Assembly (NCBI GenBank): GCA_938084565.1
Contig: CALKEU010000003.1
Span: forward strand, 50,001-114,000
Reading direction: 5' to 3'
DNA from: Candidatus Kapaibacterium sp.
GTDB lineage: Bacteria; Bacteroidota; Ignavibacteria; Kapaibacteriales; HRBIN21
Length of the DNA: 64,000 bases
Position 1 is the first letter of the stretch. Each line of letters begins with the position of its first letter. Position numbers and translations under genes: made by a program. This document shows positions 1 through 64,000 of the stretch, piece after piece. The notes beneath the pieces were generated by a model. It made no database searches. It was not told the origin of the DNA and saw only the letters and a program-made list of their open reading frames with translations.

Positions 1-282
1 TTACGGCCGATTGACCTCGATCTCTTGCTCTACGGACAACTCATCCTCCGGGCTGAACATCTGTGCCTGCCCCATCCCCTGATGCATCGGCGCCGCTTTG
101 TCCTTGTGCCGGCCGCCGACGTTGCTGCCACCTATCGCCATCCCCTACTGGGCAAGAGTGTGCAGCAGCTGCTGTGGGAATGCACAGATGAGAGCTGGAT
201 TCGTCCATATGCGCAGCTGTCCGATGGAGAGCAACTATGCCGTTGCCCGAGGGCCTCATCGAGCAAATTCGGCAGAGAGTAG
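1..282 (+). CDS. folK: 2-amino-4-hydroxy-6-hydroxymethyldihydropteridine pyrophosphokinase (HPPK), C-terminal part
   Basis: The reading frame is open from base 1, so the 5' end lies outside the window; 93 residues remain. It begins inside the HPPK signature (RPIDLDLLLYG) and continues with LPHP-MHRRRFVLVP and HPLLGKSV, all typical of the C-terminal half of FolK. The enzyme transfers pyrophosphate from ATP to 6-hydroxymethyl-dihydropterin in folate synthesis; the Asp residues of the signature bind Mg-ATP in the family. The last 46 bases overlap the start of dnaG, so the two are probably co-transcribed. The tail after about residue 80 (Cys/Ser/Arg rich) is read through the dnaG start and looks like non-conserved sequence. 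Confidence 0.85.
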   Translation, partial: LRPIDLDLLLYGQLILRAEHLCLPHPLMHRRRFVLVPAADVAATYRHPLLGKSVQQLLWECTDESWIRPYAQLSDGEQLCRCPRASSSKFGRE

Positions 283-2105
283 ACCTCGTAGAGCTTGTCA
301 GTGAAGTAGTAGCGCTGAAGAGGGTCGGCAGGAACTACGCAGGGCTCTGCCCCTTTCACAGTGAAGAAACCCCCTCCTTCTTCGTCCATCCGGAGCGAGG
401 CATTTTCAAGTGCTTCGGGTGTGGCAAGGGGGGAAACGCCATCACATTCGTGATGGAATACTACCGCATGGGCTTTCTGGAGGCTGTGCGGTTCCTGGCC
501 CAGCGCATCGGAATTACGCTGCCGACCGCAGGAGAAGAGGAAGAAGCTCGGAAGGAATCCCATGAACAGCTTCTCTTACAGGCGCTCCAGGCGGCAGCGC
601 GTTTTTACACCCAGATGCTGACCTCTGCTGAGGGTGCAGCAGCTCTGCAATACGCCTACCGGCGGGGGCTGCGGATGGAGACGCTGCAGAGGTTCAGTAT
701 CGGATATGCGCCAGAGCGATGGGATGCACTCTTACAGTATCTACGCGAGCGGGGTTTTCACGAGGCTGTGCTGGAAAAAGCAGGGCTGGTGGTGCGTTCG
801 GAGAGGGGGCAGCTCTACGACCGCTTCCGCCACCGACTCATGTTTCCGATTTACGATGCTATCGGACGTGTGGTGGGTTTTGGCGCCCGACGGCTTCGGG
901 AAGAAGAGGCAACCCCGAAGTACCTGAATTCCCCGACAACTCCTGTCTATGACAAGAGCCGCCTGCTCTATGGCTTCTACCAAGCTCGGGACGCTTTTCG
1001 TACGAACGGCTACGCCGTGTTGGTGGAGGGATATCTGGATGTACTGACCCTCCACCAAGCCGGGGTGACTCCTGTGGTAGCCACAGCAGGAACAGCTCTG
1101 ACGGTGGACCATCTCCGGCTCCTCCGTCGGTACTGCCAGCAGCTCTTCGTGGTCTACGATGCCGATCGTGCAGGACAGCAGGCGACGCTGCGTGCTCTCG
1201 AGCTTGCGCTGGCTGAGGGATTTGACGTCCACATTGTCCTCCTGCCCGATGGAGAAGACCCAGATAGCTTCGTTCGGGCGCAGGGGGCCGAGGCCTTCCG
1301 TTTACGGATGCGCCATGCCGTACCCTTTGTGGACTTCGTTCTCCTGCAGTATCAGCGGCAAGGGATGCTTGAGACTCCCCAAGGTCAGGCCCAGGCGGTA
1401 CGCCATGTCGTGCGCCTGATTGCCTCTATTCCAGATAAGCTGCTCCACGACTTTCTCATCCGTCGCGTGGCGGCCCGCTTTGGAATTGCCGAGAGCGTGC
1501 TCTATGAAGAGCTTGCGCGACAGCGTCAGGGGCTGCATGCAGAGCGTACTCTGCCTCGCATTGCTCCTGCGCAGCCAGATACGGCTCCGCAGCCAGAGCG
1601 CGCACGCCTCCGTCTTTTCCCCGAAGAGCGGCAATTGCTGCAGACGATCTTGCTCTGCCCTGCCGTATGGTCGGAGCTTGCCCACGGAGGCCCAGTGGAA
1701 TTCGCCTCGGAGGAAGGGCAGCAGTTGTGGGAGTTCTTATGTAGCCTCCGGAAGCAGTATGATGATCCCTTAGCAGCCTTGGTAGCCGATATGGAGCTGC
1801 AGCAGAGCGAAATGGGGCAGCGCTTGATGGAGATCGCTATTGTCACGGAGTCTCCTAGTCCGCGCTGGTGGCAGTTTACACAGAGTGACCCCCCAGACGA
1901 ACGCCGCCTGTTGCGGGAGAGTTTGCTGCGGCTGCGTCTCCGCCGCATCGAGGAGCAGCTCCAGCGGTTGCGGCAGCTCTATGGTCAGCATGGCTCATGG
2001 GATGAACAGCGGCAGTTCTTACGGCAGCTACAGGAATTGCTCGTGCAGCGGCAACAGCTCGTGCAGCAGCTGACAGAAGACACGGCATGGAACACTGGCG
2101 GGTAG
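237..2105 (+). CDS. dnaG: DNA primase
   Basis: 622-residue replicative primase that makes RNA primers for the replisome. The N-terminal CHC2 zinc-binding domain is complete, with ligands C38, H41, C59 and C62 in CPFH...CFGC. The TOPRIM catalytic core follows, with the acidic motifs VEGYLDVL (about residues 263-270) and DADRAG (about 308-313). The Gln/Leu/Arg-rich helical C-terminus (about 540-615) fits the helicase-interaction domain. The ATG at 237 gives the standard N-terminus ahead of the zinc finger and lies inside the folK 3' end; the 3' end overlaps the next gene by 19 bp, suggesting translational coupling. Confidence 0.97.
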   Translation: MPLPEGLIEQIRQRVDLVELVSEVVALKRVGRNYAGLCPFHSEETPSFFVHPERGIFKCFGCGKGGNAITFVMEYYRMGFLEAVRFLAQRIGITLPTAGEEEEARKESHEQLLLQALQAAARFYTQMLTSAEGAAALQYAYRRGLRMETLQRFSIGYAPERWDALLQYLRERGFHEAVLEKAGLVVRSERGQLYDRFRHRLMFPIYDAIGRVVGFGARRLREEEATPKYLNSPTTPVYDKSRLLYGFYQARDAFRTNGYAVLVEGYLDVLTLHQAGVTPVVATAGTALTVDHLRLLRRYCQQLFVVYDADRAGQQATLRALELALAEGFDVHIVLLPDGEDPDSFVRAQGAEAFRLRMRHAVPFVDFVLLQYQRQGMLETPQGQAQAVRHVVRLIASIPDKLLHDFLIRRVAARFGIAESVLYEELARQRQGLHAERTLPRIAPAQPDTAPQPERARLRLFPEERQLLQTILLCPAVWSELAHGGPVEFASEEGQQLWEFLCSLRKQYDDPLAALVADMELQQSEMGQRLMEIAIVTESPSPRWWQFTQSDPPDERRLLRESLLRLRLRRIEEQLQRLRQLYGQHGSWDEQRQFLRQLQELLVQRQQLVQQLTEDTAWNTGG

Positions 2106-3004
2106 TTGCGCGGGGGGTCTCCCTGGCATTGCTGGCGGCGCTGATTGTGTGGGTGTATGCTCGGCTAGGGCAGACCTATACGAGAGTGCTCCAGCTTCCA
2201 CTCCGACTTCAGCTCCCGCCTGGTATGGCGCTGGCCGTTGCTATCCCACCGCGGCTTGTCGTGCACGTCCAGGGAACAGGATGGCAGCTCCTGGGGCTTC
2301 ACCTCTGGGGCCCTCTGCCGGAAGTTCTCCTGACAGTGCCTGAGGGCTCCTCTTCTGTAGGGATTGGACGGCAGCAGCTCCTCCGCTCTCTCGCACTCCC
2401 GAGCACTGTTGTTCCGCTGCACTTGGCTCCGGACACCCTCACGCTCCAGCTCGAGCCGGCCCAAGTACGGATGCTTCCCGTTGTGGCAGCAGTCCGTCTC
2501 TCTATTCCTGAGGGCTTTGTACTGACCCAGCTGTTGGTGGAGCCCGAACGTATTGCCGTGCAGGGGGCGGCTCGGGTGTTGGATTCGCTTACTTCCGTCT
2601 CGACGGTGGATACCTCGCTAGTGATTCGTCGATTGGAGACAGATGTAGTGCTCCCTGTGCAGGTGGGCTTGGGAGTCCCAGTGCATCTTCATCCCGAGCG
2701 AGTCCGAATACGAGTATACGTCCAGCCCGAAGCTGAGGTTGTTGTGGAGGATGTGCCTATAGAGCTCGTTCCCAGAGTTGGGGATCAAAGGCATGAGCTC
2801 GTGCCGCATTCGGTGCGGGTGTGGGTGAGGGGACCGCTCTCCCGTGTGGTGACCTTGTCACGGGGGGATGTGCGTGTGTTTATCCCCTATGCGGAGCTGC
2901 TCCGCGATAGCACTGGCCTGGTGGTCCCACAAGTGCGTGTGCCCTCAGGGATTGAGGTCTTCCGTATCGACCCGGCCTTTGTCTTCCACTGGCGGCGTCT
3001 GTGA
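2087..3004 (+). CDS. YbbR-domain membrane-anchored protein
   Basis: 305 residues with one N-terminal membrane segment (about 8-27) and an extracytoplasmic remainder made of beta-rich, Val/Pro/Leu-rich YbbR-like repeats (for example VEPERIAVQGAARVLDSL, a typical YbbR phrase). In Firmicutes the YbbR protein CdaR regulates the diadenylate cyclase CdaA; in FCB bacteria YbbR proteins are common but their role is unclear. No cyclase gene is adjacent. The gene starts inside dnaG with a 19-bp overlap, so it is in the same transcript. I am confident of the family, not of the function. Confidence 0.75.
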   Translation: MEHWRVVARGVSLALLAALIVWVYARLGQTYTRVLQLPLRLQLPPGMALAVAIPPRLVVHVQGTGWQLLGLHLWGPLPEVLLTVPEGSSSVGIGRQQLLRSLALPSTVVPLHLAPDTLTLQLEPAQVRMLPVVAAVRLSIPEGFVLTQLLVEPERIAVQGAARVLDSLTSVSTVDTSLVIRRLETDVVLPVQVGLGVPVHLHPERVRIRVYVQPEAEVVVEDVPIELVPRVGDQRHELVPHSVRVWVRGPLSRVVTLSRGDVRVFIPYAELLRDSTGLVVPQVRVPSGIEVFRIDPAFVFHWRRL

Positions 3005-3064
3005 GATGTGCGCTTCCGTATCGTTCTCTCCCGCAGCATGTCAGAACCCGCCGGAGGCTGAGAG

Positions 3065-4750
3065 ATGGGAATAGAGCAGTGGATGCAGCAGGCTCAGACC
3101 GTGCAAGGGATTCCGCCGCAGCAGGCGCGCTTTCCCTTCGACTCGATTGGAGCTGTACTGCTGGAACATCAGCGGCGGCGGCCTCATGCCGTGTTCTTGA
3201 TCTCTTACACTGAAGCGGGAGAGCGTCACCAGCTCACCTATGGTGAGTTTGCCGAACGGGTTCTCCGCACGGCTGCCTTCCTGCGCTCCTGGGGGCTCCA
3301 GCCTGGAGAGCGAATAGCAACGGCGGCCCATAACCACCATGACACCATCGTACAGTACTTTGCCGCATGGATACTGGGCGCTTGCGTCGTCCCACTCAAC
3401 ATGAGCGAGGAAGATAGCCGTCTGCGCTACATTCTGGAGAACTCGCAGGCTCGGCTACTCTTCTGCCGTCAGGACTACTTCCATCGCTTGGCTGCTTTCT
3501 GCCCAGAGGGTATCGAAGTTGTCCCCGTCTACGAAGAGGAGGGGCATCCGGACGGATTTCCTGCCCTCCTGCGGCGGTATGAGCCAGTGGCAGTACCGGA
3601 GGGCAACTTCTGGGAGCAGGAAGCGCTCATCGTCTACACAAGTGGTACAACGGGCTTGCCGAAAGGAGTGGTGTTGGTACAGCGCAATCTCTTCGCCGAT
3701 GGGTATGAGATTGCCCGCTGGCATGGTATTGGGGAGTCGACCCGTCTGATGTGTGTGCTTCCCGTCCACCACGTCAATGGAACAGTGGTCACCCATGTAA
3801 CCCCTTTCTTGGTGGGGGCTTCGGTTGTGCTCAATCGCAAGTTCCAGACGGACACCTTCTTCCAGCGCATCGTTGCCGAAGGGGTCCACATTGTCTCCGT
3901 TGTCCCGACCCTGTTAGCCTTTCTGTTGGAAGCTCAGGCTGATCCGCTCGATGCGCTGCAGCGGGGCTTCCGTCACCTCATCTGTGGAGCTGGCCCTTTG
4001 ACTTGCGAGCTGGCTCGGCGCTTTGAGTCCTTCTACGGCATCCCGATTATTCACGGCTATGGGCTGTCGGAGACCACGTGTTACTCCTGCTTCGTGCCGG
4101 TCGACCAAAGCTGGGAGGAGCACACGCACTGGATGCAGGAGTATGGCTTCCCCAGCATCGGACTGCCGCTGCCGTGCAATGAGATGGCCATCCACGATTC
4201 CTCCGGGGCTGAGTTGCCTGAGGGGGAGCGCGGGGAAATCGTTATCCGGGGCTGGAATGTGATGAAGGGCTACTTTGCTAATCCGAAGGCCAATGAAGAG
4301 GCCTTTGCGCACGGGTGGTTCCACAGCGGGGACGAGGGCTTTTTCCGGACCGATGCCCAGGGGCGGCGCTACTTCTTCATCACCGGGCGCCTCAAGGAGC
4401 TCATCATTCGCGGTGGGGTCAATATTGCTCCGTTGGAAATCGATGAGGTACTAGCTCAAGCCCCGGGGGTGCGTGCCGGTATTGCGGTGGGCTTCGAGCA
4501 TGATCTCTATGGAGAGGAAGTGGGGGCGCTGGTTATCCCGCACGAAGGAGCTTCGCCCGAAGAGATACTGCGCTTCTGTGCTCGCCGGCTCCCCTTCTAC
4601 AAAACGCCGAAGGTCGTGCTCTTTACGGACGCCCTGCCTGTAACGACGACGGGCAAGTACCAGCGCACCCGGGTCAAGCATCTCTTCGAGCGTTGGCGGC
4701 GAACGCAGTTTCGCCCGGAGGATCTGGGACTGTGGGAAGTGCTACTGTAG
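3065..4750 (+). CDS. AMP-forming acyl-CoA synthetase / ligase (ANL superfamily)
   Basis: 561 residues with all ANL core motifs: the P-loop YTSGTTGLPKG near residue 191, GYGLSETT near 337, the hinge and C-terminal motif GRLKELIIRGGVNI near 440, and the C-terminal catalytic Lys region PVTTTGKYQR near 525. The enzyme should activate a carboxylic acid as acyl-adenylate and pass it to CoA or another thiol. There is no carrier-protein domain, so it is a stand-alone ligase; the substrate cannot be read from sequence. It lies 60 bp after the YbbR gene on the same strand and overlaps the convergent mtgA by 9 bp. Confidence 0.85.
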   Translation: MGIEQWMQQAQTVQGIPPQQARFPFDSIGAVLLEHQRRRPHAVFLISYTEAGERHQLTYGEFAERVLRTAAFLRSWGLQPGERIATAAHNHHDTIVQYFAAWILGACVVPLNMSEEDSRLRYILENSQARLLFCRQDYFHRLAAFCPEGIEVVPVYEEEGHPDGFPALLRRYEPVAVPEGNFWEQEALIVYTSGTTGLPKGVVLVQRNLFADGYEIARWHGIGESTRLMCVLPVHHVNGTVVTHVTPFLVGASVVLNRKFQTDTFFQRIVAEGVHIVSVVPTLLAFLLEAQADPLDALQRGFRHLICGAGPLTCELARRFESFYGIPIIHGYGLSETTCYSCFVPVDQSWEEHTHWMQEYGFPSIGLPLPCNEMAIHDSSGAELPEGERGEIVIRGWNVMKGYFANPKANEEAFAHGWFHSGDEGFFRTDAQGRRYFFITGRLKELIIRGGVNIAPLEIDEVLAQAPGVRAGIAVGFEHDLYGEEVGALVIPHEGASPEEILRFCARRLPFYKTPKVVLFTDALPVTTTGKYQRTRVKHLFERWRRTQFRPEDLGLWEVLL

Positions 4751-5461
4751 CCGAGGTATGGAGACAGCAGACATGCGGGAGCGGACCCACTCGCTGCGGC
4801 GCTGTAGGTAACGCGTCGGGGTGGCTGGTGACCAGAGCCGAGGGTTCGGTAGCACTGCAGCCAGGAGGGAAGCTTCGCGAGGAGTCAGGGCGTGAGCGGG
4901 TTTGCCGAAGTAGTACCGCGCAGCCGCCTCAGCCCCGTAGATACCAGGGCCCCACTCCACAATGTTGGCGTACACTTCCAGAATGCGTGCCTTCCCCCAG
5001 AAGGTCTCAATGAGCACCGTCAGGTAAGCCTCCACGGCCTTGCGTACGTAGGTCCGTACCGGTAGCAGAAAGGCGTTCTTGGCTGTCTGCATAGAGATGG
5101 TGCTAGCTCCATAGAGGCGACGACCGCGGAAGCGCTCATTGCGGCGGCGGGCCTGTTCGATGGCACGCCAATCGAAGCCATAGTGCTGTGCGAAACGAGC
5201 ATCCTCGGCTGCAACGAGCGCCCGTAGTAGGTTGGGGGAAAGCTCCGGCAAAGCCCTCCAGGAGTATCGAATCCCCACCCATTCGCCCTGGAGGAGACCT
5301 TCAGCGAGGCGCTGGAGCATGAGAGGGGTTACCGGTGGCGGCAGGACAGCATAGAGCAGAACCCAGATAAGGGAGCAGGCGTAGGCAAGGAGGGCGCCGT
5401 ACCCGAGTAGGGCTCCCAAGCGGCGACGCAATGAGGTAGAGGGAGAAGCCCACGGGAGCAT
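4742..5461 (-). CDS. mtgA: monofunctional biosynthetic peptidoglycan transglycosylase
   Basis: 239 residues: an N-terminal membrane anchor (about 16-40) followed by a GT51 glycosyltransferase domain. The catalytic Glu is in VAAEDARFAQHYGFDW (E86), and GASTISMQTAKNAFL and RILEVYANIVEWG are classic GT51 motifs. It polymerises lipid II into glycan strands and has no transpeptidase domain, which separates it from class A PBPs. It sits 3 bp downstream of ispD and is probably the last gene of the purC-rodA-ispD-mtgA operon. Its 3' end overlaps the convergent ligase gene, leaving no room for a terminator. Confidence 0.93.
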   Translation of the reverse strand: MLPWASPSTSLRRRLGALLGYGALLAYACSLIWVLLYAVLPPPVTPLMLQRLAEGLLQGEWVGIRYSWRALPELSPNLLRALVAAEDARFAQHYGFDWRAIEQARRRNERFRGRRLYGASTISMQTAKNAFLLPVRTYVRKAVEAYLTVLIETFWGKARILEVYANIVEWGPGIYGAEAAARYYFGKPAHALTPREASLLAAVLPNPRLWSPATPTRYLQRRSEWVRSRMSAVSIPRLQ

Positions 5462-5464
5462 AGC

Positions 5465-6148
5465 CTATGCCTGCTCGAGGAGGTGCTCAGCCACTATGAG
5501 ATCGAGCGGATAGGTGATTTTGATGTTTTCCGGTGCACCCTCGACGACGGCGACAGCATGGCCGAGCGCTTCGACCAAGGCTGCATCATCGGTGCCTTCC
5601 CAGCCGCACTGTGCTGCTGCCCGATAGGCCTGCTCGAGAAGCTCCCGGCGGAATGCTTGTGGCGTTTGAATGAGGCGTAGCCGCTCCCGCTGCAGGGTTC
5701 GGCAAATAATGCCGTTGGCGGTAATCTCTTTAACGGTGTCCGTCGGAGCAAGGCCTGGCACAGCGGCACCATACTGGCGAGCCGCCTCCAGCACACGCTG
5801 GAAGAGCCAGCAGGGGGCAAGGGGGCGAACGGCATCGTGGATGACAACATACGCGGCCTGGCGCACCTCTTCAGCCTGGAGAGCCTGTGCTACGGAGTCC
5901 TGACGTGTGGCACCTCCGACAACGATGCGGCGGACTTTGCTCAGCTGGTACTCACTGCAGAGGTGACGGAGCTGTGCCGCATAGCCTTCCGGAATGGCCA
6001 CCACGGCAGCGGTAATCTCGGGGACATTCTCAATTGCCTGGAGGGTTCGCACGATGAGAGGCCTATTCCGCAAGGGCAGAAATTGCTTGGGGAGAGGAGC
6101 GTTCAGACGCGTTCCCAAGCCAGCTGCCGGTACAATGGCAACAACCAT
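5465..6148 (-). CDS. ispD: 2-C-methyl-D-erythritol 4-phosphate cytidylyltransferase
   Basis: 227 residues, the usual length. The N-terminal nucleotide-binding motif is PAAGLGTRLNAPLPKQF (residues 7-23), with VIHDAVRPL in the middle and EGTDDAALVEALG towards the end. It adds CMP to MEP, the third step of the non-mevalonate isoprenoid pathway; the product could supply the squalene synthases encoded at 51474-53271. It starts 1 bp after the rodA stop and ends 3 bp before mtgA, so it is embedded in an envelope/isoprenoid operon. Confidence 0.95.
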   Translation of the reverse strand: MVVAIVPAAGLGTRLNAPLPKQFLPLRNRPLIVRTLQAIENVPEITAAVVAIPEGYAAQLRHLCSEYQLSKVRRIVVGGATRQDSVAQALQAEEVRQAAYVVIHDAVRPLAPCWLFQRVLEAARQYGAAVPGLAPTDTVKEITANGIICRTLQRERLRLIQTPQAFRRELLEQAYRAAAQCGWEGTDDAALVEALGHAVAVVEGAPENIKITYPLDLIVAEHLLEQA

Positions 6149-6149
6149 G

Positions 6150-7406
6150 TCAGCGACGGCGGAAGAGTTGGCGATACGCGTTCATGAGCAATCCTACCAT
6201 GCCCATGTTGACCAACAGGGCTGAACCTCCAGCACTGACGAAAGGGAGGGGCAGTCCGATCACGGGGGCCAACCCGAGTGCCATGCCAATGTTGATGGCC
6301 GTGTGGAAGAACCAGATACCTCCAATACCACTGACGACGAAGCTCCAGAAGGGCTGCTCTCGCAGCCGCTCGGCTACGGAGAACACGTGCCAGAGCAACC
6401 CAAAGAGCACTGCCAAGAGGAGCACCGCTCCGAGCAGCCCGAACTCCTCTGCAGGGACACAGAAGATGAAATCGGTCCACTGCTTCGGGATAAAGCGCAA
6501 CTGCGTCTGGGTCCCTTGCTGGAACCCTTTGCCCGTCAGCCCTCCGCTGCCAATGGCCAGCATGGACTGGATGACGTGGTAGCCAGCCCCTTGCGGATCC
6601 TCCTCCGGATTGAGGAAGCTGTGGATACGGGCTTTCTGGTGCGGTTTGAGAAGGCCGTAGAGGGCCGAGCTCCCCCAGCCGGCAGCAGCCACAGCAAGGC
6701 TGCATACGAGGGCAATGAGAAAGCGCGGACGGGTCAGAAAGATAGCAACCGTTGCGCCCAGTATTCCCAGTAGCAGGCCCGTTGTTCCGACCAACGAGAG
6801 GAGAACAATGACGCCAATGGCCACGGGCATGAGCACAACCAGTGGATGGGCATGACCCCAGAGAAGGGTAGTGAGGAGGAGTGCACCGAAGACCATCGCA
6901 GAGCCAGCATCGGGTTGGAGGAGGACCAAAACGGTCGGGAGCGCAACAATGCCGCAGCAGGCGATCACCGTTCTCCATTGCCGCAGCGAGCGCCCTTCAA
7001 CACTGAGAAAGGAAGCCAGCGCAAGCGTCGTACTCAGCTTCGCTATCTCCACCGGTTGGAAGGTTATCCCTGCCACGGAGAGCCAGCTCTTGGAGCCATA
7101 CACCGTTCGCCCTACCAGGAGAACTGCTCCCAGCAGGAGGAGACTTCCACCATAGGCCAGCGGGGTGAGGCGTTCAAGCCACGGGCGCGGAAGCCACATG
7201 GCTATAAGCGCAACGCCAATGCCGAAAGCCGTATACAGCAGCTGCCGGAAGAAGAAGTGTTGGAGCCCAGAGCTGTAGGTAGCACTGTAGATGGCGATGA
7301 GTCCGAAGGCTAGCAGCAGGGGGACAAGCAGGAGAGTAATCCAGTCCAGCTGCTGGAGAGAGCGTCGCCAGCCCGTTAGCTGAGGATGAGGTTCAGAGAA
7401 GACCAT
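6150..7406 (-). CDS. rodA: peptidoglycan glycosyltransferase RodA (SEDS family)
   Basis: 418-residue polytopic membrane protein of the SEDS family, which polymerises lipid II for side-wall elongation with a partner PBP2. Landmarks are [21 protein letters not shown] after the third helix, [26 protein letters not shown] in the large extracytoplasmic loop, and the C-terminal [19 protein letters not shown]. The Met at 7406 is chosen because a longer start at 7457 adds 17 unsupported residues deep inside purC; the chosen start still overlaps purC by 14 bp. No mreBCD or pbp2 gene is in the window. Confidence 0.93.
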   Translation of the reverse strand: [418 protein letters not shown]

Positions 7407-8304
7407 TCGTGCAGCACCAAGGGAGACTGCGTGGGACAAGCCGACGGAAAGCCTCACAGTAACGCTGGCGGGTCTGCTCGATAATGATCGGAGGCAGTTC
7501 CGGTGCCGGTGGTTGCTTGTTCCAGCCGCACTGCTCTAGGTAGTCGCGAACAAACTGCTTGTCCATGTCCACCGGTGGTAGTCCAGCCTCGTAGTGCTCC
7601 AGGAGCCACAGGCGAGAGGAATCCGGTGTCAAGAGTTCGTCAATGAGCAGCAGTGTCCCATCAGGAGTCAGGCCGAATTCGAGCTTGGTATCGGCTAGGA
7701 TGAGACCGCGGCTGCGGCAGTATGAAGCAGCTTCCGTATAGAGCTGCAGTGAAAGCGTGCGCAATCGTTCTGCAAGCTCTGTGCCGATGCGGTGAGCCAG
7801 TTCCGTAAAGGTCAGCGGCTCGTCGTGGCCATGGTGGGCCTTTGTCGTCGGAGTAAAGAGCGCTTCAGGCAGGGGACTGCCGTAGCGCAGGCCATGCGGA
7901 AGAGCGATCTCCCCGACGCACTGCCTGCGCTCGTATTCTCTCCATGCCGATCCGGCGAGGTAGCCGCGCACGATACACTCCACCGCTATAGGCTCTGCCC
8001 GCCGGACGATGAGCGCACGGCCCCGTAGGAGGTCCGCAAAGGGACGGCATTCCGGCACGGTCTCCGGTTCCGAGGCCAGTAAGTGGTTCGGGACCAGCTC
8101 CCGCGTGCGGTCAAACCAAAAGCGGGACAGCTGCGTGAGGACAACCCCCTTGCATGGAATGGGCTGCGGTAAGAGGATGTCGAAGGCAGAAATCCGGTCC
8201 GTGGCAACCATCAGCAGGCGCTCCTCGTCCAGGGCGTAGAGATCACGTACCTTCCCGCGTCGGACCAGTGGGAGAGGGAGCTCCGTGTAGGTGACAACGT
8301 GCAT
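7393..8304 (-). CDS. purC: phosphoribosylaminoimidazole-succinocarboxamide synthase
   Basis: 303-residue SAICAR synthase, which joins aspartate to CAIR with ATP in purine synthesis. Clear motifs are RRGKVRDLYAL near the N-terminus, ATDRISAFD (residues 34-42), VRGYLAGSAWREY, and ADTKLEFGL followed by IDELLTPDSSR in the C-terminal half. It is the first gene of the four-gene operon to mtgA and has a TAGTTTTG -7 element 24-31 bp upstream. Other purine genes in the window (purL, purN) are in separate operons. Confidence 0.96.
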   Translation of the reverse strand: MHVVTYTELPLPLVRRGKVRDLYALDEERLLMVATDRISAFDILLPQPIPCKGVVLTQLSRFWFDRTRELVPNHLLASEPETVPECRPFADLLRGRALIVRRAEPIAVECIVRGYLAGSAWREYERRQCVGEIALPHGLRYGSPLPEALFTPTTKAHHGHDEPLTFTELAHRIGTELAERLRTLSLQLYTEAASYCRSRGLILADTKLEFGLTPDGTLLLIDELLTPDSSRLWLLEHYEAGLPPVDMDKQFVRDYLEQCGWNKQPPAPELPPIIIEQTRQRYCEAFRRLVPRSLPWCCTNGLL

Positions 8305-8327
8305 CTTGAAGGGCCGCTCGGAATGCG

Positions 8328-8335
8328 CAAAACTA
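8328..8335 (-). promoter_or_regulatory. -7 promoter element for purC operon
   Basis: On the minus strand the bases read TAGTTTTG followed by C, an exact match to the FCB-type TANNTTTG -7 element. It would start transcription about 17 bp before the purC ATG. No clear TTG -33 element sits at the usual distance. The rest of the 110-bp divergent gap (8305-8414) has no obvious plus-strand match. Confidence 0.5.
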
Positions 8336-8414
8336 CAGCAGAAGGCCCTGTTCAGCCATATCGTGGAGAGCCAAAGTTGTTCGTCTCTTAGCCGAGTGTG
8401 CCGAAGGTGGGGCT

Positions 8415-9446
8415 ATGGATGCTCTCATCACCGAGAGATTGACGCGCATCTTCCGCACACCCGTCAAGCCTGAAGGACTCTGGGGAGCGGTGCGCTCCTT
8501 CTTGCGGCGCCAATACCGGGAATATGTGGCCGTAGAGGAGATAACGCTGCGCGTGGCTGAAGGAGAGATCGTTGGGCTCTTGGGCGCCAATGGTGCGGGG
8601 AAGACGACCTTGTTGAAACTCCTGACGGGCCTTTTGTATCCGACTCGTGGGAGTGCTCGCGTGTTAGGCTTCGTCCCTTGGGAGCGCTCCGAAGCGTTTC
8701 GACGCCAGATTGCGCTCGTGATGGGGCAGCGGAGCCAATTGTGGTGGGACTTGCCGGCAGCCGATTCACTCTTACTGCACCGAGCCATGTACCGCATTCC
8801 TGAGACAGAGTTCCGCCGTCGGCGGGAGGAGCTGGCGGCCATGCTCGGTATTGCAGAAAAGCTCCATATCCAGGTCCGCCGCCTTTCACTCGGGGAGCGC
8901 ATGAAGTGTGAGATTCTAGCTGCACTCCTCCATGCCCCGCGGGTGCTCTTCTTGGATGAGCCGACCCTTGGGTTGGATGTGGTTGCTCAGCAGGCTGTGC
9001 GGGATTTCTTGGCCGCATACAATCGAGCAACGGGAACAACCATTGTGCTGACTAGCCATTACATGGCCGATATCGAGCAGTTGTGTCAGCGAGTGGTGGT
9101 GCTCGACAGTGGGCGCATCCTCTTCGATGGCCAATTGAGTGAGCTGGCACGGCGATACGTTTCGGACAAGCTGCTCCGCATTGAGTTCTCCCGTCCTGTA
9201 GCTGCCGAAGAACTCCATCCCTTCGGAGAGCTCCAGCGTTGGGATGCAACGAGGGCTGTTCTGCGAGTGCCGCGACAGCAAGCCGCTCAATTGGCCGCAG
9301 CGGTGCTACAGCGCTTCCCCGTCACCGATGTTGCCATCGAAGAGCTCCCAATTGAGGAGGTCGTCCGTGCCTTGTTCCGGCGCGGGCAACGCCCAACCGT
9401 AGGACCCCATTGGCCGACCACTGGTGACGGGCATGCGGCGCCCTGA
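8415..9446 (+). CDS. ABC transporter ATP-binding protein, ABC-2/NatA type
   Basis: 343-residue ATPase with Walker A GANGAGKTT (57-65), a signature LSLGERMK (157-164) and Walker B VLFLDEP (177-183), then a C-terminal extension of about 100 residues as in DRA/NatA-type exporters. The N-terminus carries a long insert before the ABC domain (residues 15-40). It would energise export or membrane-lipid/drug transport through an ABC-2 permease, but no permease gene is adjacent: a tRNA and a convergent kinase gene follow. The partner must be elsewhere, so the substrate is unknown. Confidence 0.85.
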   Translation: MDALITERLTRIFRTPVKPEGLWGAVRSFLRRQYREYVAVEEITLRVAEGEIVGLLGANGAGKTTLLKLLTGLLYPTRGSARVLGFVPWERSEAFRRQIALVMGQRSQLWWDLPAADSLLLHRAMYRIPETEFRRRREELAAMLGIAEKLHIQVRRLSLGERMKCEILAALLHAPRVLFLDEPTLGLDVVAQQAVRDFLAAYNRATGTTIVLTSHYMADIEQLCQRVVVLDSGRILFDGQLSELARRYVSDKLLRIEFSRPVAAEELHPFGELQRWDATRAVLRVPRQQAAQLAAAVLQRFPVTDVAIEELPIEEVVRALFRRGQRPTVGPHWPTTGDGHAAP

Positions 9447-9467
9447 ACTGCTTTCGGCAGGATGCTG

Positions 9468-9475
9468 TAATTTTG
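9468..9475 (+). promoter_or_regulatory. -7 promoter element for tRNA-Arg
   Basis: TAATTTTG followed by C, an exact TANNTTTG match, ends 16 bp before the tRNA. That is the right distance for a start site near 9482. The same octamer recurs before the zinc-ribbon/purL operon and nuoJ. Confidence 0.5.
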
Positions 9476-9491
9476 CAGAAAGCTCCTTGAC

Positions 9492-9565
9492 GGACCCGTA
9501 GTTCAGCTGGATAGAACACAGGTTTCCTAAACCTGGTGTCGGAGGTTCGAGTCCTCTCGGGTCCG
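9492..9565 (+). tRNA. tRNA-Arg (anticodon CCT)
   Basis: A full cloverleaf can be drawn: acceptor GGACCCG/CGGGTCC, D arm with GTTCAGCTGGATAGAAC, anticodon stem CAGGT/ACCTG with loop TTCCTAA (anticodon CCT at 9526-9528), and T arm GGAGG-TTCGAGT-CCTCT. The discriminator is G9565 and no CCA is encoded. It reads the rare AGG codon. Its 3' half is overlapped on the other strand by the end of the receiver-kinase gene, whose stop codon lies at 9527-9529, on the anticodon. Confidence 0.95.
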
Positions 9566-10669
9566 CTCAACAGGCGGCAGCGGTAGCTGGAAGGCTACAC
9601 GCGTTCCACCGCCGGGGAGACGCTCCAGTGTGAGGCTGCCGCCGTAAAGCTCGAGCAGGCGTTTTGCCAGGGTCAGTCCTAAACCGATTCCCTGCTGCTC
9701 ATGGAGAAGCCGCCCCGGTTGGTAGTATGCCCGAATGCGGGTGGGAAGCTCTGGGGGGATGCCGGGGCCGTAGTCGCGAATGGCTGTGGAGAACGAAGTT
9801 GCGTCGCACCAGGTCTCAATCTCGATTGGGGAGCCCGCAGGGGAGAACTTCAGAGCGTTGTCGATTAATTCCTCGGCAATCTTGGCGAAGTGTTCCGTCG
9901 GCATGGCTAGGCGGAGGTTGAGAGCGGTCAGAGAGAAGCGAAGGTCAGTGATGCGGCCGTACTCTTCGGCTTTCATGAGGGCAATGTCTTGGACGACGAT
10001 GGAGGGTTCATCCACGCTGAAGTGGCGGAGCTGCTCGACTAGCTCTGGGGCATTGGCCAGGAAGTCCGTACGAGCGTAGAGCAGGAAGTTCTCCACCAGA
10101 CGGAGTAAGCGTTGGGCTGAGACGCGGATGTCATCACTCAGTTCCCAGAGCTCCTCGGGGGTGAGTCTGTCGGCGAAGACATGGAGATGCGTGGCCGCTC
10201 CGAGGATTCCGTTGAGTGCCGTGCGGAACTCGTGGGGAAGAGCGTAGCTGAGGCTGAGTTCCAATTCAGAGAGGCGTTCTCTGTACTCGGCCTGGAGCGA
10301 CGTGGAGCGCTCCAAATGGCGACGGATAGCCTCCAAGAGGGCCTGTGCCGTGATGGGTTTGACAAGGTAATCATCGGCACCGGACTGCAGGCCAATGCGG
10401 GCATCGAGCTGGCTGGCCCGCGCTGTCAAGAGGAGGAAAGGCACTGGGGCAAGCTCTTCAATATGGCGGATAGCCCGGAGGACACCGAGACCGTCGACTT
10501 CAGGCAGCGCAAGATCGCAGAGGATGAGATCGGGCTTTTCCTGCACGGCAAGCTCTATCCCTTGGCGTCCGGTTGTGGCAACCACAACCTCATACCCTTC
10601 CAGCTGCAGGATGCGAGCAATACCGTGGGCGAGGTATTCGGCATCCTCGATGACCAAAATCTTCGCCAT
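9527..10669 (-). CDS. hybrid receiver-histidine kinase
   Basis: 380 residues. A CheY-like receiver (1-115) has phospho-acceptor D52 (LILCDLALPEVDG), conserved T82 and K104 (LVKP). A short coiled linker leads to a HisKA-like dimerisation domain with H146 in LPHEFRTALNG, then an HATPase domain with EELIDNALKFSPAG (N box), DYGPGIP (G1) and GIGLGLTLAKRLLELYGG (G2). There is no DNA-binding or enzymatic output. It follows the 1442-residue kinase by 19 bp, so the two probably form one phosphorelay, the large kinase signalling to D52. The last 13 codons are antisense to tRNA-Arg and encode a non-conserved tail. Confidence 0.9.
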   Translation of the reverse strand: MAKILVIEDAEYLAHGIARILQLEGYEVVVATTGRQGIELAVQEKPDLILCDLALPEVDGLGVLRAIRHIEELAPVPFLLLTARASQLDARIGLQSGADDYLVKPITAQALLEAIRRHLERSTSLQAEYRERLSELELSLSYALPHEFRTALNGILGAATHLHVFADRLTPEELWELSDDIRVSAQRLLRLVENFLLYARTDFLANAPELVEQLRHFSVDEPSIVVQDIALMKAEEYGRITDLRFSLTALNLRLAMPTEHFAKIAEELIDNALKFSPAGSPIEIETWCDATSFSTAIRDYGPGIPPELPTRIRAYYQPGRLLHEQQGIGLGLTLAKRLLELYGGSLTLERLPGGGTRVAFQLPLPPVERTREDSNLRHQV

Positions 10670-10688
10670 GGGGAGCAGAGTCGACCGT

Positions 10689-13600
10689 TTAACCCGTTTC
10701 TGCCAAAGGAAGAAGGAGCGTCACAGTCGTTCCGACTCCAAGCTGACTCCGGAGTTGGATTGTCCCGCGATGGAGTTCGACGAATTCCTTCGCCATGACC
10801 AGCCCAAGCCCAACCCCAGGGATGCCGTGGGTATTCGAGCCACGGAAGAAGGGCTGAAAGAGCTGTGGGAGCTCCTCTTCGGGAATCCCAATGCCGCGGT
10901 CTTCAATTTCGAGTCGGGCTGTGCCCAGCTCCGTCCTCAAGCGGAGGGTAATTGGTTGGTTTGCTGCCGAGTACTTAGAGGCGTTCGTCAGGAGGTTTAG
11001 CAGGACGAAGCGTAGGACTTTAGCATCACCGCGGATGCGGACGTCCTCGGTCGGCAGCAGGAGTTCTAATGTCTGCTCTTTGCTCTGGAGCAGCGGCTGT
11101 ACTCTCTCAGCTGCCTCGCGGCAGACAGTAGGCAAGGAGACAACCTCGAACCGTAAAGAGTGTCGTAATGCTTCCAAAGAGCTCTGCGTCAGGAAGTCCG
11201 TCACGAGGGTGTTGAGATCGTGAACGCGGGCGGCGATGTTGGCGAGCTCTTGCTGGCGTTCGGTTAAGGAGAGGTGGTCGAAATACCGCTGTAGGAGTTC
11301 TATCGAGAGCTGAATCCCGGCCAGAGGGGTGCGCAGCTCGTGTGCAATGGTGCTGAGGAAGCGGGCGCGTGTAGCTGCTAGCTCCCGTTCATGCTCGAGA
11401 GCTTCCTGAAGTTGGAGTCGTAGAAAGTGTTGCGTGGTGATTTCGGGAGCGTAAATACGGAGCCGGCCGTGTTCGGGCAGCCAGAATACGTAGCAGAGCC
11501 AAATCTGCTCACCGAGCTCGAGCTCGTGGATGAAAGTTCTCTCTCCCGTCTGTTGCAGTTCTTGGAATTTCTGCCAGAGAGGGGCAAGCCGAGCAGAGCC
11601 AGGGGAGAGCTCGCTCAAGGGGAAGGAATGTCGGGCTGCGGGATTGGCGTAACAGAGCTCTCCTTCGAGGGTAAGCTCCACAATTGGGATAGGAGAGAGC
11701 TCGGGGAAATCGGCCAGGTAGCGGAGGCGTTCTTCAGCCTGCTTGCGTTCGGTAACGTCCACTCCAACTTCGATGATGCGCCATCGGTCATAGTGGCGCA
11801 TCTTGAAAGCGTGGAACTGGAGCCACAGGAACCGGCCATCCTTCCGGAGGCAGCGGTACTCCAGCTGCAGACGAGCTCGAGCAGGATCACGTAGCCACTC
11901 CATCCAACGTTCGAAGACCCATCTTCTGTCCTCAGGGTGGACGATTGCTGCGCCCGGAAGCGTAGAGAGCTCCTCCAGGGTATAGCCTGTTGCTTCCACA
12001 AAGGCGGGGTTGACATAGAGGTCCGAGCCCTTGCCCTCCTCATCGACAAAGATCTCTAAGACGCCGACGGGGAGATTGTCCAAGAGGGAGTGGTACCGGG
12101 CATTACTCTCGGCGAGCGACTGCTCGAGCAGCTTGCGGTCGCTGATCTCAATACCTGTGCCGACGACCTCACTGACTGTGCCGTCTTCTGCCGGAAGGGG
12201 TTCCAGCGTGTAGAGGATCCAGCTCCCCTGGTGTTGGGCTTCGTAGCTTAGGCGTTCGCCTCGGAAGGCGCGCTCGAGCAGCTCCGATGGGAAACGGAGC
12301 TCCTCGGGGAGCTCCTCCAAGGGGAGTCCGGAGACAGTGGCCGTTGTCAGTGTGCCGGCGAGCTTTCCTTCGCGCAGGAGGTAGCAGATTGTGCCATCGG
12401 ACCGGCGCTGGAGACGGAAGACGAGGGCGTGGAGGTTCTGCACGGTGCGGCGGAAGTCCTCTTGGAGGGCCTGCCGGAGGGCTTCTTCGGCCTGCTTCAG
12501 CGGGGTGATATCCACGCAGATTTGCACAATGCTTTCGATGCGCCCTTCGGGGTCCCGTTCGGCATAGAGGTATGTGTCCAGCCAGACGGGCTCCCCACGG
12601 CGGTTGAAGATACGGTAGGCGATGCGTTGCACACCGGGGAAGCCGGCTGCTTCCCACTGCCGCCAGAAGCCGAAGACGGCCTGCCGATCATCGGGGTGGA
12701 TCATCTCGATGAGCTCACGGTCGGAGAGAGCTTCGAATTCCTCCAGGGTATAGCCGCTCTGACGCTCGAATTCGCGATTGGCAAATGCATAGGACCGTGT
12801 GCGCAGGTTGAACCGAGTGATAGCCACTGGGGCATGCTCTACCAGCATCCGGAAGTGCCGTTCGCTCTCCTGCAGCTGCTCGCGGAAGCGGAGGCGCTCG
12901 ATAGCAATGCCGAGCGAGGCCCCCAGTAGGGTGAAGAACTCGCTGTCGCCCTCTCCCAGCTCGACAGGGCTGGGATCGAACAGCTGGAAAATGCCCAACA
13001 ACGTATCACGCTCCCCCACAATGGGACAGCTCAGAACTGCGCGAACACCAACCTGCTGCAGGCGTTCCCGATGGCGCTCGGAGAAGGGATACTGGTCAAT
13101 ATCGGGGGCAATAACGGGCTGCCGGGTGCGTGCTACATGCGCTGCCAGAACGCGTTCGTCCGAAAGGTGTACAACGGGGAAGAGCTCCGCAGCAAAGGGG
13201 CCGGTCCAAGCAATAGGGGCGAGCAATTCCCCCTGGAGCAGCCGTACACTTCCGCCAGAAAACCCCAGCTCCCGGCACGCTTCGGCGAGGAAGTACTGGC
13301 ACAGTTCAGCGACAGAATTGGCCCGTAGAGCTGCGGTGGCAATGATCTGGAAAGCAGCCCACTCTCGCTCTCGTTGGCGCTGGAGGCGCTGGAGTTCAGT
13401 GATATCGATGCCCACAACGAGCACAGCGGCTTCGCCCTCCCAAGGGACCAAAGTTGCAGTAACGATGGCCTCTTGCCGGGAGCCATCTCGGCGCAGCAGG
13501 AGCGTGCGGCGCGGTGGGGCTGTGGTAATCTCCTTGCGGTAGAGGGCTTGGATACGCTGCAGAGCTTCCGGGCGGTCCTCCGGTGCCACAAGCTCCAATG

Positions 13601-15017
13601 GGGAGAGGCTATAGAGTTCCTGGGGAGTTTGGGCGCCGAGGTAGCGAGCCGCAGTGTGGTTAGCGTATACGATCTGTCCGCGGCGATGGATGAGTATCGG
13701 TACAGGGAGCCATTCCAGCAGGTGGCGATACTGTGCTTCGGAGCGCTGGAGCGAGTTCCAGAGCTCGCTGTTGAGCAGGCTAAGGTGAATGAACCGTGCG
13801 AAGAGCAGGATCGTTGCAGCCTCTTCCTCGCAGAAAGGAGGCTGACCGTAGCGTCCCAGAGCAAGGATCCCCTGCTGCTGCCCGAGCGTGATGGGAACGC
13901 CGATGAGGTGTTCTGCGTCTGGGCGCGGGAAGTCTTCGGGGTAGTAGGAGCGCGGGTCTTGGTGGGCGTTGTTGACAACGGCAGGTTCCCCTCGCTGGAG
14001 AATGTCGCCGAGGAGGCTACGGTGCAGCGGGATCGGGGATTGCGTGAGGAGTTCGGTGGTAGGTGAGCTTGTGTGCCAACGGGGGACCAGCTGATCTTGC
14101 TCGCGCATATAGAAGCAGACCAGGTCGAGTCGGACGAGTGCAGAGAGGGAGTCGACGGCGGTGGCGAGCACCTCCTCCGGTGAGCGCAGTTCCAGAAGCG
14201 GATGGAGGAGCTGGAGGAGCCGTTCTCGGAGCTCGAGGGCGTGCCGATTCCGCCGCTGGAGACGGCGCAGTTCAGTCACGTCGTGGAAGACAAGCACGGC
14301 TCCTCGGATGCGGCCGGTGCTATCGCGAATAGGAGCACCGCTGTCGTCGATAGCAATTTCCTGGCCCATGCGGTTGCGGAGAAGAGTGTGATTGGCCAAG
14401 CCGACAATTGTGCCTTCCTGCAGGACACGGCGGACGGGGTTTTCGGCTGGCTGGCGCGTCTCCTCGTTGATGATGGGGAAGACCTCCTCCAGGGGGTGAT
14501 CTTGAGCTTCGGCAGCTGTCCAACCGGTGAGCTGCTCTGCAGTAGGATTGAGAAACCGCACATGCCCGTTTGTGTCCGTGATGATGACGGCATCGCCGAT
14601 ACTGGAGAGGATATCCCAGAGCCAACGGGATTCGGCAAGGGCGGTGTGGACACGCTGGGAGCGCTGGTAGAAGAGCGGCAGTAATGCGCGGAGCTGCCGT
14701 GTCGTAACTGGTTCCAAGAGCAGCCCTAAGGGGACAAGGTGGGAGAGCTCCTCTGCGTGCTGTTCGATAGTCTCGAGAGAGCAGACGAGGACAACGGGGA
14801 GCTCGCCGGCCTGGGAGAGGTACCGGATCGTATGAGGAGCGTCTTCTACTGAGGTTGCAACGAGGAGCAGATCATAGGGGAACTCCCCTCTGGGGAGCTC
14901 GCTCAGGGGGAAGGAAGACAGCTGCCTAAACCCAGCTCTGCGGCACAGTCTCCGGAGGCGGTGGAGGGATTGGGGCTGTAGCGCAGTGAGCAGGAGGCGG
15001 ATATCCTCGGGGAGCAT
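10689..15017 (-). CDS. multi-PAS/GAF sensor histidine kinase with degenerate N-terminal receiver
   Basis: 1442 residues, no predicted membrane segment, so a cytoplasmic sensor. Approximate order: pseudo-receiver 1-110; PAS 128-245; GAF 265-410; PAS 425-540; GAF 560-700; PAS 715-830; divergent PAS 845-960; PAS 970-1090; PAS-like 1095-1190; HisKA with H1226 in IAHELRTPLAG; HATPase 1310-1440 with NLLTNASKYS, DRGIGIP and GVGLGLVMAKEFVELHRG. The N-terminal receiver-like region has lost the phospho-acceptor Asp (YDLLLVATSV) and the conserved Lys (LLEPV), so it should not be phosphorylated. Ligands cannot be named; GAF domains often bind small molecules or chromophores and PAS domains bind haem, flavin or metabolites. 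The receiver-kinase hybrid immediately downstream is the likely partner. Confidence 0.93.
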   Translation of the reverse strand: MLPEDIRLLLTALQPQSLHRLRRLCRRAGFRQLSSFPLSELPRGEFPYDLLLVATSVEDAPHTIRYLSQAGELPVVLVCSLETIEQHAEELSHLVPLGLLLEPVTTRQLRALLPLFYQRSQRVHTALAESRWLWDILSSIGDAVIITDTNGHVRFLNPTAEQLTGWTAAEAQDHPLEEVFPIINEETRQPAENPVRRVLQEGTIVGLANHTLLRNRMGQEIAIDDSGAPIRDSTGRIRGAVLVFHDVTELRRLQRRNRHALELRERLLQLLHPLLELRSPEEVLATAVDSLSALVRLDLVCFYMREQDQLVPRWHTSSPTTELLTQSPIPLHRSLLGDILQRGEPAVVNNAHQDPRSYYPEDFPRPDAEHLIGVPITLGQQQGILALGRYGQPPFCEEEAATILLFARFIHLSLLNSELWNSLQRSEAQYRHLLEWLPVPILIHRRGQIVYANHTAARYLGAQTPQELYSLSPLELVAPEDRPEALQRIQALYRKEITTAPPRRTLLLRRDGSRQEAIVTATLVPWEGEAAVLVVGIDITELQRLQRQREREWAAFQIIATAALRANSVAELCQYFLAEACRELGFSGGSVRLLQGELLAPIAWTGPFAAELFPVVHLSDERVLAAHVARTRQPVIAPDIDQYPFSERHRERLQQVGVRAVLSCPIVGERDTLLGIFQLFDPSPVELGEGDSEFFTLLGASLGIAIERLRFREQLQESERHFRMLVEHAPVAITRFNLRTRSYAFANREFERQSGYTLEEFEALSDRELIEMIHPDDRQAVFGFWRQWEAAGFPGVQRIAYRIFNRRGEPVWLDTYLYAERDPEGRIESIVQICVDITPLKQAEEALRQALQEDFRRTVQNLHALVFRLQRRSDGTICYLLREGKLAGTLTTATVSGLPLEELPEELRFPSELLERAFRGERLSYEAQHQGSWILYTLEPLPAEDGTVSEVVGTGIEISDRKLLEQSLAESNARYHSLLDNLPVGVLEIFVDEEGKGSDLYVNPAFVEATGYTLEELSTLPGAAIVHPEDRRWVFERWMEWLRDPARARLQLEYRCLRKDGRFLWLQFHAFKMRHYDRWRIIEVGVDVTERKQAEERLRYLADFPELSPIPIVELTLEGELCYANPAARHSFPLSELSPGSARLAPLWQKFQELQQTGERTFIHELELGEQIWLCYVFWLPEHGRLRIYAPEITTQHFLRLQLQEALEHERELAATRARFLSTIAHELRTPLAGIQLSIELLQRYFDHLSLTERQQELANIAARVHDLNTLVTDFLTQSSLEALRHSLRFEVVSLPTVCREAAERVQPLLQSKEQTLELLLPTEDVRIRGDAKVLRFVLLNLLTNASKYSAANQPITLRLRTELGTARLEIEDRGIGIPEEELPQLFQPFFRGSNTHGIPGVGLGLVMAKEFVELHRGTIQLRSQLGVGTTVTLLLPLAETG

Positions 15018-15069
15018 CGTACAAGCCCTGTTCTACAGCCACTCTATATCGGCCAATGGGGTGGGGACT

Positions 15070-15708
15070 TTAGGGCGCCAGCCGTTCGATGAGCCAGGTG
15101 TCATGGTGGCGTCGATAGCGCAGACGATCGTGCAGTCGGTGGGGACGTCCCTGCCAGAATTCGACCGTGTGCGGGATGAGGCGGTATCCACCCCAGAATG
15201 GGGGGCATGGGATAGGGATGTTTGCGTAGAGGCGAGCCGCTTCTTGGAAACGTTCCTCAAGAAAGGCCCGGTCCGGAATGACACGACTCTGCGGAGAAGC
15301 CCACGCACCCAGCTGTGCCTCGCGGGGGCGGGTCTGGAAATATTCTGCCGATTGCTCAACTGACAGGCGCTCTACGTGTCCCTCAAGGCGTACCTGGCGC
15401 TCCAGCTCTGCCCAGAAGAAGAGGGCAGCTGCCTGGGGGTTGAGATCGAGCTCTCGTGCTTTGCGACTCTCGTAGTTGGTGAAGAAGACCACAGCTCCGT
15501 CCTCGATTCCCTTCAGGAGCATCATTCGGACTGAGGGGATGCCGTCCGGCGTGGCTGTCGCTAGCGCCATGGCCGTCGGTTCAGGCACCTGTGCGGTAAT
15601 GGCTTCTTCCAGCCATTGCTGCAGCTGCTGGAGTGGGTCTGGCCGCACAGTGTGTTCCTCCAGTGGGATGTCCCGGTACTCTCGACGGATCTGTGCGAGC
15701 TCTTTCAT
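15070..15708 (-). CDS. pdxH: pyridoxamine 5'-phosphate oxidase
   Basis: 212 residues, the normal length. FMN-dependent oxidation of PNP/PMP to pyridoxal phosphate. Visible motifs: REYRDIPLEE at the N-terminus, PSVRMMLLKGIEDGAVVFFTN (FMN/substrate region), SRKARELDLNP, LGAWASPQSRVI and the C-terminal signature VEFWQGRPHRLHDRLRYRR. It overlaps def by 4 bp and ends the def-containing operon; 52 bp separate it from the sensor kinase start. Confidence 0.96.
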   Translation of the reverse strand: MKELAQIRREYRDIPLEEHTVRPDPLQQLQQWLEEAITAQVPEPTAMALATATPDGIPSVRMMLLKGIEDGAVVFFTNYESRKARELDLNPQAAALFFWAELERQVRLEGHVERLSVEQSAEYFQTRPREAQLGAWASPQSRVIPDRAFLEERFQEAARLYANIPIPCPPFWGGYRLIPHTVEFWQGRPHRLHDRLRYRRHHDTWLIERLAP

Positions 15709-16274
15709 AGCACTTTGGGAGCTTGTGCGACTGCGGTAGGTCCGAAGACGACAGGGTACGGCGGGACGATCTCTCCCCGAGCGATACGTTCGAGCTTACG
15801 CTGGAGGAAGAGGCGTCGGATTGCAGGGAGGCGATCCACGAAGTAGAGGCCCTGTAGGTGGTCGATTTCGTGCTGTAGGACACGGGCAAGCAGGCCTTCG
15901 GCCTCCAGCTGCCTCTCCTGGCCCTGCAGATCGAGGTAGCGGACCTGCACGCTCGCAGGGCGTGTCACGCTCTCCCGTAGCTCGGGCAGACTGAGGCAAC
16001 CTTCCTCCATGTCGACCGTTTCGGCAGAGGTGGCTATAAGTTCGGGATTGAGCAGCACCAGCGGGCGCTCCATGCCTTCCTCTTTGCCTATGTCGACGAC
16101 GATAATTTGGCGTGGCACCCCGACTTGATTACCAGCAAGCCCAATCCCGTAAGCTGCGTACATGGTCTCGAGCATATCGCGGGCAAGCTTCCGCAGCTCC
16201 GGGGTAATCTCCGTAATCGGCTCAGCTTTCTGGCGCAGCACGGGATGGTCATAGAGGTAGATGGGCAGAATCAT
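15705..16274 (-). CDS. def: peptide deformylase
   Basis: 189 residues. All three active-site motifs are present: GIGLAGNQ (43-50), EGCLSLP (91-97, metal ligand C93) and HEIDH (135-139, two His ligands and catalytic Glu). It removes the formyl group from nascent proteins. It overlaps the HAD gene upstream and pdxH downstream by 4 bp each, so translation is coupled through the chain. Confidence 0.97.
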   Translation of the reverse strand: MILPIYLYDHPVLRQKAEPITEITPELRKLARDMLETMYAAYGIGLAGNQVGVPRQIIVVDIGKEEGMERPLVLLNPELIATSAETVDMEEGCLSLPELRESVTRPASVQVRYLDLQGQERQLEAEGLLARVLQHEIDHLQGLYFVDRLPAIRRLFLQRKLERIARGEIVPPYPVVFGPTAVAQAPKVL

Positions 16275-16978
16275 GGGCTGCGGGGCTCGAATTGTTGGAC
16301 AGCGTTGTGCTGACGAATGATCTCCAGCAGCTCCTTGATGTCGTCAAGGACGTAGTCGGCTTCCACGTGTTGCGTTCCGAAGGTATCTCCGTAACGGGCG
16401 AAAGCAGTCAGCATGCCAACGCTTTTGGCTCCGATAATGTCACGTTCGACCCAGTCGCCAACCATGATAGCTTCCGATGGCTGGACGCCCAAGCGCTCGA
16501 GTGCAAGCTGGAAGGGGCGGGGGCTGGGTTTGCGTTCACCGGTGTCATCGTAGGTGATCACCACGTCGAAGATGTGGTGATAGCCGATGTAGCAGAGGCG
16601 CAGCCAAGCTTCGCGGGCGGGAGCATCCGAGAGTATCCCGAGCTTGATACGTTGTTTGACCAGCTCCATGAGGGTGGCCGTCACGTGCGGGTACGGTTTC
16701 AGCGCTGCCTCTCGTGCCCGCCGGTAGGCAATAATGCCGGCCGAGAGGATCCGGTAGTCGACATATCCGAGCACCTCCTGGAGCAACTGGTCGAAGACCT
16801 TCTGGTACTCAATGCCCATCTCGCTGTAGATGCGGTCGATATGAGCACGGACGATCTCCGGGCTCAGCTGGAGACCAGCATCAATCATTGCCGTAACGGC
16901 TGCATCGATGGCCTGGCGCTTCATGGCCATGAAGTCGACCAGGGTGTTGTCCAAGTCAAAGATGACGGCTCGGATCAT
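16271..16978 (-). CDS. HAD-superfamily hydrolase
   Basis: 235 residues with HAD motif I DLDNTLVDF (nucleophile Asp near residue 8), a helical cap domain, motif II Ser in LGILSDAP, motif III Lys in GERKPSP and motif IV GDWVERDI. It resembles phosphoglycolate/5'-nucleotidase-like HAD enzymes; the substrate is not predictable. The Met at 16978 is preferred over an upstream Met at 17047 because MIRAVIFDLDN is the canonical start and it overlaps the YfhO gene stop by 4 bp. Confidence 0.88.
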   Translation of the reverse strand: MIRAVIFDLDNTLVDFMAMKRQAIDAAVTAMIDAGLQLSPEIVRAHIDRIYSEMGIEYQKVFDQLLQEVLGYVDYRILSAGIIAYRRAREAALKPYPHVTATLMELVKQRIKLGILSDAPAREAWLRLCYIGYHHIFDVVITYDDTGERKPSPRPFQLALERLGVQPSEAIMVGDWVERDIIGAKSVGMLTAFARYGDTFGTQHVEADYVLDDIKELLEIIRQHNAVQQFEPRSP

Positions 16979-19275
16979 GGCTGTCTCCAACGACGGAGTA
17001 GGACCAACGAGAGGAGCCCCCCGAGAAGGCTGAGCATGCTGATCCATGCCCCCATCTGGAAGGAGGCGGAGCGGTAGCGGAGCTCGACCACATGGGTGCC
17101 GGCAGGGATAGGGAGAGCCCTCAGACTGTGGTATGCTCGGAGCACGGGGATATCGGTGCCGTTGAGGGAGGCCTTCCAGGCTGGGTACCAGATTTCGCTA
17201 AGGCAGAGCAGACCCGGGGCAGCGGTGTAGACTCTCCACACCTGGCGGTTGTGCTCGTAGAGAAGGCACTCAAGCGTGTGGGGTACGGCTTCGGGTGCAA
17301 CCCCTGCCAGAGGAAGCGGAGGGGGATGCTCGAGGAGGGCTTCACTGCGGGGGACAATGTCTCCGCGACGGAGCACGGCTTCGGTGCTGTCGCTCGGGAC
17401 GACCCGGGCCCGGTAGACCATCCACGCTCGGGGAAAAGCTGTAGGGCGTTCCTGGAAAAAGGGAGCCCCGCCGAGAGTGTCCCAGGCGATGCGGTAGCGG
17501 ATATTGAGGAGGTCGAAGGTCTCCTCCGCCGTCGGCATGGGTGGGTTGCGCCGCTGCAGGCGGAGCTGGTTGTAGCCTTCGTAGAGCATGAGGCTATCGA
17601 GCAGCCCCTGGTTGCGGAGCATAGCCATGCCGAACTCCGCCCGCATAGAGACCCGGAACAGCTCTGCCGGGGGTCGTGCCTGCAGCTGCCGCTTCACTTC
17701 TGGGTTGAGCTGGTAGATACGTTCGGGAGGCACCGGTGATTGAACGAAGCGAGCGTGGGCTCGGATCAGATCCGCCATGAGCACTACTGCACAGACGCTC
17801 GCTGCGGCCACGGGGGGTAACCACCCCCGCCAGAGAGCGAACATGACCGCTGCGCTCAGCACACAGAGCCAGAACGCAAGCGTCCCTTCACTGCGAATGT
17901 GCTCGACAAAGGCTGCGGGAGTCTGCAGGAGAGTGGGAAGAACCCCTGTGCTAACCAGCAAGGCCAGAGCCGCTACTGGGAGAACAGCCCAACTGAGCTG
18001 GATGAGAAGCCGTCCCTGGCGCGTCTGCTGCCAGAGGATGTCAAATCCCCATGCGGCAAAGAGGCACAAGGCTAGGACGCAGATGAAGAGGATACGGGGA
18101 GGCACCCGGAACAGCGAGAAGCCGGGCAGCTGGTACAGTAAGGGGAAGAGGAAGCCGTACTTGCCCAGCGCAAAGAGGAGAGCAAATAGTGCCGCCCCGA
18201 GCCAGAACAGCCCAGCCGGTGTCCGCCACCGGTGGAATATGCCAATGAGTGCGAGCACAAGGGGGAGGATGCCAACATAGAAGGCCGTTTCCCAGTAGTG
18301 GTAATACGGTGCCCCGGGCAAATACAGGGGAACGTGTCGCTGTGCGGTGGGCTCTGTACTTCCGAAGAGCTTCGGCACTACAAGCGTCAGGATTTGCTCC
18401 GGATGCAGGGAGACCTCTGCTGCCCACTCTATGTCGTGGCCAGCTGAGCGTTCAGAGAGTGAGGCCAACTCCTGCGTCGGCAGGTACTGGACGGCAAAGA
18501 GCCCAGCGGCAATCACTAGCGGCAGCCCGGCGCGGAGGACATCGGCCGGCTGAAAGCGCTTCTGCCGAAACCAGCCGAGCCCGACAAGCCACGTGGCAAA
18601 GCCGAGGAGAAGGAGGCAAATGTACAGGATCGTCTGCGGATGCCCCGCATGGAAGCTCATTCCCAGGAGGAGGCCAGCTCCTACAGCTCTGTCCCACCGT
18701 GCCTCCTCAAGTGCACGCTTCAGGAGCCAGAGAACCCACGGGAGCCATGCCAGGTGGTAGACAATCATGGGGTGGATAGCATGGTGCGTGAGAATACCCG
18801 AGAAGCCGTAGCTAATGGCGGCAACGGTTGCAGCCAGCGAGCTTGCGCCGAAGGAGCGGCTCAACTGGAACATCCCCCATTGAGCGACGGCAAAGTGAGC
18901 AATGACGAGCGTCTGCACTGCCCAGAAGGGAAGATGCCCGAGCAACAGATGGAGAAGGCCCAGGAGACTATGCGGGAGGTAGAAGAAGCCCACCTGTGGA
19001 TCGGCCAGGAAGGGCATTCCGCAGAAGGTGTAGGGATTCCAGAAGGGAATGACCCCTCGCGACCAGTGCCGTGCAGCGAAAACCTGGTTCGGGTAGAACT
19101 GTTCCACGAAGTCTTCCCAGAAAAAGCGGCTCCCGGTTAGGTTCGGCCAGAAGAAGGCCGCCGTTGTGATAGCAAAGACAATCGGGGGGAGCCACAGGGG
19201 AAGCTCTCGTGGCGAGCTCGGCTGCACAGCGGCCGCCTTTCGCCGGGGGGCAGTAGAGGGACGACGTTTTTCCAT
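16975..19275 (-). CDS. YfhO-family polytopic membrane protein
   Basis: 766 residues: a short Lys/Arg-rich cytoplasmic leader, about a dozen membrane helices in the first 520 residues, an extracytoplasmic domain (about 525-735) and a last C-terminal helix. The early phrase FWPNLTGSRFFWEDFVEQFYPN and GMPFLADPQVGFFYLP are typical of YfhO/GT-C-like proteins. In Gram-positives YfhO glycosylates lipoteichoic acid; in FCB bacteria the family is uncharacterised and presumed to be a lipid-linked-sugar transferase. Head of the operon with the HAD hydrolase, def and pdxH. Confidence 0.82.
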   Translation of the reverse strand: MEKRRPSTAPRRKAAAVQPSSPRELPLWLPPIVFAITTAAFFWPNLTGSRFFWEDFVEQFYPNQVFAARHWSRGVIPFWNPYTFCGMPFLADPQVGFFYLPHSLLGLLHLLLGHLPFWAVQTLVIAHFAVAQWGMFQLSRSFGASSLAATVAAISYGFSGILTHHAIHPMIVYHLAWLPWVLWLLKRALEEARWDRAVGAGLLLGMSFHAGHPQTILYICLLLLGFATWLVGLGWFRQKRFQPADVLRAGLPLVIAAGLFAVQYLPTQELASLSERSAGHDIEWAAEVSLHPEQILTLVVPKLFGSTEPTAQRHVPLYLPGAPYYHYWETAFYVGILPLVLALIGIFHRWRTPAGLFWLGAALFALLFALGKYGFLFPLLYQLPGFSLFRVPPRILFICVLALCLFAAWGFDILWQQTRQGRLLIQLSWAVLPVAALALLVSTGVLPTLLQTPAAFVEHIRSEGTLAFWLCVLSAAVMFALWRGWLPPVAAASVCAVVLMADLIRAHARFVQSPVPPERIYQLNPEVKRQLQARPPAELFRVSMRAEFGMAMLRNQGLLDSLMLYEGYNQLRLQRRNPPMPTAEETFDLLNIRYRIAWDTLGGAPFFQERPTAFPRAWMVYRARVVPSDSTEAVLRRGDIVPRSEALLEHPPPLPLAGVAPEAVPHTLECLLYEHNRQVWRVYTAAPGLLCLSEIWYPAWKASLNGTDIPVLRAYHSLRALPIPAGTHVVELRYRSASFQMGAWISMLSLLGGLLSLVLLRRWRQP

Positions 19276-19312
19276 GGCTGCGGCGGAGGAAACTCAGGGT
19301 ATCCGATAAGCA

Positions 19313-19319
19313 CAAAATA
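19313..19319 (-). promoter_or_regulatory. possible -7 element for the YfhO-HAD-def-pdxH operon
   Basis: Minus strand reads TATTTTG followed by TGC, one base shorter than TANNTTTG. It would start transcription about 31 bp upstream of the YfhO ATG. The rest of 19276-19353 shows nothing else. Confidence 0.3.
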
Positions 19320-19353
19320 CGGAGCTTTTCTGCAGCTTTGCCACAGATGAGGC

Positions 19354-20319
19354 TCACTCTGGGGGAGCTAGTTCCAGGAGGCGCTCCATGGGTGAGCGTC
19401 CTCGCTGGAGGATTTCCTCGGGGAGTTGGACCTCTGGTGCTCCCCGCTGGAGGCAGCTGTAGAGCTTCGGGAGAGTGTTCAACCGCATGTAGGGGCAGTG
19501 TGTGCAGTGGCACGCATGCTCGGCGGGCAGCAGCAAGAGCTCAGCGTCCTCCGGGAGAGCGCGCCGCATGTAGGGGGCCAGCCCATGGTCGGTAGAGGCA
19601 ATGAGGCGTCGAGGGCGGTGGTATGCCACGAAATCGAGAATCTGCCGACTCGAGCCGATGAAGTCAGCATGCTGGCGAATGGCCGCAGGACACTGGGGAC
19701 TTCCGACGACGAGGGCATCTGGATACGCTTGTCTCCACCTCTGGAGCACTTCGAGGGAGAAGCTCGTGTGCACGGTACAGTGCCCGAACCAGCAGATGAT
19801 TCGGCGCCCGGTGCGTTCGCGCAAGAAAGAGCCAAGCTCGTGATCGGGGGCGAACAAGAGTGTCGTATCGGCGGGCAGTTGCCGCACGATGTGCTCAGCT
19901 GTTCCAGTTGTCACGACGATATCGCTGAGCGCTTTGACAGCGGGCTCGGTCTGGATATGGACGAGGGCAAGGGCATCGGGATAGGCCTCGCGCAGCCGTG
20001 CAAAGAGCTCCGGTGGACAGCTTTCAGCTAGTGAACAGCTTGCCAAGCGGTCGGGAATGAGCACCTGCTTGTCAGGGCAGAGGAGTTTGATGGATTCAGC
20101 AACGTGGAGTGTTGCCGCCACCACCAGCCTGCGATGCGGTAGCTGCCGGGCAGCTCGCAGAAGCTGCAGTGTATCCCCTAAGACGTCAGCCACTGCTTCA
20201 ATGCCCGTGCTGTGATACCAGTGGACGAGCAGAGCACTGCCAGAGCGCTCCTTGAGCTCCTGCACCGCCACGGCCCAGTCAGACGGTGTCCATGCTGCTG
20301 TCGGCTCAGCGGAGGGCAT
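19354..20319 (-). CDS. NadA-like [4Fe-4S] protein with altered active site
   Basis: 321 residues aligning along the whole quinolinate synthase fold. The three cluster cysteines are kept: C95 (ASCSLAES), C181 (GHCTVH) and C275 (CPYMRLNTL), as are H33 and Y35 of the HNYQ-equivalent (HWYH), GDTLQL, KALSDI and FAPDHELG. Several catalytic or substrate positions differ: the usual YxNTSA is HIQTEP (H121, Q123), and the highly conserved HPEC is SPQC (S207, Q209). Quinolinate synthase condenses iminoaspartate with DHAP; this version may be a divergent NadA or a paralogue with another substrate. No nadB or nadC is adjacent; it abuts the cobalamin adenosyltransferase with no gap. Confidence 0.75.
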   Translation of the reverse strand: MPSAEPTAAWTPSDWAVAVQELKERSGSALLVHWYHSTGIEAVADVLGDTLQLLRAARQLPHRRLVVAATLHVAESIKLLCPDKQVLIPDRLASCSLAESCPPELFARLREAYPDALALVHIQTEPAVKALSDIVVTTGTAEHIVRQLPADTTLLFAPDHELGSFLRERTGRRIICWFGHCTVHTSFSLEVLQRWRQAYPDALVVGSPQCPAAIRQHADFIGSSRQILDFVAYHRPRRLIASTDHGLAPYMRRALPEDAELLLLPAEHACHCTHCPYMRLNTLPKLYSCLQRGAPEVQLPEEILQRGRSPMERLLELAPPE

Positions 20320-20880
20320 TTACGGTGCCGCTGGTGTCCAGAGAGTATCGGCTTTGCCAGCCCGGTAATTGACGAGGCGAGCAGCAATGAAGAGGTAGTC
20401 CGACAGCCGATTCAGGAAAGGGAGCAGGGCCGCATTGAGCCGTTCGCGCTCTGCTGCAGCCACGACAGCTCGTTCAGCCCGCCGGCAGACCGTCCGAGCC
20501 AGGTGGAGGTGGGCTGCAGCTGGCTCCCCTCCTGGGAGGATGAAGTTCCGCAGAGGCGGCAGCTCCGCCTCATAAGCATCGATACGCTCTTCGAGCCATC
20601 GGACATGCTCTTCCGTAATGCAGGGAATGGAAGCTCGTGTGCGAGCCTCAAGAGGCGTAGCCAGATCAGCCCCCACGATGAAGAGCCACGAACTGAGGGT
20701 GCGTAGATCGGCTTGGACCTCTGGAGGCAGGGGATAGAGTAGCACAATGCCGAGCACGGCATTGAGCTCATCGACAGTGCCGTACGCTTCCAAGAGCGGA
20801 TGGGATTTCAAGAGGCGCCCTCCCCCGAAGAGCCCGGTTGTGCCATCATCCCCTGTGCGGGTATAGATGCGTGAACTCAT
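20320..20880 (-). CDS. PduO-type ATP:cob(I)alamin adenosyltransferase
   Basis: 186 residues of the PduO/MMAB family. The N-terminal signature YTRTGDDGTTGLFGG (ATP-binding loop) and the C-terminal LNRLSDYLFIAARLVN helix are diagnostic. It makes adenosylcobalamin from cob(I)alamin, often handing it directly to a mutase such as methylmalonyl-CoA mutase; none is in this window. It overlaps the upstream hydrolase gene by 4 bp and is followed without a gap by the NadA-like gene. Confidence 0.93.
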   Translation of the reverse strand: MSSRIYTRTGDDGTTGLFGGGRLLKSHPLLEAYGTVDELNAVLGIVLLYPLPPEVQADLRTLSSWLFIVGADLATPLEARTRASIPCITEEHVRWLEERIDAYEAELPPLRNFILPGGEPAAAHLHLARTVCRRAERAVVAAAERERLNAALLPFLNRLSDYLFIAARLVNYRAGKADTLWTPAAP

Positions 20881-21548
20881 TGAGTGTACTCGAAGGACTG
20901 GCCCGGCTCGAGGATAACTACACGTGCCCGATCCCCAACCAGGCGAGCAAACTCCTGGGGATCCTGCTCAATGGGCGGGAAGGTCCCGTAGTGCATGGGG
21001 ATGACCACTTTCGGGCGGAGTAGCTCAACGGCTCGGGCTGCATCGGCTGGATCCATCGTGAAGTACCCTCCGATATGGAGCAGTGCCACGTCTAGGGGGA
21101 ATTTCTCCCCGATGAGGCGCATGTCGGAGAACAGGCAAGTGTCCCCCGCATGGTAAATGTGCAGTCCATTGAGGTGCACGACAAACCCCACCACCGGGAC
21201 AGCATGGAAGGCCAACGTGAAGCTGATCTGCACTCCCTTCACTACGGGGACGGTTCCCCCAACGTTGCCGCCAACCACAGCAACACCACGGGCTTGCGCT
21301 TTCTGGGCTAGGTCGAAAAAGCTCACAAACGTGGCCCCCGTACGCCGGCAAATCTCAATGGCGTCATCGAAGCCATGGTCTCCGTGCTCGTGTGAGACGC
21401 AGACGATATCGGCGCGCTCGATGTCGGCGGGACTGCGCAGAGGACTGCGGGGATTGCCTGTAATGAAGGGATCCAGCAGGACAACTGCATTGGCACTCTC
21501 GAGTCGGAAAGCAGCATGTCCGAGCCACGTGATACGCACTGAGGCCAT
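20877..21548 (-). CDS. metallo-beta-lactamase-fold hydrolase (UPF0173/UlaG-like)
   Basis: 223 residues. The signature HEHGDH (H53, H55, D57, H58) follows ITWLGHAAFRLE, and later metal ligands are in HAGDTCLFSDM and VIPMHYGTFP. This matches the UPF0173 metal-dependent hydrolases; substrate unknown. The ATG at 21548 gives the canonical start MASVRITWLGHA; the upstream in-frame extension overlaps the promoter region and is not used. First gene of a three-gene operon with the adenosyltransferase and NadA-like genes. Confidence 0.9.
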   Translation of the reverse strand: MASVRITWLGHAAFRLESANAVVLLDPFITGNPRSPLRSPADIERADIVCVSHEHGDHGFDDAIEICRRTGATFVSFFDLAQKAQARGVAVVGGNVGGTVPVVKGVQISFTLAFHAVPVVGFVVHLNGLHIYHAGDTCLFSDMRLIGEKFPLDVALLHIGGYFTMDPADAARAVELLRPKVVIPMHYGTFPPIEQDPQEFARLVGDRARVVILEPGQSFEYTQ

Positions 21549-21588
21549 CGCACGCTCGCACAATGGGGGCACATGACTGCAGCACTCA

Positions 21589-21596
21589 CAAAAATA
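21589..21596 (-). promoter_or_regulatory. -7 promoter element for the hydrolase-adenosyltransferase-NadA-like operon
   Basis: Minus strand reads TATTTTTG, an exact TANNTTTG match, about 40 bp upstream of the ATG at 21548. It lies in the 83-bp gap after the PlsY-like gene, so the three-gene set can be transcribed separately. Confidence 0.45.
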
Positions 21597-21631
21597 GGGA
21601 CTCCCGCCTGGCTGGTGTGCAGCTGTAAGAG

Positions 21632-22264
21632 CTACTGCCGAGCGCCATTGCGGAACAGCTCCCGGATCGGGTGCAGATGCCGCAGGAAGATAGGGACGGC
21701 GAGGGTGAGCACGAAGAGAGTATGCTCCACCATTGTGGGGACGGCCAGTTGCAGCAATAGCCGTACCAAGGGCTCGGGGGCGGTAGCGATGAGGATGGGG
21801 GTGCCAATTGTGGCAGTCATGTTCCCCACATAGATGTTGCGTCGGATAGCCGCATAGCCCGTTAGCCACAGCAAGCACCACAGCAGGAGCGGCAGCCAGC
21901 TGACAGCCAGAAGCACGCCGGCTGCCGGTGCTAAGCCACGGCCACCTGCCCACTGGAGAAAGACATTATAGGTGTGCCCGACAACCACCATAGTGCCGCC
22001 CGCAGCCACCGCCGTAAAACCTGCCCCAGGCAGTGCCTGGATCAGCTGGATGGCGATGTAGCCTTTGAGCATGTCGAGGGCTGCAACGCTGACCCCCACC
22101 CAGAGCTTTCCCGTGACCTCGTATGCATTGGCAGCACCCACACTTCCCGTGCCGCAGAAGCGGATGTCGCAACCTGTGGTCCACCGTACGAGCCAGTAGG
22201 CGCTCGGTAGGCACCCCAGGAGATAGCCAATTACGAGAGCGCCGATGAGGCCGAGGAGCTCCAT
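21632..22264 (-). CDS. PlsY-family acyl-phosphate:glycerol-3-phosphate acyltransferase, divergent
   Basis: 210-residue integral membrane protein. Motif 1 is recognisable (DIRFCGTGSVGAANAYEVTGK, residues 33-53, compare GSGNxGATNxxR in PlsY), as are LDMLKGY and VGHTYNVFLQW. Motif 2, usually GGKGVAT, reads GGRGLAP (107-113), and motif 3, usually RYxSxxS, reads RRNIYVGNM. PlsY makes lysophosphatidic acid in phospholipid synthesis. With these changes it may be a divergent paralogue. It overlaps the upstream permease gene by 34 bp and ends the six-gene operon. Confidence 0.75.
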   Translation of the reverse strand: MELLGLIGALVIGYLLGCLPSAYWLVRWTTGCDIRFCGTGSVGAANAYEVTGKLWVGVSVAALDMLKGYIAIQLIQALPGAGFTAVAAGGTMVVVGHTYNVFLQWAGGRGLAPAAGVLLAVSWLPLLLWCLLWLTGYAAIRRNIYVGNMTATIGTPILIATAPEPLVRLLLQLAVPTMVEHTLFVLTLAVPIFLRHLHPIRELFRNGARQ

Positions 22265-23136
22265 TGCTGATGACGCCGTAGGAGACGGAGTTGAACGGCA
22301 GCAAGGAGGCCAATCAGAGCGAAGACGCCATATGCCAGTGCTGCAGCGTAGCCCATACGGTCCACGTGCTCGAAGGCATTCACAAAGACCAAGTACACCA
22401 GTGTCGTGGTTGCCCCCAATGGGCCGCCACGGGTCATGATGTAGACCTCTACGAAGACCTGTACAGCCTTGATCGTATTGAGGACGAGCGCAAACGCAAG
22501 CATGGGGCGGAGTAGGGGCAGCGTTACCCACCGCAGACGCTGCCAGAACGTGGCGCCGGCCAGGAGGGCAACTTCGTCGTACTCGCGCGGAATAGCCTGG
22601 AGCCCAGCCAGGAGCAGAAGTGTGTAATAGCCCACCGACGCCCAAATGTCCATGAGCATAATTGCCGGCAGTGCGGTGCTCGGCTCCTGGAGCCAGCCCC
22701 GCTCCGGATACGGAAGCCCAAGGGAAGAGAGCACAGCATTGAGATAGCCTTGGCGTGCGTAGAGGTTGGTGAAGATCAGGGCAAGTACCACAAGCGAGGT
22801 TACCGAGGGCAGGAGCAGAGTGCTCTGCCACAGCCCACGCCAGAGCACCAGGTGGCTGTCTAACAAGAGTGCCAGTATGAGTGCAAGGCCGATGGTAATC
22901 GGGACAGTGCCGAGTGTGAAGAGAGCTGTATTGCGGAGCGCTCTCCAGAAGAGATCGTCGCGGAGCAGCGCCACATAGTTGCCAAGCCCGACGAATTCTC
23001 GAGCACCAAGCAGGGCATGGTAATCCAGCAGGCTCATGCCGAAAGCATACAGCAGGGGATAAAGCCAGAAGACGGCGAATGTGATGCCCCAGGGGAGAAG
23101 GCAGACGAGGGCGAAGAGACGTTCCCTAGAGCTCAT
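22231..23136 (-). CDS. carbohydrate ABC transporter permease (MalF/UgpA type)
   Basis: 301 residues with about six membrane helices. The N-terminal LLPWGITFAVFWLYPLLYAF is the usual first helix, and the cytoplasmic EAA loop that contacts the ATPase is EYDEVALLAGATFWQRLRWVTLPLL. This is one half of a sugar-type importer channel. The second permease, binding protein and ATPase are not nearby. The Met at 23136 starts at MSSRERLF and overlaps the maf stop by 11 bp; longer starts run into maf. Confidence 0.88.
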   Translation of the reverse strand: MSSRERLFALVCLLPWGITFAVFWLYPLLYAFGMSLLDYHALLGAREFVGLGNYVALLRDDLFWRALRNTALFTLGTVPITIGLALILALLLDSHLVLWRGLWQSTLLLPSVTSLVVLALIFTNLYARQGYLNAVLSSLGLPYPERGWLQEPSTALPAIMLMDIWASVGYYTLLLLAGLQAIPREYDEVALLAGATFWQRLRWVTLPLLRPMLAFALVLNTIKAVQVFVEVYIMTRGGPLGATTTLVYLVFVNAFEHVDRMGYAAALAYGVFALIGLLAAVQLRLLRRHQQWSSSASSALS

Positions 23137-23731
23137 GGCAGACCTGCTCAAGCAGCTGGTAGACAAGCTGCAGCGGGAGTCCCACGACATTGTAGTAGCA
23201 GCCGCGAATGCTCTCGACGAACACGGCTCCGAAGGGGTCTTGGATGCCGTATGCTCCGGCTTTATCCAGAGGAAGGCCGGTGGCGACGTAGGCGGCAATC
23301 TCCTCCGGCTTTAGTGGGCGGAAGGTGACTTCCGTGCGGGCGTAGGCAGTGAGGAGGCGTTGTTCCGGGAGGCTGAGTAGTGCAACACCGGTATAGACCT
23401 CATGCGTTCGGCCGCTGAGGCGCCAGAGCATGGCCGAGGCCTCCTCGGCTGTGCGAGGTTTGTTGAGAACAGCGCTCTCGAGGACTACCGTGGTATCGGC
23501 TGCCAAGATCACGCATGGGCGTGTAAGGTGCTGGGCCACAGCATGTGCCTTCTGGCAGGCCAAGTGGAGAACGTACTCATGTGGCGGTCGGCCGTCGGTG
23601 TCGGGCTCCTCACGTGGTGGAGGGAAGATCTGAAAGCGCAGACCTAGCAGCCGGAGGAGCTCGGCACGCCGCGGCGACCGCGAGGCTAGGATGAGTGGAC
23701 GCGCCAGCTGTAACAGTGCCGCCAGGCTCAT
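23126..23731 (-). CDS. Maf-like nucleoside triphosphate pyrophosphatase
   Basis: 201 residues. SRSPRRAELL at the N-terminus, AADTTVVLESAVLNKP and the C-terminal IQDPFGAVFVESIRGCYYNVVGLP are diagnostic of Maf. Family members hydrolyse dTTP/UTP or modified nucleotides to remove them from the pool. The Met at 23731 is chosen because it overlaps the preceding stop by 4 bp and starts 12 residues inside the longest frame. Confidence 0.92.
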   Translation of the reverse strand: MSLAALLQLARPLILASRSPRRAELLRLLGLRFQIFPPPREEPDTDGRPPHEYVLHLACQKAHAVAQHLTRPCVILAADTTVVLESAVLNKPRTAEEASAMLWRLSGRTHEVYTGVALLSLPEQRLLTAYARTEVTFRPLKPEEIAAYVATGLPLDKAGAYGIQDPFGAVFVESIRGCYYNVVGLPLQLVYQLLEQVCHEL

Positions 23732-24483
23732 CGCAGATACCACGCCGCTGTTAGAGCTCGAGCCCATGGGTGAGCACTGCCGGAAGGGGGGAAAATATCG
23801 ACCATCTCTCCGCCTACGGCACCGCGATGTCCGAGGCCGAAGAGGAGTCCGATGCTGAAGGCCCCAATGGAGCGTCTGTTTCGGATGTCACCCCAGAGAG
23901 CGTTGTACTCCAAGAGGAGCTGGCCAAATCGCCCCAAGCTGTGCTCGAACCCGAAGCCCCAAGTCGGATGGCGTGCCGGCGGGGGAGGCTCCAGTGGATA
24001 GCTGACCATGGCGTGCCAGGCCAGTTCGCCGAGCCACCAGCGGTAGCTCTTGCTCGCAGCTACGAAGATCCCGGGAGCAGGGACCGTAAAGCGCTTCTCT
24101 TCCAGCTTGTAGCTACCCCAGCCTTGCGTGTGGAGCCCTACAGCAAGGGCCGGAGCAACGGTGCGTTCGTCCACAAAGCGTAAGCGCACAGATATCCCCG
24201 GGAAGGGCTGCCACTCGGGAGAACCTATCCCGAGCACATTGCGTCCGCTGAAAGATAGCCCGAGCATAAGCCGTGGTATAGGAGAGGCAAAGCACTGCGC
24301 AGTGAGCGTGCCGTCCGGAGATAGCGCCGCACGGAGCAGGAGAGAGCCTGGCGATAGAATGCCGGCCGTCGGCATCGTCACAAGCGCAATGGTCTCGACA
24401 GAGGCCCCCTCGCCGACCAGCTCATGTGCCCAACTCGGACCGGTGATGAGGAGCAGCAAGGAGGATATGCGGGCAAGCCTCAT
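23728..24483 (-). CDS. exported protein of unknown function, possible outer-membrane beta-barrel
   Basis: 251 residues with a clear signal peptide (MRLARISSLLLLITGPSWA, cleavage likely after SWA-H). The mature part is rich in short amphipathic beta segments with Gly/aromatic residues (GLSFSGRNVLGIG, LAVGLHTQGWGSY, GFGFEHSLGRFGQLLLEYN, IGAFSIGLLFGLGHRG) and ends in WYLR, features seen in barrels. I do not recognise the family. It overlaps genes on both sides by 4 bp, so it belongs to the XRE-to-PlsY operon. Confidence 0.7.
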   Translation of the reverse strand: MRLARISSLLLLITGPSWAHELVGEGASVETIALVTMPTAGILSPGSLLLRAALSPDGTLTAQCFASPIPRLMLGLSFSGRNVLGIGSPEWQPFPGISVRLRFVDERTVAPALAVGLHTQGWGSYKLEEKRFTVPAPGIFVAASKSYRWWLGELAWHAMVSYPLEPPPPARHPTWGFGFEHSLGRFGQLLLEYNALWGDIRNRRSIGAFSIGLLFGLGHRGAVGGEMVDIFPPSGSAHPWARALTAAWYLR

Positions 24484-25052
24484 CCTTGGTCCACCCCTGT
24501 CGGACCTGCGAGTTGGATGACCGCTACGGGGACGAAAATATCCTCGGGAGGATCTCCGCGGGCGATGACCGTGAGGGCATCCACACGGAAGCAGAGTGGC
24601 TGCCAATGGCGGAGGAGCTTGCGGCGGAGCTGCTCTGCCTGTGTCCGCGGGCCGTAGCATTGCCCAATGCTCAAGTGCGGTGTGAAGCCCGTTGGATACC
24701 GGCTCTGTTCGGTACAGTCGGGGAAGGCTTCCAGGAGGCGCCGGTGTAGCTCCAGGAGAGGTTCTCTCGGTTCCGGGGCAAGCCAGAGGGTGTGGGATGA
24801 GGGGCTGTGGTGGAAGAGGCGAATCTCTCGGAGGCAGAGGGTGAAAGGGCTATAGGAGGCGCAGACAGCCGTAAGGGAGGGCAATACCTGGGGGAGGTAC
24901 TCTTGGGGCCGGAAGGGATAGAGCAGCGTGATATGTGGCATCCAGCGCCGGAACTTGCGGTCGTAGCGACGGCGGAGCGACTGAATGGGCTCCCACACGG
25001 CCGGAGGTGGGATGAGGACGAGAGCGCTCTTGACGGTCTTCTGCGGTAGCAT
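24480..25052 (-). CDS. 2H phosphoesterase / 2'-5' RNA ligase-like protein
   Basis: 190 residues with the two HxT/S motifs of the 2H phosphoesterase fold: H40-I-T42 (MPHITLLYPF) and H126-L-S128 (FTPHLSIGQ). Family members include RNA 2',3'-cyclic phosphodiesterases (ThpR) and nucleotide cyclic phosphodiesterases. Between them lies the expected beta-rich core. It follows the XRE-cupin gene with a TGATG overlap and overlaps the exported protein gene by 4 bp. Confidence 0.82.
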   Translation of the reverse strand: MLPQKTVKSALVLIPPPAVWEPIQSLRRRYDRKFRRWMPHITLLYPFRPQEYLPQVLPSLTAVCASYSPFTLCLREIRLFHHSPSSHTLWLAPEPREPLLELHRRLLEAFPDCTEQSRYPTGFTPHLSIGQCYGPRTQAEQLRRKLLRHWQPLCFRVDALTVIARGDPPEDIFVPVAVIQLAGPTGVDQG

Positions 25053-25630
25053 CAGAACACGGCGCGCTGCAGCACGAGTATAGCTCGGATCGGGGCCCTC
25101 AGATAGTTCCGGTAGCGATGCGGTTGCCCGGCCTGGATGGAGAAGCTCTCGCCGGTGCGGACCAAGAGTTCGTCACCGGGCATTTCGATGAGCAAGTGCC
25201 CTTCGATGGCGACACCGTCTGTCTGTACGGGAAACTCCCAGTAGCCTTCTGGGGGCAATTGGACGGCGGAGCCGAGGCGTAATTCGAGCCACTCGGGGTC
25301 GTCGGGGCGGCGCGCGGGACGGAGCAGTAGGAGGCTGCTGCCCCGAACGGTTCGGCCGGCGACCAGGTCGAGCAGATCCAGGCCTCTCCAGCAGAGCCCC
25401 CCGTGGGCAGTGCGAGGTTCGGGGTAGCTTGTGCTAACGACGGCGGCAATCGAAGTGTTGTAGAGGGCAACCAACGCGCGGAGAGCTTCCAGGGGGAGGC
25501 GTCGCCTGCCCTGTTCGGCGAGTGCCAGGAGCGCTTTCGAGATACCGATACGGTGCGCTACGTCGCTGAGGCTCCACTCGTGCTGTTCCCGAAGGCGGCG
25601 CAGCTGCTGCCCGAGCCAGGAAAGCTGCAT
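25052..25630 (-). CDS. XRE-family regulator with C-terminal cupin domain
   Basis: 192 residues. An N-terminal helix-turn-helix (about 6-58: LRRLREQHEWSLSDVAHRIGIS...LLALAEQGRRRLPLEALRALVALY) is followed by a cupin-like beta-barrel (about 110-188: GYWEFPVQTDGVAIEGHLLIEMPGDELLVRTGESFSIQAGQPHRYRN). Regulators of this build sense small molecules in the cupin pocket and often control their own operon. It is the first gene of the six-gene set 21632-25630 and is divergent from the SDR gene, so both are candidate targets. Confidence 0.87.
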   Translation of the reverse strand: MQLSWLGQQLRRLREQHEWSLSDVAHRIGISKALLALAEQGRRRLPLEALRALVALYNTSIAAVVSTSYPEPRTAHGGLCWRGLDLLDLVAGRTVRGSSLLLLRPARRPDDPEWLELRLGSAVQLPPEGYWEFPVQTDGVAIEGHLLIEMPGDELLVRTGESFSIQAGQPHRYRNYLRAPIRAILVLQRAVF

Positions 25631-25672
25631 AGGATAGACGGAAGCCCGTCACTGCTACGTCCCTAGCACATG

Positions 25673-25679
25673 CAAATTA
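25673..25679 (-). promoter_or_regulatory. possible -7 element for the XRE-cupin operon
   Basis: Minus strand reads TAATTTG followed by C, one T short of TANNTTTG, 43 bp upstream of the XRE ATG in the 70-bp divergent gap. The same shortened form precedes lrp. Confidence 0.35.
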
Positions 25680-25700
25680 CATCGCTTGGGGAGGGATGCC

Positions 25701-26417
25701 ATGAGATTACGTGGGCGCGTGTGCCTGGTCACGGGGGCAAGCTCCGGCATTGGGCGTGCTCTGGCGCTACGCTTGGCCGAGGAAGGAGCCGATGTGATCC
25801 TCACGGCACGTCGAGAGGAAGCCCTCCACCAGGTTGCAGCCCTTGCGCGGCAGCGTTCGCCTCAGAGCCGTGTCCACGTTGTGCCGGCAGATTTGCGCGA
25901 TCCTGCAGCCATTGAGCGTCTGGCGCGCGAAGCTCAAGCAGCCCTCGGCCCCATTGATGTGTTGGTCAACAATGCGGGCATTGGCTACTTTGCCCCAGCT
26001 ACAGAGCTCGATATGGAGCGGATCGAGGAGCTCTGGCACGTCAACGTGCGCGCTCCCATATTGCTGACGCAAGCAATCCTGCCGGGGATGTTACAGCGGC
26101 AGAGCGGAACGCTCCTCTACGTTGCCTCGCTGGCAGGCAAGTATGGGGTCAAGGGAGGCAGTGTGTATGCAGCAACGAAGTTTGCCCTCCGTGGCTTTGC
26201 TGAATCGCTCTTCCAGGAGGTGCGTCAGGCGAACATCCGGGTCATCGTCATCTGTCCTGGATCGACGGCTACGAACTTTGGCGGGGCATCTACAGGGATG
26301 CGGCGGGAGGGGATCTTACAGCCCGAGGATGTGGCCGAGGTAGCCCTTTCGGCAATCCTTTTGCCCCCGACGGCGACGGTCAGCGAGGTAGAGCTGCGAC
26401 CTACAAACCCTCGCTGA
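25701..26417 (+). CDS. short-chain dehydrogenase/reductase
   Basis: 238 residues, classical SDR. Cofactor motif TGASSGIG (11-18), NNAG (90-93) and the catalytic triad S143, Y156 and K160 (YAATK) are complete. Arg residues in LTARREE after beta 2 favour NADP(H). The ATG at 25701 is preferred to a TTG at 25686 because a purine-rich GGGGAGGG ribosome site lies 5 bp upstream of the ATG. Substrate unknown. DedA follows after 5 bp. Confidence 0.9.
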   Translation: MRLRGRVCLVTGASSGIGRALALRLAEEGADVILTARREEALHQVAALARQRSPQSRVHVVPADLRDPAAIERLAREAQAALGPIDVLVNNAGIGYFAPATELDMERIEELWHVNVRAPILLTQAILPGMLQRQSGTLLYVASLAGKYGVKGGSVYAATKFALRGFAESLFQEVRQANIRVIVICPGSTATNFGGASTGMRREGILQPEDVAEVALSAILLPPTATVSEVELRPTNPR

Positions 26418-26422
26418 GGAGG

Positions 26423-27046
26423 ATGCCGATGCTCGAGCAATGGATTGCTACGCTCCAGCAATTGCCTCCCGGGGGAGTGCTCTTGTTCGCTTTGGTGGTA
26501 ACCTTTGTGGAGAACGTCTTCCCGCCATCGCCAAGCGATACGTTGCTGCTGTTCTGCGGCGTCTTGGTTGGAATCGGGGTGGTGGAGTTTGTCCCGTTGG
26601 TACTTGTGGCTACAGTGGGGAGTGTGCTGGGGTTTAGCACGATGTTTTGGCTGGGCTACCTCTTTGGGGTGCGAGTCGTGGATATGGGGCGGCTGCGCTT
26701 CCTCCCACGAGAGGCAATCGAACAGGTGGAGCGGTGGTTTCAGCGCTATGGGTACTGGGTCATTGTGGCCAATCGTTTTCTATCGGGTACACGGGCGGTG
26801 ATTTCGTTCGTAGCCGGCATGTCGAAGCTCTCCTTCCCGCTGACGGTGCTGTTGAGTGCACTGAGTGCGCTCGTGTGGAATGTGGTGCTTGTCACCGTCG
26901 GGTGGAGTGTCGGACAGGGCTGGCAGGAGGTTGCCCACGGTTTGCAGCTCTACGGGGTTATCATCACGCTGGCATTGCTCGCCTTAGGGATTGGGTGGCT
27001 GATGTGGTGGGCAGTACGGGCCCGGCGGGCAAGGCAGCGAGTGTAG
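26423..27046 (+). CDS. DedA-family membrane protein
   Basis: 207 residues with several membrane helices. The motif FVENVFPPSPSDTLLLFCG near the N-terminus carries the conserved acidic residue, and FQRYGYWVIVANRFLSGTRAVISFVAGMSKL is the core DedA signature (conserved Arg pair and Gly). DedA/VTT proteins act as lipid flippases, some for undecaprenyl phosphate or phosphatidylethanolamine, and affect membrane potential. It is in one transcript with the SDR gene. Confidence 0.9.
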   Translation: MPMLEQWIATLQQLPPGGVLLFALVVTFVENVFPPSPSDTLLLFCGVLVGIGVVEFVPLVLVATVGSVLGFSTMFWLGYLFGVRVVDMGRLRFLPREAIEQVERWFQRYGYWVIVANRFLSGTRAVISFVAGMSKLSFPLTVLLSALSALVWNVVLVTVGWSVGQGWQEVAHGLQLYGVIITLALLALGIGWLMWWAVRARRARQRV

Positions 27047-27061
27047 GGGTGCAGTGGTCGT

Positions 27062-27265
27062 ATGTGGAAGCGTCTCTCTCAGCGATTGCGGCAGAAGGGT
27101 GTGGCCATTGCTTTGGCGATGGTGTTAGCCATGGCTGTCGTTGATCGCCGTTCGCTGTGCCCGCTGCAGGTACCCCGCATTGTGCTCCGCATTGATTCGA
27201 TACCGCCGTGCTACCTCCGGATGAGGAGTAGGCTGGCTCTACCGGAGCAGCTCTGGCTCAATTGA
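27062..27265 (+). CDS. small hypothetical protein with one membrane segment
   Basis: 67 residues starting 15 bp after dedA on the same strand: a basic leader (MWKRLSQRLRQK) and one hydrophobic stretch (GVAIALAMVLAMAVV, 13-27) followed by about 40 residues with two Cys. It could be a signal-anchored peptide or simply non-coding sequence. The last 8 bases overlap the convergent T9SS gene. No family recognised. Confidence 0.4.
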   Translation: MWKRLSQRLRQKGVAIALAMVLAMAVVDRRSLCPLQVPRIVLRIDSIPPCYLRMRSRLALPEQLWLN

Positions 27266-28298
27266 GGCGAACCACCCTGCCTACGCAGATCACTGCCCCG
27301 GCCCGAAGTAGGCGATAGAGGTACAGGCCCGGTGAGAGGGTGTGGAGCGCTAACCAGGCTGCCGTGTTCGTAGTGGCCCTGTAGCGTGCAAGGGATTGCC
27401 CAAGCAGCGAGGTGATCTCAAGGACGCTGCCCGGCTCTAGCCGTATGGGAACTGCCTCCCCGTGGAGCACAGGCGGGAGGACCGTACATGGAGCCGCCGC
27501 GGTGGCTGGTTCAGCTATGGCGACTGCTTGCGTTACTCGCACGCTGTAGGCGGCCACAGTATTTGCGGTGGAAGCATCCAGGAAGCGGATCGTGACAGCT
27601 CCTCCAGCACCTTCGGGAAGGCGGAGCCAGCAGTAAAAGCGCGGGTAGAATTGGCCAGGCAGGAGTACGAGAGTATCCGGTGCGGAGAGCGTTCCGGGCC
27701 CGTAGCAGCTGTCGCCCAGACAGAAGCGGAAGGCGCTGGGCGGTATGCCTGTGGGTTCAGCGCGGACAAGCATACGCCGGAGGCTGCGACCGGCGTTGTA
27801 GAGCGCAGCAGCACCCCCGACTTCACCCCCTTCCCGGCTGAAGAGCTCAGTCTGCGCCCATGCCAGAAGCAGCACATCCGCACCGACCGGGAGGATCTCT
27901 ACCCGCACGGTGTGCTCCAGCAAGACAGCTCCCGAGAGGGCATCTCGGAAGCGGAACACGAGCGGAAAGACCGCTGGAGCAGTCCCCGGCTCGACGAAAA
28001 CGTAGGCTTTGAAACTCTCCTCCCGAGCACCTGGAGCAATGGTGACGGTATCCGGAGAGAGCACCACGCCAGGTGCATAGCAAGAAGGTCCCCAGCAGAA
28101 GTACGGCATGCTACCTGCAGGAGCGGCGGAGGTATCCATCTCCACGAGAATCCGTAGGGCGGCAGCGCCTTCATTGAGCACGCTGGCAGGAGCGGCAGCC
28201 TCCCAGCCGGGGGCAACACTGACAGCTGTGACGGCCCGGGAGAGCTGCAGAGCGGCAGAAGAGACCGCAGCAAGTAGGAAGACAGCCAGAACTCTCAT
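27258..28298 (-). CDS. secreted protein with two repeated Cys modules and T9SS C-terminal sorting domain
   Basis: 346 residues. Signal peptide MRVLAVFLLAAVSSAALQ; two related modules of about 95 residues (about 38-135 and 162-255), each with an FCxGxSCYxPG motif (Cys pairs 68/73 and 193/198) then PDT and PG and ending in a YSVRV/HTVRV strand; and a C-terminal 60-residue domain (LEITSLLGQSL...LSPGLYLYRLLRAG...VGRVVRL) that matches the type A sorting domain of type IX secretion cargo. The protein is therefore expected at the cell surface or outside the cell. Function unknown. The Met at 28298 is chosen because the signal peptide starts there. Confidence 0.8.
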   Translation of the reverse strand: MRVLAVFLLAAVSSAALQLSRAVTAVSVAPGWEAAAPASVLNEGAAALRILVEMDTSAAPAGSMPYFCWGPSCYAPGVVLSPDTVTIAPGAREESFKAYVFVEPGTAPAVFPLVFRFRDALSGAVLLEHTVRVEILPVGADVLLLAWAQTELFSREGGEVGGAAALYNAGRSLRRMLVRAEPTGIPPSAFRFCLGDSCYGPGTLSAPDTLVLLPGQFYPRFYCWLRLPEGAGGAVTIRFLDASTANTVAAYSVRVTQAVAIAEPATAAAPCTVLPPVLHGEAVPIRLEPGSVLEITSLLGQSLARYRATTNTAAWLALHTLSPGLYLYRLLRAGAVICVGRVVRLN

Positions 28299-28343
28299 GG
28301 TGCCTGCTGTGCTGTTGTGAGACAATGGTAAGTCGGGCTGGAT

Positions 28344-28967
28344 TCATGGCGAAGGAGCACGGCTATGGGGATGCTCGGTGGGGAAGGTCCCTGCGTTGAT
28401 GACCGACATCGCCCGCTGGAGGCCATGCCGAATGAGATACTCCAGGGCTACAACGGCGCGCTCGATCATAGCATCTCGCTCGGGGAGCTCCTCGGGTGCA
28501 AAGGGCGAGAGGACATAGTCAGCCATCTTGCCCCGAGGGAAATTGCGTCCAATTCCGCACCGCAGGCGGGCAATGTGCTGCGTTCCCAGTCGCTCGATGA
28601 TGGAGGCCATACCATTGTGCCCACCGTCGCTCCCGGAAGCTCGGAGGCGGACGGTCCCGAGTGGGAGGTTGAGCTCGTCGAGCACGACCACAATGCGCTC
28701 AGAAGGGATGTGAGACCATCGTTGAGCGCCGTGGACAGCCTCTCCACTGCGGTTCATGAAGGTCAGAGGGAGGATTGCCCGCACGGTGTGGCCGTCGATC
28801 TGCAGGGTAGTCTCCAGCCACGGGCCTGGACCGTGATGCCACTGTCCGCCGTGCCGCTCAGCGAGTGCTTGGACGACCATCCACCCAATGTTGTGCCGCG
28901 TCTGTGCGTATTCAGGGCCCGGATTGCCCAGACCGACGATGAGCCACTCGGCTGCAGGTATGCCCAT
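28344..28967 (-). CDS. pth: peptidyl-tRNA hydrolase
   Basis: 207 residues. GLGNPGPEYAQTRHNIGW holds the catalytic His (H25), TFMNRSG the conserved Asn (N71), and VVVLDELNLPLG the supporting Asp (D96); GSDGGHNGMASI is the second signature. It recycles peptidyl-tRNA that drops off ribosomes. It lies 45 bp upstream of the T9SS cargo gene on the same strand and is divergent from the exported protein at 29092. Confidence 0.96.
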   Translation of the reverse strand: MGIPAAEWLIVGLGNPGPEYAQTRHNIGWMVVQALAERHGGQWHHGPGPWLETTLQIDGHTVRAILPLTFMNRSGEAVHGAQRWSHIPSERIVVVLDELNLPLGTVRLRASGSDGGHNGMASIIERLGTQHIARLRCGIGRNFPRGKMADYVLSPFAPEELPERDAMIERAVVALEYLIRHGLQRAMSVINAGTFPTEHPHSRAPSP

Positions 28968-29046
28968 GGGGAGTTCTGCTTCGACTGCTGGACACAGTAG
29001 ACGCTCGGGGGCTTAGGCTCATTGCGCCGATGAGCCCGTGCCTGCG

Positions 29047-29054
29047 TAATATTG
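29047..29054 (+). promoter_or_regulatory. possible promoter for the exported protein/alaS pair
   Basis: TAATATTG, one mismatch from TANNTTTG, with a TTG about 22 bp upstream, ends 37 bp before the ATG at 29092. The 124-bp gap 28968-29091 contains nothing else I can name. Confidence 0.3.
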
Positions 29055-29091
29055 CGGTGGGCTGCTGTACAACAATGCAGGAACCTCGCCG

Positions 29092-29670
29092 ATGCGGGAA
29101 CAGAGAGGCTGGTTGGCAGCCGTCGGTGGACTCATCCTCTGCGGCATGCTCTGGGCACAACCGAGAGCCTTGCCGCCTATTGCTCCAACAGTAGAAATCC
29201 AGGAGCAGCCTGGAGCTCCCCCTGCGCTGGCGATTGATCCGAGATTGGAGGAGCGCCTGCGTCGGGCACAGGATCTCCTGCCTATCGAGGGAATCTGGGC
29301 CGTGCGGCTGGAGCGATTCGATACCACTGGAGGCGAAATCCGCATGGTGCGCGAGGACTACACCGTCCAGCTCCTCATCATACGCCAGGAGGAAGGGGCA
29401 CCCGAGCACCTTACGGCCAGCGTCATCGCCACGCAGAGTGAGCGTATTCCCTTAGGAGCCGTCTTGGCCCACCTGCAGCCGACGGCCGATCCACAGCTCT
29501 ACCTTGCCGAGTGGTATCTGCCGGGAAGCCGGCCTGCGTGGAGTGAGCTCAAGATGGAAGGGGCTGCGGTGGCCGTGGCAGAGCTCCGCGATGTGCCGCG
29601 CTATCCTCTTGTGGCAAGCATCCGCATGCTCAAACTCCGTCCTCGTCCGTGGAGGCAGCCGGCCCGGTGA
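29092..29670 (+). CDS. exported hypothetical protein
   Basis: 192 residues with a signal peptide (MREQRGWLAAVGGLILCGMLWAQP, cleavage likely after WAQ). A Pro-rich linker (25-45) precedes a beta-rich domain (EGIWAVRLERFDTTGGEIRMV...YTVQLLIIRQEEGAPEHLTASVIA). No family recognised and no conserved catalytic pattern seen. It lies 53 bp upstream of alaS on the same strand. Confidence 0.65.
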   Translation: MREQRGWLAAVGGLILCGMLWAQPRALPPIAPTVEIQEQPGAPPALAIDPRLEERLRRAQDLLPIEGIWAVRLERFDTTGGEIRMVREDYTVQLLIIRQEEGAPEHLTASVIATQSERIPLGAVLAHLQPTADPQLYLAEWYLPGSRPAWSELKMEGAAVAVAELRDVPRYPLVASIRMLKLRPRPWRQPAR

Positions 29671-29723
29671 ATGGAGGCGGCTCCTTCTTCGTCTATGGAG
29701 GGGGCCAGTTGCGGAGCTAAACC

Positions 29724-32294
<2,571 letters not shown>

Positions 32295-32300
<6 letters not shown>

Positions 32301-33269
32301 GGACATGAGCGCACAGATGGCTGCCACAGAGACGATGTCTTCCCACTGGCAGCCGCGGGAGAGATCGCAGTATGGGCGCCGCAGACCTTGTACGATGGGG
32401 CCGAGCGCTTGTGCTCCGGCCAGCCGCTCGGTGAGCTTATAGGCAATGTTGCCGGCATCCAGGTTCGGGAAGATCAGCACGTTGGCTCGTCCTGCAACGG
32501 GCGAGCCGGGCGCCTTACGGGCAGCAACCTCGGGCACAAGAGCAGCATCGGCCTGCAATTCCCCATCGGCGCAGTAGTGGGGATAGCGCTCCTGAAACAG
32601 CTGTACGGCACGGCGAACCTTGTCCACGAGCGGATGCTGCGCGCTCCCCTTGGTGGAAAAGGAGAGGAAGGCAATGCGCGGCTCCTCTTGTAAGAGACGC
32701 TCAGCGTTCTGAGCCGTGCAGTACGCAATTTCGGCCAGCTCCTCCGGTGTAGGATCGGGTACGACCCCGCCATCGGCATAGACGAGGACGCGGTCGGGCA
32801 AAATCATCAAAAAGAAGCTGCTCACGACGCTCAAGCCTGGTGCCATACCGACAGTCCAGAGAGCTGCGCGAAGCACATCGGCCGTTGTCGAGATCGAGCC
32901 GGCCACACATCCATCGACTTCGCCTGCATCTAATAACATACCGGCGAAGACAAGGGGATTGCGGACATGGTGCCGTGCTGCCTCGAGCGACATCCCCTTG
33001 TGGTGGCGCCGTTCCCAGAGTCGGTTGGCAAAGAGCTCCAGCTGCGGTGCTGCTCGAGGATCCAGGAGCGAAATGCCCGTCAGTGCGATGTCAAAGCGCT
33101 GTGCAAGCGCCTCGATTGCTTCTCGAGCACCGATGAGCACAGGATGCACAATCCCGCGATCGGCAAGTTCCCGGACCGCACGCAGTGTGCGCTCATCTTC
33201 GGCATCTGGAAAGGCAATCCGGCGCTGGAGTGCGGCCGCGCGAGCCTGAAGCCGATGCACAAAGCTCAT
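32295..33269 (-). CDS. pta: phosphate acetyltransferase
   Basis: 324 residues, the short Pta form without the N-terminal DRTGG domain. Motifs: [16 protein letters not shown] at the start, [21 protein letters not shown] in the middle, [17 protein letters not shown] and the C-terminal [21 protein letters not shown]. It interconverts acetyl-CoA and acetyl phosphate; no ackA is adjacent. The Met at 33269 gives a canonical N-terminus and a 4-bp overlap with the lipoprotein gene. It is the last gene of a seven-gene chain. Confidence 0.93.
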
Positions 33270-34273
33270 GGCAGCGGCAAGAGGGCTACAGTGCCTGCAG
33301 GGAGCGTTGTTTCCAGGCGTAGTTCTGCCCGGTCCCCCGTTGCAATGAGGAGCTGAGGGGGGTTGGAGGCCGTGAGCACCCAGAGCTCTCCTCGCGTGGG
33401 CACATATCGGAGCCATCCAATGTTCCAGCTCTGGAGCAAGCGGAGGGCCCCACGGCTGCGTAGATCCACACGCAGCAGCCCGGCCGATGTTCCCACATAG
33501 GCAAAATCCGATGGCGTCGTCGCAAGGCCCCTCAGCTGCAGACGGGCCGAATCGATTCCGGGGACGTTGAGGGGGATACTTTTCAGAAGGCGTAGCGGAC
33601 GGAGGCCGACGAAGCTGAGACGGGGTGCGCGCGCAGGGGCTGTGGTGTCATCCCCGCTTCCGAAGCTGGCAACCAGGAGCTCTTCGGCACTGGGATGGGC
33701 AGCCAGCCAGCGCGGGTGTGGGGGGAGTGGCAGCGAATCTTGTAGACGGAGCGTTCGCGTATCGAAGACGCGCAGGAGTGAGCGCTCTTCATCAACGACG
33801 TAGAGGAGAGCCTCCCTGGCCAGAGCCGCTCCAATGCGCCCTCCGAGCTGGAAGGTCTGTATGCGCTCGGGATCGAGCAAGTCCACCATGCTCAACATTC
33901 CACGGCTTCTATGCCAAAGGTAGGCTGTCGTAGCGTTCGGGAAGACAATGCCATCGGCTGGAGCTGGAAGCTGCAAGGCAGCTCGGCGCCGGTAGGATCC
34001 TTCTTCCAGGAGCTCCAACGTCGCTGTGGGCAGGAGCAGATAGAGCGTGCCATAGAAGAGCTCCATACTCTGGGCTGGTGCAGGTAGCGGGAAGCCATTG
34101 GCGCGGGTATAGAGGTCGGGTACAACGAGCAGATTGCCTGGTTCTTGGCGCAGCTGGATGGCTGGGGCATCGGTGGCGAGCAGAAAACGCCACAAGGGCG
34201 GAACTGTATCATAGAAAGGCTCGCTCCCACAGCCGACGGCCAGCACAGCCCCTATAAGGCATGCCCCCTTCAT
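33266..34273 (-). CDS. lipoprotein with beta-propeller-like repeats
   Basis: 335 residues. A lipoprotein signal ([15 protein letters not shown], lipidated Cys likely C15) leads a mature part of repeated beta units ([88 protein letters not shown]), like YVTN/WD-type propellers. Probably anchored in an outer or inner membrane leaflet. Function unknown; it is an odd neighbour between pta and a nucleoside phosphorylase, with 4-bp overlaps on both sides. Confidence 0.72.
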
Positions 34274-35118
34274 GTCTGCTGCGTCCAGAGCCGTGCAACG
34301 AGGGCTGTAACCAGCTGCGTCATCTTCGGCTCGGCCTCGCGGGCTGCCTGTAGTACCTCCTCCAGAGAGAGCGGCTGTAGAGCGTCAGGGAAGCACTCGT
34401 CCGTGAGAATGGAGAGTCCGAAGACCTCCATGTTCATGTGACGAGCGACGATGACCTCCGGAACAGTGCTCATTCCGACAGCATCAGCACCGATCAACCG
34501 TAGGAAGCGATATTCTGCACGAGTTTCCAGACTCGGTCCCGGAAGAGCGACGTAGACACCTTTCTGCAGCTTGAGGCGGAGCTCGAGGGCCAGCTCTTCT
34601 GCCAGGGCGATGAGTCGCCGGGAGTACGGTTCACTCATGTCGGGGAAGCGGGGGCCGAGCGTTTCATCGTTGGGGCCAATCAGAGGGTTATCCCCCATGA
34701 GGTTGATGTGGTCCACGATGACCATCAAATCCCCGCGACGGAAGAGTGGGTTGAGCGCTCCGGCTGCGTTGGAGATGATGAGCGTCCGCACCCCGAGGGC
34801 AAAGAGGACCCGTACAGGGAAGGTCACCTGCTGCAGCGTATAGCCTTCGTAGCGATGGAAGCGCCCCTGAAGCGCCACAACAGGGCAGCCGGCGAGGCGT
34901 CCGAAAATGAGCCGCCCCCGGTGCGACTCCACCGTTGAGACGGGGAAATGGGGGATGTTCTCGTACGGGATAGCGCACTCCTGCTCGATGCGTTCTGCAA
35001 GCTCCCCGAGCCCCGTCCCCAGGATGATGCCAATGGAGGGAGAACTCTGTGTCGTTAGGCGGATGACCTCGAGCGCTTCGTGCATGTGCTGCCGCAGGAG
35101 AGATGTCGGTCGACTCAT
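34270..35118 (-). CDS. purine-nucleoside phosphorylase
   Basis: 282 residues of the trimeric PNP/MTAP family. IGIILGTGLGELAERI (phosphate site), VESHRGRLIFGRLAG, LQGRFHRYEGY, ISNAAGALNP and GVYVALPGPSLETRAEYRFLR are all in place. The purine-selectivity position after strand SILTDE holds Asp where mammalian PNP has Asn, which may alter base preference. It salvages purine bases from nucleosides. It overlaps yggS and the lipoprotein gene by 4 bp each. Confidence 0.93.
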   Translation of the reverse strand: MSRPTSLLRQHMHEALEVIRLTTQSSPSIGIILGTGLGELAERIEQECAIPYENIPHFPVSTVESHRGRLIFGRLAGCPVVALQGRFHRYEGYTLQQVTFPVRVLFALGVRTLIISNAAGALNPLFRRGDLMVIVDHINLMGDNPLIGPNDETLGPRFPDMSEPYSRRLIALAEELALELRLKLQKGVYVALPGPSLETRAEYRFLRLIGADAVGMSTVPEVIVARHMNMEVFGLSILTDECFPDALQPLSLEEVLQAAREAEPKMTQLVTALVARLWTQQT

Positions 35119-35873
35119 GGGTTCTGCTCCTGGTGTGAATGGACATGGTGTGCTTGCTTCGGGGGACGTTCCCCGAAGAGGGCTGTCCCGATGCGGAGGA
35201 GGGTTGCACCTTCTTCGATAGCGATGCCGTAGTCGGCGCTCATGCCCATGGAGAGATGAGGAAAGTCGAGCGGAGAAGAGCCGTATTGTCGGCGGAGCTC
35301 GTCTCGCAAGTGACGGAGGAGACGGAATTCTGCCCGGACACGCTCAGCCGCGGCCGGCGCAGGGATCGTCATGAGTCCCTCGAGTCGGAGGAAGGGGAGT
35401 CGTAGGACGGCTTCGGCGAGGGCAAAGAGAGCCTCGGGGGCACAGCCGTGTTTGCTCGCTTCGCCTGAGGTATTGACCTGGAGCAGGATGGATAGCATGC
35501 GCCCGTGCCGCTCCCCCCAGCGGTTGAGTGCCTCGGCAGTGTGTAGGGCATCGACGCCGTGGATGAGCGCAGCCACGGGAGCAATGAGCTTGATTTTGTT
35601 CGTCTGCACATGGCCGATGAAGTGCCATTCAACTTCGTAGCCCCGCTGCCGGAGGTAATCTGCTTTCGCTCGCAGCTCCTGGGCGTAGTTTTCTCCAAAG
35701 CAGCGGATACCGGCGTGGAAGGCGGCCTCCACGATATCGGGGGGATGCCCTTTTGAGACTGCTACAATGCGAATGTCTGCCAGATTGCGTCCGGCTCGGG
35801 CAGCGTGCTGACGGACCTGCTCCCAGACGGCTTCCCAGCGTCGGCGAATCTCTATGGAAGGAGACACCTGCAT
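35115..35873 (-). CDS. YggS-family pyridoxal phosphate homeostasis protein
   Basis: 252 residues, single-domain alanine-racemase-like TIM barrel. The PLP lysine is K41 in VAVSKGHP; FGENYAQELRAKADYL, WHFIGHVQTNKIKLI and LSMGMSADYGIAIEEGATLLRIGTALFG are family signatures. These proteins bind PLP and buffer its level. The Met at 35873 is chosen because the longer N-terminus (to 35954) lies within the upstream symporter gene and is not conserved. Confidence 0.93.
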   Translation of the reverse strand: MQVSPSIEIRRRWEAVWEQVRQHAARAGRNLADIRIVAVSKGHPPDIVEAAFHAGIRCFGENYAQELRAKADYLRQRGYEVEWHFIGHVQTNKIKLIAPVAALIHGVDALHTAEALNRWGERHGRMLSILLQVNTSGEASKHGCAPEALFALAEAVLRLPFLRLEGLMTIPAPAAAERVRAEFRLLRHLRDELRRQYGSSPLDFPHLSMGMSADYGIAIEEGATLLRIGTALFGERPPKQAHHVHSHQEQNP

Positions 35874-35889
35874 CGCATGCGAAAATAGG

Positions 35890-37140
35890 TCATGCTCTCG
35901 GTGAACTCTCCCACGCTCCGATGATAGCGCAGCCGGCGGCATCGCTAGTAACATTGACGACCGTGCGGCTCATATCGAGTAGACGGTCCACAGCCAGGAT
36001 GAGGGCCAGTCCCTCCTGGGGAATGCCGAGATTTTGCAAGATCACCATCAGCATGACGATGCCAGCTCCGGGGACGGGAGCTGCTCCGATCGAAGCTGCT
36101 ACTGCCATGGCAATCAAGGTTGCAAGTGCCCCCAGGTCAAGCTCCACACCGTAGAGTTGAGCAATGAACACTGTTGCCACCGCTTGGTAGAGGCTTGTGC
36201 CATCCATATTCACTGTCGCTCCGAGCGGGAGGATGAAGCTGACTATGTCCTCGCTTACTCCGAGGTGGTGCCGGCAGACGGCCATCGTGGTCGGCAGTGT
36301 TGCGGCGCTGGAACTGGTCGAGAACGCAACTACTTGCGCTGGGAAGATAGCCCGGTAGAATGTTCCCACAGGTATCCGTGCCAACAGTCGGACGCCTAGT
36401 GGGTAGACAATGGCGAGCATCGCTGCCAGCCCCACGATGACCGAGAGGCTGTAGACCCCCAGGGCTGACAGGAGTGACCAATCCATCCGGAGTGCTGCCA
36501 TGAGGGCGAAAACCCCGATGGGGGCGAATCGCATGACAAGTTGTACGAGCGCCAATAGCGTTGCCGTCAGCGCCTGGAGCAGGCTGCGGAGTGGCGCACT
36601 TCGCTCCGCTGGTACCATGGTGAGGGCTGCACCCAGGAGCAGGGTGGCCACGATAACCTGCAACATGCGCTGGTTGTCTTGGGCTGCTGCCAGGAAGTTT
36701 TCCGGCATGAGATCAACGAGCGCCTGTAAGGGGCTTTTCGGCTGTGGAAGCTCGCGCTCTTTGAGGGAGTGCTCGTACTGCTGTTGAAACAGTGCCCGCT
36801 GTTCGGCGGAGACCATCTTTCCCGGCTGCAAGACAGTAGAAACACCGATGCCGATCAGCACGGCGATGCAGGTAGTGCTCACGTAGTACGCTACGGCGCG
36901 CGCACCCAGACGGGAGAGGCGAGATAGACTCCCTACGGTAGCGATGCCCTCCAGCAGCGAAGTGACCACGAGCGGGAGAGCAATGAGTTTGAGCATATTC
37001 AGGAAGAGCCGCCCCAACGGGGCAATCCAAGCAGTGGTGAAGGCTTCCACCCCAAGCGGTGCCTGGAGCAATCCCCAGAGGGTGCCTGCACCAAAGCCGA
37101 GCACAATCTGCAGAGGCAAGGAGAGGCGAAAGCGCATCAC
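35890..37140 (-). CDS. dicarboxylate/amino acid:cation symporter (DAACS family)
   Basis: 416-residue membrane transporter of the glutamate transporter fold. Re-entrant loop 1 carries FSTSSSAATLPTTM, helix 7 has NMDGT, and helix 8 has the substrate-binding Asp/Arg region DRLLDMSRTVVNVTSDA. These predict Na+- or H+-coupled uptake of glutamate/aspartate or C4 dicarboxylates; DMSRT with Arg favours acidic amino acids or dicarboxylates. It overlaps the DUF6029-like gene by 4 bp. Confidence 0.93.
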   Translation of the reverse strand: MMRFRLSLPLQIVLGFGAGTLWGLLQAPLGVEAFTTAWIAPLGRLFLNMLKLIALPLVVTSLLEGIATVGSLSRLSRLGARAVAYYVSTTCIAVLIGIGVSTVLQPGKMVSAEQRALFQQQYEHSLKERELPQPKSPLQALVDLMPENFLAAAQDNQRMLQVIVATLLLGAALTMVPAERSAPLRSLLQALTATLLALVQLVMRFAPIGVFALMAALRMDWSLLSALGVYSLSVIVGLAAMLAIVYPLGVRLLARIPVGTFYRAIFPAQVVAFSTSSSAATLPTTMAVCRHHLGVSEDIVSFILPLGATVNMDGTSLYQAVATVFIAQLYGVELDLGALATLIAMAVAASIGAAPVPGAGIVMLMVILQNLGIPQEGLALILAVDRLLDMSRTVVNVTSDAAGCAIIGAWESSPRA

Positions 37141-38723
37141 AGCGTCGCCGTTATACTGAGGCTAAAGCCGTTGGCAGCTGGCATATAGCGGCAGACCCCC
37201 CCAACGCAGACAATTCCGGCACGCTGTCGGCCATAGCCGAGCGCAAGCTTCCAGCGCTGGAGGAGCACGGTGAGGGCTGCTCCGGGGTAGTGCTGGCCGA
37301 CATGGTGTACGGGAGACCCGCTGTTGTACTCATCCCACATGGTAAAGGCCCAGCGGGAGGCAAGCGTATACTCCAGGAGTCCATAGACCCAGTTTCCCCG
37401 ATCCTGCCGGCTCCAGAGGTGCTGGAACTCCAAGCGTAGGGTCTGTTGCGGGGCGAACGTGTAGGCGATATCGGCGATGGCAATCCACGTCCACACAAGC
37501 CCATACCCCCGGAGCCCTTCGGAGACGTCGCGGTTGTAAATCTGCCGCGTCAGCTGCAGCGTTCCCTTCAGCACAGAGCTCCACAGAGCTGTGTACTCGA
37601 TCGTAAGCTCCTCCAGGAAGAGCGTTCTGCCAATCCCGGGAAAAGAGCTGCGGTAGCGGAGAGGTTCTGTATGCACGGTATCGAGCCCGTGGATGCGGCA
37701 GTAGTTCACGCTCACTGTGCCGCCACCGAATCCGCCCAGGGGTGAGCCTTCCGGCAGCGGGATGATGACATCGGTACTCAGGCCAATTTCACCACCCGGC
37801 TGAGTTGCGTAAGAGTACAACGTCGCCAGGCGGTAGGAGTGCTGCCGGCTCAAGGGGGGAAGGTAATTCAACAGCGCCACCGTGCCTGTCGCAGTGCGGT
37901 CGGAGTAGAAGGCCATGTTGTCGACGCGCTTTGCCTGTAGCAAGAAACTCGCCTCCGCCAGCTGCCCGGCAAGGCTCACGTAGAGAGCTGTACCTGGGTT
38001 GTACGAGTAGCCGTTGAGGGTCGAAGGGTCGTTGTACTTGTACGCCCACTCGGCCTGGAAGCGCCAGCTCTGCCACTGCCATGCGCCGTAGAGCGTGTAC
38101 GCCAGCACGTTCTCAGGCAGACGGTAGAGAGGATCCGTATCGGGCTGGTATTTGCTCACGATTCCAGCGCCAATGTGCCAGCGGAGCGACGAGCCGATGC
38201 CCCACTGGGCAGGGCTCAGCTCGAGCGCAGCGCCGCGGATGAGGCCGCCCCAGGTGAAGAAGCGGCGCTGCCGGGCAATGAACCCACTGAGCCGCATGCC
38301 AGTGCTGTTCCACCGCAGGCGGATGCCGTCGAAAGCATTGTCAATGCCCAAGAGGCGCTCCTCGTATGTGCGCAGAATCATCCCGGAGCCAAATTGCTCG
38401 TAGAAACTCCCCACGGTCAGGTGGAAATGCTCGTCGCGGTAGTCTATCGAGCGAAATGGGATGCCTGTGCCGGTGTAGCGTGCATCGTACCCTTGGAGCG
38501 GTGTCAGATAAGCCTCGTACCGGAGGCTGACCGTTAACGCTCCGGTCCGGTAGCTCAGGGGGATATAAGCATTCAGCCCGAGGCGTTCAGGCACTTCGGG
38601 GGCTCCGATAGCGCTATCGGCTCGGTACGAGCGCATCTCAAGCTGCACACCTCCGCTCACTTGGCCCACGACCGTCATGCCACTGCAGAGAGTCAGGAAG
38701 AGGATACCGAAGCTGTTGTGCAT
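37137..38723 (-). CDS. DUF6029-like outer-membrane protein
   Basis: 528 residues with an N-terminal signal (MHNSFGILFLTLCSGMTVVGQ) and a long beta-barrel-like body of alternating polar/aromatic strands (for example FRSIDYRDEHFHLTVGSFYEQFGSGMILRTYEERLLGIDNAFDG, which resembles DUF6029), ending in a typical barrel terminus (FSLSITATL). In Bacteroidota such proteins often sit beside thiol-disulfide proteins, as here: tlpA is directly upstream with a TGATG overlap. Role unknown; surface or envelope. Confidence 0.75.
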   Translation of the reverse strand: MHNSFGILFLTLCSGMTVVGQVSGGVQLEMRSYRADSAIGAPEVPERLGLNAYIPLSYRTGALTVSLRYEAYLTPLQGYDARYTGTGIPFRSIDYRDEHFHLTVGSFYEQFGSGMILRTYEERLLGIDNAFDGIRLRWNSTGMRLSGFIARQRRFFTWGGLIRGAALELSPAQWGIGSSLRWHIGAGIVSKYQPDTDPLYRLPENVLAYTLYGAWQWQSWRFQAEWAYKYNDPSTLNGYSYNPGTALYVSLAGQLAEASFLLQAKRVDNMAFYSDRTATGTVALLNYLPPLSRQHSYRLATLYSYATQPGGEIGLSTDVIIPLPEGSPLGGFGGGTVSVNYCRIHGLDTVHTEPLRYRSSFPGIGRTLFLEELTIEYTALWSSVLKGTLQLTRQIYNRDVSEGLRGYGLVWTWIAIADIAYTFAPQQTLRLEFQHLWSRQDRGNWVYGLLEYTLASRWAFTMWDEYNSGSPVHHVGQHYPGAALTVLLQRWKLALGYGRQRAGIVCVGGVCRYMPAANGFSLSITATL

Positions 38724-39226
38724 CAGGGAGTCTCTCCGGGAGTGCTGCTGCGAGGCTGGACAAGCTCCTTCAGCACGGCATAGAGCCGTTCTTCATCGCC
38801 GGGAGAATATGCTTGGTGTTGCCAAACAATACGGCCCGAGCCATCGAGGAGGAAGGAGTGAGGGATGTCGGTCACATTCATCGCCCGCCGGAGCTCACCG
38901 TTTTCATCGTGGTAAATCTCGAAGCGCCAGTTGCGAGCGCGCACAAGCGGGGCGACTTTGGGGCTTGTACGAGCATCATCGATTGAGATAGCAACAATGT
39001 GCACCCCAGTCTCGGCTTGCCACTGGGGGTAGAGGCGGTGGAGCGTTGCAAGCTCGAGTAAGCATGGCTTGCACCATGTAGCCCAGAAAGTCACCAGAGT
39101 GGGTCTGCCAGGGTGGTGGAGGGTATCGGCCCGGACGGTGCGTCCATCGAGGGCTGTCAGGGAGACCGGAGGAAGCTGGGCCCATAGGGCGCTTACAGCT
39201 CCTACGGCGATGAGGACATGCTTCAT
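38723..39226 (-). CDS. TlpA-like thiol-disulfide oxidoreductase
   Basis: 167 residues: a signal peptide (MKHVLIAVGAVSALWAQ) and a thioredoxin fold with active site C52-K-P-C55 in FWATWCKPC, the cis-Pro loop in VTDIPHSFLLDGSGRIVWQ and a TlpA-type insertion. It should act in the periplasm reducing disulfides or haem-protein cysteines. The Met at 39226 begins the signal peptide. First gene of the seven-gene chain down to pta. Confidence 0.9.
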   Translation of the reverse strand: MKHVLIAVGAVSALWAQLPPVSLTALDGRTVRADTLHHPGRPTLVTFWATWCKPCLLELATLHRLYPQWQAETGVHIVAISIDDARTSPKVAPLVRARNWRFEIYHDENGELRRAMNVTDIPHSFLLDGSGRIVWQHQAYSPGDEERLYAVLKELVQPRSSTPGETP

Positions 39227-39256
39227 TGGTCTGCCTAGGCAGTTCAACGGTCAACG

Positions 39257-39264
39257 CAAAATTG
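39257..39264 (-). promoter_or_regulatory. possible -7 element for the tlpA operon
   Basis: Minus strand reads CAATTTTG followed by C, one mismatch from TANNTTTG, about 30 bp upstream of the tlpA ATG in the divergent gap. Confidence 0.35.
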
Positions 39265-39310
39265 CAAATCCGGCCGCAAGCCTGAGGCGATAGGCAGGCC
39301 GCCGCTGGAG

Positions 39311-39318
39311 TAATTTTG
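39311..39318 (+). promoter_or_regulatory. -7 promoter element for the zinc-ribbon/purL operon
   Basis: TAATTTTG followed by C, identical to the element before tRNA-Arg, ends 25 bp before the ATG at 39344. The 117-bp gap 39227-39343 thus holds back-to-back candidate promoters. Confidence 0.5.
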
Positions 39319-39343
39319 CGATTGCCTGAGTTCTTGAGGTCGG

Positions 39344-39652
39344 ATGACGATACCCCGTCCACGTAGTAGCCCGACGCTGCGTCGGTGCCCGCGTTGCAAG
39401 ACGGTTGGGCGTATGTATCGTTCGCACAGCCGCAATGCTTTCGAGCGTTTCATGAAAATTTTCAGCCCAACCGTGCTTCTCTACCGCTGCCACCACTGCA
39501 ATTGGCGTGGGTACATGTTTCGACGTTTTCGCTCGCAGAGCCGCTTTGCCTTCTGGATGACGGTGTTAGGCATTCTTGTCGGCAGTCTCGGGGGTGTCCT
39601 GGTCGGCTGGTTTGTTCTGCTCCGCTTTGTCGAAGTGTTACTGGGGCGTTGA
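39344..39652 (+). CDS. small zinc-ribbon membrane protein
   Basis: 102 residues. Two CxxC knuckles, C15/C18 (RRCPRCKT) and C49/C52 ([10 protein letters not shown]), about 30 residues apart, form a zinc ribbon; a single hydrophobic helix follows at about 70-95. The ribbon would face the cytoplasm and the helix anchor it. Function unknown. It precedes purL with a TGATG overlap, so it is the operon leader of purL-coaE-thioesterase-ftsE. Confidence 0.78.
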
Positions 39653-41883
39653 TGGGGATGATTCAGGAGCTGAGCGTAACCGTAGAGAGAGCGCAGGAGC
39701 TGGGCTTGACGGCGGAGGAGTACGAGCGCATCCTTGAGCTCCTGGGGCGTCAGCCCAATGGTGTCGAGCTGGGCATGTTCGCTGCCATGTGGAGCGAGCA
39801 CTGTAGCTACAAGAGCTCTCTTCGGCTACTGCGGACGCTGCCACGGGCGGGCCAGCGGATACTTTCCGGCAATGAGAATGCTGGCTTGATCGATCTTGGG
39901 GGTGGCTATGCTCTCGCCTTCAAAATCGAGAGCCATAATCACCCCTCGGCAGTTGAGCCGTACCAGGGTGCGGCAACTGGTGTGGGGGGCATTCTGCGGG
40001 ATATCTTCACCACGGGGGCGCGCCCGATAGCTGTGTTGAATTCCCTCCGCTTCGGGCTGTTGGACGAGGCTCGGACACGCTACCTCCTCCGCGGGGTTGT
40101 TCGCGGCATAGGCGATTACGGCAACGCCTTCGGAGTCCCAACCGTTGGGGGGGAGGTGTACTTCCAGCCGTGTTACACGGACAACCCGATCGTCAATGCG
40201 ATGGCTGTCGGTATTGTTCGGCAGGATCGTATCGTGCCGGCGGTTGCCCGTGGGGCGGGGAATCCGGTGTATTTGATAGGCAATCGGACGGGGCGGGATG
40301 GTATTCACGGGGCCTCGCTGCTTGCCTCGCAGACCTTAGGCGAGGGGCAGCACGACATGCGTCCGTCGGTGCAGGTAGGGGATCCCTTCGCTGAGAAGCT
40401 GCTCTTGGAGGCGGTGCTCGAGCTGGTGGAGGCCGGCGTTGTGGTTGGCATGCAGGATATGGGTGCAGCGGGCATCTGCTGTTCGACGGCTGAGATGAGC
40501 GCTCGTGGGGGCGTAGGGATGCGGATTGATCTCGACGCTGTGCCCCTTCGCGATCCAGATCTGGACCCGTACGAGATTGTGCTCTCGGAGTCGCAGGAGC
40601 GCATGCTAGTGGTGCTGCGTCGTGGCGCAGAGCCCATCGCCGAGGCCATTTGCCGGAAGTGGGAGGTCGGGTGCGCCCGGATTGGGGAGGTTACCGATGA
40701 CGGCCTTCTGCGCTACTACTTCCGGGGGCAGCTCGTGGCTGAGCTGCCCCCGTGGACGCTGGTGGCCGGGGAAGGAGCACCGCAGTACGACCGTCCGGCT
40801 CGAGAACCGAGCTACCTGCAACAGCTGCACGCCCTCATCCCTGAAGAGCTACCAGAGCCTGTAGAACCCCGGGAAGCCTTCTGGCGCCTCCTGGGGAGCC
40901 CCACTATTGCGAGCAAGCGCTGGATTTTTGAGCAGTACGATTACCAAGTGCAGACAAACACAGTTCGACTGCCCGGGACTGCCGATGCTGCTGTGATGCG
41001 CTTGCGCCAGCTCCCCGGCAAAGGGATTGCGCTCAGCGTAGATGGCAACAGCCGTTACGTCTACTTGAATCCCTACCGTGGAGCCCTCATCGCCGTTGCT
41101 GAAGCTGCCCGTAATGTTGCCTGCGTGGGAGCAGAGCCAGTGGCAGTGACGAATTGCCTCAACTTCGGTGACCCTCTCGATCCAGAAATCTTCTGGCAGT
41201 TTCGGGAAGTCGTCCGCGGAATGGGCGATGCGTGCCGTGCCTTTGATACGCCGGTAACGGGGGGGAACGTGAGCTTCTACAACGAGTCGCCACGCTACGC
41301 CGTCTATCCCACGCCCGTCATTGGCATGGTAGGGCTGCTGGAGGATGTGTCGGTCAGTGTTGGGATGGGTTTCCAGGCCGAGGGGGATCTTGTGGTGCTC
41401 GTCGGCCCACAGCGGGCAGAGCTTGGGGGATCGGAGTACCTATGGCTCTTCCACGGTCTGGTTGCCGGCGATGCTCCCACGCTCGTGCTAGAGGAAGAGC
41501 GTCGGCTCCAGCACTTTCTCCTGACAGCGATTCGCCGAAGGTGGGTCCGTTCGGCGCACGATTGTGCCGAGGGCGGGCTGGCCATTTGCCTGGCCGAGAA
41601 AGCAGTGGCCTCATCGTCAGAGCTCGGCGCAGATCTTGTGCTGCCGTGGAAGTTGAGCGCTGCCCACCTCTTCGGTGAGGCACAGACGCGGGTTGTTGTC
41701 AGCGTCCCCCCTGCGCATCGAACCGATGTGGAGCGGCTCTGTCAGGAGTTGGGGCTGCCTTGTGTGGAAATAGGGCGCGTCGTCCCACAGCGTTTCTGCA
41801 TTCAGGGGGTTGTGGAGACAACGGTCGCAGAGCTGCGTCATCACTTCGAAAATGCCCTCCCGCAATTGGCCGAGCGCCTATGA
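39652..41883 (+). CDS. purL: phosphoribosylformylglycinamidine synthase, PurL subunit (small type)
   Basis: 743 residues, the short PurL that works with separate PurS and PurQ; neither is in the window. [15 protein letters not shown] holds the active-site His, and [32 protein letters not shown] and [15 protein letters not shown] are typical ATP/substrate motifs. It converts FGAR to FGAM. Two in-frame ATGs (39652, 39658) are close; the first is chosen for its TGATG coupling to the zinc-ribbon stop. Confidence 0.95.
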
Positions 41884-42551
41884 CCCACGTGGTACTGATC
41901 GGATTGACCGGTGCACCGGGGAGCGGGAAATCAACCGTTGCCCAGCTGCTCCGGGAGCGGGGATTTGTCGTATTGGAAGCTGATACGGTGGCGCACGAGC
42001 TCATGCAGACCGACCCCGAGCTACGGCGGCTACTGCAGGGCTTCCTGGGCGAGGAGATCTTCACGGCTGACGGTACGCTGAAGGCGGCTCTGCTTGCCGA
42101 ACGCCTCTTCGGCCCAGAGCCACAGCAGCGCAAGCTTCGGGAAGCCGTCGAAGAGCTCGTCCACCCGCGTGTGCTCCAGGTTCTGGCCGAGCGCATTCAG
42201 GAGGCCGCTGCAGCAGGGGCGAGCCACGTTGTGGTAGAGGCAGCTCTCCTCTACGAGGTAGGGCTCGAGGAGGCGTTTGACTACGTTCTGGTCGTCGATG
42301 CTGAGGAGAGAGTGCGCCATCAGCGGTTGCGCCAGCGGGGATGGACCGACGAGCACATCCGCGCCCGTGAAGCTGCTCAATGGTCTGCCCGGGCGAAACG
42401 ACAGCGTGCCGATTTGGTGCTCAGCAACAATGGCACTCTCGACGAGCTCCGGCAGAGCGTTGTGCTGCTGGCCGAGCTGCTTCGGATTCTCCCGCCGCGG
42501 GCTTCTGTGGCCCAGATGTCTTCTGATGCCGTCTGTGACGATGCGAGCTGA
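41880..42551 (+). CDS. coaE: dephospho-CoA kinase
   Basis: 223 residues with P-loop GAPGSGKS (11-18), the lid motif [10 protein letters not shown], and [23 protein letters not shown] followed by [16 protein letters not shown], all CoaE landmarks. It phosphorylates dephospho-CoA in the last CoA step. The C-terminal 25 residues extend beyond the usual end. It overlaps purL by 4 bp (ATGA). Confidence 0.95.
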
Positions 42552-43017
42552 AGTAGTTGGAGCGGTGGCCGAAATTGTCTTCCGTGTCGACTCAGGGATG
42601 GCAGCAGTGCTGGATGGATGCCTCGTGCATCCCCTCTGTTCGACGTTTTGGTTGGCCTATTACGCCGAGGTGGCAGCCCGCCGGGCGATCGAGCCTTTCT
42701 TGGAGCCAGAGGAGAACGCCGTTGGGGCAGAGCTCTGGCTGCGGCACGAAGGGATGGCCCCCATAGGGGTAGAGCTCCGCCTACGGGCACAGGTGAGCCA
42801 ACGGGAGGAGAACCGTGTCTGGTGCAGCATTGAGGTCTTCTCCGGCCAGCAGCGCATTGCAACGGGGCGGCAGTTACAGGTTGTGCTGCCGCATGCGGTG
42901 CTGCGCCAGCGGGTGGAGGCTGCGTATGCTGCACACCAGCTCCAGCCGCCGTCGGAGCATCCGAATGTGCGTATTGTGGAAGCCAGGATGTCATGCGGAT
43001 CGAACTCCGGGAGGTAA
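42541..43017 (+). CDS. hotdog-fold thioesterase-like protein (FlK-related)
   Basis: 158 residues with a single hotdog domain. The order ...VHPLCSTFWLAYYAEVAARRAIEPFL...VGAELWLRHEGMAPIGVELRLRAQV resembles the FlK/YbgC-like thioesterases, with Ser/Thr, Glu and His in the places used for catalysis. It should hydrolyse an acyl-CoA; identity unknown. Start at 42541 overlaps coaE by 11 bp; in-frame ATGs at 42520 and 42529 are alternatives. Its end overlaps ftsE by 25 bp. Confidence 0.75.
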   Translation: MRAEVVGAVAEIVFRVDSGMAAVLDGCLVHPLCSTFWLAYYAEVAARRAIEPFLEPEENAVGAELWLRHEGMAPIGVELRLRAQVSQREENRVWCSIEVFSGQQRIATGRQLQVVLPHAVLRQRVEAAYAAHQLQPPSEHPNVRIVEARMSCGSNSGR

Positions 43018-43682
43018 CGGTCGTCTATCCCCGCTCTTTTGTGCCCGCTCTCTCGGAGGTGAGCTTTGCTGTGCCAGAAGGAGCCTTCACCTTGATTACG
43101 GGGCCGACCGGGGCCGGGAAGACAACCACGCTCCGCTTGCTCTACCGGGAGCTGCTGCCGCAGTCGGGTTCGGTGTGGGTCGATGGAGTTAACCTAAGCA
43201 AGCTCTCCTTTCGCCAGGTGCAGCGCCTCCGGCAGCAGATGGGCCTTGTGTTCCAGGAAGCGCACCTTATGGCCCGGGAGACAGCCTACGACAACGTCAT
43301 GCTTCCTCTGCTGTGGCGGGGCGTTCCCTACCGGCAGGCGCAAGGCGTTGTATTGGAGCTCTTCGCTGAACTCGGCATCAGCTACCTGCGACACGCCCGG
43401 CCTGCAACGCTCTCGGCCGGCGAACAGCAGCTTGTTGCCCTCGCCCGGGCGCTGGCGCTCTCCCCGCGTCTTCTGCTGGCCGATGAACCGACGGGGAATA
43501 TCGAACCTGCAACGACGGAGCTCGTGGCACAACTGCTCCGCCGTGCCCATACCCGCGGGACGGCGGTAATCGTTGCTACGCATAGCGCCGAACTCGTTGC
43601 GGCTTTTCCGGAGGCGTTCCGCATCGAACTGCGGGATGGGGTGCTCGTCGGCTTTACCCCAGGGTCGGTTACGGCCGTATAG
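42993..43682 (+). CDS. ftsE: FtsE-like ABC ATPase
   Basis: 229 residues: Walker A GPTGAGKTT (37-45), signature LSAGEQQLVALARAL, Walker B LLLADEPTGN and an H-loop THSAEL. The layout and the NIEP variant after Walker B fit FtsE, which with FtsX controls peptidoglycan hydrolases in division. FtsX is not next to it: the strand changes immediately, with a 14-bp overlap with the OmpA-like gene. A LolD-like ATPase is the alternative. Confidence 0.8.
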   Translation: MRIELREVTVVYPRSFVPALSEVSFAVPEGAFTLITGPTGAGKTTTLRLLYRELLPQSGSVWVDGVNLSKLSFRQVQRLRQQMGLVFQEAHLMARETAYDNVMLPLLWRGVPYRQAQGVVLELFAELGISYLRHARPATLSAGEQQLVALARALALSPRLLLADEPTGNIEPATTELVAQLLRRAHTRGTAVIVATHSAELVAAFPEAFRIELRDGVLVGFTPGSVTAV

Positions 43683-44964
43683 CTGTGTGGCGGAGTGTCA
43701 CTGTGATCTCCACCCGTCGATTCTGACGGCGTGCCTCGGGCGAGGATCCCTGGGCCAGCGGTTGCCGGCTTCCGTAAGCTCTGATGCGAAGGAGCTGCTG
43801 TGGAATCCCTAAGCGGCGCATCTCGTGAGCAACCTCCTCTGCCCGACGGCGGGAAAGCCACCGGTTGTACCGATCGCTGCCGATGTCGTCGGTGTGCCCT
43901 TCGACGAGCACTGTGTCGACGGATTCGGCTGGGAGCTGGTGGATGAAGCGAGAGAGGCGAGTGCGCTCCTCTGGCGAGAGCTGCCACCGATTGAAGGCGA
44001 AGAAGAGCCGTAGGGTGAACGCAGGTGGCTTCACTTCAGCCACAGGGAGGGGGCGCAGGGAATCGGCCAGGCATACGGCATAAATACCAGGCTGCCCCGT
44101 AATAGGGTCGGCCGAGACAATGTAAGCCGTATCCCCACGGGGAGTAAGGCTAATGCTAGCCTCATCAGCTGAGGTGTTCACCTCTGGCCCAAGGTTGATG
44201 GGCGTGCTCCAGCGCTTCCATGTCTCGTCCAATCGCCGACTCATGAAGAGATCCATCCCCCCAAAGCCGCGATGGCCAGTGGAGAAGAAGTAGAGCGTCC
44301 GTCCATCGGGGGCTATGAAGGGAGAGCCTTCCAGGCCAGCAGTGTTCAGCGTGCTGCCCATGTTCTCCGGTTCGGTCCACTCCCCGCGGAGAGAGTCGTA
44401 GAAGGACACGTACAGGTCCAGCCCTCCGTAGGAGTCCAGGCGTTGGAGGCTGAGGATGAGGATGCGGCGATCGGGGGCCCAGGTTGCGTAGTAGTGCTGC
44501 GAGAGATTGTAAAAATTGCGGATACGCAGCGGCTGTGGAAAACTCCATCCCGAATCCGTCCAGCGGCTTACGGAGAACCCTGGCTGTTTGCTCCCATCGG
44601 GGCGGTAGAGGCCAAAGACAAGGGCTTCAGAGCCATCAGGACTCAGAGCGCAGAGGACATCGCTCCCCGGTGTGTTGAGTGGCGGGCCCAGGTTGCGGAG
44701 CTCGGACCATTCCCCCGTGGGGAGGCGTTCGGCGTACCAGATTTCATCGGGATCGCGGGCTCCGCCGGTGTTCTGCGGATGGTGCTTGCGATCCACATAC
44801 AAGCGCTTCCCATCCGGAGAGAGGAGGGGGAGAATCGTCGGCTGATGCTCATTGAACTGTTCTGGGAGGCGGATCCGGCAGCGTACCGAAGGCTGTTCGG
44901 CCGCTGAGGCCCCGCCCAGGAGTGCAAGGAAACACAGGAGAGAGCCGATGCTCCTACTCCTCAT
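43669..44964 (-). CDS. OmpA-like protein with PD40 beta-propeller repeats
   Basis: 431 residues. Signal peptide (MRSRSIGSLLCFLALLGGASA), then several PD40/WD40-like repeats (LLSPDGKRLYVDRK, ALSPDGSEALVFGL, FIAPDGRTLYFFSTGHRGFGGMDLFMSR, SLTPRGDTAYIVSAD), then an OmpA C-terminal peptidoglycan-binding domain (LFFAFNRWQLSPEE...VEGHTDDIGSDRYNRWLSRRRAEEVAHEMRRLG...QNRRVEI). This build is common in Bacteroidota, where related proteins (PorE-like) link the T9SS to peptidoglycan. Start at 44964 overlaps recX by 11 bp. Confidence 0.88.
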   Translation of the reverse strand: MRSRSIGSLLCFLALLGGASAAEQPSVRCRIRLPEQFNEHQPTILPLLSPDGKRLYVDRKHHPQNTGGARDPDEIWYAERLPTGEWSELRNLGPPLNTPGSDVLCALSPDGSEALVFGLYRPDGSKQPGFSVSRWTDSGWSFPQPLRIRNFYNLSQHYYATWAPDRRILILSLQRLDSYGGLDLYVSFYDSLRGEWTEPENMGSTLNTAGLEGSPFIAPDGRTLYFFSTGHRGFGGMDLFMSRRLDETWKRWSTPINLGPEVNTSADEASISLTPRGDTAYIVSADPITGQPGIYAVCLADSLRPLPVAEVKPPAFTLRLFFAFNRWQLSPEERTRLSRFIHQLPAESVDTVLVEGHTDDIGSDRYNRWLSRRRAEEVAHEMRRLGIPQQLLRIRAYGSRQPLAQGSSPEARRQNRRVEITVTLRHTAIRP

Positions 44965-45595
44965 AGGTCTCGCCCTCTCCGAAGTATTCCCGGAGCACAC
45001 GGCTGATAATGGAGGGTGGGAAGCCTTGGCGGCCAAGATATGCTGCCACGGTTCGCCACTGCTGTCGGGGAGGAGCCGGTGATAGGAAGCGGAGCTTCCG
45101 TCTGACGGCTCGGCGCGCATGCTCGGTGACGGCCTCCTCCGGCATGGATTCGGCAATGAGGGAGAGTGCCATGGCAGTATCGATCCCGCGCCGCTGCAGC
45201 AGTGCAAGGAGCTGGCGTGGGGAGATGGCTTTCCGCTCTATCCACTGCTGGATGCATGCTTCGGCATAGGCGCGGTCGTCTACGTAGCCTTCGCGGGTGA
45301 GCTGTTCGAGTACGGCGTCGATGAGATCTTCGTGGGCGGGAAACTTGCGCACGAGCTTTCGATGGAGCTCATTTCGTGAGTGGGCCCGCCGTGCGAGGAA
45401 GCGGAGAGCCGTATGGCGTATGAGCCAGCGGTGGCTCTCCTGTTGGAGCGCGGTTAGCGTGTCGGGGGAGAGGTCGTCCCCCTTTCGCAGCCCAAAGTCA
45501 GCAAGCACGGAGAGTGGGACCCGGAGGGATGTGCCATCCTCTAAGAGGAGTTCGCCCTCCGTGCTTCCCTGGCGGCGTATTCGGAGCACCCGCAT
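44954..45595 (-). CDS. recX: RecX-family recombination regulator
   Basis: 213 residues made of three-helix tandem repeats: ALRFLARRAHSRNELHRKLVRKF, then the conserved LTREGYVDDRAYAEACIQQWIER, RQLLALLQRRGIDTAMA and the final YLGRQGFPPSIISRVLREY. RecX binds RecA filaments and limits recombination. recA is not in the window. The N-terminal 60 residues form a beta-rich extension seen in many FCB homologues. Confidence 0.9.
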   Translation of the reverse strand: MRVLRIRRQGSTEGELLLEDGTSLRVPLSVLADFGLRKGDDLSPDTLTALQQESHRWLIRHTALRFLARRAHSRNELHRKLVRKFPAHEDLIDAVLEQLTREGYVDDRAYAEACIQQWIERKAISPRQLLALLQRRGIDTAMALSLIAESMPEEAVTEHARRAVRRKLRFLSPAPPRQQWRTVAAYLGRQGFPPSIISRVLREYFGEGETYEE

Positions 45596-45661
45596 TCTAC
45601 TACGAATGGCTGCTGCTCTACGGCTATGGACGCCGCAGCCGTGTGTTCCGTGCTGTCGAGA

Positions 45662-47848
45662 TCACTTGACAAAGAGCATCTCTCGGTAGCTCGGCAGAGG
45701 CCAGAGCTGGTCGGCAACGAGTTGTTCGAGCGTGTCTACCACGGGCCGCAGAGCATCGAGGCTGGCCATGACACGGTCGCGAACATGGGTAGCCCGTTCC
45801 AGAGGGCTGCCGTTGGGCATCTGCTGGAGCGCTTCCTGGAGTGCGGCCAGACGGTGGTCGAGTTCATCACTGAGCTGGGCCAGCTCGTGGAGGGTACGCA
45901 TGAGGCTCTGACAGGGGACGCGGAGTGAGCGTAGCTGCTGCACTGCCTGTCCTATCTCCCGTAAGTAGGCCACGACGGCCGGGAGCACCATTGTCCGGGC
46001 AATCCATGCAGCGGTTTCGGCCTCAATTGTGCACGTCTTACTGTACTGCTCGATGAGTACGTGCTGGCGGGCCTCCAACTCACGCTCGTTCAAAACCCCG
46101 TAGCGGGCGAAGAGCTCCCGGTTTTTCGGAGCTGTCAGGAGAGTGATGGCATCGACAGCGTTGGACAAGCAGAGAAGTCCGCGCCGCTGGGCTTCCCGAT
46201 GCCATCCCGGGGAGTAGTTGTCCCCGTTGAAGACAATCCGCCGATGCTGCTGGTAGGCGTGTTGGAGTACGCGCCGGAGAGCCTCTTCGAGAGGTGCGCC
46301 GCGCTCGAGCCAGTGCTCCAGTTCCGTTGCCATCTCGTCGATGGCCCAAGCTACGATCGTGTTGAGGATGGTCAGCGGAAAGGCAATGGTCTGCGAGGCA
46401 CCGACGGCACGGAATTCGAACTTGTTGCCCGTAAAGGCGAAAGGCGAAGTCCGGTTACGGTCTCCACCATGTCGCGGCAGCGCTGGCAATGTTGGGATTC
46501 CCAGTCCAAGGAGTCCGTCCCACCGTCGGCGCCGACGGCTCGGGGTTTTCCCGAGACGTTCAAAGAGCTCAGTGAGCTGTTCCCCAAGGAAGACAGAGAG
46601 GATGGCCGGGGGCGCTTCGTGCCCCCCGAGCCGAAAGTCATTGCCAGCGGAGGCAATACTGATACGGAGCAGATCCTGGTGAGCATCGACGGCTTTCAGA
46701 ACAGCGGCGCAGAAGAAGAGGAAGAGCATGTTCTCGTGCGGCGTCTCACCTGGATCGAGGAGATTGACTCCGGTGTCGGTAGCCAGTGACCAGTTCGTGT
46801 GTTTTCCGCTCCCGTTGAGGCCAGCGAAGGGCTTTTCATGTAGCAGACAGACCATGCCATACTTGCGCGCAGTATTGCGCAGTACTTGCATGATCAGCTG
46901 CTGATGGTCGGCCGAGACATTGCAGTGCTCGTAGAGCGGGGCGATCTCGTACTGCCCGGGGGCTACCTCGTTGTGGCGCGTCTTGACTGGTACGCCGAGT
47001 TTGTAGAGCTGGTACTCGACGTCGCTCATGAAGCTGAGTACGCGTTCGGGGATAGAGCCGAAGTAGTGGTCCTGCAACTCCTGTCCTCGCGGGGGACGCG
47101 CTCCGAACAGGGTGCGCCCGCAGAGGAAGAGATCTGGCCGGCGGAAGAAGAACTCTTCATCGATGAGGAAGTATTCCTGCTCGGCACCGGCTGTGGCGTA
47201 GACTTTCGTGACCCGTGTTTCGCCGAAGAGGCGCAGGACGCGGAGTGCCTGACGGTTAAGCGCTTCGATCGAGCGAAGGAGGGGGATTTTGTAATCCAAT
47301 GCATCCCCCGTCCACGAGGCAAAGACGCTCGGGATACACAGCGTAGCTCCGTTAGGATGCTCCATGATGAAGGCGGGCGAGGTTGGGTCCCATGCCGTGT
47401 AGCCTCGAGCCTCGAATGTTTCTCGTAGCCCGCCGCTCGGGAAGGAGGAGGCGTCGGGTTCGCCGCGGATGAGCTCCTTGCCGGAAAATTCGCTGATGGC
47501 TCCGCCGCCCGCATTCGGGGTAATGAAACTCTCGTGCTTCTCTGCCGTGCTCCCGGTCAGCGGCTGAAACCAATGAGCGTAGTGTGTGGCTCCCCGTTCG
47601 AGCGCCCACTCCTTCATTGCTAAAGCCACCGAATCGGCAATCGCGGGATCTAGCGGCCGCCCCTCATGGATGGTAGCCAGCAGCGAGCGGAAGACACTGC
47701 GGGAGAGGCGCTGCTGCATGAGGTCGAGGGTGAAAACGTTTTGGGCAAAGATGTCTTCCACCGGAACGGCTGGCTGTATTGAGATGCCATTGAGGCGCCA
47801 GTTTTTGGCCGCAGCAACAACATCATAGTCGTACCGAGGGGCAATCAT
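45662..47848 (-). CDS. glnN: glutamine synthetase type III
   Basis: 728 residues, typical of GSIII (GSI is about 450). Family features: an N-terminal domain absent from [26 protein letters not shown] near residue 85, [16 protein letters not shown] and [14 protein letters not shown] in the catalytic core, and a helical C-terminal extension. It makes glutamine from glutamate and ammonia. An Lrp-type regulator lies 30 bp upstream, a likely control of nitrogen assimilation. recX follows after 66 bp with nothing notable between. Confidence 0.96.
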
Positions 47849-47878
47849 GGCGGGGACCTCTGCTTTGGTGGCACGTAT

Positions 47879-48358
47879 TCATCGGATGGGAATCGTGGGG
47901 GATTCAACGTGCGTGGACAGTACCAGACTCGTCAGCGTTCGGCGGACGCCTGGCCAGCGTTGGATGTCTGAGAGGAGCTGCTCGAGCGCAGAAGTGTCGC
48001 GAGTAACTACCTTGAGCACGTGCGATGGTTCACCGGTAATAGCATGGCACTCGAGAATTTCGGGCCGCCGCTTACAGCGAGCGAGGAATTCTGAGTAGTG
48101 GACGCTGGACTCTACGAATACGAACACAAAGGCGGTAATGTCATAGCCGAACGCTTTCGGGTTGAGCTTCGTAAAGTAGCCTTCGATGACACCATGCTCT
48201 TCAAGCTTGCGAAGATGTTCTCGCACAGCGGGCACAGATAAGCCAACTTGGCGAGCAAGCTCTCGGAGAGAAAGGCGAGCATTCCGCTGAAGGAGAGCGC
48301 ACAGATGGCGGTCGACTTCCTTTATTTCCGAAACTTTGACCACGCCTGAGCTGTACAT
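47879..48358 (-). CDS. Lrp/AsnC-family transcriptional regulator
   Basis: 159 residues. An N-terminal winged helix-turn-helix (EVDRHLCALLQRNARLSLRELARQVGLSVPAVREHLRKLEEHGVIEGY) is followed by an RAM/AsnC ligand domain (AFVFVFVESSVHYSEF...ILECHAITGEPSHVLKVVTRDTSALEQLL). It sits directly upstream of glnN and may respond to an amino acid. The Met at 48358 is preferred over 48379 because a -7 element lies at 48377-48383, between the two. Confidence 0.92.
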   Translation of the reverse strand: MYSSGVVKVSEIKEVDRHLCALLQRNARLSLRELARQVGLSVPAVREHLRKLEEHGVIEGYFTKLNPKAFGYDITAFVFVFVESSVHYSEFLARCKRRPEILECHAITGEPSHVLKVVTRDTSALEQLLSDIQRWPGVRRTLTSLVLSTHVESPTIPIR

Positions 48359-48376
48359 GTGGAAACTTTCGCACCG

Positions 48377-48383
48377 CAAATTA
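48377..48383 (-). promoter_or_regulatory. -7 element for lrp-glnN
   Basis: Minus strand reads TAATTTG followed by C, ending 18 bp upstream of the lrp ATG at 48358. It is one T short of TANNTTTG, like the element before the XRE-cupin gene. TTTG occurs 12 bp upstream, which is closer than the usual spacing. Confidence 0.4.
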
Positions 48384-48450
48384 TGCCAATTCGCGCAAAC
48401 AGGATACCCACATCGACACAGCGATTGGGTGCTAGCTCTGCAGGGATCTT

Positions 48451-48488
48451 CATAAATAAAGCCGGCACCCCCTGCAGAGGTGCCAGCT
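48451..48488 (-). terminator. intrinsic terminator of the candidate small RNA
   Basis: Minus strand: AGCTGGCACC pairs with GGTGCCGGCT around a TCTGCAGGG loop (10 bp with one G-T pair), then TTATTTAT. Stem positions are 48488-48479 and 48469-48460. The loop is complementary to CCCTGCAGA further downstream (48436-48445), so an H-type pseudoknot could form. Confidence 0.65.
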
Positions 48489-48550
48489 GCTACTGGGGTG
48501 GGGAAAGGTGGGAACCTTGAGAGGAGCTACCCTCGACAGTGCGAAGCGTC
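48451..48550 (-). ncRNA. candidate small RNA of about 100 nt
   Basis: Bounded by its own promoter (48557-48587) and intrinsic terminator (48451-48488), with no open frame. The transcript can fold into short hairpins before the terminator: GAGG/CCTC around 48535-48520, AAGGT-TCCC-ACCTT around 48518-48505 and CCAG/CTGG around 48496-48483. It does not contain the conserved cores of 4.5S, 6S, tmRNA or RNase P RNA that I can recognise. An alternative is a leader of lrp-glnN with an attenuator, but lrp has its own -7 element after the terminator. Confidence 0.5.
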
Positions 48551-48556
48551 CGGGTG

Positions 48557-48587
48557 CAAAACTAGAGCGAGGAGCTAAGGGAAACAA
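48557..48587 (-). promoter_or_regulatory. FCB-type promoter of the candidate small RNA
   Basis: Minus strand has TTG (48587-48585), a 20-bp spacer and TAGTTTTG (48564-48557), matching both the -33 and the -7 (TANNTTTG) elements of the primary sigma factor known in Bacteroides/Flavobacterium. This is the most complete promoter in the window. Confidence 0.6.
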
Positions 48588-48608
48588 GGTGGGATTTTAC
48601 GAGCGGCG

Positions 48609-48678
48609 CCTCTCGGGCAACAAGCGATGTGCTGGCGCAAAGCAGCGGCTCTACAGCGCTCCTGTAGCTTCCGAGAGG
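48609..48678 (-). other. structured region downstream of polA
   Basis: An 8-bp inverted repeat (CCTCTCGG at 48609-48616, CCGAGAGG at 48671-48678) encloses a second hairpin, CTACAG/CTGTAG (about 48652-48667), directly after the polA stop. Together they give a two-level stem-loop structure. Few T residues follow, so it is not a standard terminator; it may stabilise the 3' end of polA mRNA. Confidence 0.45.
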
Positions 48679-48684
48679 GGGTGT

Positions 48685-51417
48685 TCACGGATGCGCTTCT
48701 TCCCAGTTGCGCCCAACGCCGAGCTCAACAACGACGGGGACATCGCCGAGAGGTAGCGCATTCTGCATCTCCGTACGAACTATCTCCTGGAGGAGCGGGA
48801 TCTCCTCTTCGGGGGCCTCAAAGAGGAGTTCGTCGTGGACCTGCAGGATCATCATTGCGCGGAGGCCTTCCGCACGGAGACGGCGGTGGAGTGCGAGCAT
48901 GGCGCGCTTCATCATATCGGCTGCTGAGCCTTGGATAGGAGCGTTGATAGCGGCGCGTTCGGCAGCAGCGCGAACGGTAGCGTTCTTGCTCGTGATGGTG
49001 GGGAAGTACCGGCGGCGGCCGCAGAGGGTTTCGACGTAGCCCACGCGCCGGGCGCGTTCGATTGTCTCCTCCATGTATCGTCGGATATGCGGATAGCGAG
49101 CAAAGTACTGCTCGATGATACGGTGTGCCTCGCTCTTCGAGATCCCAAGGCGTTGAGCAAGTCCGAATGGCTGGAGGCCATACATAATGCCGAAGTTGAC
49201 CACTTTAGCAGCACGGCGCATCTCGGGGGTGACCTGCTCGAGCGGTACCCCGAAGAGAGTTGCAGCGGTGGCAGCATGGATGTCGTACCCTGCTTTGAAG
49301 GCAGCAATGAGTGCCTCGTCGCCACTGATGTAAGCCATGATGCGCAGCTCGATCTGCGAGTAATCTGCCGAAAGCAGGAGCGTGTTAGGCCGTTGGGCGA
49401 TGAAGGCTTTCCGGATTTCCCGTCCTCGCTCCCCGCGGACGGGAATGTTCTGCAGATTCGGGTTGCTGGAGGAGAGCCGTCCGGTACTGGTTGCAGTGTG
49501 GTTGTAAGTCGTGTGGATCCGACCCGTTACGGGGTTGATGAGGCTTGGGAGGGTATCGATGTAGGTGGAGAGGAGTTTGCCGAGCTGGCGATATTGCAAC
49601 ACGAGCCCTGCAATTGGGTAGCTGGGTGCGAGCTCGGAGAGCACGGACACATCCGTACTGTAACCAGTTTTGGTCTTCTTAAGCCGCGGTAGACGGAGGC
49701 GCTCGAAGAGTACTTCTGCAAGCTGCTTGGGGGAATCGATATTGAAGGCTGTACCAGCTTCGGCGTAGATGCGCTGGCGCAGGAGCTGTTGTTCGCGACG
49801 GTATTGCTCGCCGAGGTGGTGGAGAGTTCTGAGGTCGACGGCTACTCCGTTGCATTCCATCTGGGCAAGCACTTCGATCAGGGGGAATTCGAGTTCATCG
49901 GCCAGCTGAAGCATGCCGTGCTGTTGGAGTTCGTCGTGGAGGGGTTTACGGAGGAGGAAAGCGTGGAGTGCATTTGCCCCTTGGCTGAGGACTGCTGCCG
50001 GCGTGCTGTCATCGGCTCCGAGAAGGTGAACCCTCGAGGGGAGCCATCTCCGGCTGAGGGCTTCGAGGGTGTGTTGGTCATCGGGGTTGAGCACGTAGCT
50101 AGCTATCATGGCATCGAAGCCTACCGGAGGGGGGCTCATGCCGTGCCGTATGCAGGCACGCAGGAAGTGCTTGAGGTTGTGCCCACACAGACGGGGTTTG
50201 CTTCCATTGAAGAGAGCCAGCACCTTTTGCACGATCCACTGCGTGCTGGAACCACGAGCTGGAGGAGGAATCTCCCCGAAGAGATCAGCTTGGGCACCAT
50301 TCGGGGCACTCAACGATGCGGTCGGAATGGCGTAGACAGTATCGGGATGGGCACAGAGGAAGAGTATCGTGGGGGTGCCCTCAATCGAAGGGCTGCTCAT
50401 CTCAGCGTCGAGGCAGATCCACTCGGCCTGGGCCAGCTTCTCCAGCAAGGCCTGTAACTCAGCTGGGGTCTTAACCCACACTAGGCGTGCCGATGTGGTA
50501 ACTGGACCTGAGGCAGGGGAGGGAAGCTGCTGCATTTCAGGAAAGAGCTGCGCTAGGCGCTCGCGGAGAGTGCGCATGGCAAGGCGGTCTAGCAAGGCGT
50601 TCAGTTCGGCGAGGTTAGGTGGGCGTCGGCGGAAGAGTTCGGGGGAAAAGGCTATGGGCACATCGGTGTGAAGGCGGACTAGCTGGCGGGAGAGGAGGGC
50701 TTGGGAATACCCTTCTTGCAGGCGCAGCCGGAGAGCGGGTCTATCGAGGGTAGCAAGCTGTTCGTAGAGGGCATCCAGTGACCCAAAGCGGTGGAGGAGC
50801 TGTAGGGCAGTCTTTTCTCCAATGCCATGGATGCCGGGAACGTTATCGACGGGATCTCCCACGAGGGCAAGGAAATCGACCACCTGCGAGGGGGTCAAGC
50901 CCCATTCCTGCCAGAGGCGTTGGGTGTCCCAGCGATCGTATTCGGTCCCCTCGCGCGTGGTGGGACGCAAGACCACGATGCGCTCAGAGAGCAGTTGGAA
51001 GAAGTCCTTGTCGGAGGTGATGCAGAAGACCGTGTAGCCCTTGTCAGCCGCCTGGCGGGCAAGGGTTGCAATGAGGTCGTCGGCTTCATAGCCAGGTAGC
51101 TCAATGCGGGGAATGCCAAGAGCATCGAGCAGCTGCTTGACGTGTTCTAGTTGGAGGGCAAGGTCTTCCGGTGGGGCTTGGCGTGTAGCCTTGTAGGCAC
51201 TATACTGCTCATGTCGAATTGTTGGGGCTGCGGTATCGAAGACTACGGCAAGTTCGTCGGGGCGCTCGGTGCGCAGGAGTGCAAGGAGCATCGTGGCAAA
51301 GCCAAAGGTTGCAAAAGTGGGTTCGCCCGTAGGGGCGTGGAGCCCAGTGCGGAAGAGGGCATGGTAGGCGCGGAAGAGCAGGGACATACCGTCGATGAGG
51401 TAAAGCCGTTGCGCCAT
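48685..51417 (-). CDS. polA: DNA polymerase I
   Basis: 910 residues with three domains. The 5' nuclease (1-300) is intact (YEADDLIATLARQ, TSDKDFFQLL, GDPVDNVPGIHGIGEKTA). The 3'-5' exonuclease-like domain (about 320-500) keeps D337 and E339 (LDAE) but has F418 where the active Asp of NLKYD should be, and the usual YAAEDAD motif is not recognisable, so proofreading is probably lost. The polymerase domain is intact: DYSQIELRIMAY (motif A), RRAAKVVNFGIMYG (B) and QVHDELLFE (C). It fills gaps in repair and Okazaki fragment maturation. The Met at 51417 gives MAQRLYLIDG, the canonical start. Confidence 0.97.
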   Translation of the reverse strand: MAQRLYLIDGMSLLFRAYHALFRTGLHAPTGEPTFATFGFATMLLALLRTERPDELAVVFDTAAPTIRHEQYSAYKATRQAPPEDLALQLEHVKQLLDALGIPRIELPGYEADDLIATLARQAADKGYTVFCITSDKDFFQLLSERIVVLRPTTREGTEYDRWDTQRLWQEWGLTPSQVVDFLALVGDPVDNVPGIHGIGEKTALQLLHRFGSLDALYEQLATLDRPALRLRLQEGYSQALLSRQLVRLHTDVPIAFSPELFRRRPPNLAELNALLDRLAMRTLRERLAQLFPEMQQLPSPASGPVTTSARLVWVKTPAELQALLEKLAQAEWICLDAEMSSPSIEGTPTILFLCAHPDTVYAIPTASLSAPNGAQADLFGEIPPPARGSSTQWIVQKVLALFNGSKPRLCGHNLKHFLRACIRHGMSPPPVGFDAMIASYVLNPDDQHTLEALSRRWLPSRVHLLGADDSTPAAVLSQGANALHAFLLRKPLHDELQQHGMLQLADELEFPLIEVLAQMECNGVAVDLRTLHHLGEQYRREQQLLRQRIYAEAGTAFNIDSPKQLAEVLFERLRLPRLKKTKTGYSTDVSVLSELAPSYPIAGLVLQYRQLGKLLSTYIDTLPSLINPVTGRIHTTYNHTATSTGRLSSSNPNLQNIPVRGERGREIRKAFIAQRPNTLLLSADYSQIELRIMAYISGDEALIAAFKAGYDIHAATAATLFGVPLEQVTPEMRRAAKVVNFGIMYGLQPFGLAQRLGISKSEAHRIIEQYFARYPHIRRYMEETIERARRVGYVETLCGRRRYFPTITSKNATVRAAAERAAINAPIQGSAADMMKRAMLALHRRLRAEGLRAMMILQVHDELLFEAPEEEIPLLQEIVRTEMQNALPLGDVPVVVELGVGRNWEEAHP

Positions 51418-51443
51418 GGCACCCCGTACGGCTGAGCGCGTAG

Positions 51444-51451
51444 GCAAACTT
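51444..51451 (-). promoter_or_regulatory. possible -7 element for polA
   Basis: Minus strand reads AAGTTTGC, one mismatch from the TAGTTTGC-like form, 27-34 bp before the polA ATG in the 56-bp gap after hpnD. Confidence 0.25.
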
Positions 51452-51473
51452 CGCGAAAGTCCCAGGACCGTAG

Positions 51474-52394
51474 TCACAGTAGGTTGCGGAGGCGGCGGAT
51501 GAGGAGGTAGCTGGACAGCCACGTTTTAGCTACGATCCAGAGCTTGTGTGGGAGCAGGACCCGGTAGCGGTGGCGGAAGACATTGAAGTCGCCGAGCTCC
51601 ATCTTCTCCAGCAGCCGGTAGTAGATGAGGTCCATTGCTTCGGCGGGGAAGAGCGTGGCGCGGTCGTCCGGGTGGAGGTACATGCGGGCGGTGTGGTAGA
51701 AGCTACGGGCCCGCTGCGCTTCGAAGCGCATGAGCTCAAGGAAGCGTTCGTCGTAGCATTCGGCCATCAGATCCGCCTCTGAATAGCCAAAGCGCTCCAT
51801 GTCCTCTTGCGGCAGGTAGATGTAGCCGCGATCTTTGTCGACTTTGACATCGCGGAGGATGTTGGTCAGTTGGAGGGCATAGCCAAGATAGATGGCGTAC
51901 TGGCGAGCTTCGGGGTGTTTGTAGCCGAAGATTTCAATCAGGAGAAGGCCTACGCTGCTGGCAACGCAGTAGCAGTAGTCTTTCAGCTCCTCGAAGGTAC
52001 GGTAGCGGCGTTGGAACAGATCGCGCTCGCAGCCGTCTAGGAGCAGGAAAAAGTACTGTTTGGGGAGCTGGAAGCGCTCAATGACGTGGGCAAGTGGGAG
52101 GAGGGCCGGGTGGAAGGGGGCTCCAGAGTAGATGTTGTCGAGCTCCTGTCGCCACCAGGCTAGCCATTGGCGTTTGGCGAGTACTTCATCGGCAGTATCC
52201 GGATGTGGGGTATCGACGAGGGTATCGACGGCGTGTGCGAAGAGGTACACTGCCTGCAGGGCTGTTCTCTGTGCATGCGGCAGGAGCACCGAAGGATAGT
52301 AGAAGCTACTCTGCTGGAAAGCCGCCGGAGAGAATCCCGGTGGCCACTCACGGGAGTCGAGTTCCCATCTGCCAAAGGAGCGCTCCGACATCAC
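51474..52394 (-). CDS. hpnD: squalene/phytoene synthase family, HpnD-like presqualene diphosphate synthase
   Basis: 306 residues. First Asp-rich motif HAVDTLVD (54-61) and second NILRDVKVDKDRGYIYLP, with the helix SFYYPSVLLPHAQRTALQAVYLFAHAVD typical of the family. HpnD condenses two farnesyl diphosphates to presqualene diphosphate, and HpnC and HpnE complete squalene. Pairing with hpnC directly upstream (47-bp overlap) supports HpnD rather than phytoene synthase. No hpnE or squalene-hopene cyclase is nearby, so the end product is uncertain. Confidence 0.85.
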   Translation of the reverse strand: MMSERSFGRWELDSREWPPGFSPAAFQQSSFYYPSVLLPHAQRTALQAVYLFAHAVDTLVDTPHPDTADEVLAKRQWLAWWRQELDNIYSGAPFHPALLPLAHVIERFQLPKQYFFLLLDGCERDLFQRRYRTFEELKDYCYCVASSVGLLLIEIFGYKHPEARQYAIYLGYALQLTNILRDVKVDKDRGYIYLPQEDMERFGYSEADLMAECYDERFLELMRFEAQRARSFYHTARMYLHPDDRATLFPAEAMDLIYYRLLEKMELGDFNVFRHRYRVLLPHKLWIVAKTWLSSYLLIRRLRNLL

Positions 52395-53271
52395 GAATGC
52401 CTAGTTGAATGCGCGTGTTGAGCACACCTGGGCCGAGACGGCGGAGCCGGGACAGAAGCCGGAAAGCTGCAGCAAGGGTTACTCGTGCCTGCCAGCGCAG
52501 CCGAGGGTGTACAATGGCCCTCAGGCCCTGTGTTGCGCGGGAAAGCCATTCAAGCAGGGTGTGCGCAATGTCATCCAAACACCGCTGCAATTTAGCAGAA
52601 TTCTCCCACAGCTGTGTAGGCTCGGCAAGCCCGTGCTTCCGCAGCACCTCCTGCGGTATATAGAGCCGTCCTCGACGCAGATCGATCGAGAGGTCCTGCC
52701 AGAAGTTGAGTACCTGGAGGGCTGTGCAGAGGGCATTGGAGGCACAGAGTGCTCTTGGGGTACAGCTGCGGTGCAGAATCAGCAATGCCTCTCCGATCGG
52801 ATTCGCCGAATGGTGGCAGTACCATACAAGATCGTTCCAGCTGTCGAAGGGCCGGAAGCAGGCATCGTAACGGAAAGCCGTCAGGAGGCGACGCACGAGC
52901 GAGAAAGGGAGTCCCGTGGAGCGCAATGTGGCGCTGAAAGCAACTATGATGGGGTTGCCAGAGGTAGGGGGGTGCAGCATTGCCTCCGCCAGGTGGAGCT
53001 CCAACGCTTCCAGCAGCGCAAGTTTATCGTGTGGTGAAGCTTCCAGGTCGTCGGCAATGTCGTCGGCGAGGCGAGCGAAGGCATAAAGATGCGCTACATG
53101 CGGGCGGAGTGCAGCGGGCAACCACAGCGACGCGACGGGAAAGTTCTCGTAGTGTTGTCGCACCAGCCGCCGACAGAAGCGAGTAGCCTCTTGCAGACTC
53201 TGCACCTGCAATGGTCCCCCGTCCGGGCTACACAGCGCACGGAGATCCTCCCATGTCAACTGCTGCAGCAC
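52348..53271 (-). CDS. hpnC: squalene synthase HpnC-like (hydroxysqualene-forming)
   Basis: 307 residues. Asp-rich motif LADDIADD (70-75), the HpnC phrase WYCHHSANPIGEALL near 150 and the second motif NFWQDLSIDLRRGRLYIPQE. HpnC converts presqualene diphosphate to hydroxysqualene. The gene follows nuoK by 17 bp and overlaps hpnD by 47 bp, so nuoJ-nuoK-hpnC-hpnD is one unit. Confidence 0.85.
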   Translation of the reverse strand: MLQQLTWEDLRALCSPDGGPLQVQSLQEATRFCRRLVRQHYENFPVASLWLPAALRPHVAHLYAFARLADDIADDLEASPHDKLALLEALELHLAEAMLHPPTSGNPIIVAFSATLRSTGLPFSLVRRLLTAFRYDACFRPFDSWNDLVWYCHHSANPIGEALLILHRSCTPRALCASNALCTALQVLNFWQDLSIDLRRGRLYIPQEVLRKHGLAEPTQLWENSAKLQRCLDDIAHTLLEWLSRATQGLRAIVHPRLRWQARVTLAAAFRLLSRLRRLGPGVLNTRIQLGIRDVGALLWQMGTRLP

Positions 53272-53288
53272 GGAAGAAGCTTCTCTGC

Positions 53289-53597
53289 CTACCAGCGCAT
53301 GAGGTTGACTTCGTCGACGTACACTGTCTGCTGGGCACGGAAGAGAGCAATCACAATGGCAAGCCCAACGGCAGCCTCAGCAGCCGCTACCGCCATCACG
53401 AAGAAGACCAGCAGCTGCCCTTCGGCATTCCCCAAATATGCCGAGAAGGCTACCAAGGAAAGGTTGACGGCGTTGAGCATAATCTCAATCGACATCAGGA
53501 TGATGATGGCATTGCGGCGCGTCAGCACGCCGACAACCCCGATGGTGAAGAGTGTGGCCGAGAGCAGTATGTAGGCTTCCAGCGGGAGGTGTGACAT
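53289..53597 (-). CDS. nuoK: NADH-quinone oxidoreductase subunit K
   Basis: 102 residues, three membrane helices. [40 protein letters not shown] carries the conserved Glu of helix 2 (SIEIMLN), and [17 protein letters not shown] the Glu of helix 3; both lie in the proton path of complex I. It follows nuoJ by 3 bp. No other nuo genes are in the window. Confidence 0.96.
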
Positions 53598-53600
53598 GGC

Positions 53601-54113
53601 TTATGGCTCCAACTTCCGTTTCGCAAGAACAACAGCTCCTACCACCGCTGCCAGCAGCAGTAACGACACTGCTTCGAAGGGAAGCAGATAGTCCGTAAAG
53701 AGCACCCGCCCGAGAAATCCTGGAGTTCCGATCTCGGAAGCTTGCGATGAGGGCTGTGTGTAGCCGGTCGGACGGCTCAAGACGAATACCAGGAATTGCA
53801 GCACGAAGAGGGCCCCGAGAGCGGCAGCCAGACCCATGCGGGGATTAAACCGTTCCCGCAGCTGTTCGGGGTTCCCCAAGTTGAGCAACATGATGACAAA
53901 GACCACCAGCACCATGATGGCGCCTGCATAGATGAGCACCTGCAGAGCCGCCACCAGTGGCGCCTGCAGCGTCAGGTACAGCCCCGCCAGCATAAGGAAG
54001 TAGCCAATCATCCAGAGGGCAGAGGCGACCGGATTGCGACGAGAAATGACAGCCAGCGCTGTTCCTACGGCGCTTGCTCCGAAGAGGAGGGCAAAGAAAA
54101 CGTCGACAGACAC
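53601..54113 (-). CDS. nuoJ: NADH-quinone oxidoreductase subunit J
   Basis: 170 residues, about five membrane helices. ALWMIGYFLMLAGLYLTLQAPLVAALQVLIYAGAIMVLVVFVIMLLNLG is the NuoJ core, with the pi-bulge helix Tyr-Ala-Gly-Ala-Ile-Met. Subunit J links the proton modules of complex I. A TAATTTTG -7 element lies 32 bp upstream, so the nuoJK-hpnCD unit begins here. Confidence 0.95.
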   Translation of the reverse strand: MSVDVFFALLFGASAVGTALAVISRRNPVASALWMIGYFLMLAGLYLTLQAPLVAALQVLIYAGAIMVLVVFVIMLLNLGNPEQLRERFNPRMGLAAALGALFVLQFLVFVLSRPTGYTQPSSQASEIGTPGFLGRVLFTDYLLPFEAVSLLLLAAVVGAVVLAKRKLEP

Positions 54114-54151
54114 AGCTCCACCCTCTTAGCTTGCAGACATCCAGCAGAGTG

Positions 54152-54159
54152 CAAAATTA
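54152..54159 (-). promoter_or_regulatory. -7 promoter element for nuoJ-nuoK-hpnC-hpnD
   Basis: Minus strand reads TAATTTTG followed by C, exactly the octamer seen before tRNA-Arg and the purL operon, in the 58-bp gap behind the EF-G-like gene. Confidence 0.5.
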
Positions 54160-54171
54160 GGATTTCGCTCC

Positions 54172-56310
54172 TCATGCCTCTTCGGTCACCTGGGCCCGAT
54201 GCTCTTCGATGAGCTTCTGCTGAATGTGTGGAGGCACAGGCACATATTCAGCGAAGCGCTGCGTGTAGGTAGCTCGTCCCTGGGTCAGCGAGCGCAGGGC
54301 AGCAGCGTACTTATCCAACTCGGCTAGCGGCATGTGGGCCCGAATGCGTTGATAGTGCCCATCGCTTTCAATACCGAGGATGACAGCCCGGCGTGTCGGC
54401 AAATCGCTCATAACGGCACCGACGTACTCTTCGGGCACGGTGATGAGGACTTCGTAGATAGGTTCGAGCACGCGCGGTTCGGCTTCCAGAAAGGCATTCT
54501 TGAAGGCCATCATGCCGGCGATTTTGAAGGCAGCTTCGTTCGAATCGACCGGGTGCATCTTGCCGTCGAAGACGCTGACGCGGATATCGCGGACGTAGGA
54601 GCCCGTCAGCGGGCCATCCTGCATCTTCTCCATGATACCCTTCAGGATCGCGGGCATGAAGCGGGCATCGATGACTCCCCCGACAATGCAGTTGAGGAAA
54701 GCAAGTTTCCCGCCCCACGGGAGCTCGTATTCCTCTTTGCTGCGGACAGTCAGCCCGGCAGGATCGGGCATGCCTTCGGTGTACGGCTCAATGAGCAAGT
54801 GTACTTCGGCATACTGGCCAGCGCCACCGGTTTGCTTCTTGTGCTTGTAGTAGCCCTTAGCGGGTTTCTGGATCGTTTCCCGGTAAGGGATGCGGGGTTC
54901 GGCAAATTCTACTTCAACACGAAAGCGGTGCTGGAGCAGCCAGCGCGCTACGGCGAGGTGGAGTTCCCCTTGCCCGTGGAGGATGATCTGTCGGAGTTCC
55001 TGCGCATGCTCGACACGATAGCTCGGATCCTCTTCCTGGAGCTGGTGGAGAGCAGTGCCAACCTTTTCCTCGTCGCCTTTCCTAACCGGGACGACGGCAA
55101 CGCGCACGCGGGGTGGAGGAAACTCAATCGCTGGGAGGGTAACCGTAGCGCTGTTCCTGTCGTGCAGGGTATTGTTCGTGTGAGTATTGCGGAGCTTGAC
55201 CGTAGCGGCCAAATCCCCAGCCGCAATCGGGCTCACCTCTGTTCGCTTCTTGCCGAGCACGGTGAAAAGCTGTGGAATGCGCTCGACAGTGCCTGTCTGG
55301 GCATTGATGAGCTCCATGCCTGCGCGGAGCGTGCCAGAGTAGAGGCGCAGGAAGCTCATATCGCCGAGACTGGGCTCGGAGAGTGTCCGATAGACAAAAG
55401 CCACAGGAGGTCCAGAAGGATCACATGCCAAGAGTCGGCCATCAGCCAATCGGACTGGTGGTAGCTCCGTTGGGGCGGGGAGGATCGTGGTCAGGAAGTC
55501 TAGAAGCCGTGAAAGCCCAATGTCGGTCTGTGCACTAGCACAGAGGATAGGAACAACGGCGCGCTGGAGGAGAGCCTGCCGCAAGCCGCGGCGCAACTCC
55601 TCATCGCTGAGCTGGCCATTCGTGAAGTAAGCTTCCATGAGGGCCTCGTCTGCGACAGCGACGGCTTCCATGAGCTGCTCACGGAAGCGGTAGACTCGCT
55701 CGCGCTCGCTTTCGGGGACAGGGGTCGGTGGAGCAGGTTTGCCTGGGGTATCAGGACCGTAGAGGTGTTGGGTGAGGACATCGACAATACCGCGGAGTTG
55801 CCCACCCTCGTACAGGGGATAGTGCAGCACAACGGCAGCGCTACTGAGGCGCTGGCGGATATGCTCGACTGCTCGTTCGAAGTCAGCCTGTTCGCTGTCG
55901 GGTTTACTCAGAAGGCACGCTATTGGGAGCGACTCCCGTGCAGCATGCTGCCATAGAAGTTCGGTGCCAACTTCGACGCCGCTCTGGAGACTGACCAGCA
56001 GGAGCCCAAGATCGGCAACGCGGAGGGCCGGCAGGACCTGCCCGAGGAAATCATCGTAGCCGGGGGTATCGAGCAGGTTCAGCTTGTAGCCATTCCACTC
56101 AAAGGTGAGCAAGCTGGTGAAAACAGAGGTGCCGCGCTCATGCTCGAGCTCGTGATAGTCTGAGACGGTGTTGCGTTCTCCAATGCTCCCCTTCCGGGAC
56201 GTGGCTCCGGCGTAGTAGAGGAGGGCTTCCGCCAAGCTGGTTTTCCCGCAGCCGGCGTGCCCTAAGAGCACGGCATTCCGTATGGAGTGGGCCTCGTAGA
56301 CTCTCATCAT
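54172..56310 (-). CDS. elongation factor G-like GTPase (EF-G paralogue)
   Basis: 712 residues with EF-G domain order: G domain, beta-barrel, then domains III-V (TGGAGQYAEVHLLIEPY and the C-terminal EPIYEVLITVPEEYVGAVMSDLPTRRAVILG). G1 is GHAGCGKT (17-24) and G3 DTPGYDDF (81-88). G4, normally NKxD, is SKPD (S135), and switch I reads ERGTSV. Such EF-G-like proteins (EF-G2/FusA2 type) do not always drive translocation and may act in ribosome rescue or as accessory factors. ATG at 56310 is chosen over a TTG at 56322. Confidence 0.87.
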   Translation of the reverse strand: MMRVYEAHSIRNAVLLGHAGCGKTSLAEALLYYAGATSRKGSIGERNTVSDYHELEHERGTSVFTSLLTFEWNGYKLNLLDTPGYDDFLGQVLPALRVADLGLLLVSLQSGVEVGTELLWQHAARESLPIACLLSKPDSEQADFERAVEHIRQRLSSAAVVLHYPLYEGGQLRGIVDVLTQHLYGPDTPGKPAPPTPVPESERERVYRFREQLMEAVAVADEALMEAYFTNGQLSDEELRRGLRQALLQRAVVPILCASAQTDIGLSRLLDFLTTILPAPTELPPVRLADGRLLACDPSGPPVAFVYRTLSEPSLGDMSFLRLYSGTLRAGMELINAQTGTVERIPQLFTVLGKKRTEVSPIAAGDLAATVKLRNTHTNNTLHDRNSATVTLPAIEFPPPRVRVAVVPVRKGDEEKVGTALHQLQEEDPSYRVEHAQELRQIILHGQGELHLAVARWLLQHRFRVEVEFAEPRIPYRETIQKPAKGYYKHKKQTGGAGQYAEVHLLIEPYTEGMPDPAGLTVRSKEEYELPWGGKLAFLNCIVGGVIDARFMPAILKGIMEKMQDGPLTGSYVRDIRVSVFDGKMHPVDSNEAAFKIAGMMAFKNAFLEAEPRVLEPIYEVLITVPEEYVGAVMSDLPTRRAVILGIESDGHYQRIRAHMPLAELDKYAAALRSLTQGRATYTQRFAEYVPVPPHIQQKLIEEHRAQVTEEA

Positions 56311-56350
56311 CGGGATCAGCAACGTCCGACATGCCGACGGTGCGAGGCCG

Positions 56351-56358
56351 TAAAAATA
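56351..56358 (-). promoter_or_regulatory. possible -7 element for the EF-G-like gene
   Basis: Minus strand reads TATTTTTA, one mismatch from TANNTTTG, about 41 bp upstream of the ATG. The 96-bp gap 56311-56406 otherwise shows only a GC-rich imperfect palindrome (near 56376-56392). Confidence 0.3.
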
Positions 56359-56406
56359 GCAACTTCGCTACAAAGGGCCCAGGGCCTTGGGACTGTCCGC
56401 CGGAGC

Positions 56407-57030
56407 TCAGCAGTGGCGGAGAATGCGGGCGTACTGGTTGAGCACGAGTGGATAGAGCTCATGCTCGTACGGTAGGAGGCGTGCGGCAAGGCTCTCGGGA
56501 GTATCATCGGGGGAAATGGGGATGCGGATTTGAGCAATGACCGGACCGGTATCGTATTCCTCGTCCACCAAGTGTACGCTAGCACCGGTATAGGTTTCCC
56601 CAGCCTGGAGGAGGGCTCGGTGGACGTGCAGTCCGTACATCCCAGGGCCCCCGAACTTCGGGAGCAGAGCGGGGTGGATATTGAGGATGCGGCCGCGATA
56701 GGCATGGACCACCGCCGGCGGAACTTTCTTCAGGTACCCAGCTAAGGCGATCAACTCGACTGCGTGGCTCTCGAGGGTGTGGAGGAGGGCGACAACGTAG
56801 TCATCCGGATTGGGATGGGTTGCGCTACTCAAGTGCACGAAGGGGATAGAGTAGCGGTGAGCAACCTCCCGAACTCCGGCGGTGGAATTATTGCTGAGGA
56901 TCAGCACGATGCGGTAGAGGGCTTCTGGACGGAAGGAGAAGCGCACGAGGGCGTCAGCATTGCTCCCACGGCCGGAAGCGAAGACGGCGACACGGACAGG
57001 GTCGGGTTTAGCGCTTGCTGCGGACTCCAT
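56407..57030 (-). CDS. purN: phosphoribosylglycinamide formyltransferase
   Basis: 207 residues. GRGSNADAL (20-28) binds GAR phosphate, and the catalytic set N117, H119 and D160 is present in ILNIHPALLP and DEEYDTGPV. It formylates GAR with 10-formyl-THF in purine synthesis. It overlaps the unknown Rossmann gene by 23 bp and is the last gene of the carB-prmC-metE unit. Confidence 0.95.
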   Translation of the reverse strand: MESAASAKPDPVRVAVFASGRGSNADALVRFSFRPEALYRIVLILSNNSTAGVREVAHRYSIPFVHLSSATHPNPDDYVVALLHTLESHAVELIALAGYLKKVPPAVVHAYRGRILNIHPALLPKFGGPGMYGLHVHRALLQAGETYTGASVHLVDEEYDTGPVIAQIRIPISPDDTPESLAARLLPYEHELYPLVLNQYARILRHC

Positions 57031-58681
57031 GCTCTTCGTGGGTCAGGATCCATGCGGCAACACTGCCTTCGTCGATTGTGGGAAGGTGGGTCCAGAGGAG
57101 GTACCATTCCCCATGGGCGGAGCTGGTGTCGGTACCATTGGCCTGGGCAGCCTCAAGCATGAGGCGGAAGCGCTGCCGCCAGCGTTCCATATTGAGCGGG
57201 CGGAGGTCTATCCAGCCAGCTTCGCACCAGCGTTCGAGCGCCTCAGGCGTGCACTGATGCGATTCCTTCGGGCTTGGGATTTTGACCTCAGCGCCGCGCA
57301 GATAGTGGTGCCCGTCAGGTAGTAGGATGACAAGCCCGATGGTGAGAATCTGTGATCGGAGGTGCTCATCGCGGCAGAGCAGGTTCCAGAGGCTTGCGGA
57401 GAGATCCTCGGGCGTGTGTTCCACGACGGTTTCCATGGAGCCGAAGGCGCGTCTGAAGAGGTGGGCCTCATAGAGAAGCTTGGTCAAGCGCGGGGGACCG
57501 AGCATTTCGAAGGCGATCCCTTCCGTGTTGTGGGCGCGCTCGAGCTGGCGCAGAAGCTCGATAGCTACATGGCGTAGGGCCCCGCCGCGATAGCTTGGCC
57601 CGAGAATGGCTGCATCGAGGGCGGCAATGATGTCATGCCCGGTATTGCCCCCGAGGATTTCCCGTACAACGGCTTCAGCAATCTCCTCCGGTGTGATGAG
57701 CTCCATTTGGCCAAGAGCACTGACGGTCTCAAATTCCGCACGGGAGAACATCCCATTTTCGCCTGTGTCGATAAAAACCGAGCGCAAAGGCTCCTCAAGG
57801 CGGCGGAGGGCTGCCGGAGGCGATGTGGGAAACACCTCCTCAAGAGGGAGCGCTTCTTCCGGAGGGAGGTCAACTCGGAGGAGGGGCCGACCGTGGAAGA
57901 GCACTTCGTCGTATGCGATGCGCTTCCAGGCAATGATAGCGGCTGGCTTGAGCTCCTTGACAATAGGCGCTCCGGGCGTGCGCCCCAGGAGGAACAGCAA
58001 CAGGGAATGTGCCCCTGCGATGGCGGATTTGGCAAGGAGGACCCGTGAGGGGCGTTCTTCGCTGTGTGTGTACGGAATGTTGAGTCCCATGCCGCCAGTG
58101 CCGGTGGTCCCCACCTTCAGGTAGAACCGTGTCCCAGCAGCCAGTAAGCTGTGGTAGAGGATCTGGATATGGCGGATAAGCTGCGGGATGTAGAGGCTGG
58201 TGAGGAGTCGTTCGACCGCCTCGGAGGCTCCGGTGCCGTGTTGTACGGCATGCCAGGCTGCATAGGCCGAAGCATAGAGGTTCTGGTAGGCAATGGCAGT
58301 GGCTGTGTTGATGCAGTCAATGACAATATCGGGACGCACCTCGGTGAGGAGTTCGTAGAGGGCCGAATGCTGGAGGCGCTGCTCATCGAGTTCGCCGAGG
58401 ATGTCTTCAATTAGGGCCGCTCGAGTGGCTGGATCGTGCAGGAGTGCTTCCCGGGAGAGCTCTTTCCAGGCGCTGCGGAGGAAGATATCCCCCCAGCGAG
58501 CTTCAATAGGCACGTTCGGGAAGAGGCGCTGCAGTTCGGCTGCAGCTGCCTCGGCTTCAGGACGGCGGAGCGAGGTGAGGACAAGCCGTTTGGGGCCTTC
58601 CTGGAGCAGGCGACGGCAGACGGCCATACCGACTAAACCCCAGCCGCCAAGCACGAGGACAGTACGCTCACGGAGTTCCAT
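57008..58681 (-). CDS. large NAD(P)-binding Rossmann protein of unknown function
   Basis: 557 residues. An N-terminal nucleotide-binding motif LVLGGWGLVGMAVCRRLL (9-26, GxxGLVG) resembles extended SDR/epimerases, and VRPDIVIDCINTAT fits the fourth strand of such a fold. Further on are KVGTTGTGGMGLNIPYTHSEERPS and ALDAAILGPSYRGGALRHVAIELL, which I cannot assign. No YxxxK catalytic pair is obvious. It lies between metE (14-bp overlap) and purN (23-bp overlap), two folate-using enzymes, which may or may not be meaningful. Confidence 0.7.
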   Translation of the reverse strand: MELRERTVLVLGGWGLVGMAVCRRLLQEGPKRLVLTSLRRPEAEAAAAELQRLFPNVPIEARWGDIFLRSAWKELSREALLHDPATRAALIEDILGELDEQRLQHSALYELLTEVRPDIVIDCINTATAIAYQNLYASAYAAWHAVQHGTGASEAVERLLTSLYIPQLIRHIQILYHSLLAAGTRFYLKVGTTGTGGMGLNIPYTHSEERPSRVLLAKSAIAGAHSLLLFLLGRTPGAPIVKELKPAAIIAWKRIAYDEVLFHGRPLLRVDLPPEEALPLEEVFPTSPPAALRRLEEPLRSVFIDTGENGMFSRAEFETVSALGQMELITPEEIAEAVVREILGGNTGHDIIAALDAAILGPSYRGGALRHVAIELLRQLERAHNTEGIAFEMLGPPRLTKLLYEAHLFRRAFGSMETVVEHTPEDLSASLWNLLCRDEHLRSQILTIGLVILLPDGHHYLRGAEVKIPSPKESHQCTPEALERWCEAGWIDLRPLNMERWRQRFRLMLEAAQANGTDTSSAHGEWYLLWTHLPTIDEGSVAAWILTHEEHGVRSKR

Positions 58682-60971
58682 CGTGTTCGTTCCGGGTTGC
58701 CGTGGTACGGATAGCTAAGTGCTGGCGCATGTGATGGGCGGCAGCAACCATGTTGCGGAGAGCAGGGATGACCTCCTCCCATCGGCGGGTCTTTAAGCCA
58801 CAGTCGGGATTGATCCAAACGGCCTCCGGCGGTACGATGTGCAGGACGCGCCAGATCGTCCCCTCGATGTCGGACTGCTGTGGGATGGCGGGGGAGTGGA
58901 CATCATAGACTCCAACGCCGACCTGCAGACTGCCACTGGGTAAAGCTGCGAAGTTGTCGACAATTGCCCCGCGGCTACGAGAGCCTTCGATGGAGAGCAC
59001 GTCGAAATCGAGTGCTGCGATGAAGTCGAGGATGTCGTCGAATTCCGAGTAGCACATGTGTGTGTGGATTTGGGTTTCGGGACGGGCCTTGGCATGGCAG
59101 AGCCGAAAGGCGCGCGTGGCCCAGCGGAAGTACTCCGCCCAATCTCGGCGTTTCAAGGGTGCACCTTCTCGAAAGGCGGGCTCGTCGATTTGGATGATGC
59201 GGATGCCGGCAGCTTCGAGGTCGCGTACCTCATCGGCAATGGAGAGCGCCAGTTCGTAGGCCAACTCCTCAGCCGAGATGTCCTGCCGCCAGTAGCTCCA
59301 CAGGAGCATGGTTACCGGACCGGTGAGCATGCCCTTGACCGGGCGTGGAGTCAGGGATTGGGCATAGGTGATGTAAGGCACCGTCATCGGGCGCGGGCGC
59401 CAAACATCCCCGTAGATGATGGGGGGGCGGTAGACACGGGAGCCATACGAGAGTACCCATCCGTGCTCAGTCGTGGCAATACCTTCGAGCTGTTCGGCAA
59501 AGTACTCTACCATGTCGCTGCGCTCGAATTCGCCATGGACGAGCACGTCGAGCCCGAGCTCTTCCTGGACGGCGATGGCATGCCGGATGTGGTTACGGAT
59601 GGCCGTCTCATACTGTTCGGCAGAGAGTTCACCACGACGGTACTGAGTCCGGATACGGCGAATTTCGGCCGTCTGAGGGAAGGAGCCGATGGTGGTAGTC
59701 GGTAGTATGGGTAGCTGAAGGAGCTGGCTCTGCAGGCGACGCCGTTCAGCGGCTGAGGGATGGCGATGGAAGTCTGCTTCGGTGAGTGCGGCCAGCCGTT
59801 GGCGAACATGCTCGTTACGGGCAAAGGGGAGGTGCAGGAGTTGGCTTGTCGCATGAACAGCCTGCAGGGCAGCTGAGTCGCCCAACCAGGCGGCTTTCAG
59901 CAGGCGTAGCTCGGCGATGCGCTCTCGCGCAAAGGCCAGACGTTCGAGCAGGCCCGACGGCAGACGTTGCTCAAGGGCCGTGGTCACTGGCAGATGTGCG
60001 AGCGGACAGGAGGGAGCAAGCACAATATCCCCGCAGAATCGATGGAGCTCTTCCAGGAAGTGCAGGCGCTCTCGCAGGTCAGAGCGCCAGACTTGGCGTC
60101 CATTGACGATACCGGCAATGAGCGTCTTCCCCGTTGGGAAGCCGTAGCGCTGCAGCAGATGCCAGTTCTCGCTGTTTGAGACGAAGTCGAGCCCCAGTCC
60201 GCTGACGGGAAGCTCGGCATAGCGCTGAAAATCGCAGACGCTGTCGTAGTAACACAGCACCCAGAGGGCTACCCGATGAGCGCTGAGTTCGCTGTACCAA
60301 GCGTGGACAAGCTGCCAGTGCTCTTCGGGTACATCCAGTGCCAGGGCTGGTTCGTGCACGAGAATCTGGGTAACGCCTTCGGCGGCCAAGGAGCTGAGGA
60401 GTTTAGCAAAGACTGGCACGACGGCTGCTCCGAAATCGGCAAGCTCGGAGTCGGTTAGCGGTGCTCCTGCCGTAGGGCTGCTATCGGCCGGGCGTACTCG
60501 CTTCGAGAGGCGCAGGAAAGTGTAGGGGCCAATCAGGGTCGGCACGGTCTCTGCCCCGTGGTGGCGGTAGAAGAGCACGTCGTCGAGCGGGAAGTTCTGC
60601 TGGAGCTCGAAGCGGGGTTCCTCAAGTTCGGGCACGAGGTAGTGGTAGTTTGTGTTGAACCACTTGGTCAGCTCGAGTGCGTGCCGGCCGCGGGCCATCG
60701 CAAAGTAGGTCGTCAATCCCTCGTAAGGCTGAAAGCGGCGGGGGATGGCCCCAAGCATGACAGCCGTATCCAGCATGGGGTCGTAGAGGGAGAGCTCGTT
60801 GCAGGGCACAATATCCATGCCTTCATACTCCCGGAGCCGCTCTCGCTTGAGTGTGGCAATGCCCTGCAGGAAATCAGCTTCGGTGAGGGAGCCGGACCAA
60901 AAGCCCTCCAGGAGCCTCTTATACTGGCGCTGCTCCCCGAGCCGTGGAAAGCCAAAGGCGAGTGTACGCAT
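58668..60971 (-). CDS. metE: cobalamin-independent methionine synthase
   Basis: 767 residues, the normal double-barrel length. The N-terminal barrel begins TLAFGFPRLGEQRQYKRLLE, and the catalytic C-terminal barrel has TTIGSFPQTAEIRRIRTQ, VHGEFERSDMVEYFAE and the zinc site with His and Cys in IHTHMCYSEF plus the late Cys in NPDCGLKTR. It methylates homocysteine with 5-methyl-THF-glutamate. Two direct repeats upstream (60985-61007) could be an operator. Confidence 0.97.
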   Translation of the reverse strand: MRTLAFGFPRLGEQRQYKRLLEGFWSGSLTEADFLQGIATLKRERLREYEGMDIVPCNELSLYDPMLDTAVMLGAIPRRFQPYEGLTTYFAMARGRHALELTKWFNTNYHYLVPELEEPRFELQQNFPLDDVLFYRHHGAETVPTLIGPYTFLRLSKRVRPADSSPTAGAPLTDSELADFGAAVVPVFAKLLSSLAAEGVTQILVHEPALALDVPEEHWQLVHAWYSELSAHRVALWVLCYYDSVCDFQRYAELPVSGLGLDFVSNSENWHLLQRYGFPTGKTLIAGIVNGRQVWRSDLRERLHFLEELHRFCGDIVLAPSCPLAHLPVTTALEQRLPSGLLERLAFARERIAELRLLKAAWLGDSAALQAVHATSQLLHLPFARNEHVRQRLAALTEADFHRHPSAAERRRLQSQLLQLPILPTTTIGSFPQTAEIRRIRTQYRRGELSAEQYETAIRNHIRHAIAVQEELGLDVLVHGEFERSDMVEYFAEQLEGIATTEHGWVLSYGSRVYRPPIIYGDVWRPRPMTVPYITYAQSLTPRPVKGMLTGPVTMLLWSYWRQDISAEELAYELALSIADEVRDLEAAGIRIIQIDEPAFREGAPLKRRDWAEYFRWATRAFRLCHAKARPETQIHTHMCYSEFDDILDFIAALDFDVLSIEGSRSRGAIVDNFAALPSGSLQVGVGVYDVHSPAIPQQSDIEGTIWRVLHIVPPEAVWINPDCGLKTRRWEEVIPALRNMVAAAHHMRQHLAIRTTATRNEHDGTP

Positions 60972-60984
60972 TGGAGGCCGCGCA

Positions 60985-61007
60985 GACAGGTGACTGCATG
61001 ACAGGTG
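60985..61007 (-). promoter_or_regulatory. direct-repeat operator candidate upstream of metE
   Basis: A perfect 8-bp direct repeat, GACAGGTG at 60985-60992 and 61000-61007 (plus strand), with a 15-bp period, lies between the metE ATG (60971) and a -7-like TAAATTCG (61008-61015, minus strand). The place is right for a repressor site that blocks initiation. Confidence 0.35.
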
Positions 61008-61012
61008 CGAAT

Positions 61013-61960
61013 TTAGCGAACGGCCGTAGGGTCCGGGGTGGAGAGTGTGCCGACGGTGCCTATGAGCACCCGCTCCGTGCCGGCATAATCCCGGCGTAGG
61101 CGGAGCTGGGCTGTCGTGGGACGGAAGAGCTCTACGACGGCTTCGGCAGAGCCGTCCCCGAGCTCGAGGACGAAAGCCCCACCGGGTGTGAGTAAGCGGG
61201 GGAAGAGCTCGGCAAAGCGGCGGTAGAAGGTGAGCCCGTCGGCCTCGTCCGTTAGGGCTTGTCGGGGTTCATAGAACCGGATCTCGGGCTGGAGCTCTGA
61301 GAGGCGGGCTGCAGGGATATAGGGTGGATTGGCCACAACCAGATGGAAAGGCGCCCCCGGGGGGATGGTGTGGAGGATATCCAGCTGGCGGAAGCGCACG
61401 TGGAGCAATCCGAGGCGGCGGGCATTTTCCCGTGCCAGTCGGAGTGCTGCTCTCGAGATATCGATACCGTAGACGCAAGCTTCCGGGAAATGGTACGCTA
61501 AGGCCAGGGCAATGCAGCCGGAGCCGGTACCGATATCCAGAATACGCACCGGCCGTGGCCAAGGCACAGTCCGCAGCAGTGTTAGCGCTTCCTCGACGAG
61601 GAGCTCTGTCTCCGGCCGCGGGATGAAGACCCCGCGGCGGATACGGAGGCTGAGGTCGTAGAAATCGATTGTCCCCAGGAGGTACTGCAGGGGTTCTCGT
61701 TGGAGGCGGCGTCGGAGCAAGCGGCTGAGGCGGCGGTACGCCGCCGGCGGGACCGGGGTATCACCACGGACGAAGAGCTCTAGGCGAGACAGCCCCAGTA
61801 CATGGCCGAGGAGGAGCTCGGCCGTGCGCCGAGGGCTGTCAAGGCCAGCCTCTTCCAGCAGCTGTGCAGTAGCGGCAAGCAGATCTTGGAGCCGAGCGCA
61901 CCTGAGCCGGAGCTTACTCAGCGTGATACTCCTGGAGCGGCTTGACGTGGAGTTCGGCAT
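61013..61960 (-). CDS. prmC: peptide chain release factor N5-glutamine methyltransferase
   Basis: 315 residues if started at the ATG at 61960. An N-terminal helical domain (LEEAGLDSPRRTAELLLGHVLGL) and a class I SAM methyltransferase with ILDIGTGSGCIALAL and the catalytic NPPY (VVANPPYIP) are clear. It methylates the GGQ Gln of RF1/RF2. The start is uncertain: the ATG lies 47 bp inside carB with no ribosome site, whereas a CTG at 61918 follows AGGAG by 7 bp, sits at the carB stop and gives a more usual N-terminus. Confidence 0.92.
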   Translation of the reverse strand: MPNSTSSRSRSITLSKLRLRCARLQDLLAATAQLLEEAGLDSPRRTAELLLGHVLGLSRLELFVRGDTPVPPAAYRRLSRLLRRRLQREPLQYLLGTIDFYDLSLRIRRGVFIPRPETELLVEEALTLLRTVPWPRPVRILDIGTGSGCIALALAYHFPEACVYGIDISRAALRLARENARRLGLLHVRFRQLDILHTIPPGAPFHLVVANPPYIPAARLSELQPEIRFYEPRQALTDEADGLTFYRRFAELFPRLLTPGGAFVLELGDGSAEAVVELFRPTTAQLRLRRDYAGTERVLIGTVGTLSTPDPTAVR

Positions 61961-64000
61961 GGCGCAGTTCAGCCAATCCACGAAGCGAGGCTGCGGCTGC
62001 GGCAAGGGTTGTGAAGAAGGGAATGCGGTAGCGCATGGCTATCCGCCCCATGATGTGCTCATCGTAGCGGGCGTTCTCACCCAGAGGGGTGTTGATGAGG
62101 ATGTCCACTTTGCCGTCGGTGATGTAGTCGATAATGCTGGGCCGTCCTTCGTAGTGTTTCCGCACGGGTGTCACTGGGAGCCCATGGCGCTGGAGGAAAG
62201 CAGCCGTTCCGCCGGTGGCCCACAGTTCGAAGCCTAGCTCCAAATATCCTCGGGCAATCTCGACCGCCTGGGGGGTCTTGTCGTAGTCAGCAAGCGAAAT
62301 GAACACTCGCCCGCCCTCGGTCGGAATACGATTCCCGGCAGCTAGGTGAGCCTTAATCAGCGCGCGTCCGAAGGAACTATCGATCCCCATCACTTCACCG
62401 GTTGAGCGCATCTCTGGTCCTGGAAAGACGTGCACCTGTGGGAACTTGGTGAAGGGGAAGACGGACTCTTTGACGGCCACGTGTCCGAGATGGAGGCGAA
62501 ATTCGGAGACGGGGATTTGGCTCAGTCGTTCGCCCAGCATCGCACGGATGGAGAGCTCAATGATCGGGATACCAGTAGCCTTGGTGACGAAGGGCATCGT
62601 GCGCGACGCCCGCGGGTTAGCCTCCAGAACATAGATGGTGCCCTGGTGGATGGCGTACTGAATGTTGAGGGGACCGATGACGTGAAGTGCACGGGCAATG
62701 CGGCGCGTGTAGTCGCAGAGCTTCTCGAAGTGCTCCAGTGTCAAATTGAAGGGCGGCAGCACGCAGGTGGAATCTCCAGAATGGATGCCCGCTTCCTCGA
62801 TGTGTTGGAGCACCCCGGCAATGAGCACTGTTTCCCCGTCACTGACAGCGTCGACATCGAATTCATCGGCGTGTTCCAGGAAGCGATCGATGAGCACGGG
62901 GCGTTCCGGGAAGACGGAGAAAGCCTGGCGCACGTAGCGGCGCAGCATTTCTTCGCGGTAGCAAATCTGCATGGCTCGCCCCCCGAGCACGTAAGAGGGG
63001 CGAACGAGAACCGGGTAGCCGATACGGCGGGCGATGGCACAAGCTTCCTCTTCCGAGCGAGCTGCCCCCCATGGCGGGCAGGGGATGTGAAGCTCTTGGA
63101 GGAGGCGGGCGAAGCGCTCGCGGTCTTCAGCCAAGTCGATCCCCTCGGGTGTGGTGCCCAGAAGAGGGAATCCGGCAGCTTGGATTCGATGAGCCAGCCG
63201 CAGAGGGGTCTGCCCACCGAGGGTGACGATGACACCGTCGGGGCGTTCGTGCTCAAGGACGTTGAGCACGTCTTCGGCAGTCAGGGGTTCAAAGTAGAGC
63301 TTGTCCACCGTGTCGTAGTCCGTGGAAACCGTCTCCGGGTTGCAGTTGACCATGATAGCCTCATAGCCCAGGCGGCGGAGCGTGAAGATGCCGTGGACGC
63401 AGCAGTAATCGAATTCGATGCCCTGCCCAATGCGGTTGGGTCCGCTGCCGAGGATGACCACTTTGCGGCGCCGGGAAGCCCGGGCCTCATTCTCGCCCGG
63501 GGCGTATGTGGAGTAGTGGTAAGGAGTTTCGGAAGCGAACTCAGCCGCGCAGGTATCGACCGTCTTGTAGACAGGGCGGATATTGTACCGTCGGCGGAAA
63601 GCGGCCACCTCCTCCTCTGAGCAACTGGCCAGGGTAGCCAGCTGTCGGTCAGAGAAGCCGAGGGCTTTGAGAGAGCGGAGGTGGTCCGGCCCCAGCTGCT
63701 CCAAGAGTGCTGTACCGGAGCACTGCGTCTGGTGGCGTTGCGCCAGGACATGGTGGGCAGCCTGCACGATTTCCCGACACTGTTCGATAAACCACGGGTC
63801 GTAGCCGGTCAAACGGTGGATCTCCTCCGTGCTCATGCCCAGGCGGAGGGCGTCGCAGAGGTCGAAGAGGGAACGGGAGTGGCGGCGGCGGAGGCGAGCT
63901 CGCAAGGGTTCCCGCTCTTCCTCGCTTAAGGCTTGCAGGTATTCGGGGCGGTCGAAGCCGAACCCGAAACGCCCCTGCTCCAGGCTCCGGATAGCCTTCT
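61914..64000 (-). CDS. carB: carbamoyl-phosphate synthase large subunit, C-terminal two thirds
   Basis: About 695 residues; the frame is open to the window edge (KAIRSLEQGRFGFGFD at the 64000 end), so the N-terminal ATP-grasp domain lies outside. Present are the oligomerisation domain (TGYDPWFIEQCREIV), the second ATP-grasp (VVILGSGPNRIGQGIEFDYCCVH, VRPSYVLGGRAMQI, VLEANPRASRTMPFVTKATGIP) and the C-terminal MGS-like regulatory domain (GRVFISLADYDKTPQAVEIARGYLELGFELWATGGTAAFL). It makes carbamoyl phosphate for pyrimidine and arginine. An apparent start at 63905 is internal. Confidence 0.97.
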   Translation of the reverse strand, partial: KAIRSLEQGRFGFGFDRPEYLQALSEEEREPLRARLRRRHSRSLFDLCDALRLGMSTEEIHRLTGYDPWFIEQCREIVQAAHHVLAQRHQTQCSGTALLEQLGPDHLRSLKALGFSDRQLATLASCSEEEVAAFRRRYNIRPVYKTVDTCAAEFASETPYHYSTYAPGENEARASRRRKVVILGSGPNRIGQGIEFDYCCVHGIFTLRRLGYEAIMVNCNPETVSTDYDTVDKLYFEPLTAEDVLNVLEHERPDGVIVTLGGQTPLRLAHRIQAAGFPLLGTTPEGIDLAEDRERFARLLQELHIPCPPWGAARSEEEACAIARRIGYPVLVRPSYVLGGRAMQICYREEMLRRYVRQAFSVFPERPVLIDRFLEHADEFDVDAVSDGETVLIAGVLQHIEEAGIHSGDSTCVLPPFNLTLEHFEKLCDYTRRIARALHVIGPLNIQYAIHQGTIYVLEANPRASRTMPFVTKATGIPIIELSIRAMLGERLSQIPVSEFRLHLGHVAVKESVFPFTKFPQVHVFPGPEMRSTGEVMGIDSSFGRALIKAHLAAGNRIPTEGGRVFISLADYDKTPQAVEIARGYLELGFELWATGGTAAFLQRHGLPVTPVRKHYEGRPSIIDYITDGKVDILINTPLGENARYDEHIMGRIAMRYRIPFFTTLAAAAASLRGLAELRHAELHVKPLQEYHAE

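Follow-up and report, generated by a model that had tools for sequence, protein, structure and literature searches.

A candidate small RNA gene upstream of lrp in Candidatus Kapaibacterium and its probable pairing with a structured RNA conserved in the order

Results

Position and anatomy of the sRNA1 gene

The window, i.e. the whole stretch of 64,000 nucleotides (64 kb) analysed here, is part of contig C3 of a 1.87-Mb genome (G000). On its minus strand, between polA (PF00476) and a gene for an Lrp/AsnC regulator that is followed by a type III glutamine synthetase gene, lies a candidate small RNA gene, referred to below as sRNA1. It starts approximately 130 nt past the polA stop and ends approximately 73 nt ahead of the lrp open frame as called. 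The latter (window 47879-48379, minus strand) was called from a TTG, but its homology to relatives sets in only after some 12-18 residues. Its true start is more probably a GTG near 48343, and the gap between sRNA1 and lrp would then be longer. The features of the locus, together with those of a second RNA encoded outside the window (R2), are as follows.

48588..48603, minus strand: conserved block directly 5' of the -33 element, CGTAAAATCCCACC (consensus CGYAAAATSCCCYC), from the alignment of five upstream regions
48557..48587, minus strand: Bacteroidota-type promoter, with the -33 TTG at 48585-48587, a 20-nt spacer and the -7 element TAGTTTTG at 48557-48564
48451..48556, minus strand: sRNA1 body, ~105 nt (placed by covariance model at 48452-48556)
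48521..48534, minus strand: motif A, GAGGGTAGCTCCTC (GGGGTACTCCC in relatives), a small hairpin; its complement in R2 of relatives is GGGAGUACCCC
48497..48514, minus strand: motif B, TTCCCACCTTTCCCCACC, C-rich, with 17 of 18 pairs to R2 GGUGGUGAAAGGUGGGAA
48451..48488, minus strand: intrinsic terminator, a 10-bp stem AGCTGGCACC-loop-GGTGCCGGCT, then TTTATTTAT
G000 contig C5:168751-168842 (L114:1501-1592), minus strand, outside the window: R2, ~90 nt, structured RNA, one copy per genome

An earlier note on this DNA had described a promoter, TTG-N20-TAGTTTTG, followed by a body without an open frame and by a 10-bp stem terminator with a T-rich tail. Promoter and terminator had been placed correctly, at 48587-48557 and 48488-48451 of the minus strand, respectively. 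The promoter is of the kind described for Bacteroidota (consensus TAnnTTTG / TTTG; PMC7366714), and the pattern TTG-N20-TANNTTTG has its sole match on both strands of the 64 kb at this position, against 0.06 matches expected from shuffled sequences. The block at 48588..48603 is possibly an UP element or a regulator site. Direct reading of the minus strand revealed no ATG, GTG or TTG between promoter and terminator, in agreement with the lack of an open frame. The transcript would begin near 48551 and end near 48452 within the T-rich tail; the covariance model that placed sRNA1 at 48452-48556 includes the window copy itself. Comparison of sRNA1 with Rfam 15 gave no family match even at E<=10, which bears out the statement of the note that the RNA resembles none of the common housekeeping RNAs.

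The several short hairpins that the note had seen in the body were overstated. The predicted fold (-36.3 kcal/mol) was no better than that of shuffled sequence (z = -0.88; 42 of 200 shuffles equally good), and most of its energy is supplied by the terminator. In a 1-kb stretch, one terminator-like site was seen and 1.0 was expected by chance. Given an ordinary fold and a terminator of a kind that occurs about once per kb, the promoter is the sole unusual part when the locus is judged from a single sequence; sRNA1 rises above chance because it is conserved in relatives.

Conservation of sRNA1 within the genus

sRNA1 was found in five of six species of the genus, in each case upstream of lrp and on the same strand. 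Three of them (G001, G004 and G005) have retained the polA-lrp gap with sRNA1 inside it, and in these three the sRNA1 terminator is set apart from lrp by approximately 500 nt and by a distinct TAAGTTTG-type promoter. In G003 polA is located elsewhere, yet two tandem copies of sRNA1 are present:

G003 contig C2:300515-300619 and 300774-300885, minus strand: tandem sRNA1 copies upstream of lrp (locus L036)

The sixth species, G002, has lrp without sRNA1, behind a gap of 198 bp. The five aligned upstream regions have in common first the CGYAAAATSCCCYC block, then, in four cases, a TTG at N20-N21 (N21 in G001, G004 and G005), and then YARTTTTG and GCACCCGG; the -7 element of the relatives reads CAATTTTG, CAGTTTTG or CAATTTCG at the same position. 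Of the body, GGGGUACUCCC and CCCACCUUUCCCCACC are the conserved stretches, and the remainder drifts; motif A is least well kept in the window species, where it is degenerate. The earlier note had proposed that the polA-lrp gap of relatives be aligned for covarying base pairs. In this alignment the letters of the terminator stem differ from species to species while pairing is largely kept, four of nine aligned pairs having changed on both sides.

A profile built from the five copies of the relatives, leaving out the window copy, had the window sRNA1 as its sole significant match in an nhmmer search (E=1.7e-6; next match 1.8), with match coordinates 48539-48454 (minus strand) and an envelope of 48452-48556. 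Beyond the genus, BLAST of sRNA1 returned just matches of 16-28 nt at chance level, and the sRNA1 model, when run across the order, matched, apart from the genus, chiefly R2 on its reverse strand and sites attributable to chance; it also picked up a partner RNA in genus g4 (see below). Own promoter, intrinsic terminator, absence of an open frame and conservation were all found for sRNA1. With the joint conservation of promoter, motifs and terminator in five species, the tandem copies of G003 and the leave-one-out match, the proposal of the note that the locus is a small-RNA gene in its own right, with a promoter of the Bacteroidota type and a terminator, is well supported. A link to nitrogen control through lrp-glnN, to which the position of sRNA1 points, would be speculative: sRNA1 does remain ahead of lrp, but with another promoter in between in G001, G004 and G005.

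R2, a structured RNA conserved in the order

R2 is preceded by its own TAATTTTG promoter and ends in a stem followed by U-rich sequence. In the genus it is nearly invariant (mean identity 93%) and lies ahead of an amidohydrolase gene, with ffh as the divergent neighbour in five of the six genomes; it is present in G002 though sRNA1 is absent there. A covariance model built from the genus matched at least 42 of the order's 123 genomes; these belong to families f1, f2, f4, f5 and f7-f10, and no f3 genome is among them. Among 395 genomes from across the phylum, R2 matches were confined to members of the order. A scan of 84,980 species yielded 35 R2 stretches under the titles Kapabacteria, Ignavibacteria/Chlorobiota, Bacteroidota or unnamed bacterium, and R2 was not found in a plasmid collection. 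Against Rfam 15, R2 matched no family, even at relaxed thresholds; tRNA matches nearby belonged to neighbouring genes, tRNA genes being close to R2 at several of its loci.

Covariation was measured on 26 distinct sequences from seven families. In the main stem, 10 of 13 pairs had changed on both sides and 99.4% of cells were paired; overall pairing reached 97.6%, compared to 39-54% in slid controls. By comparative sequence analysis, R2 is a previously undescribed structured RNA that much of the order Candidatus Kapabacteria has retained.

The gene 3' of R2 encodes an amidohydrolase in f1, f2 and f9, while in f4, f7, f8 and f10 other genes or opposite strands are found. A role as an amidohydrolase leader was therefore rejected as a general rule, and since the neighbours differ among families, R2 would be a stand-alone RNA. 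We also considered a peptide gene. An open frame, FVVVVK(G), is seen in several families, but it is not kept across families: it lacks an ATG in most of them, as it does in the genome of G002, and in f9 the insertion of a single base shifts it, which makes a peptide unlikely. A type I toxin-antitoxin pair was rejected because this frame is not kept and because sRNA1 has no start codon ahead of its terminator. In several f2 genomes (L128, L133, L134 and L136), R2 ends in CUCA(C/U)AU without a proper U-run, so that the 3' end may there come from processing, not from intrinsic termination.

Complementarity of sRNA1 and R2

When the six genomes were searched for motif B (CCCACCTTTCMCCACC, allowing at most one mismatch), sites were limited to sRNA1 and, as the reverse complement, R2; a reversed-pattern control gave 0 matches. 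The inverted motif occurred at one other place per genome in all six genomes, inside R2. As an ungapped segment aligned with the R2 of its own species, motif B forms 15 of 16 pairs with R2 GGUGGUGAAAGGUGGG, and 17 of 18 pairs in the window species. Motif A is complementary to the GGGGAGU(A/G)CC / GGGAGURCCCC stretch of R2, and the two complementary segments stand in antiparallel order. Since motif A of the window species is degenerate, only the motif B site is strong there, and no strong second segment was found in that species. Throughout the genus, motif B has retained a single C-U mismatch to R2 and has not been perfected. In the second copy of G003, the letters of motif B have diverged and the complementarity to R2 covers a longer stretch: CCACCACGAAGGAG is complementary to R2 CUCCUUUGUGGUGG at 13 of 14 positions, with one mismatch, and GGGUACUCCCCUUC is complementary to R2 at 14 of 14. 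Extended and evolutionarily conserved complementarity to another small RNA, a feature of RosA-type sponge RNAs, was found for sRNA1 and R2.

RNAduplex energies did not discriminate between real and shuffled sequences, because unlimited bulges are allowed, and ungapped segments were used instead. The two-segment score was reached or exceeded in 0 to 4 of 1000 dinucleotide shuffles for each of 11 sRNA1-R2 pairs, a set that includes the partner RNAs of g4 described below.

A partner RNA in genus g4

In g4, which belongs to another family, an RNA with a different 5' part and at a different locus displays two-site complementarity to its own R2. It carries GGGGCACUCCCC(GG) and UCACCACCAC, then a strong terminator, and its flanks differ from those of sRNA1; comparison with Rfam 15, again with relaxed thresholds, gave no match. 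The first of these partners was detected as a weak match of the sRNA1 model (G008, E=0.035), and the remaining ones were found with a pattern designed from the two motifs. Their two-site score is for this reason partly selected, while the terminator and a conserved upstream block are not. In all five genomes in which the pattern was found, the partner matches the R2 of its own genus. An R2 with CCGGGGAG goes with a partner that has CUCCCCGG, and an R2 with UCGGGGAG with a partner that has CUCCCCAG or CUCCCUAG. The g4 loci (L204-L207 and L219) share a highly conserved block, CGCGTTTCATGGTACCCTCACACAGGCGCAGCTTCC...GGAAGTTGCGC, approximately 90 nt upstream of GGGGCACTCCCC; this block forms an extra hairpin ahead of the R2-complementary motifs. 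The promoter of the g4 partner is unlike TAnnTTTG.

With two complementary-site patterns and one model, partners were found in the genus and in g4 only. The sites in R2 are conserved also in f2, f5 and f7-f10, where the patterns found no partner, and R2 must therefore have another role there. The longer complementarity of the G003 copy and the separate partner in g4 argue for RNA pairing over a shared DNA site.

Discussion

Proposed function of sRNA1 and R2

The computations show how the gene is laid out, that it is conserved, that it is complementary to R2, and that such complementarity is found again in a second genus. As to function, we hold with moderate confidence that sRNA1 is a genuine, independently transcribed small RNA that acts by base pairing with R2. 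The two RNAs probably pair, one tuning the other. An sRNA1 of ~105 nt would be transcribed from its own promoter; motif A would pair with R2 GGGGAGU(A/G)CC and motif B with R2 GGUGGUGAAAGGUGGG, in antiparallel order. As this pairing would cover the two most conserved stretches of R2, the likeliest outcome would be that one RNA titrates the other or, by destabilising it, leads to its decay, as in known sponge/sRNA pairs. Either direction is conceivable, i.e. sRNA1 may sponge R2, or the G-rich R2 may sponge the C-rich sRNA1. Several observations count against this reading: G002 has R2 without sRNA1, motif A of the window species is degenerate, the mismatch in motif B is retained, and the R2 sites are conserved in families where the patterns found no partner. 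More tentatively, R2 might be a regulator RNA throughout the order, with antisense partners that, independently in two or more families and at loci unrelated to each other, arose or were remodelled and converged on the same two sites; we regard this wider picture as possible, though not as the probable one.

Among other explanations, sRNA1 could be a C-rich, mRNA-targeting sRNA whose CCACCUUUCCCCACC and CUCCC bind G-rich ribosome-binding sites in the manner of RoxS/RsaE, R2 being its decoy or sponge. Motif B is indeed rich in C and, in the majority of predicted folds, mostly unpaired, and Bacillus has a stand-alone G-rich sponge, RosA, that acts on the C-rich RoxS and FsrA (PMC8216469). The far wider conservation of R2 compared to sRNA1 is, however, unexpected for a sponge of sRNA1 alone, and we consider this explanation doubtful. 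That sRNA1 is an attenuator leader of lrp, started at TAGTTTTG and conditionally released past the terminator, would account for its position upstream of lrp on the same strand in all five carriers, even in G003 with polA elsewhere. The ~500 nt and the TAAGTTTG-type promoter that intervene in G001, G004 and G005, the G002 lrp without sRNA1, and an alignment that predicted no alternative antiterminator pairing make such a leader unlikely.

Alternatively, the conserved complementary motifs might represent a DNA site that is bound by a protein and occurs in both orientations. In one such scenario they would be double-stranded regulator sites, e.g. for MraZ (GTGGG-N5-GTGGG), lying in opposite orientations at two sRNA genes and having no meaning as RNA. 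In the genus, GTGGGAGAAAGTGGG is found upstream of mraZ with an equal 10-bp spacing, and motif B reads GTGGGGAAAGGTGGGA on its reverse strand. GTGGG direct repeats with 10-bp spacing are present in the genus with another spacer, but R2 of most other families reads GTGGTGAAAGGTGAG and the g4 partner TCACCACCACC, and the repeat is kept in neither. As the second complementary site and the longer complementarity of the G003 duplicate would also be left unexplained, regulator sites of this type appear quite improbable. We give least credence to a chance promoter next to a polA terminator with no separate gene. In its favour are the ordinary fold and the frequency of terminator-like sites expected in this DNA, about one per kb; yet promoter, motifs and terminator are conserved jointly in five species within an otherwise diverged gap, sRNA1 is duplicated apart from polA in G003, and the leave-one-out profile recovers the window copy at E=1.7e-6. 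As a separate observation, a conserved two-repeat MraZ-type box (GTGGGAGAAAGTGGG) precedes mraZ in each of the five genomes inspected for it (G000-G004; L101-L105).

Significance and comparison with known systems

The analysis yields two RNA families new to Rfam, one of which (R2) occurs in eight families of the order with covarying stems, and a specific candidate RNA-RNA pair. In the library of papers that was searched, none contains both 'Kapabacteria' and 'small RNA'. If the proposed pairing is true, a deep branch of the Bacteroidota has RNA antagonists of small RNAs, and different partner RNAs target the same two R2 sites in two families.

Within the phylum, intergenic sRNAs of Bacteroides such as GibS (PMC7366714) are alike in being stand-alone genes with TAnnTTTG-type promoters; the likeness is one of description, and these sRNAs are low-GC; no Rfam family matches sRNA1, R2 or the g4 partner. 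Bacteroides has yielded no obvious homologue of either Hfq or ProQ (PMC7366714). CJnc190/CJnc180 of Campylobacter jejuni (PMC8687705) similarly combines an sRNA targeting a G-rich site with a complementary RNA antagonist, but these two are encoded on opposite strands of one locus, whereas sRNA1 and R2 lie on different contigs and share only short complementary stretches. The closest working model for sRNA1 and R2 is RosA/RoxS (and FsrA) of Bacillus subtilis (PMC8216469), with separate genes, G-rich versus C-rich stretches and two sites. Likened by description, the two systems differ in that the G-rich RNA of Bacillus is the stand-alone sponge, whereas the G-rich RNA of the pair described here is the widely conserved and strongly structured one. 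As the G-rich RosA is the sponge, the roles within sRNA1-R2 may be reversed.
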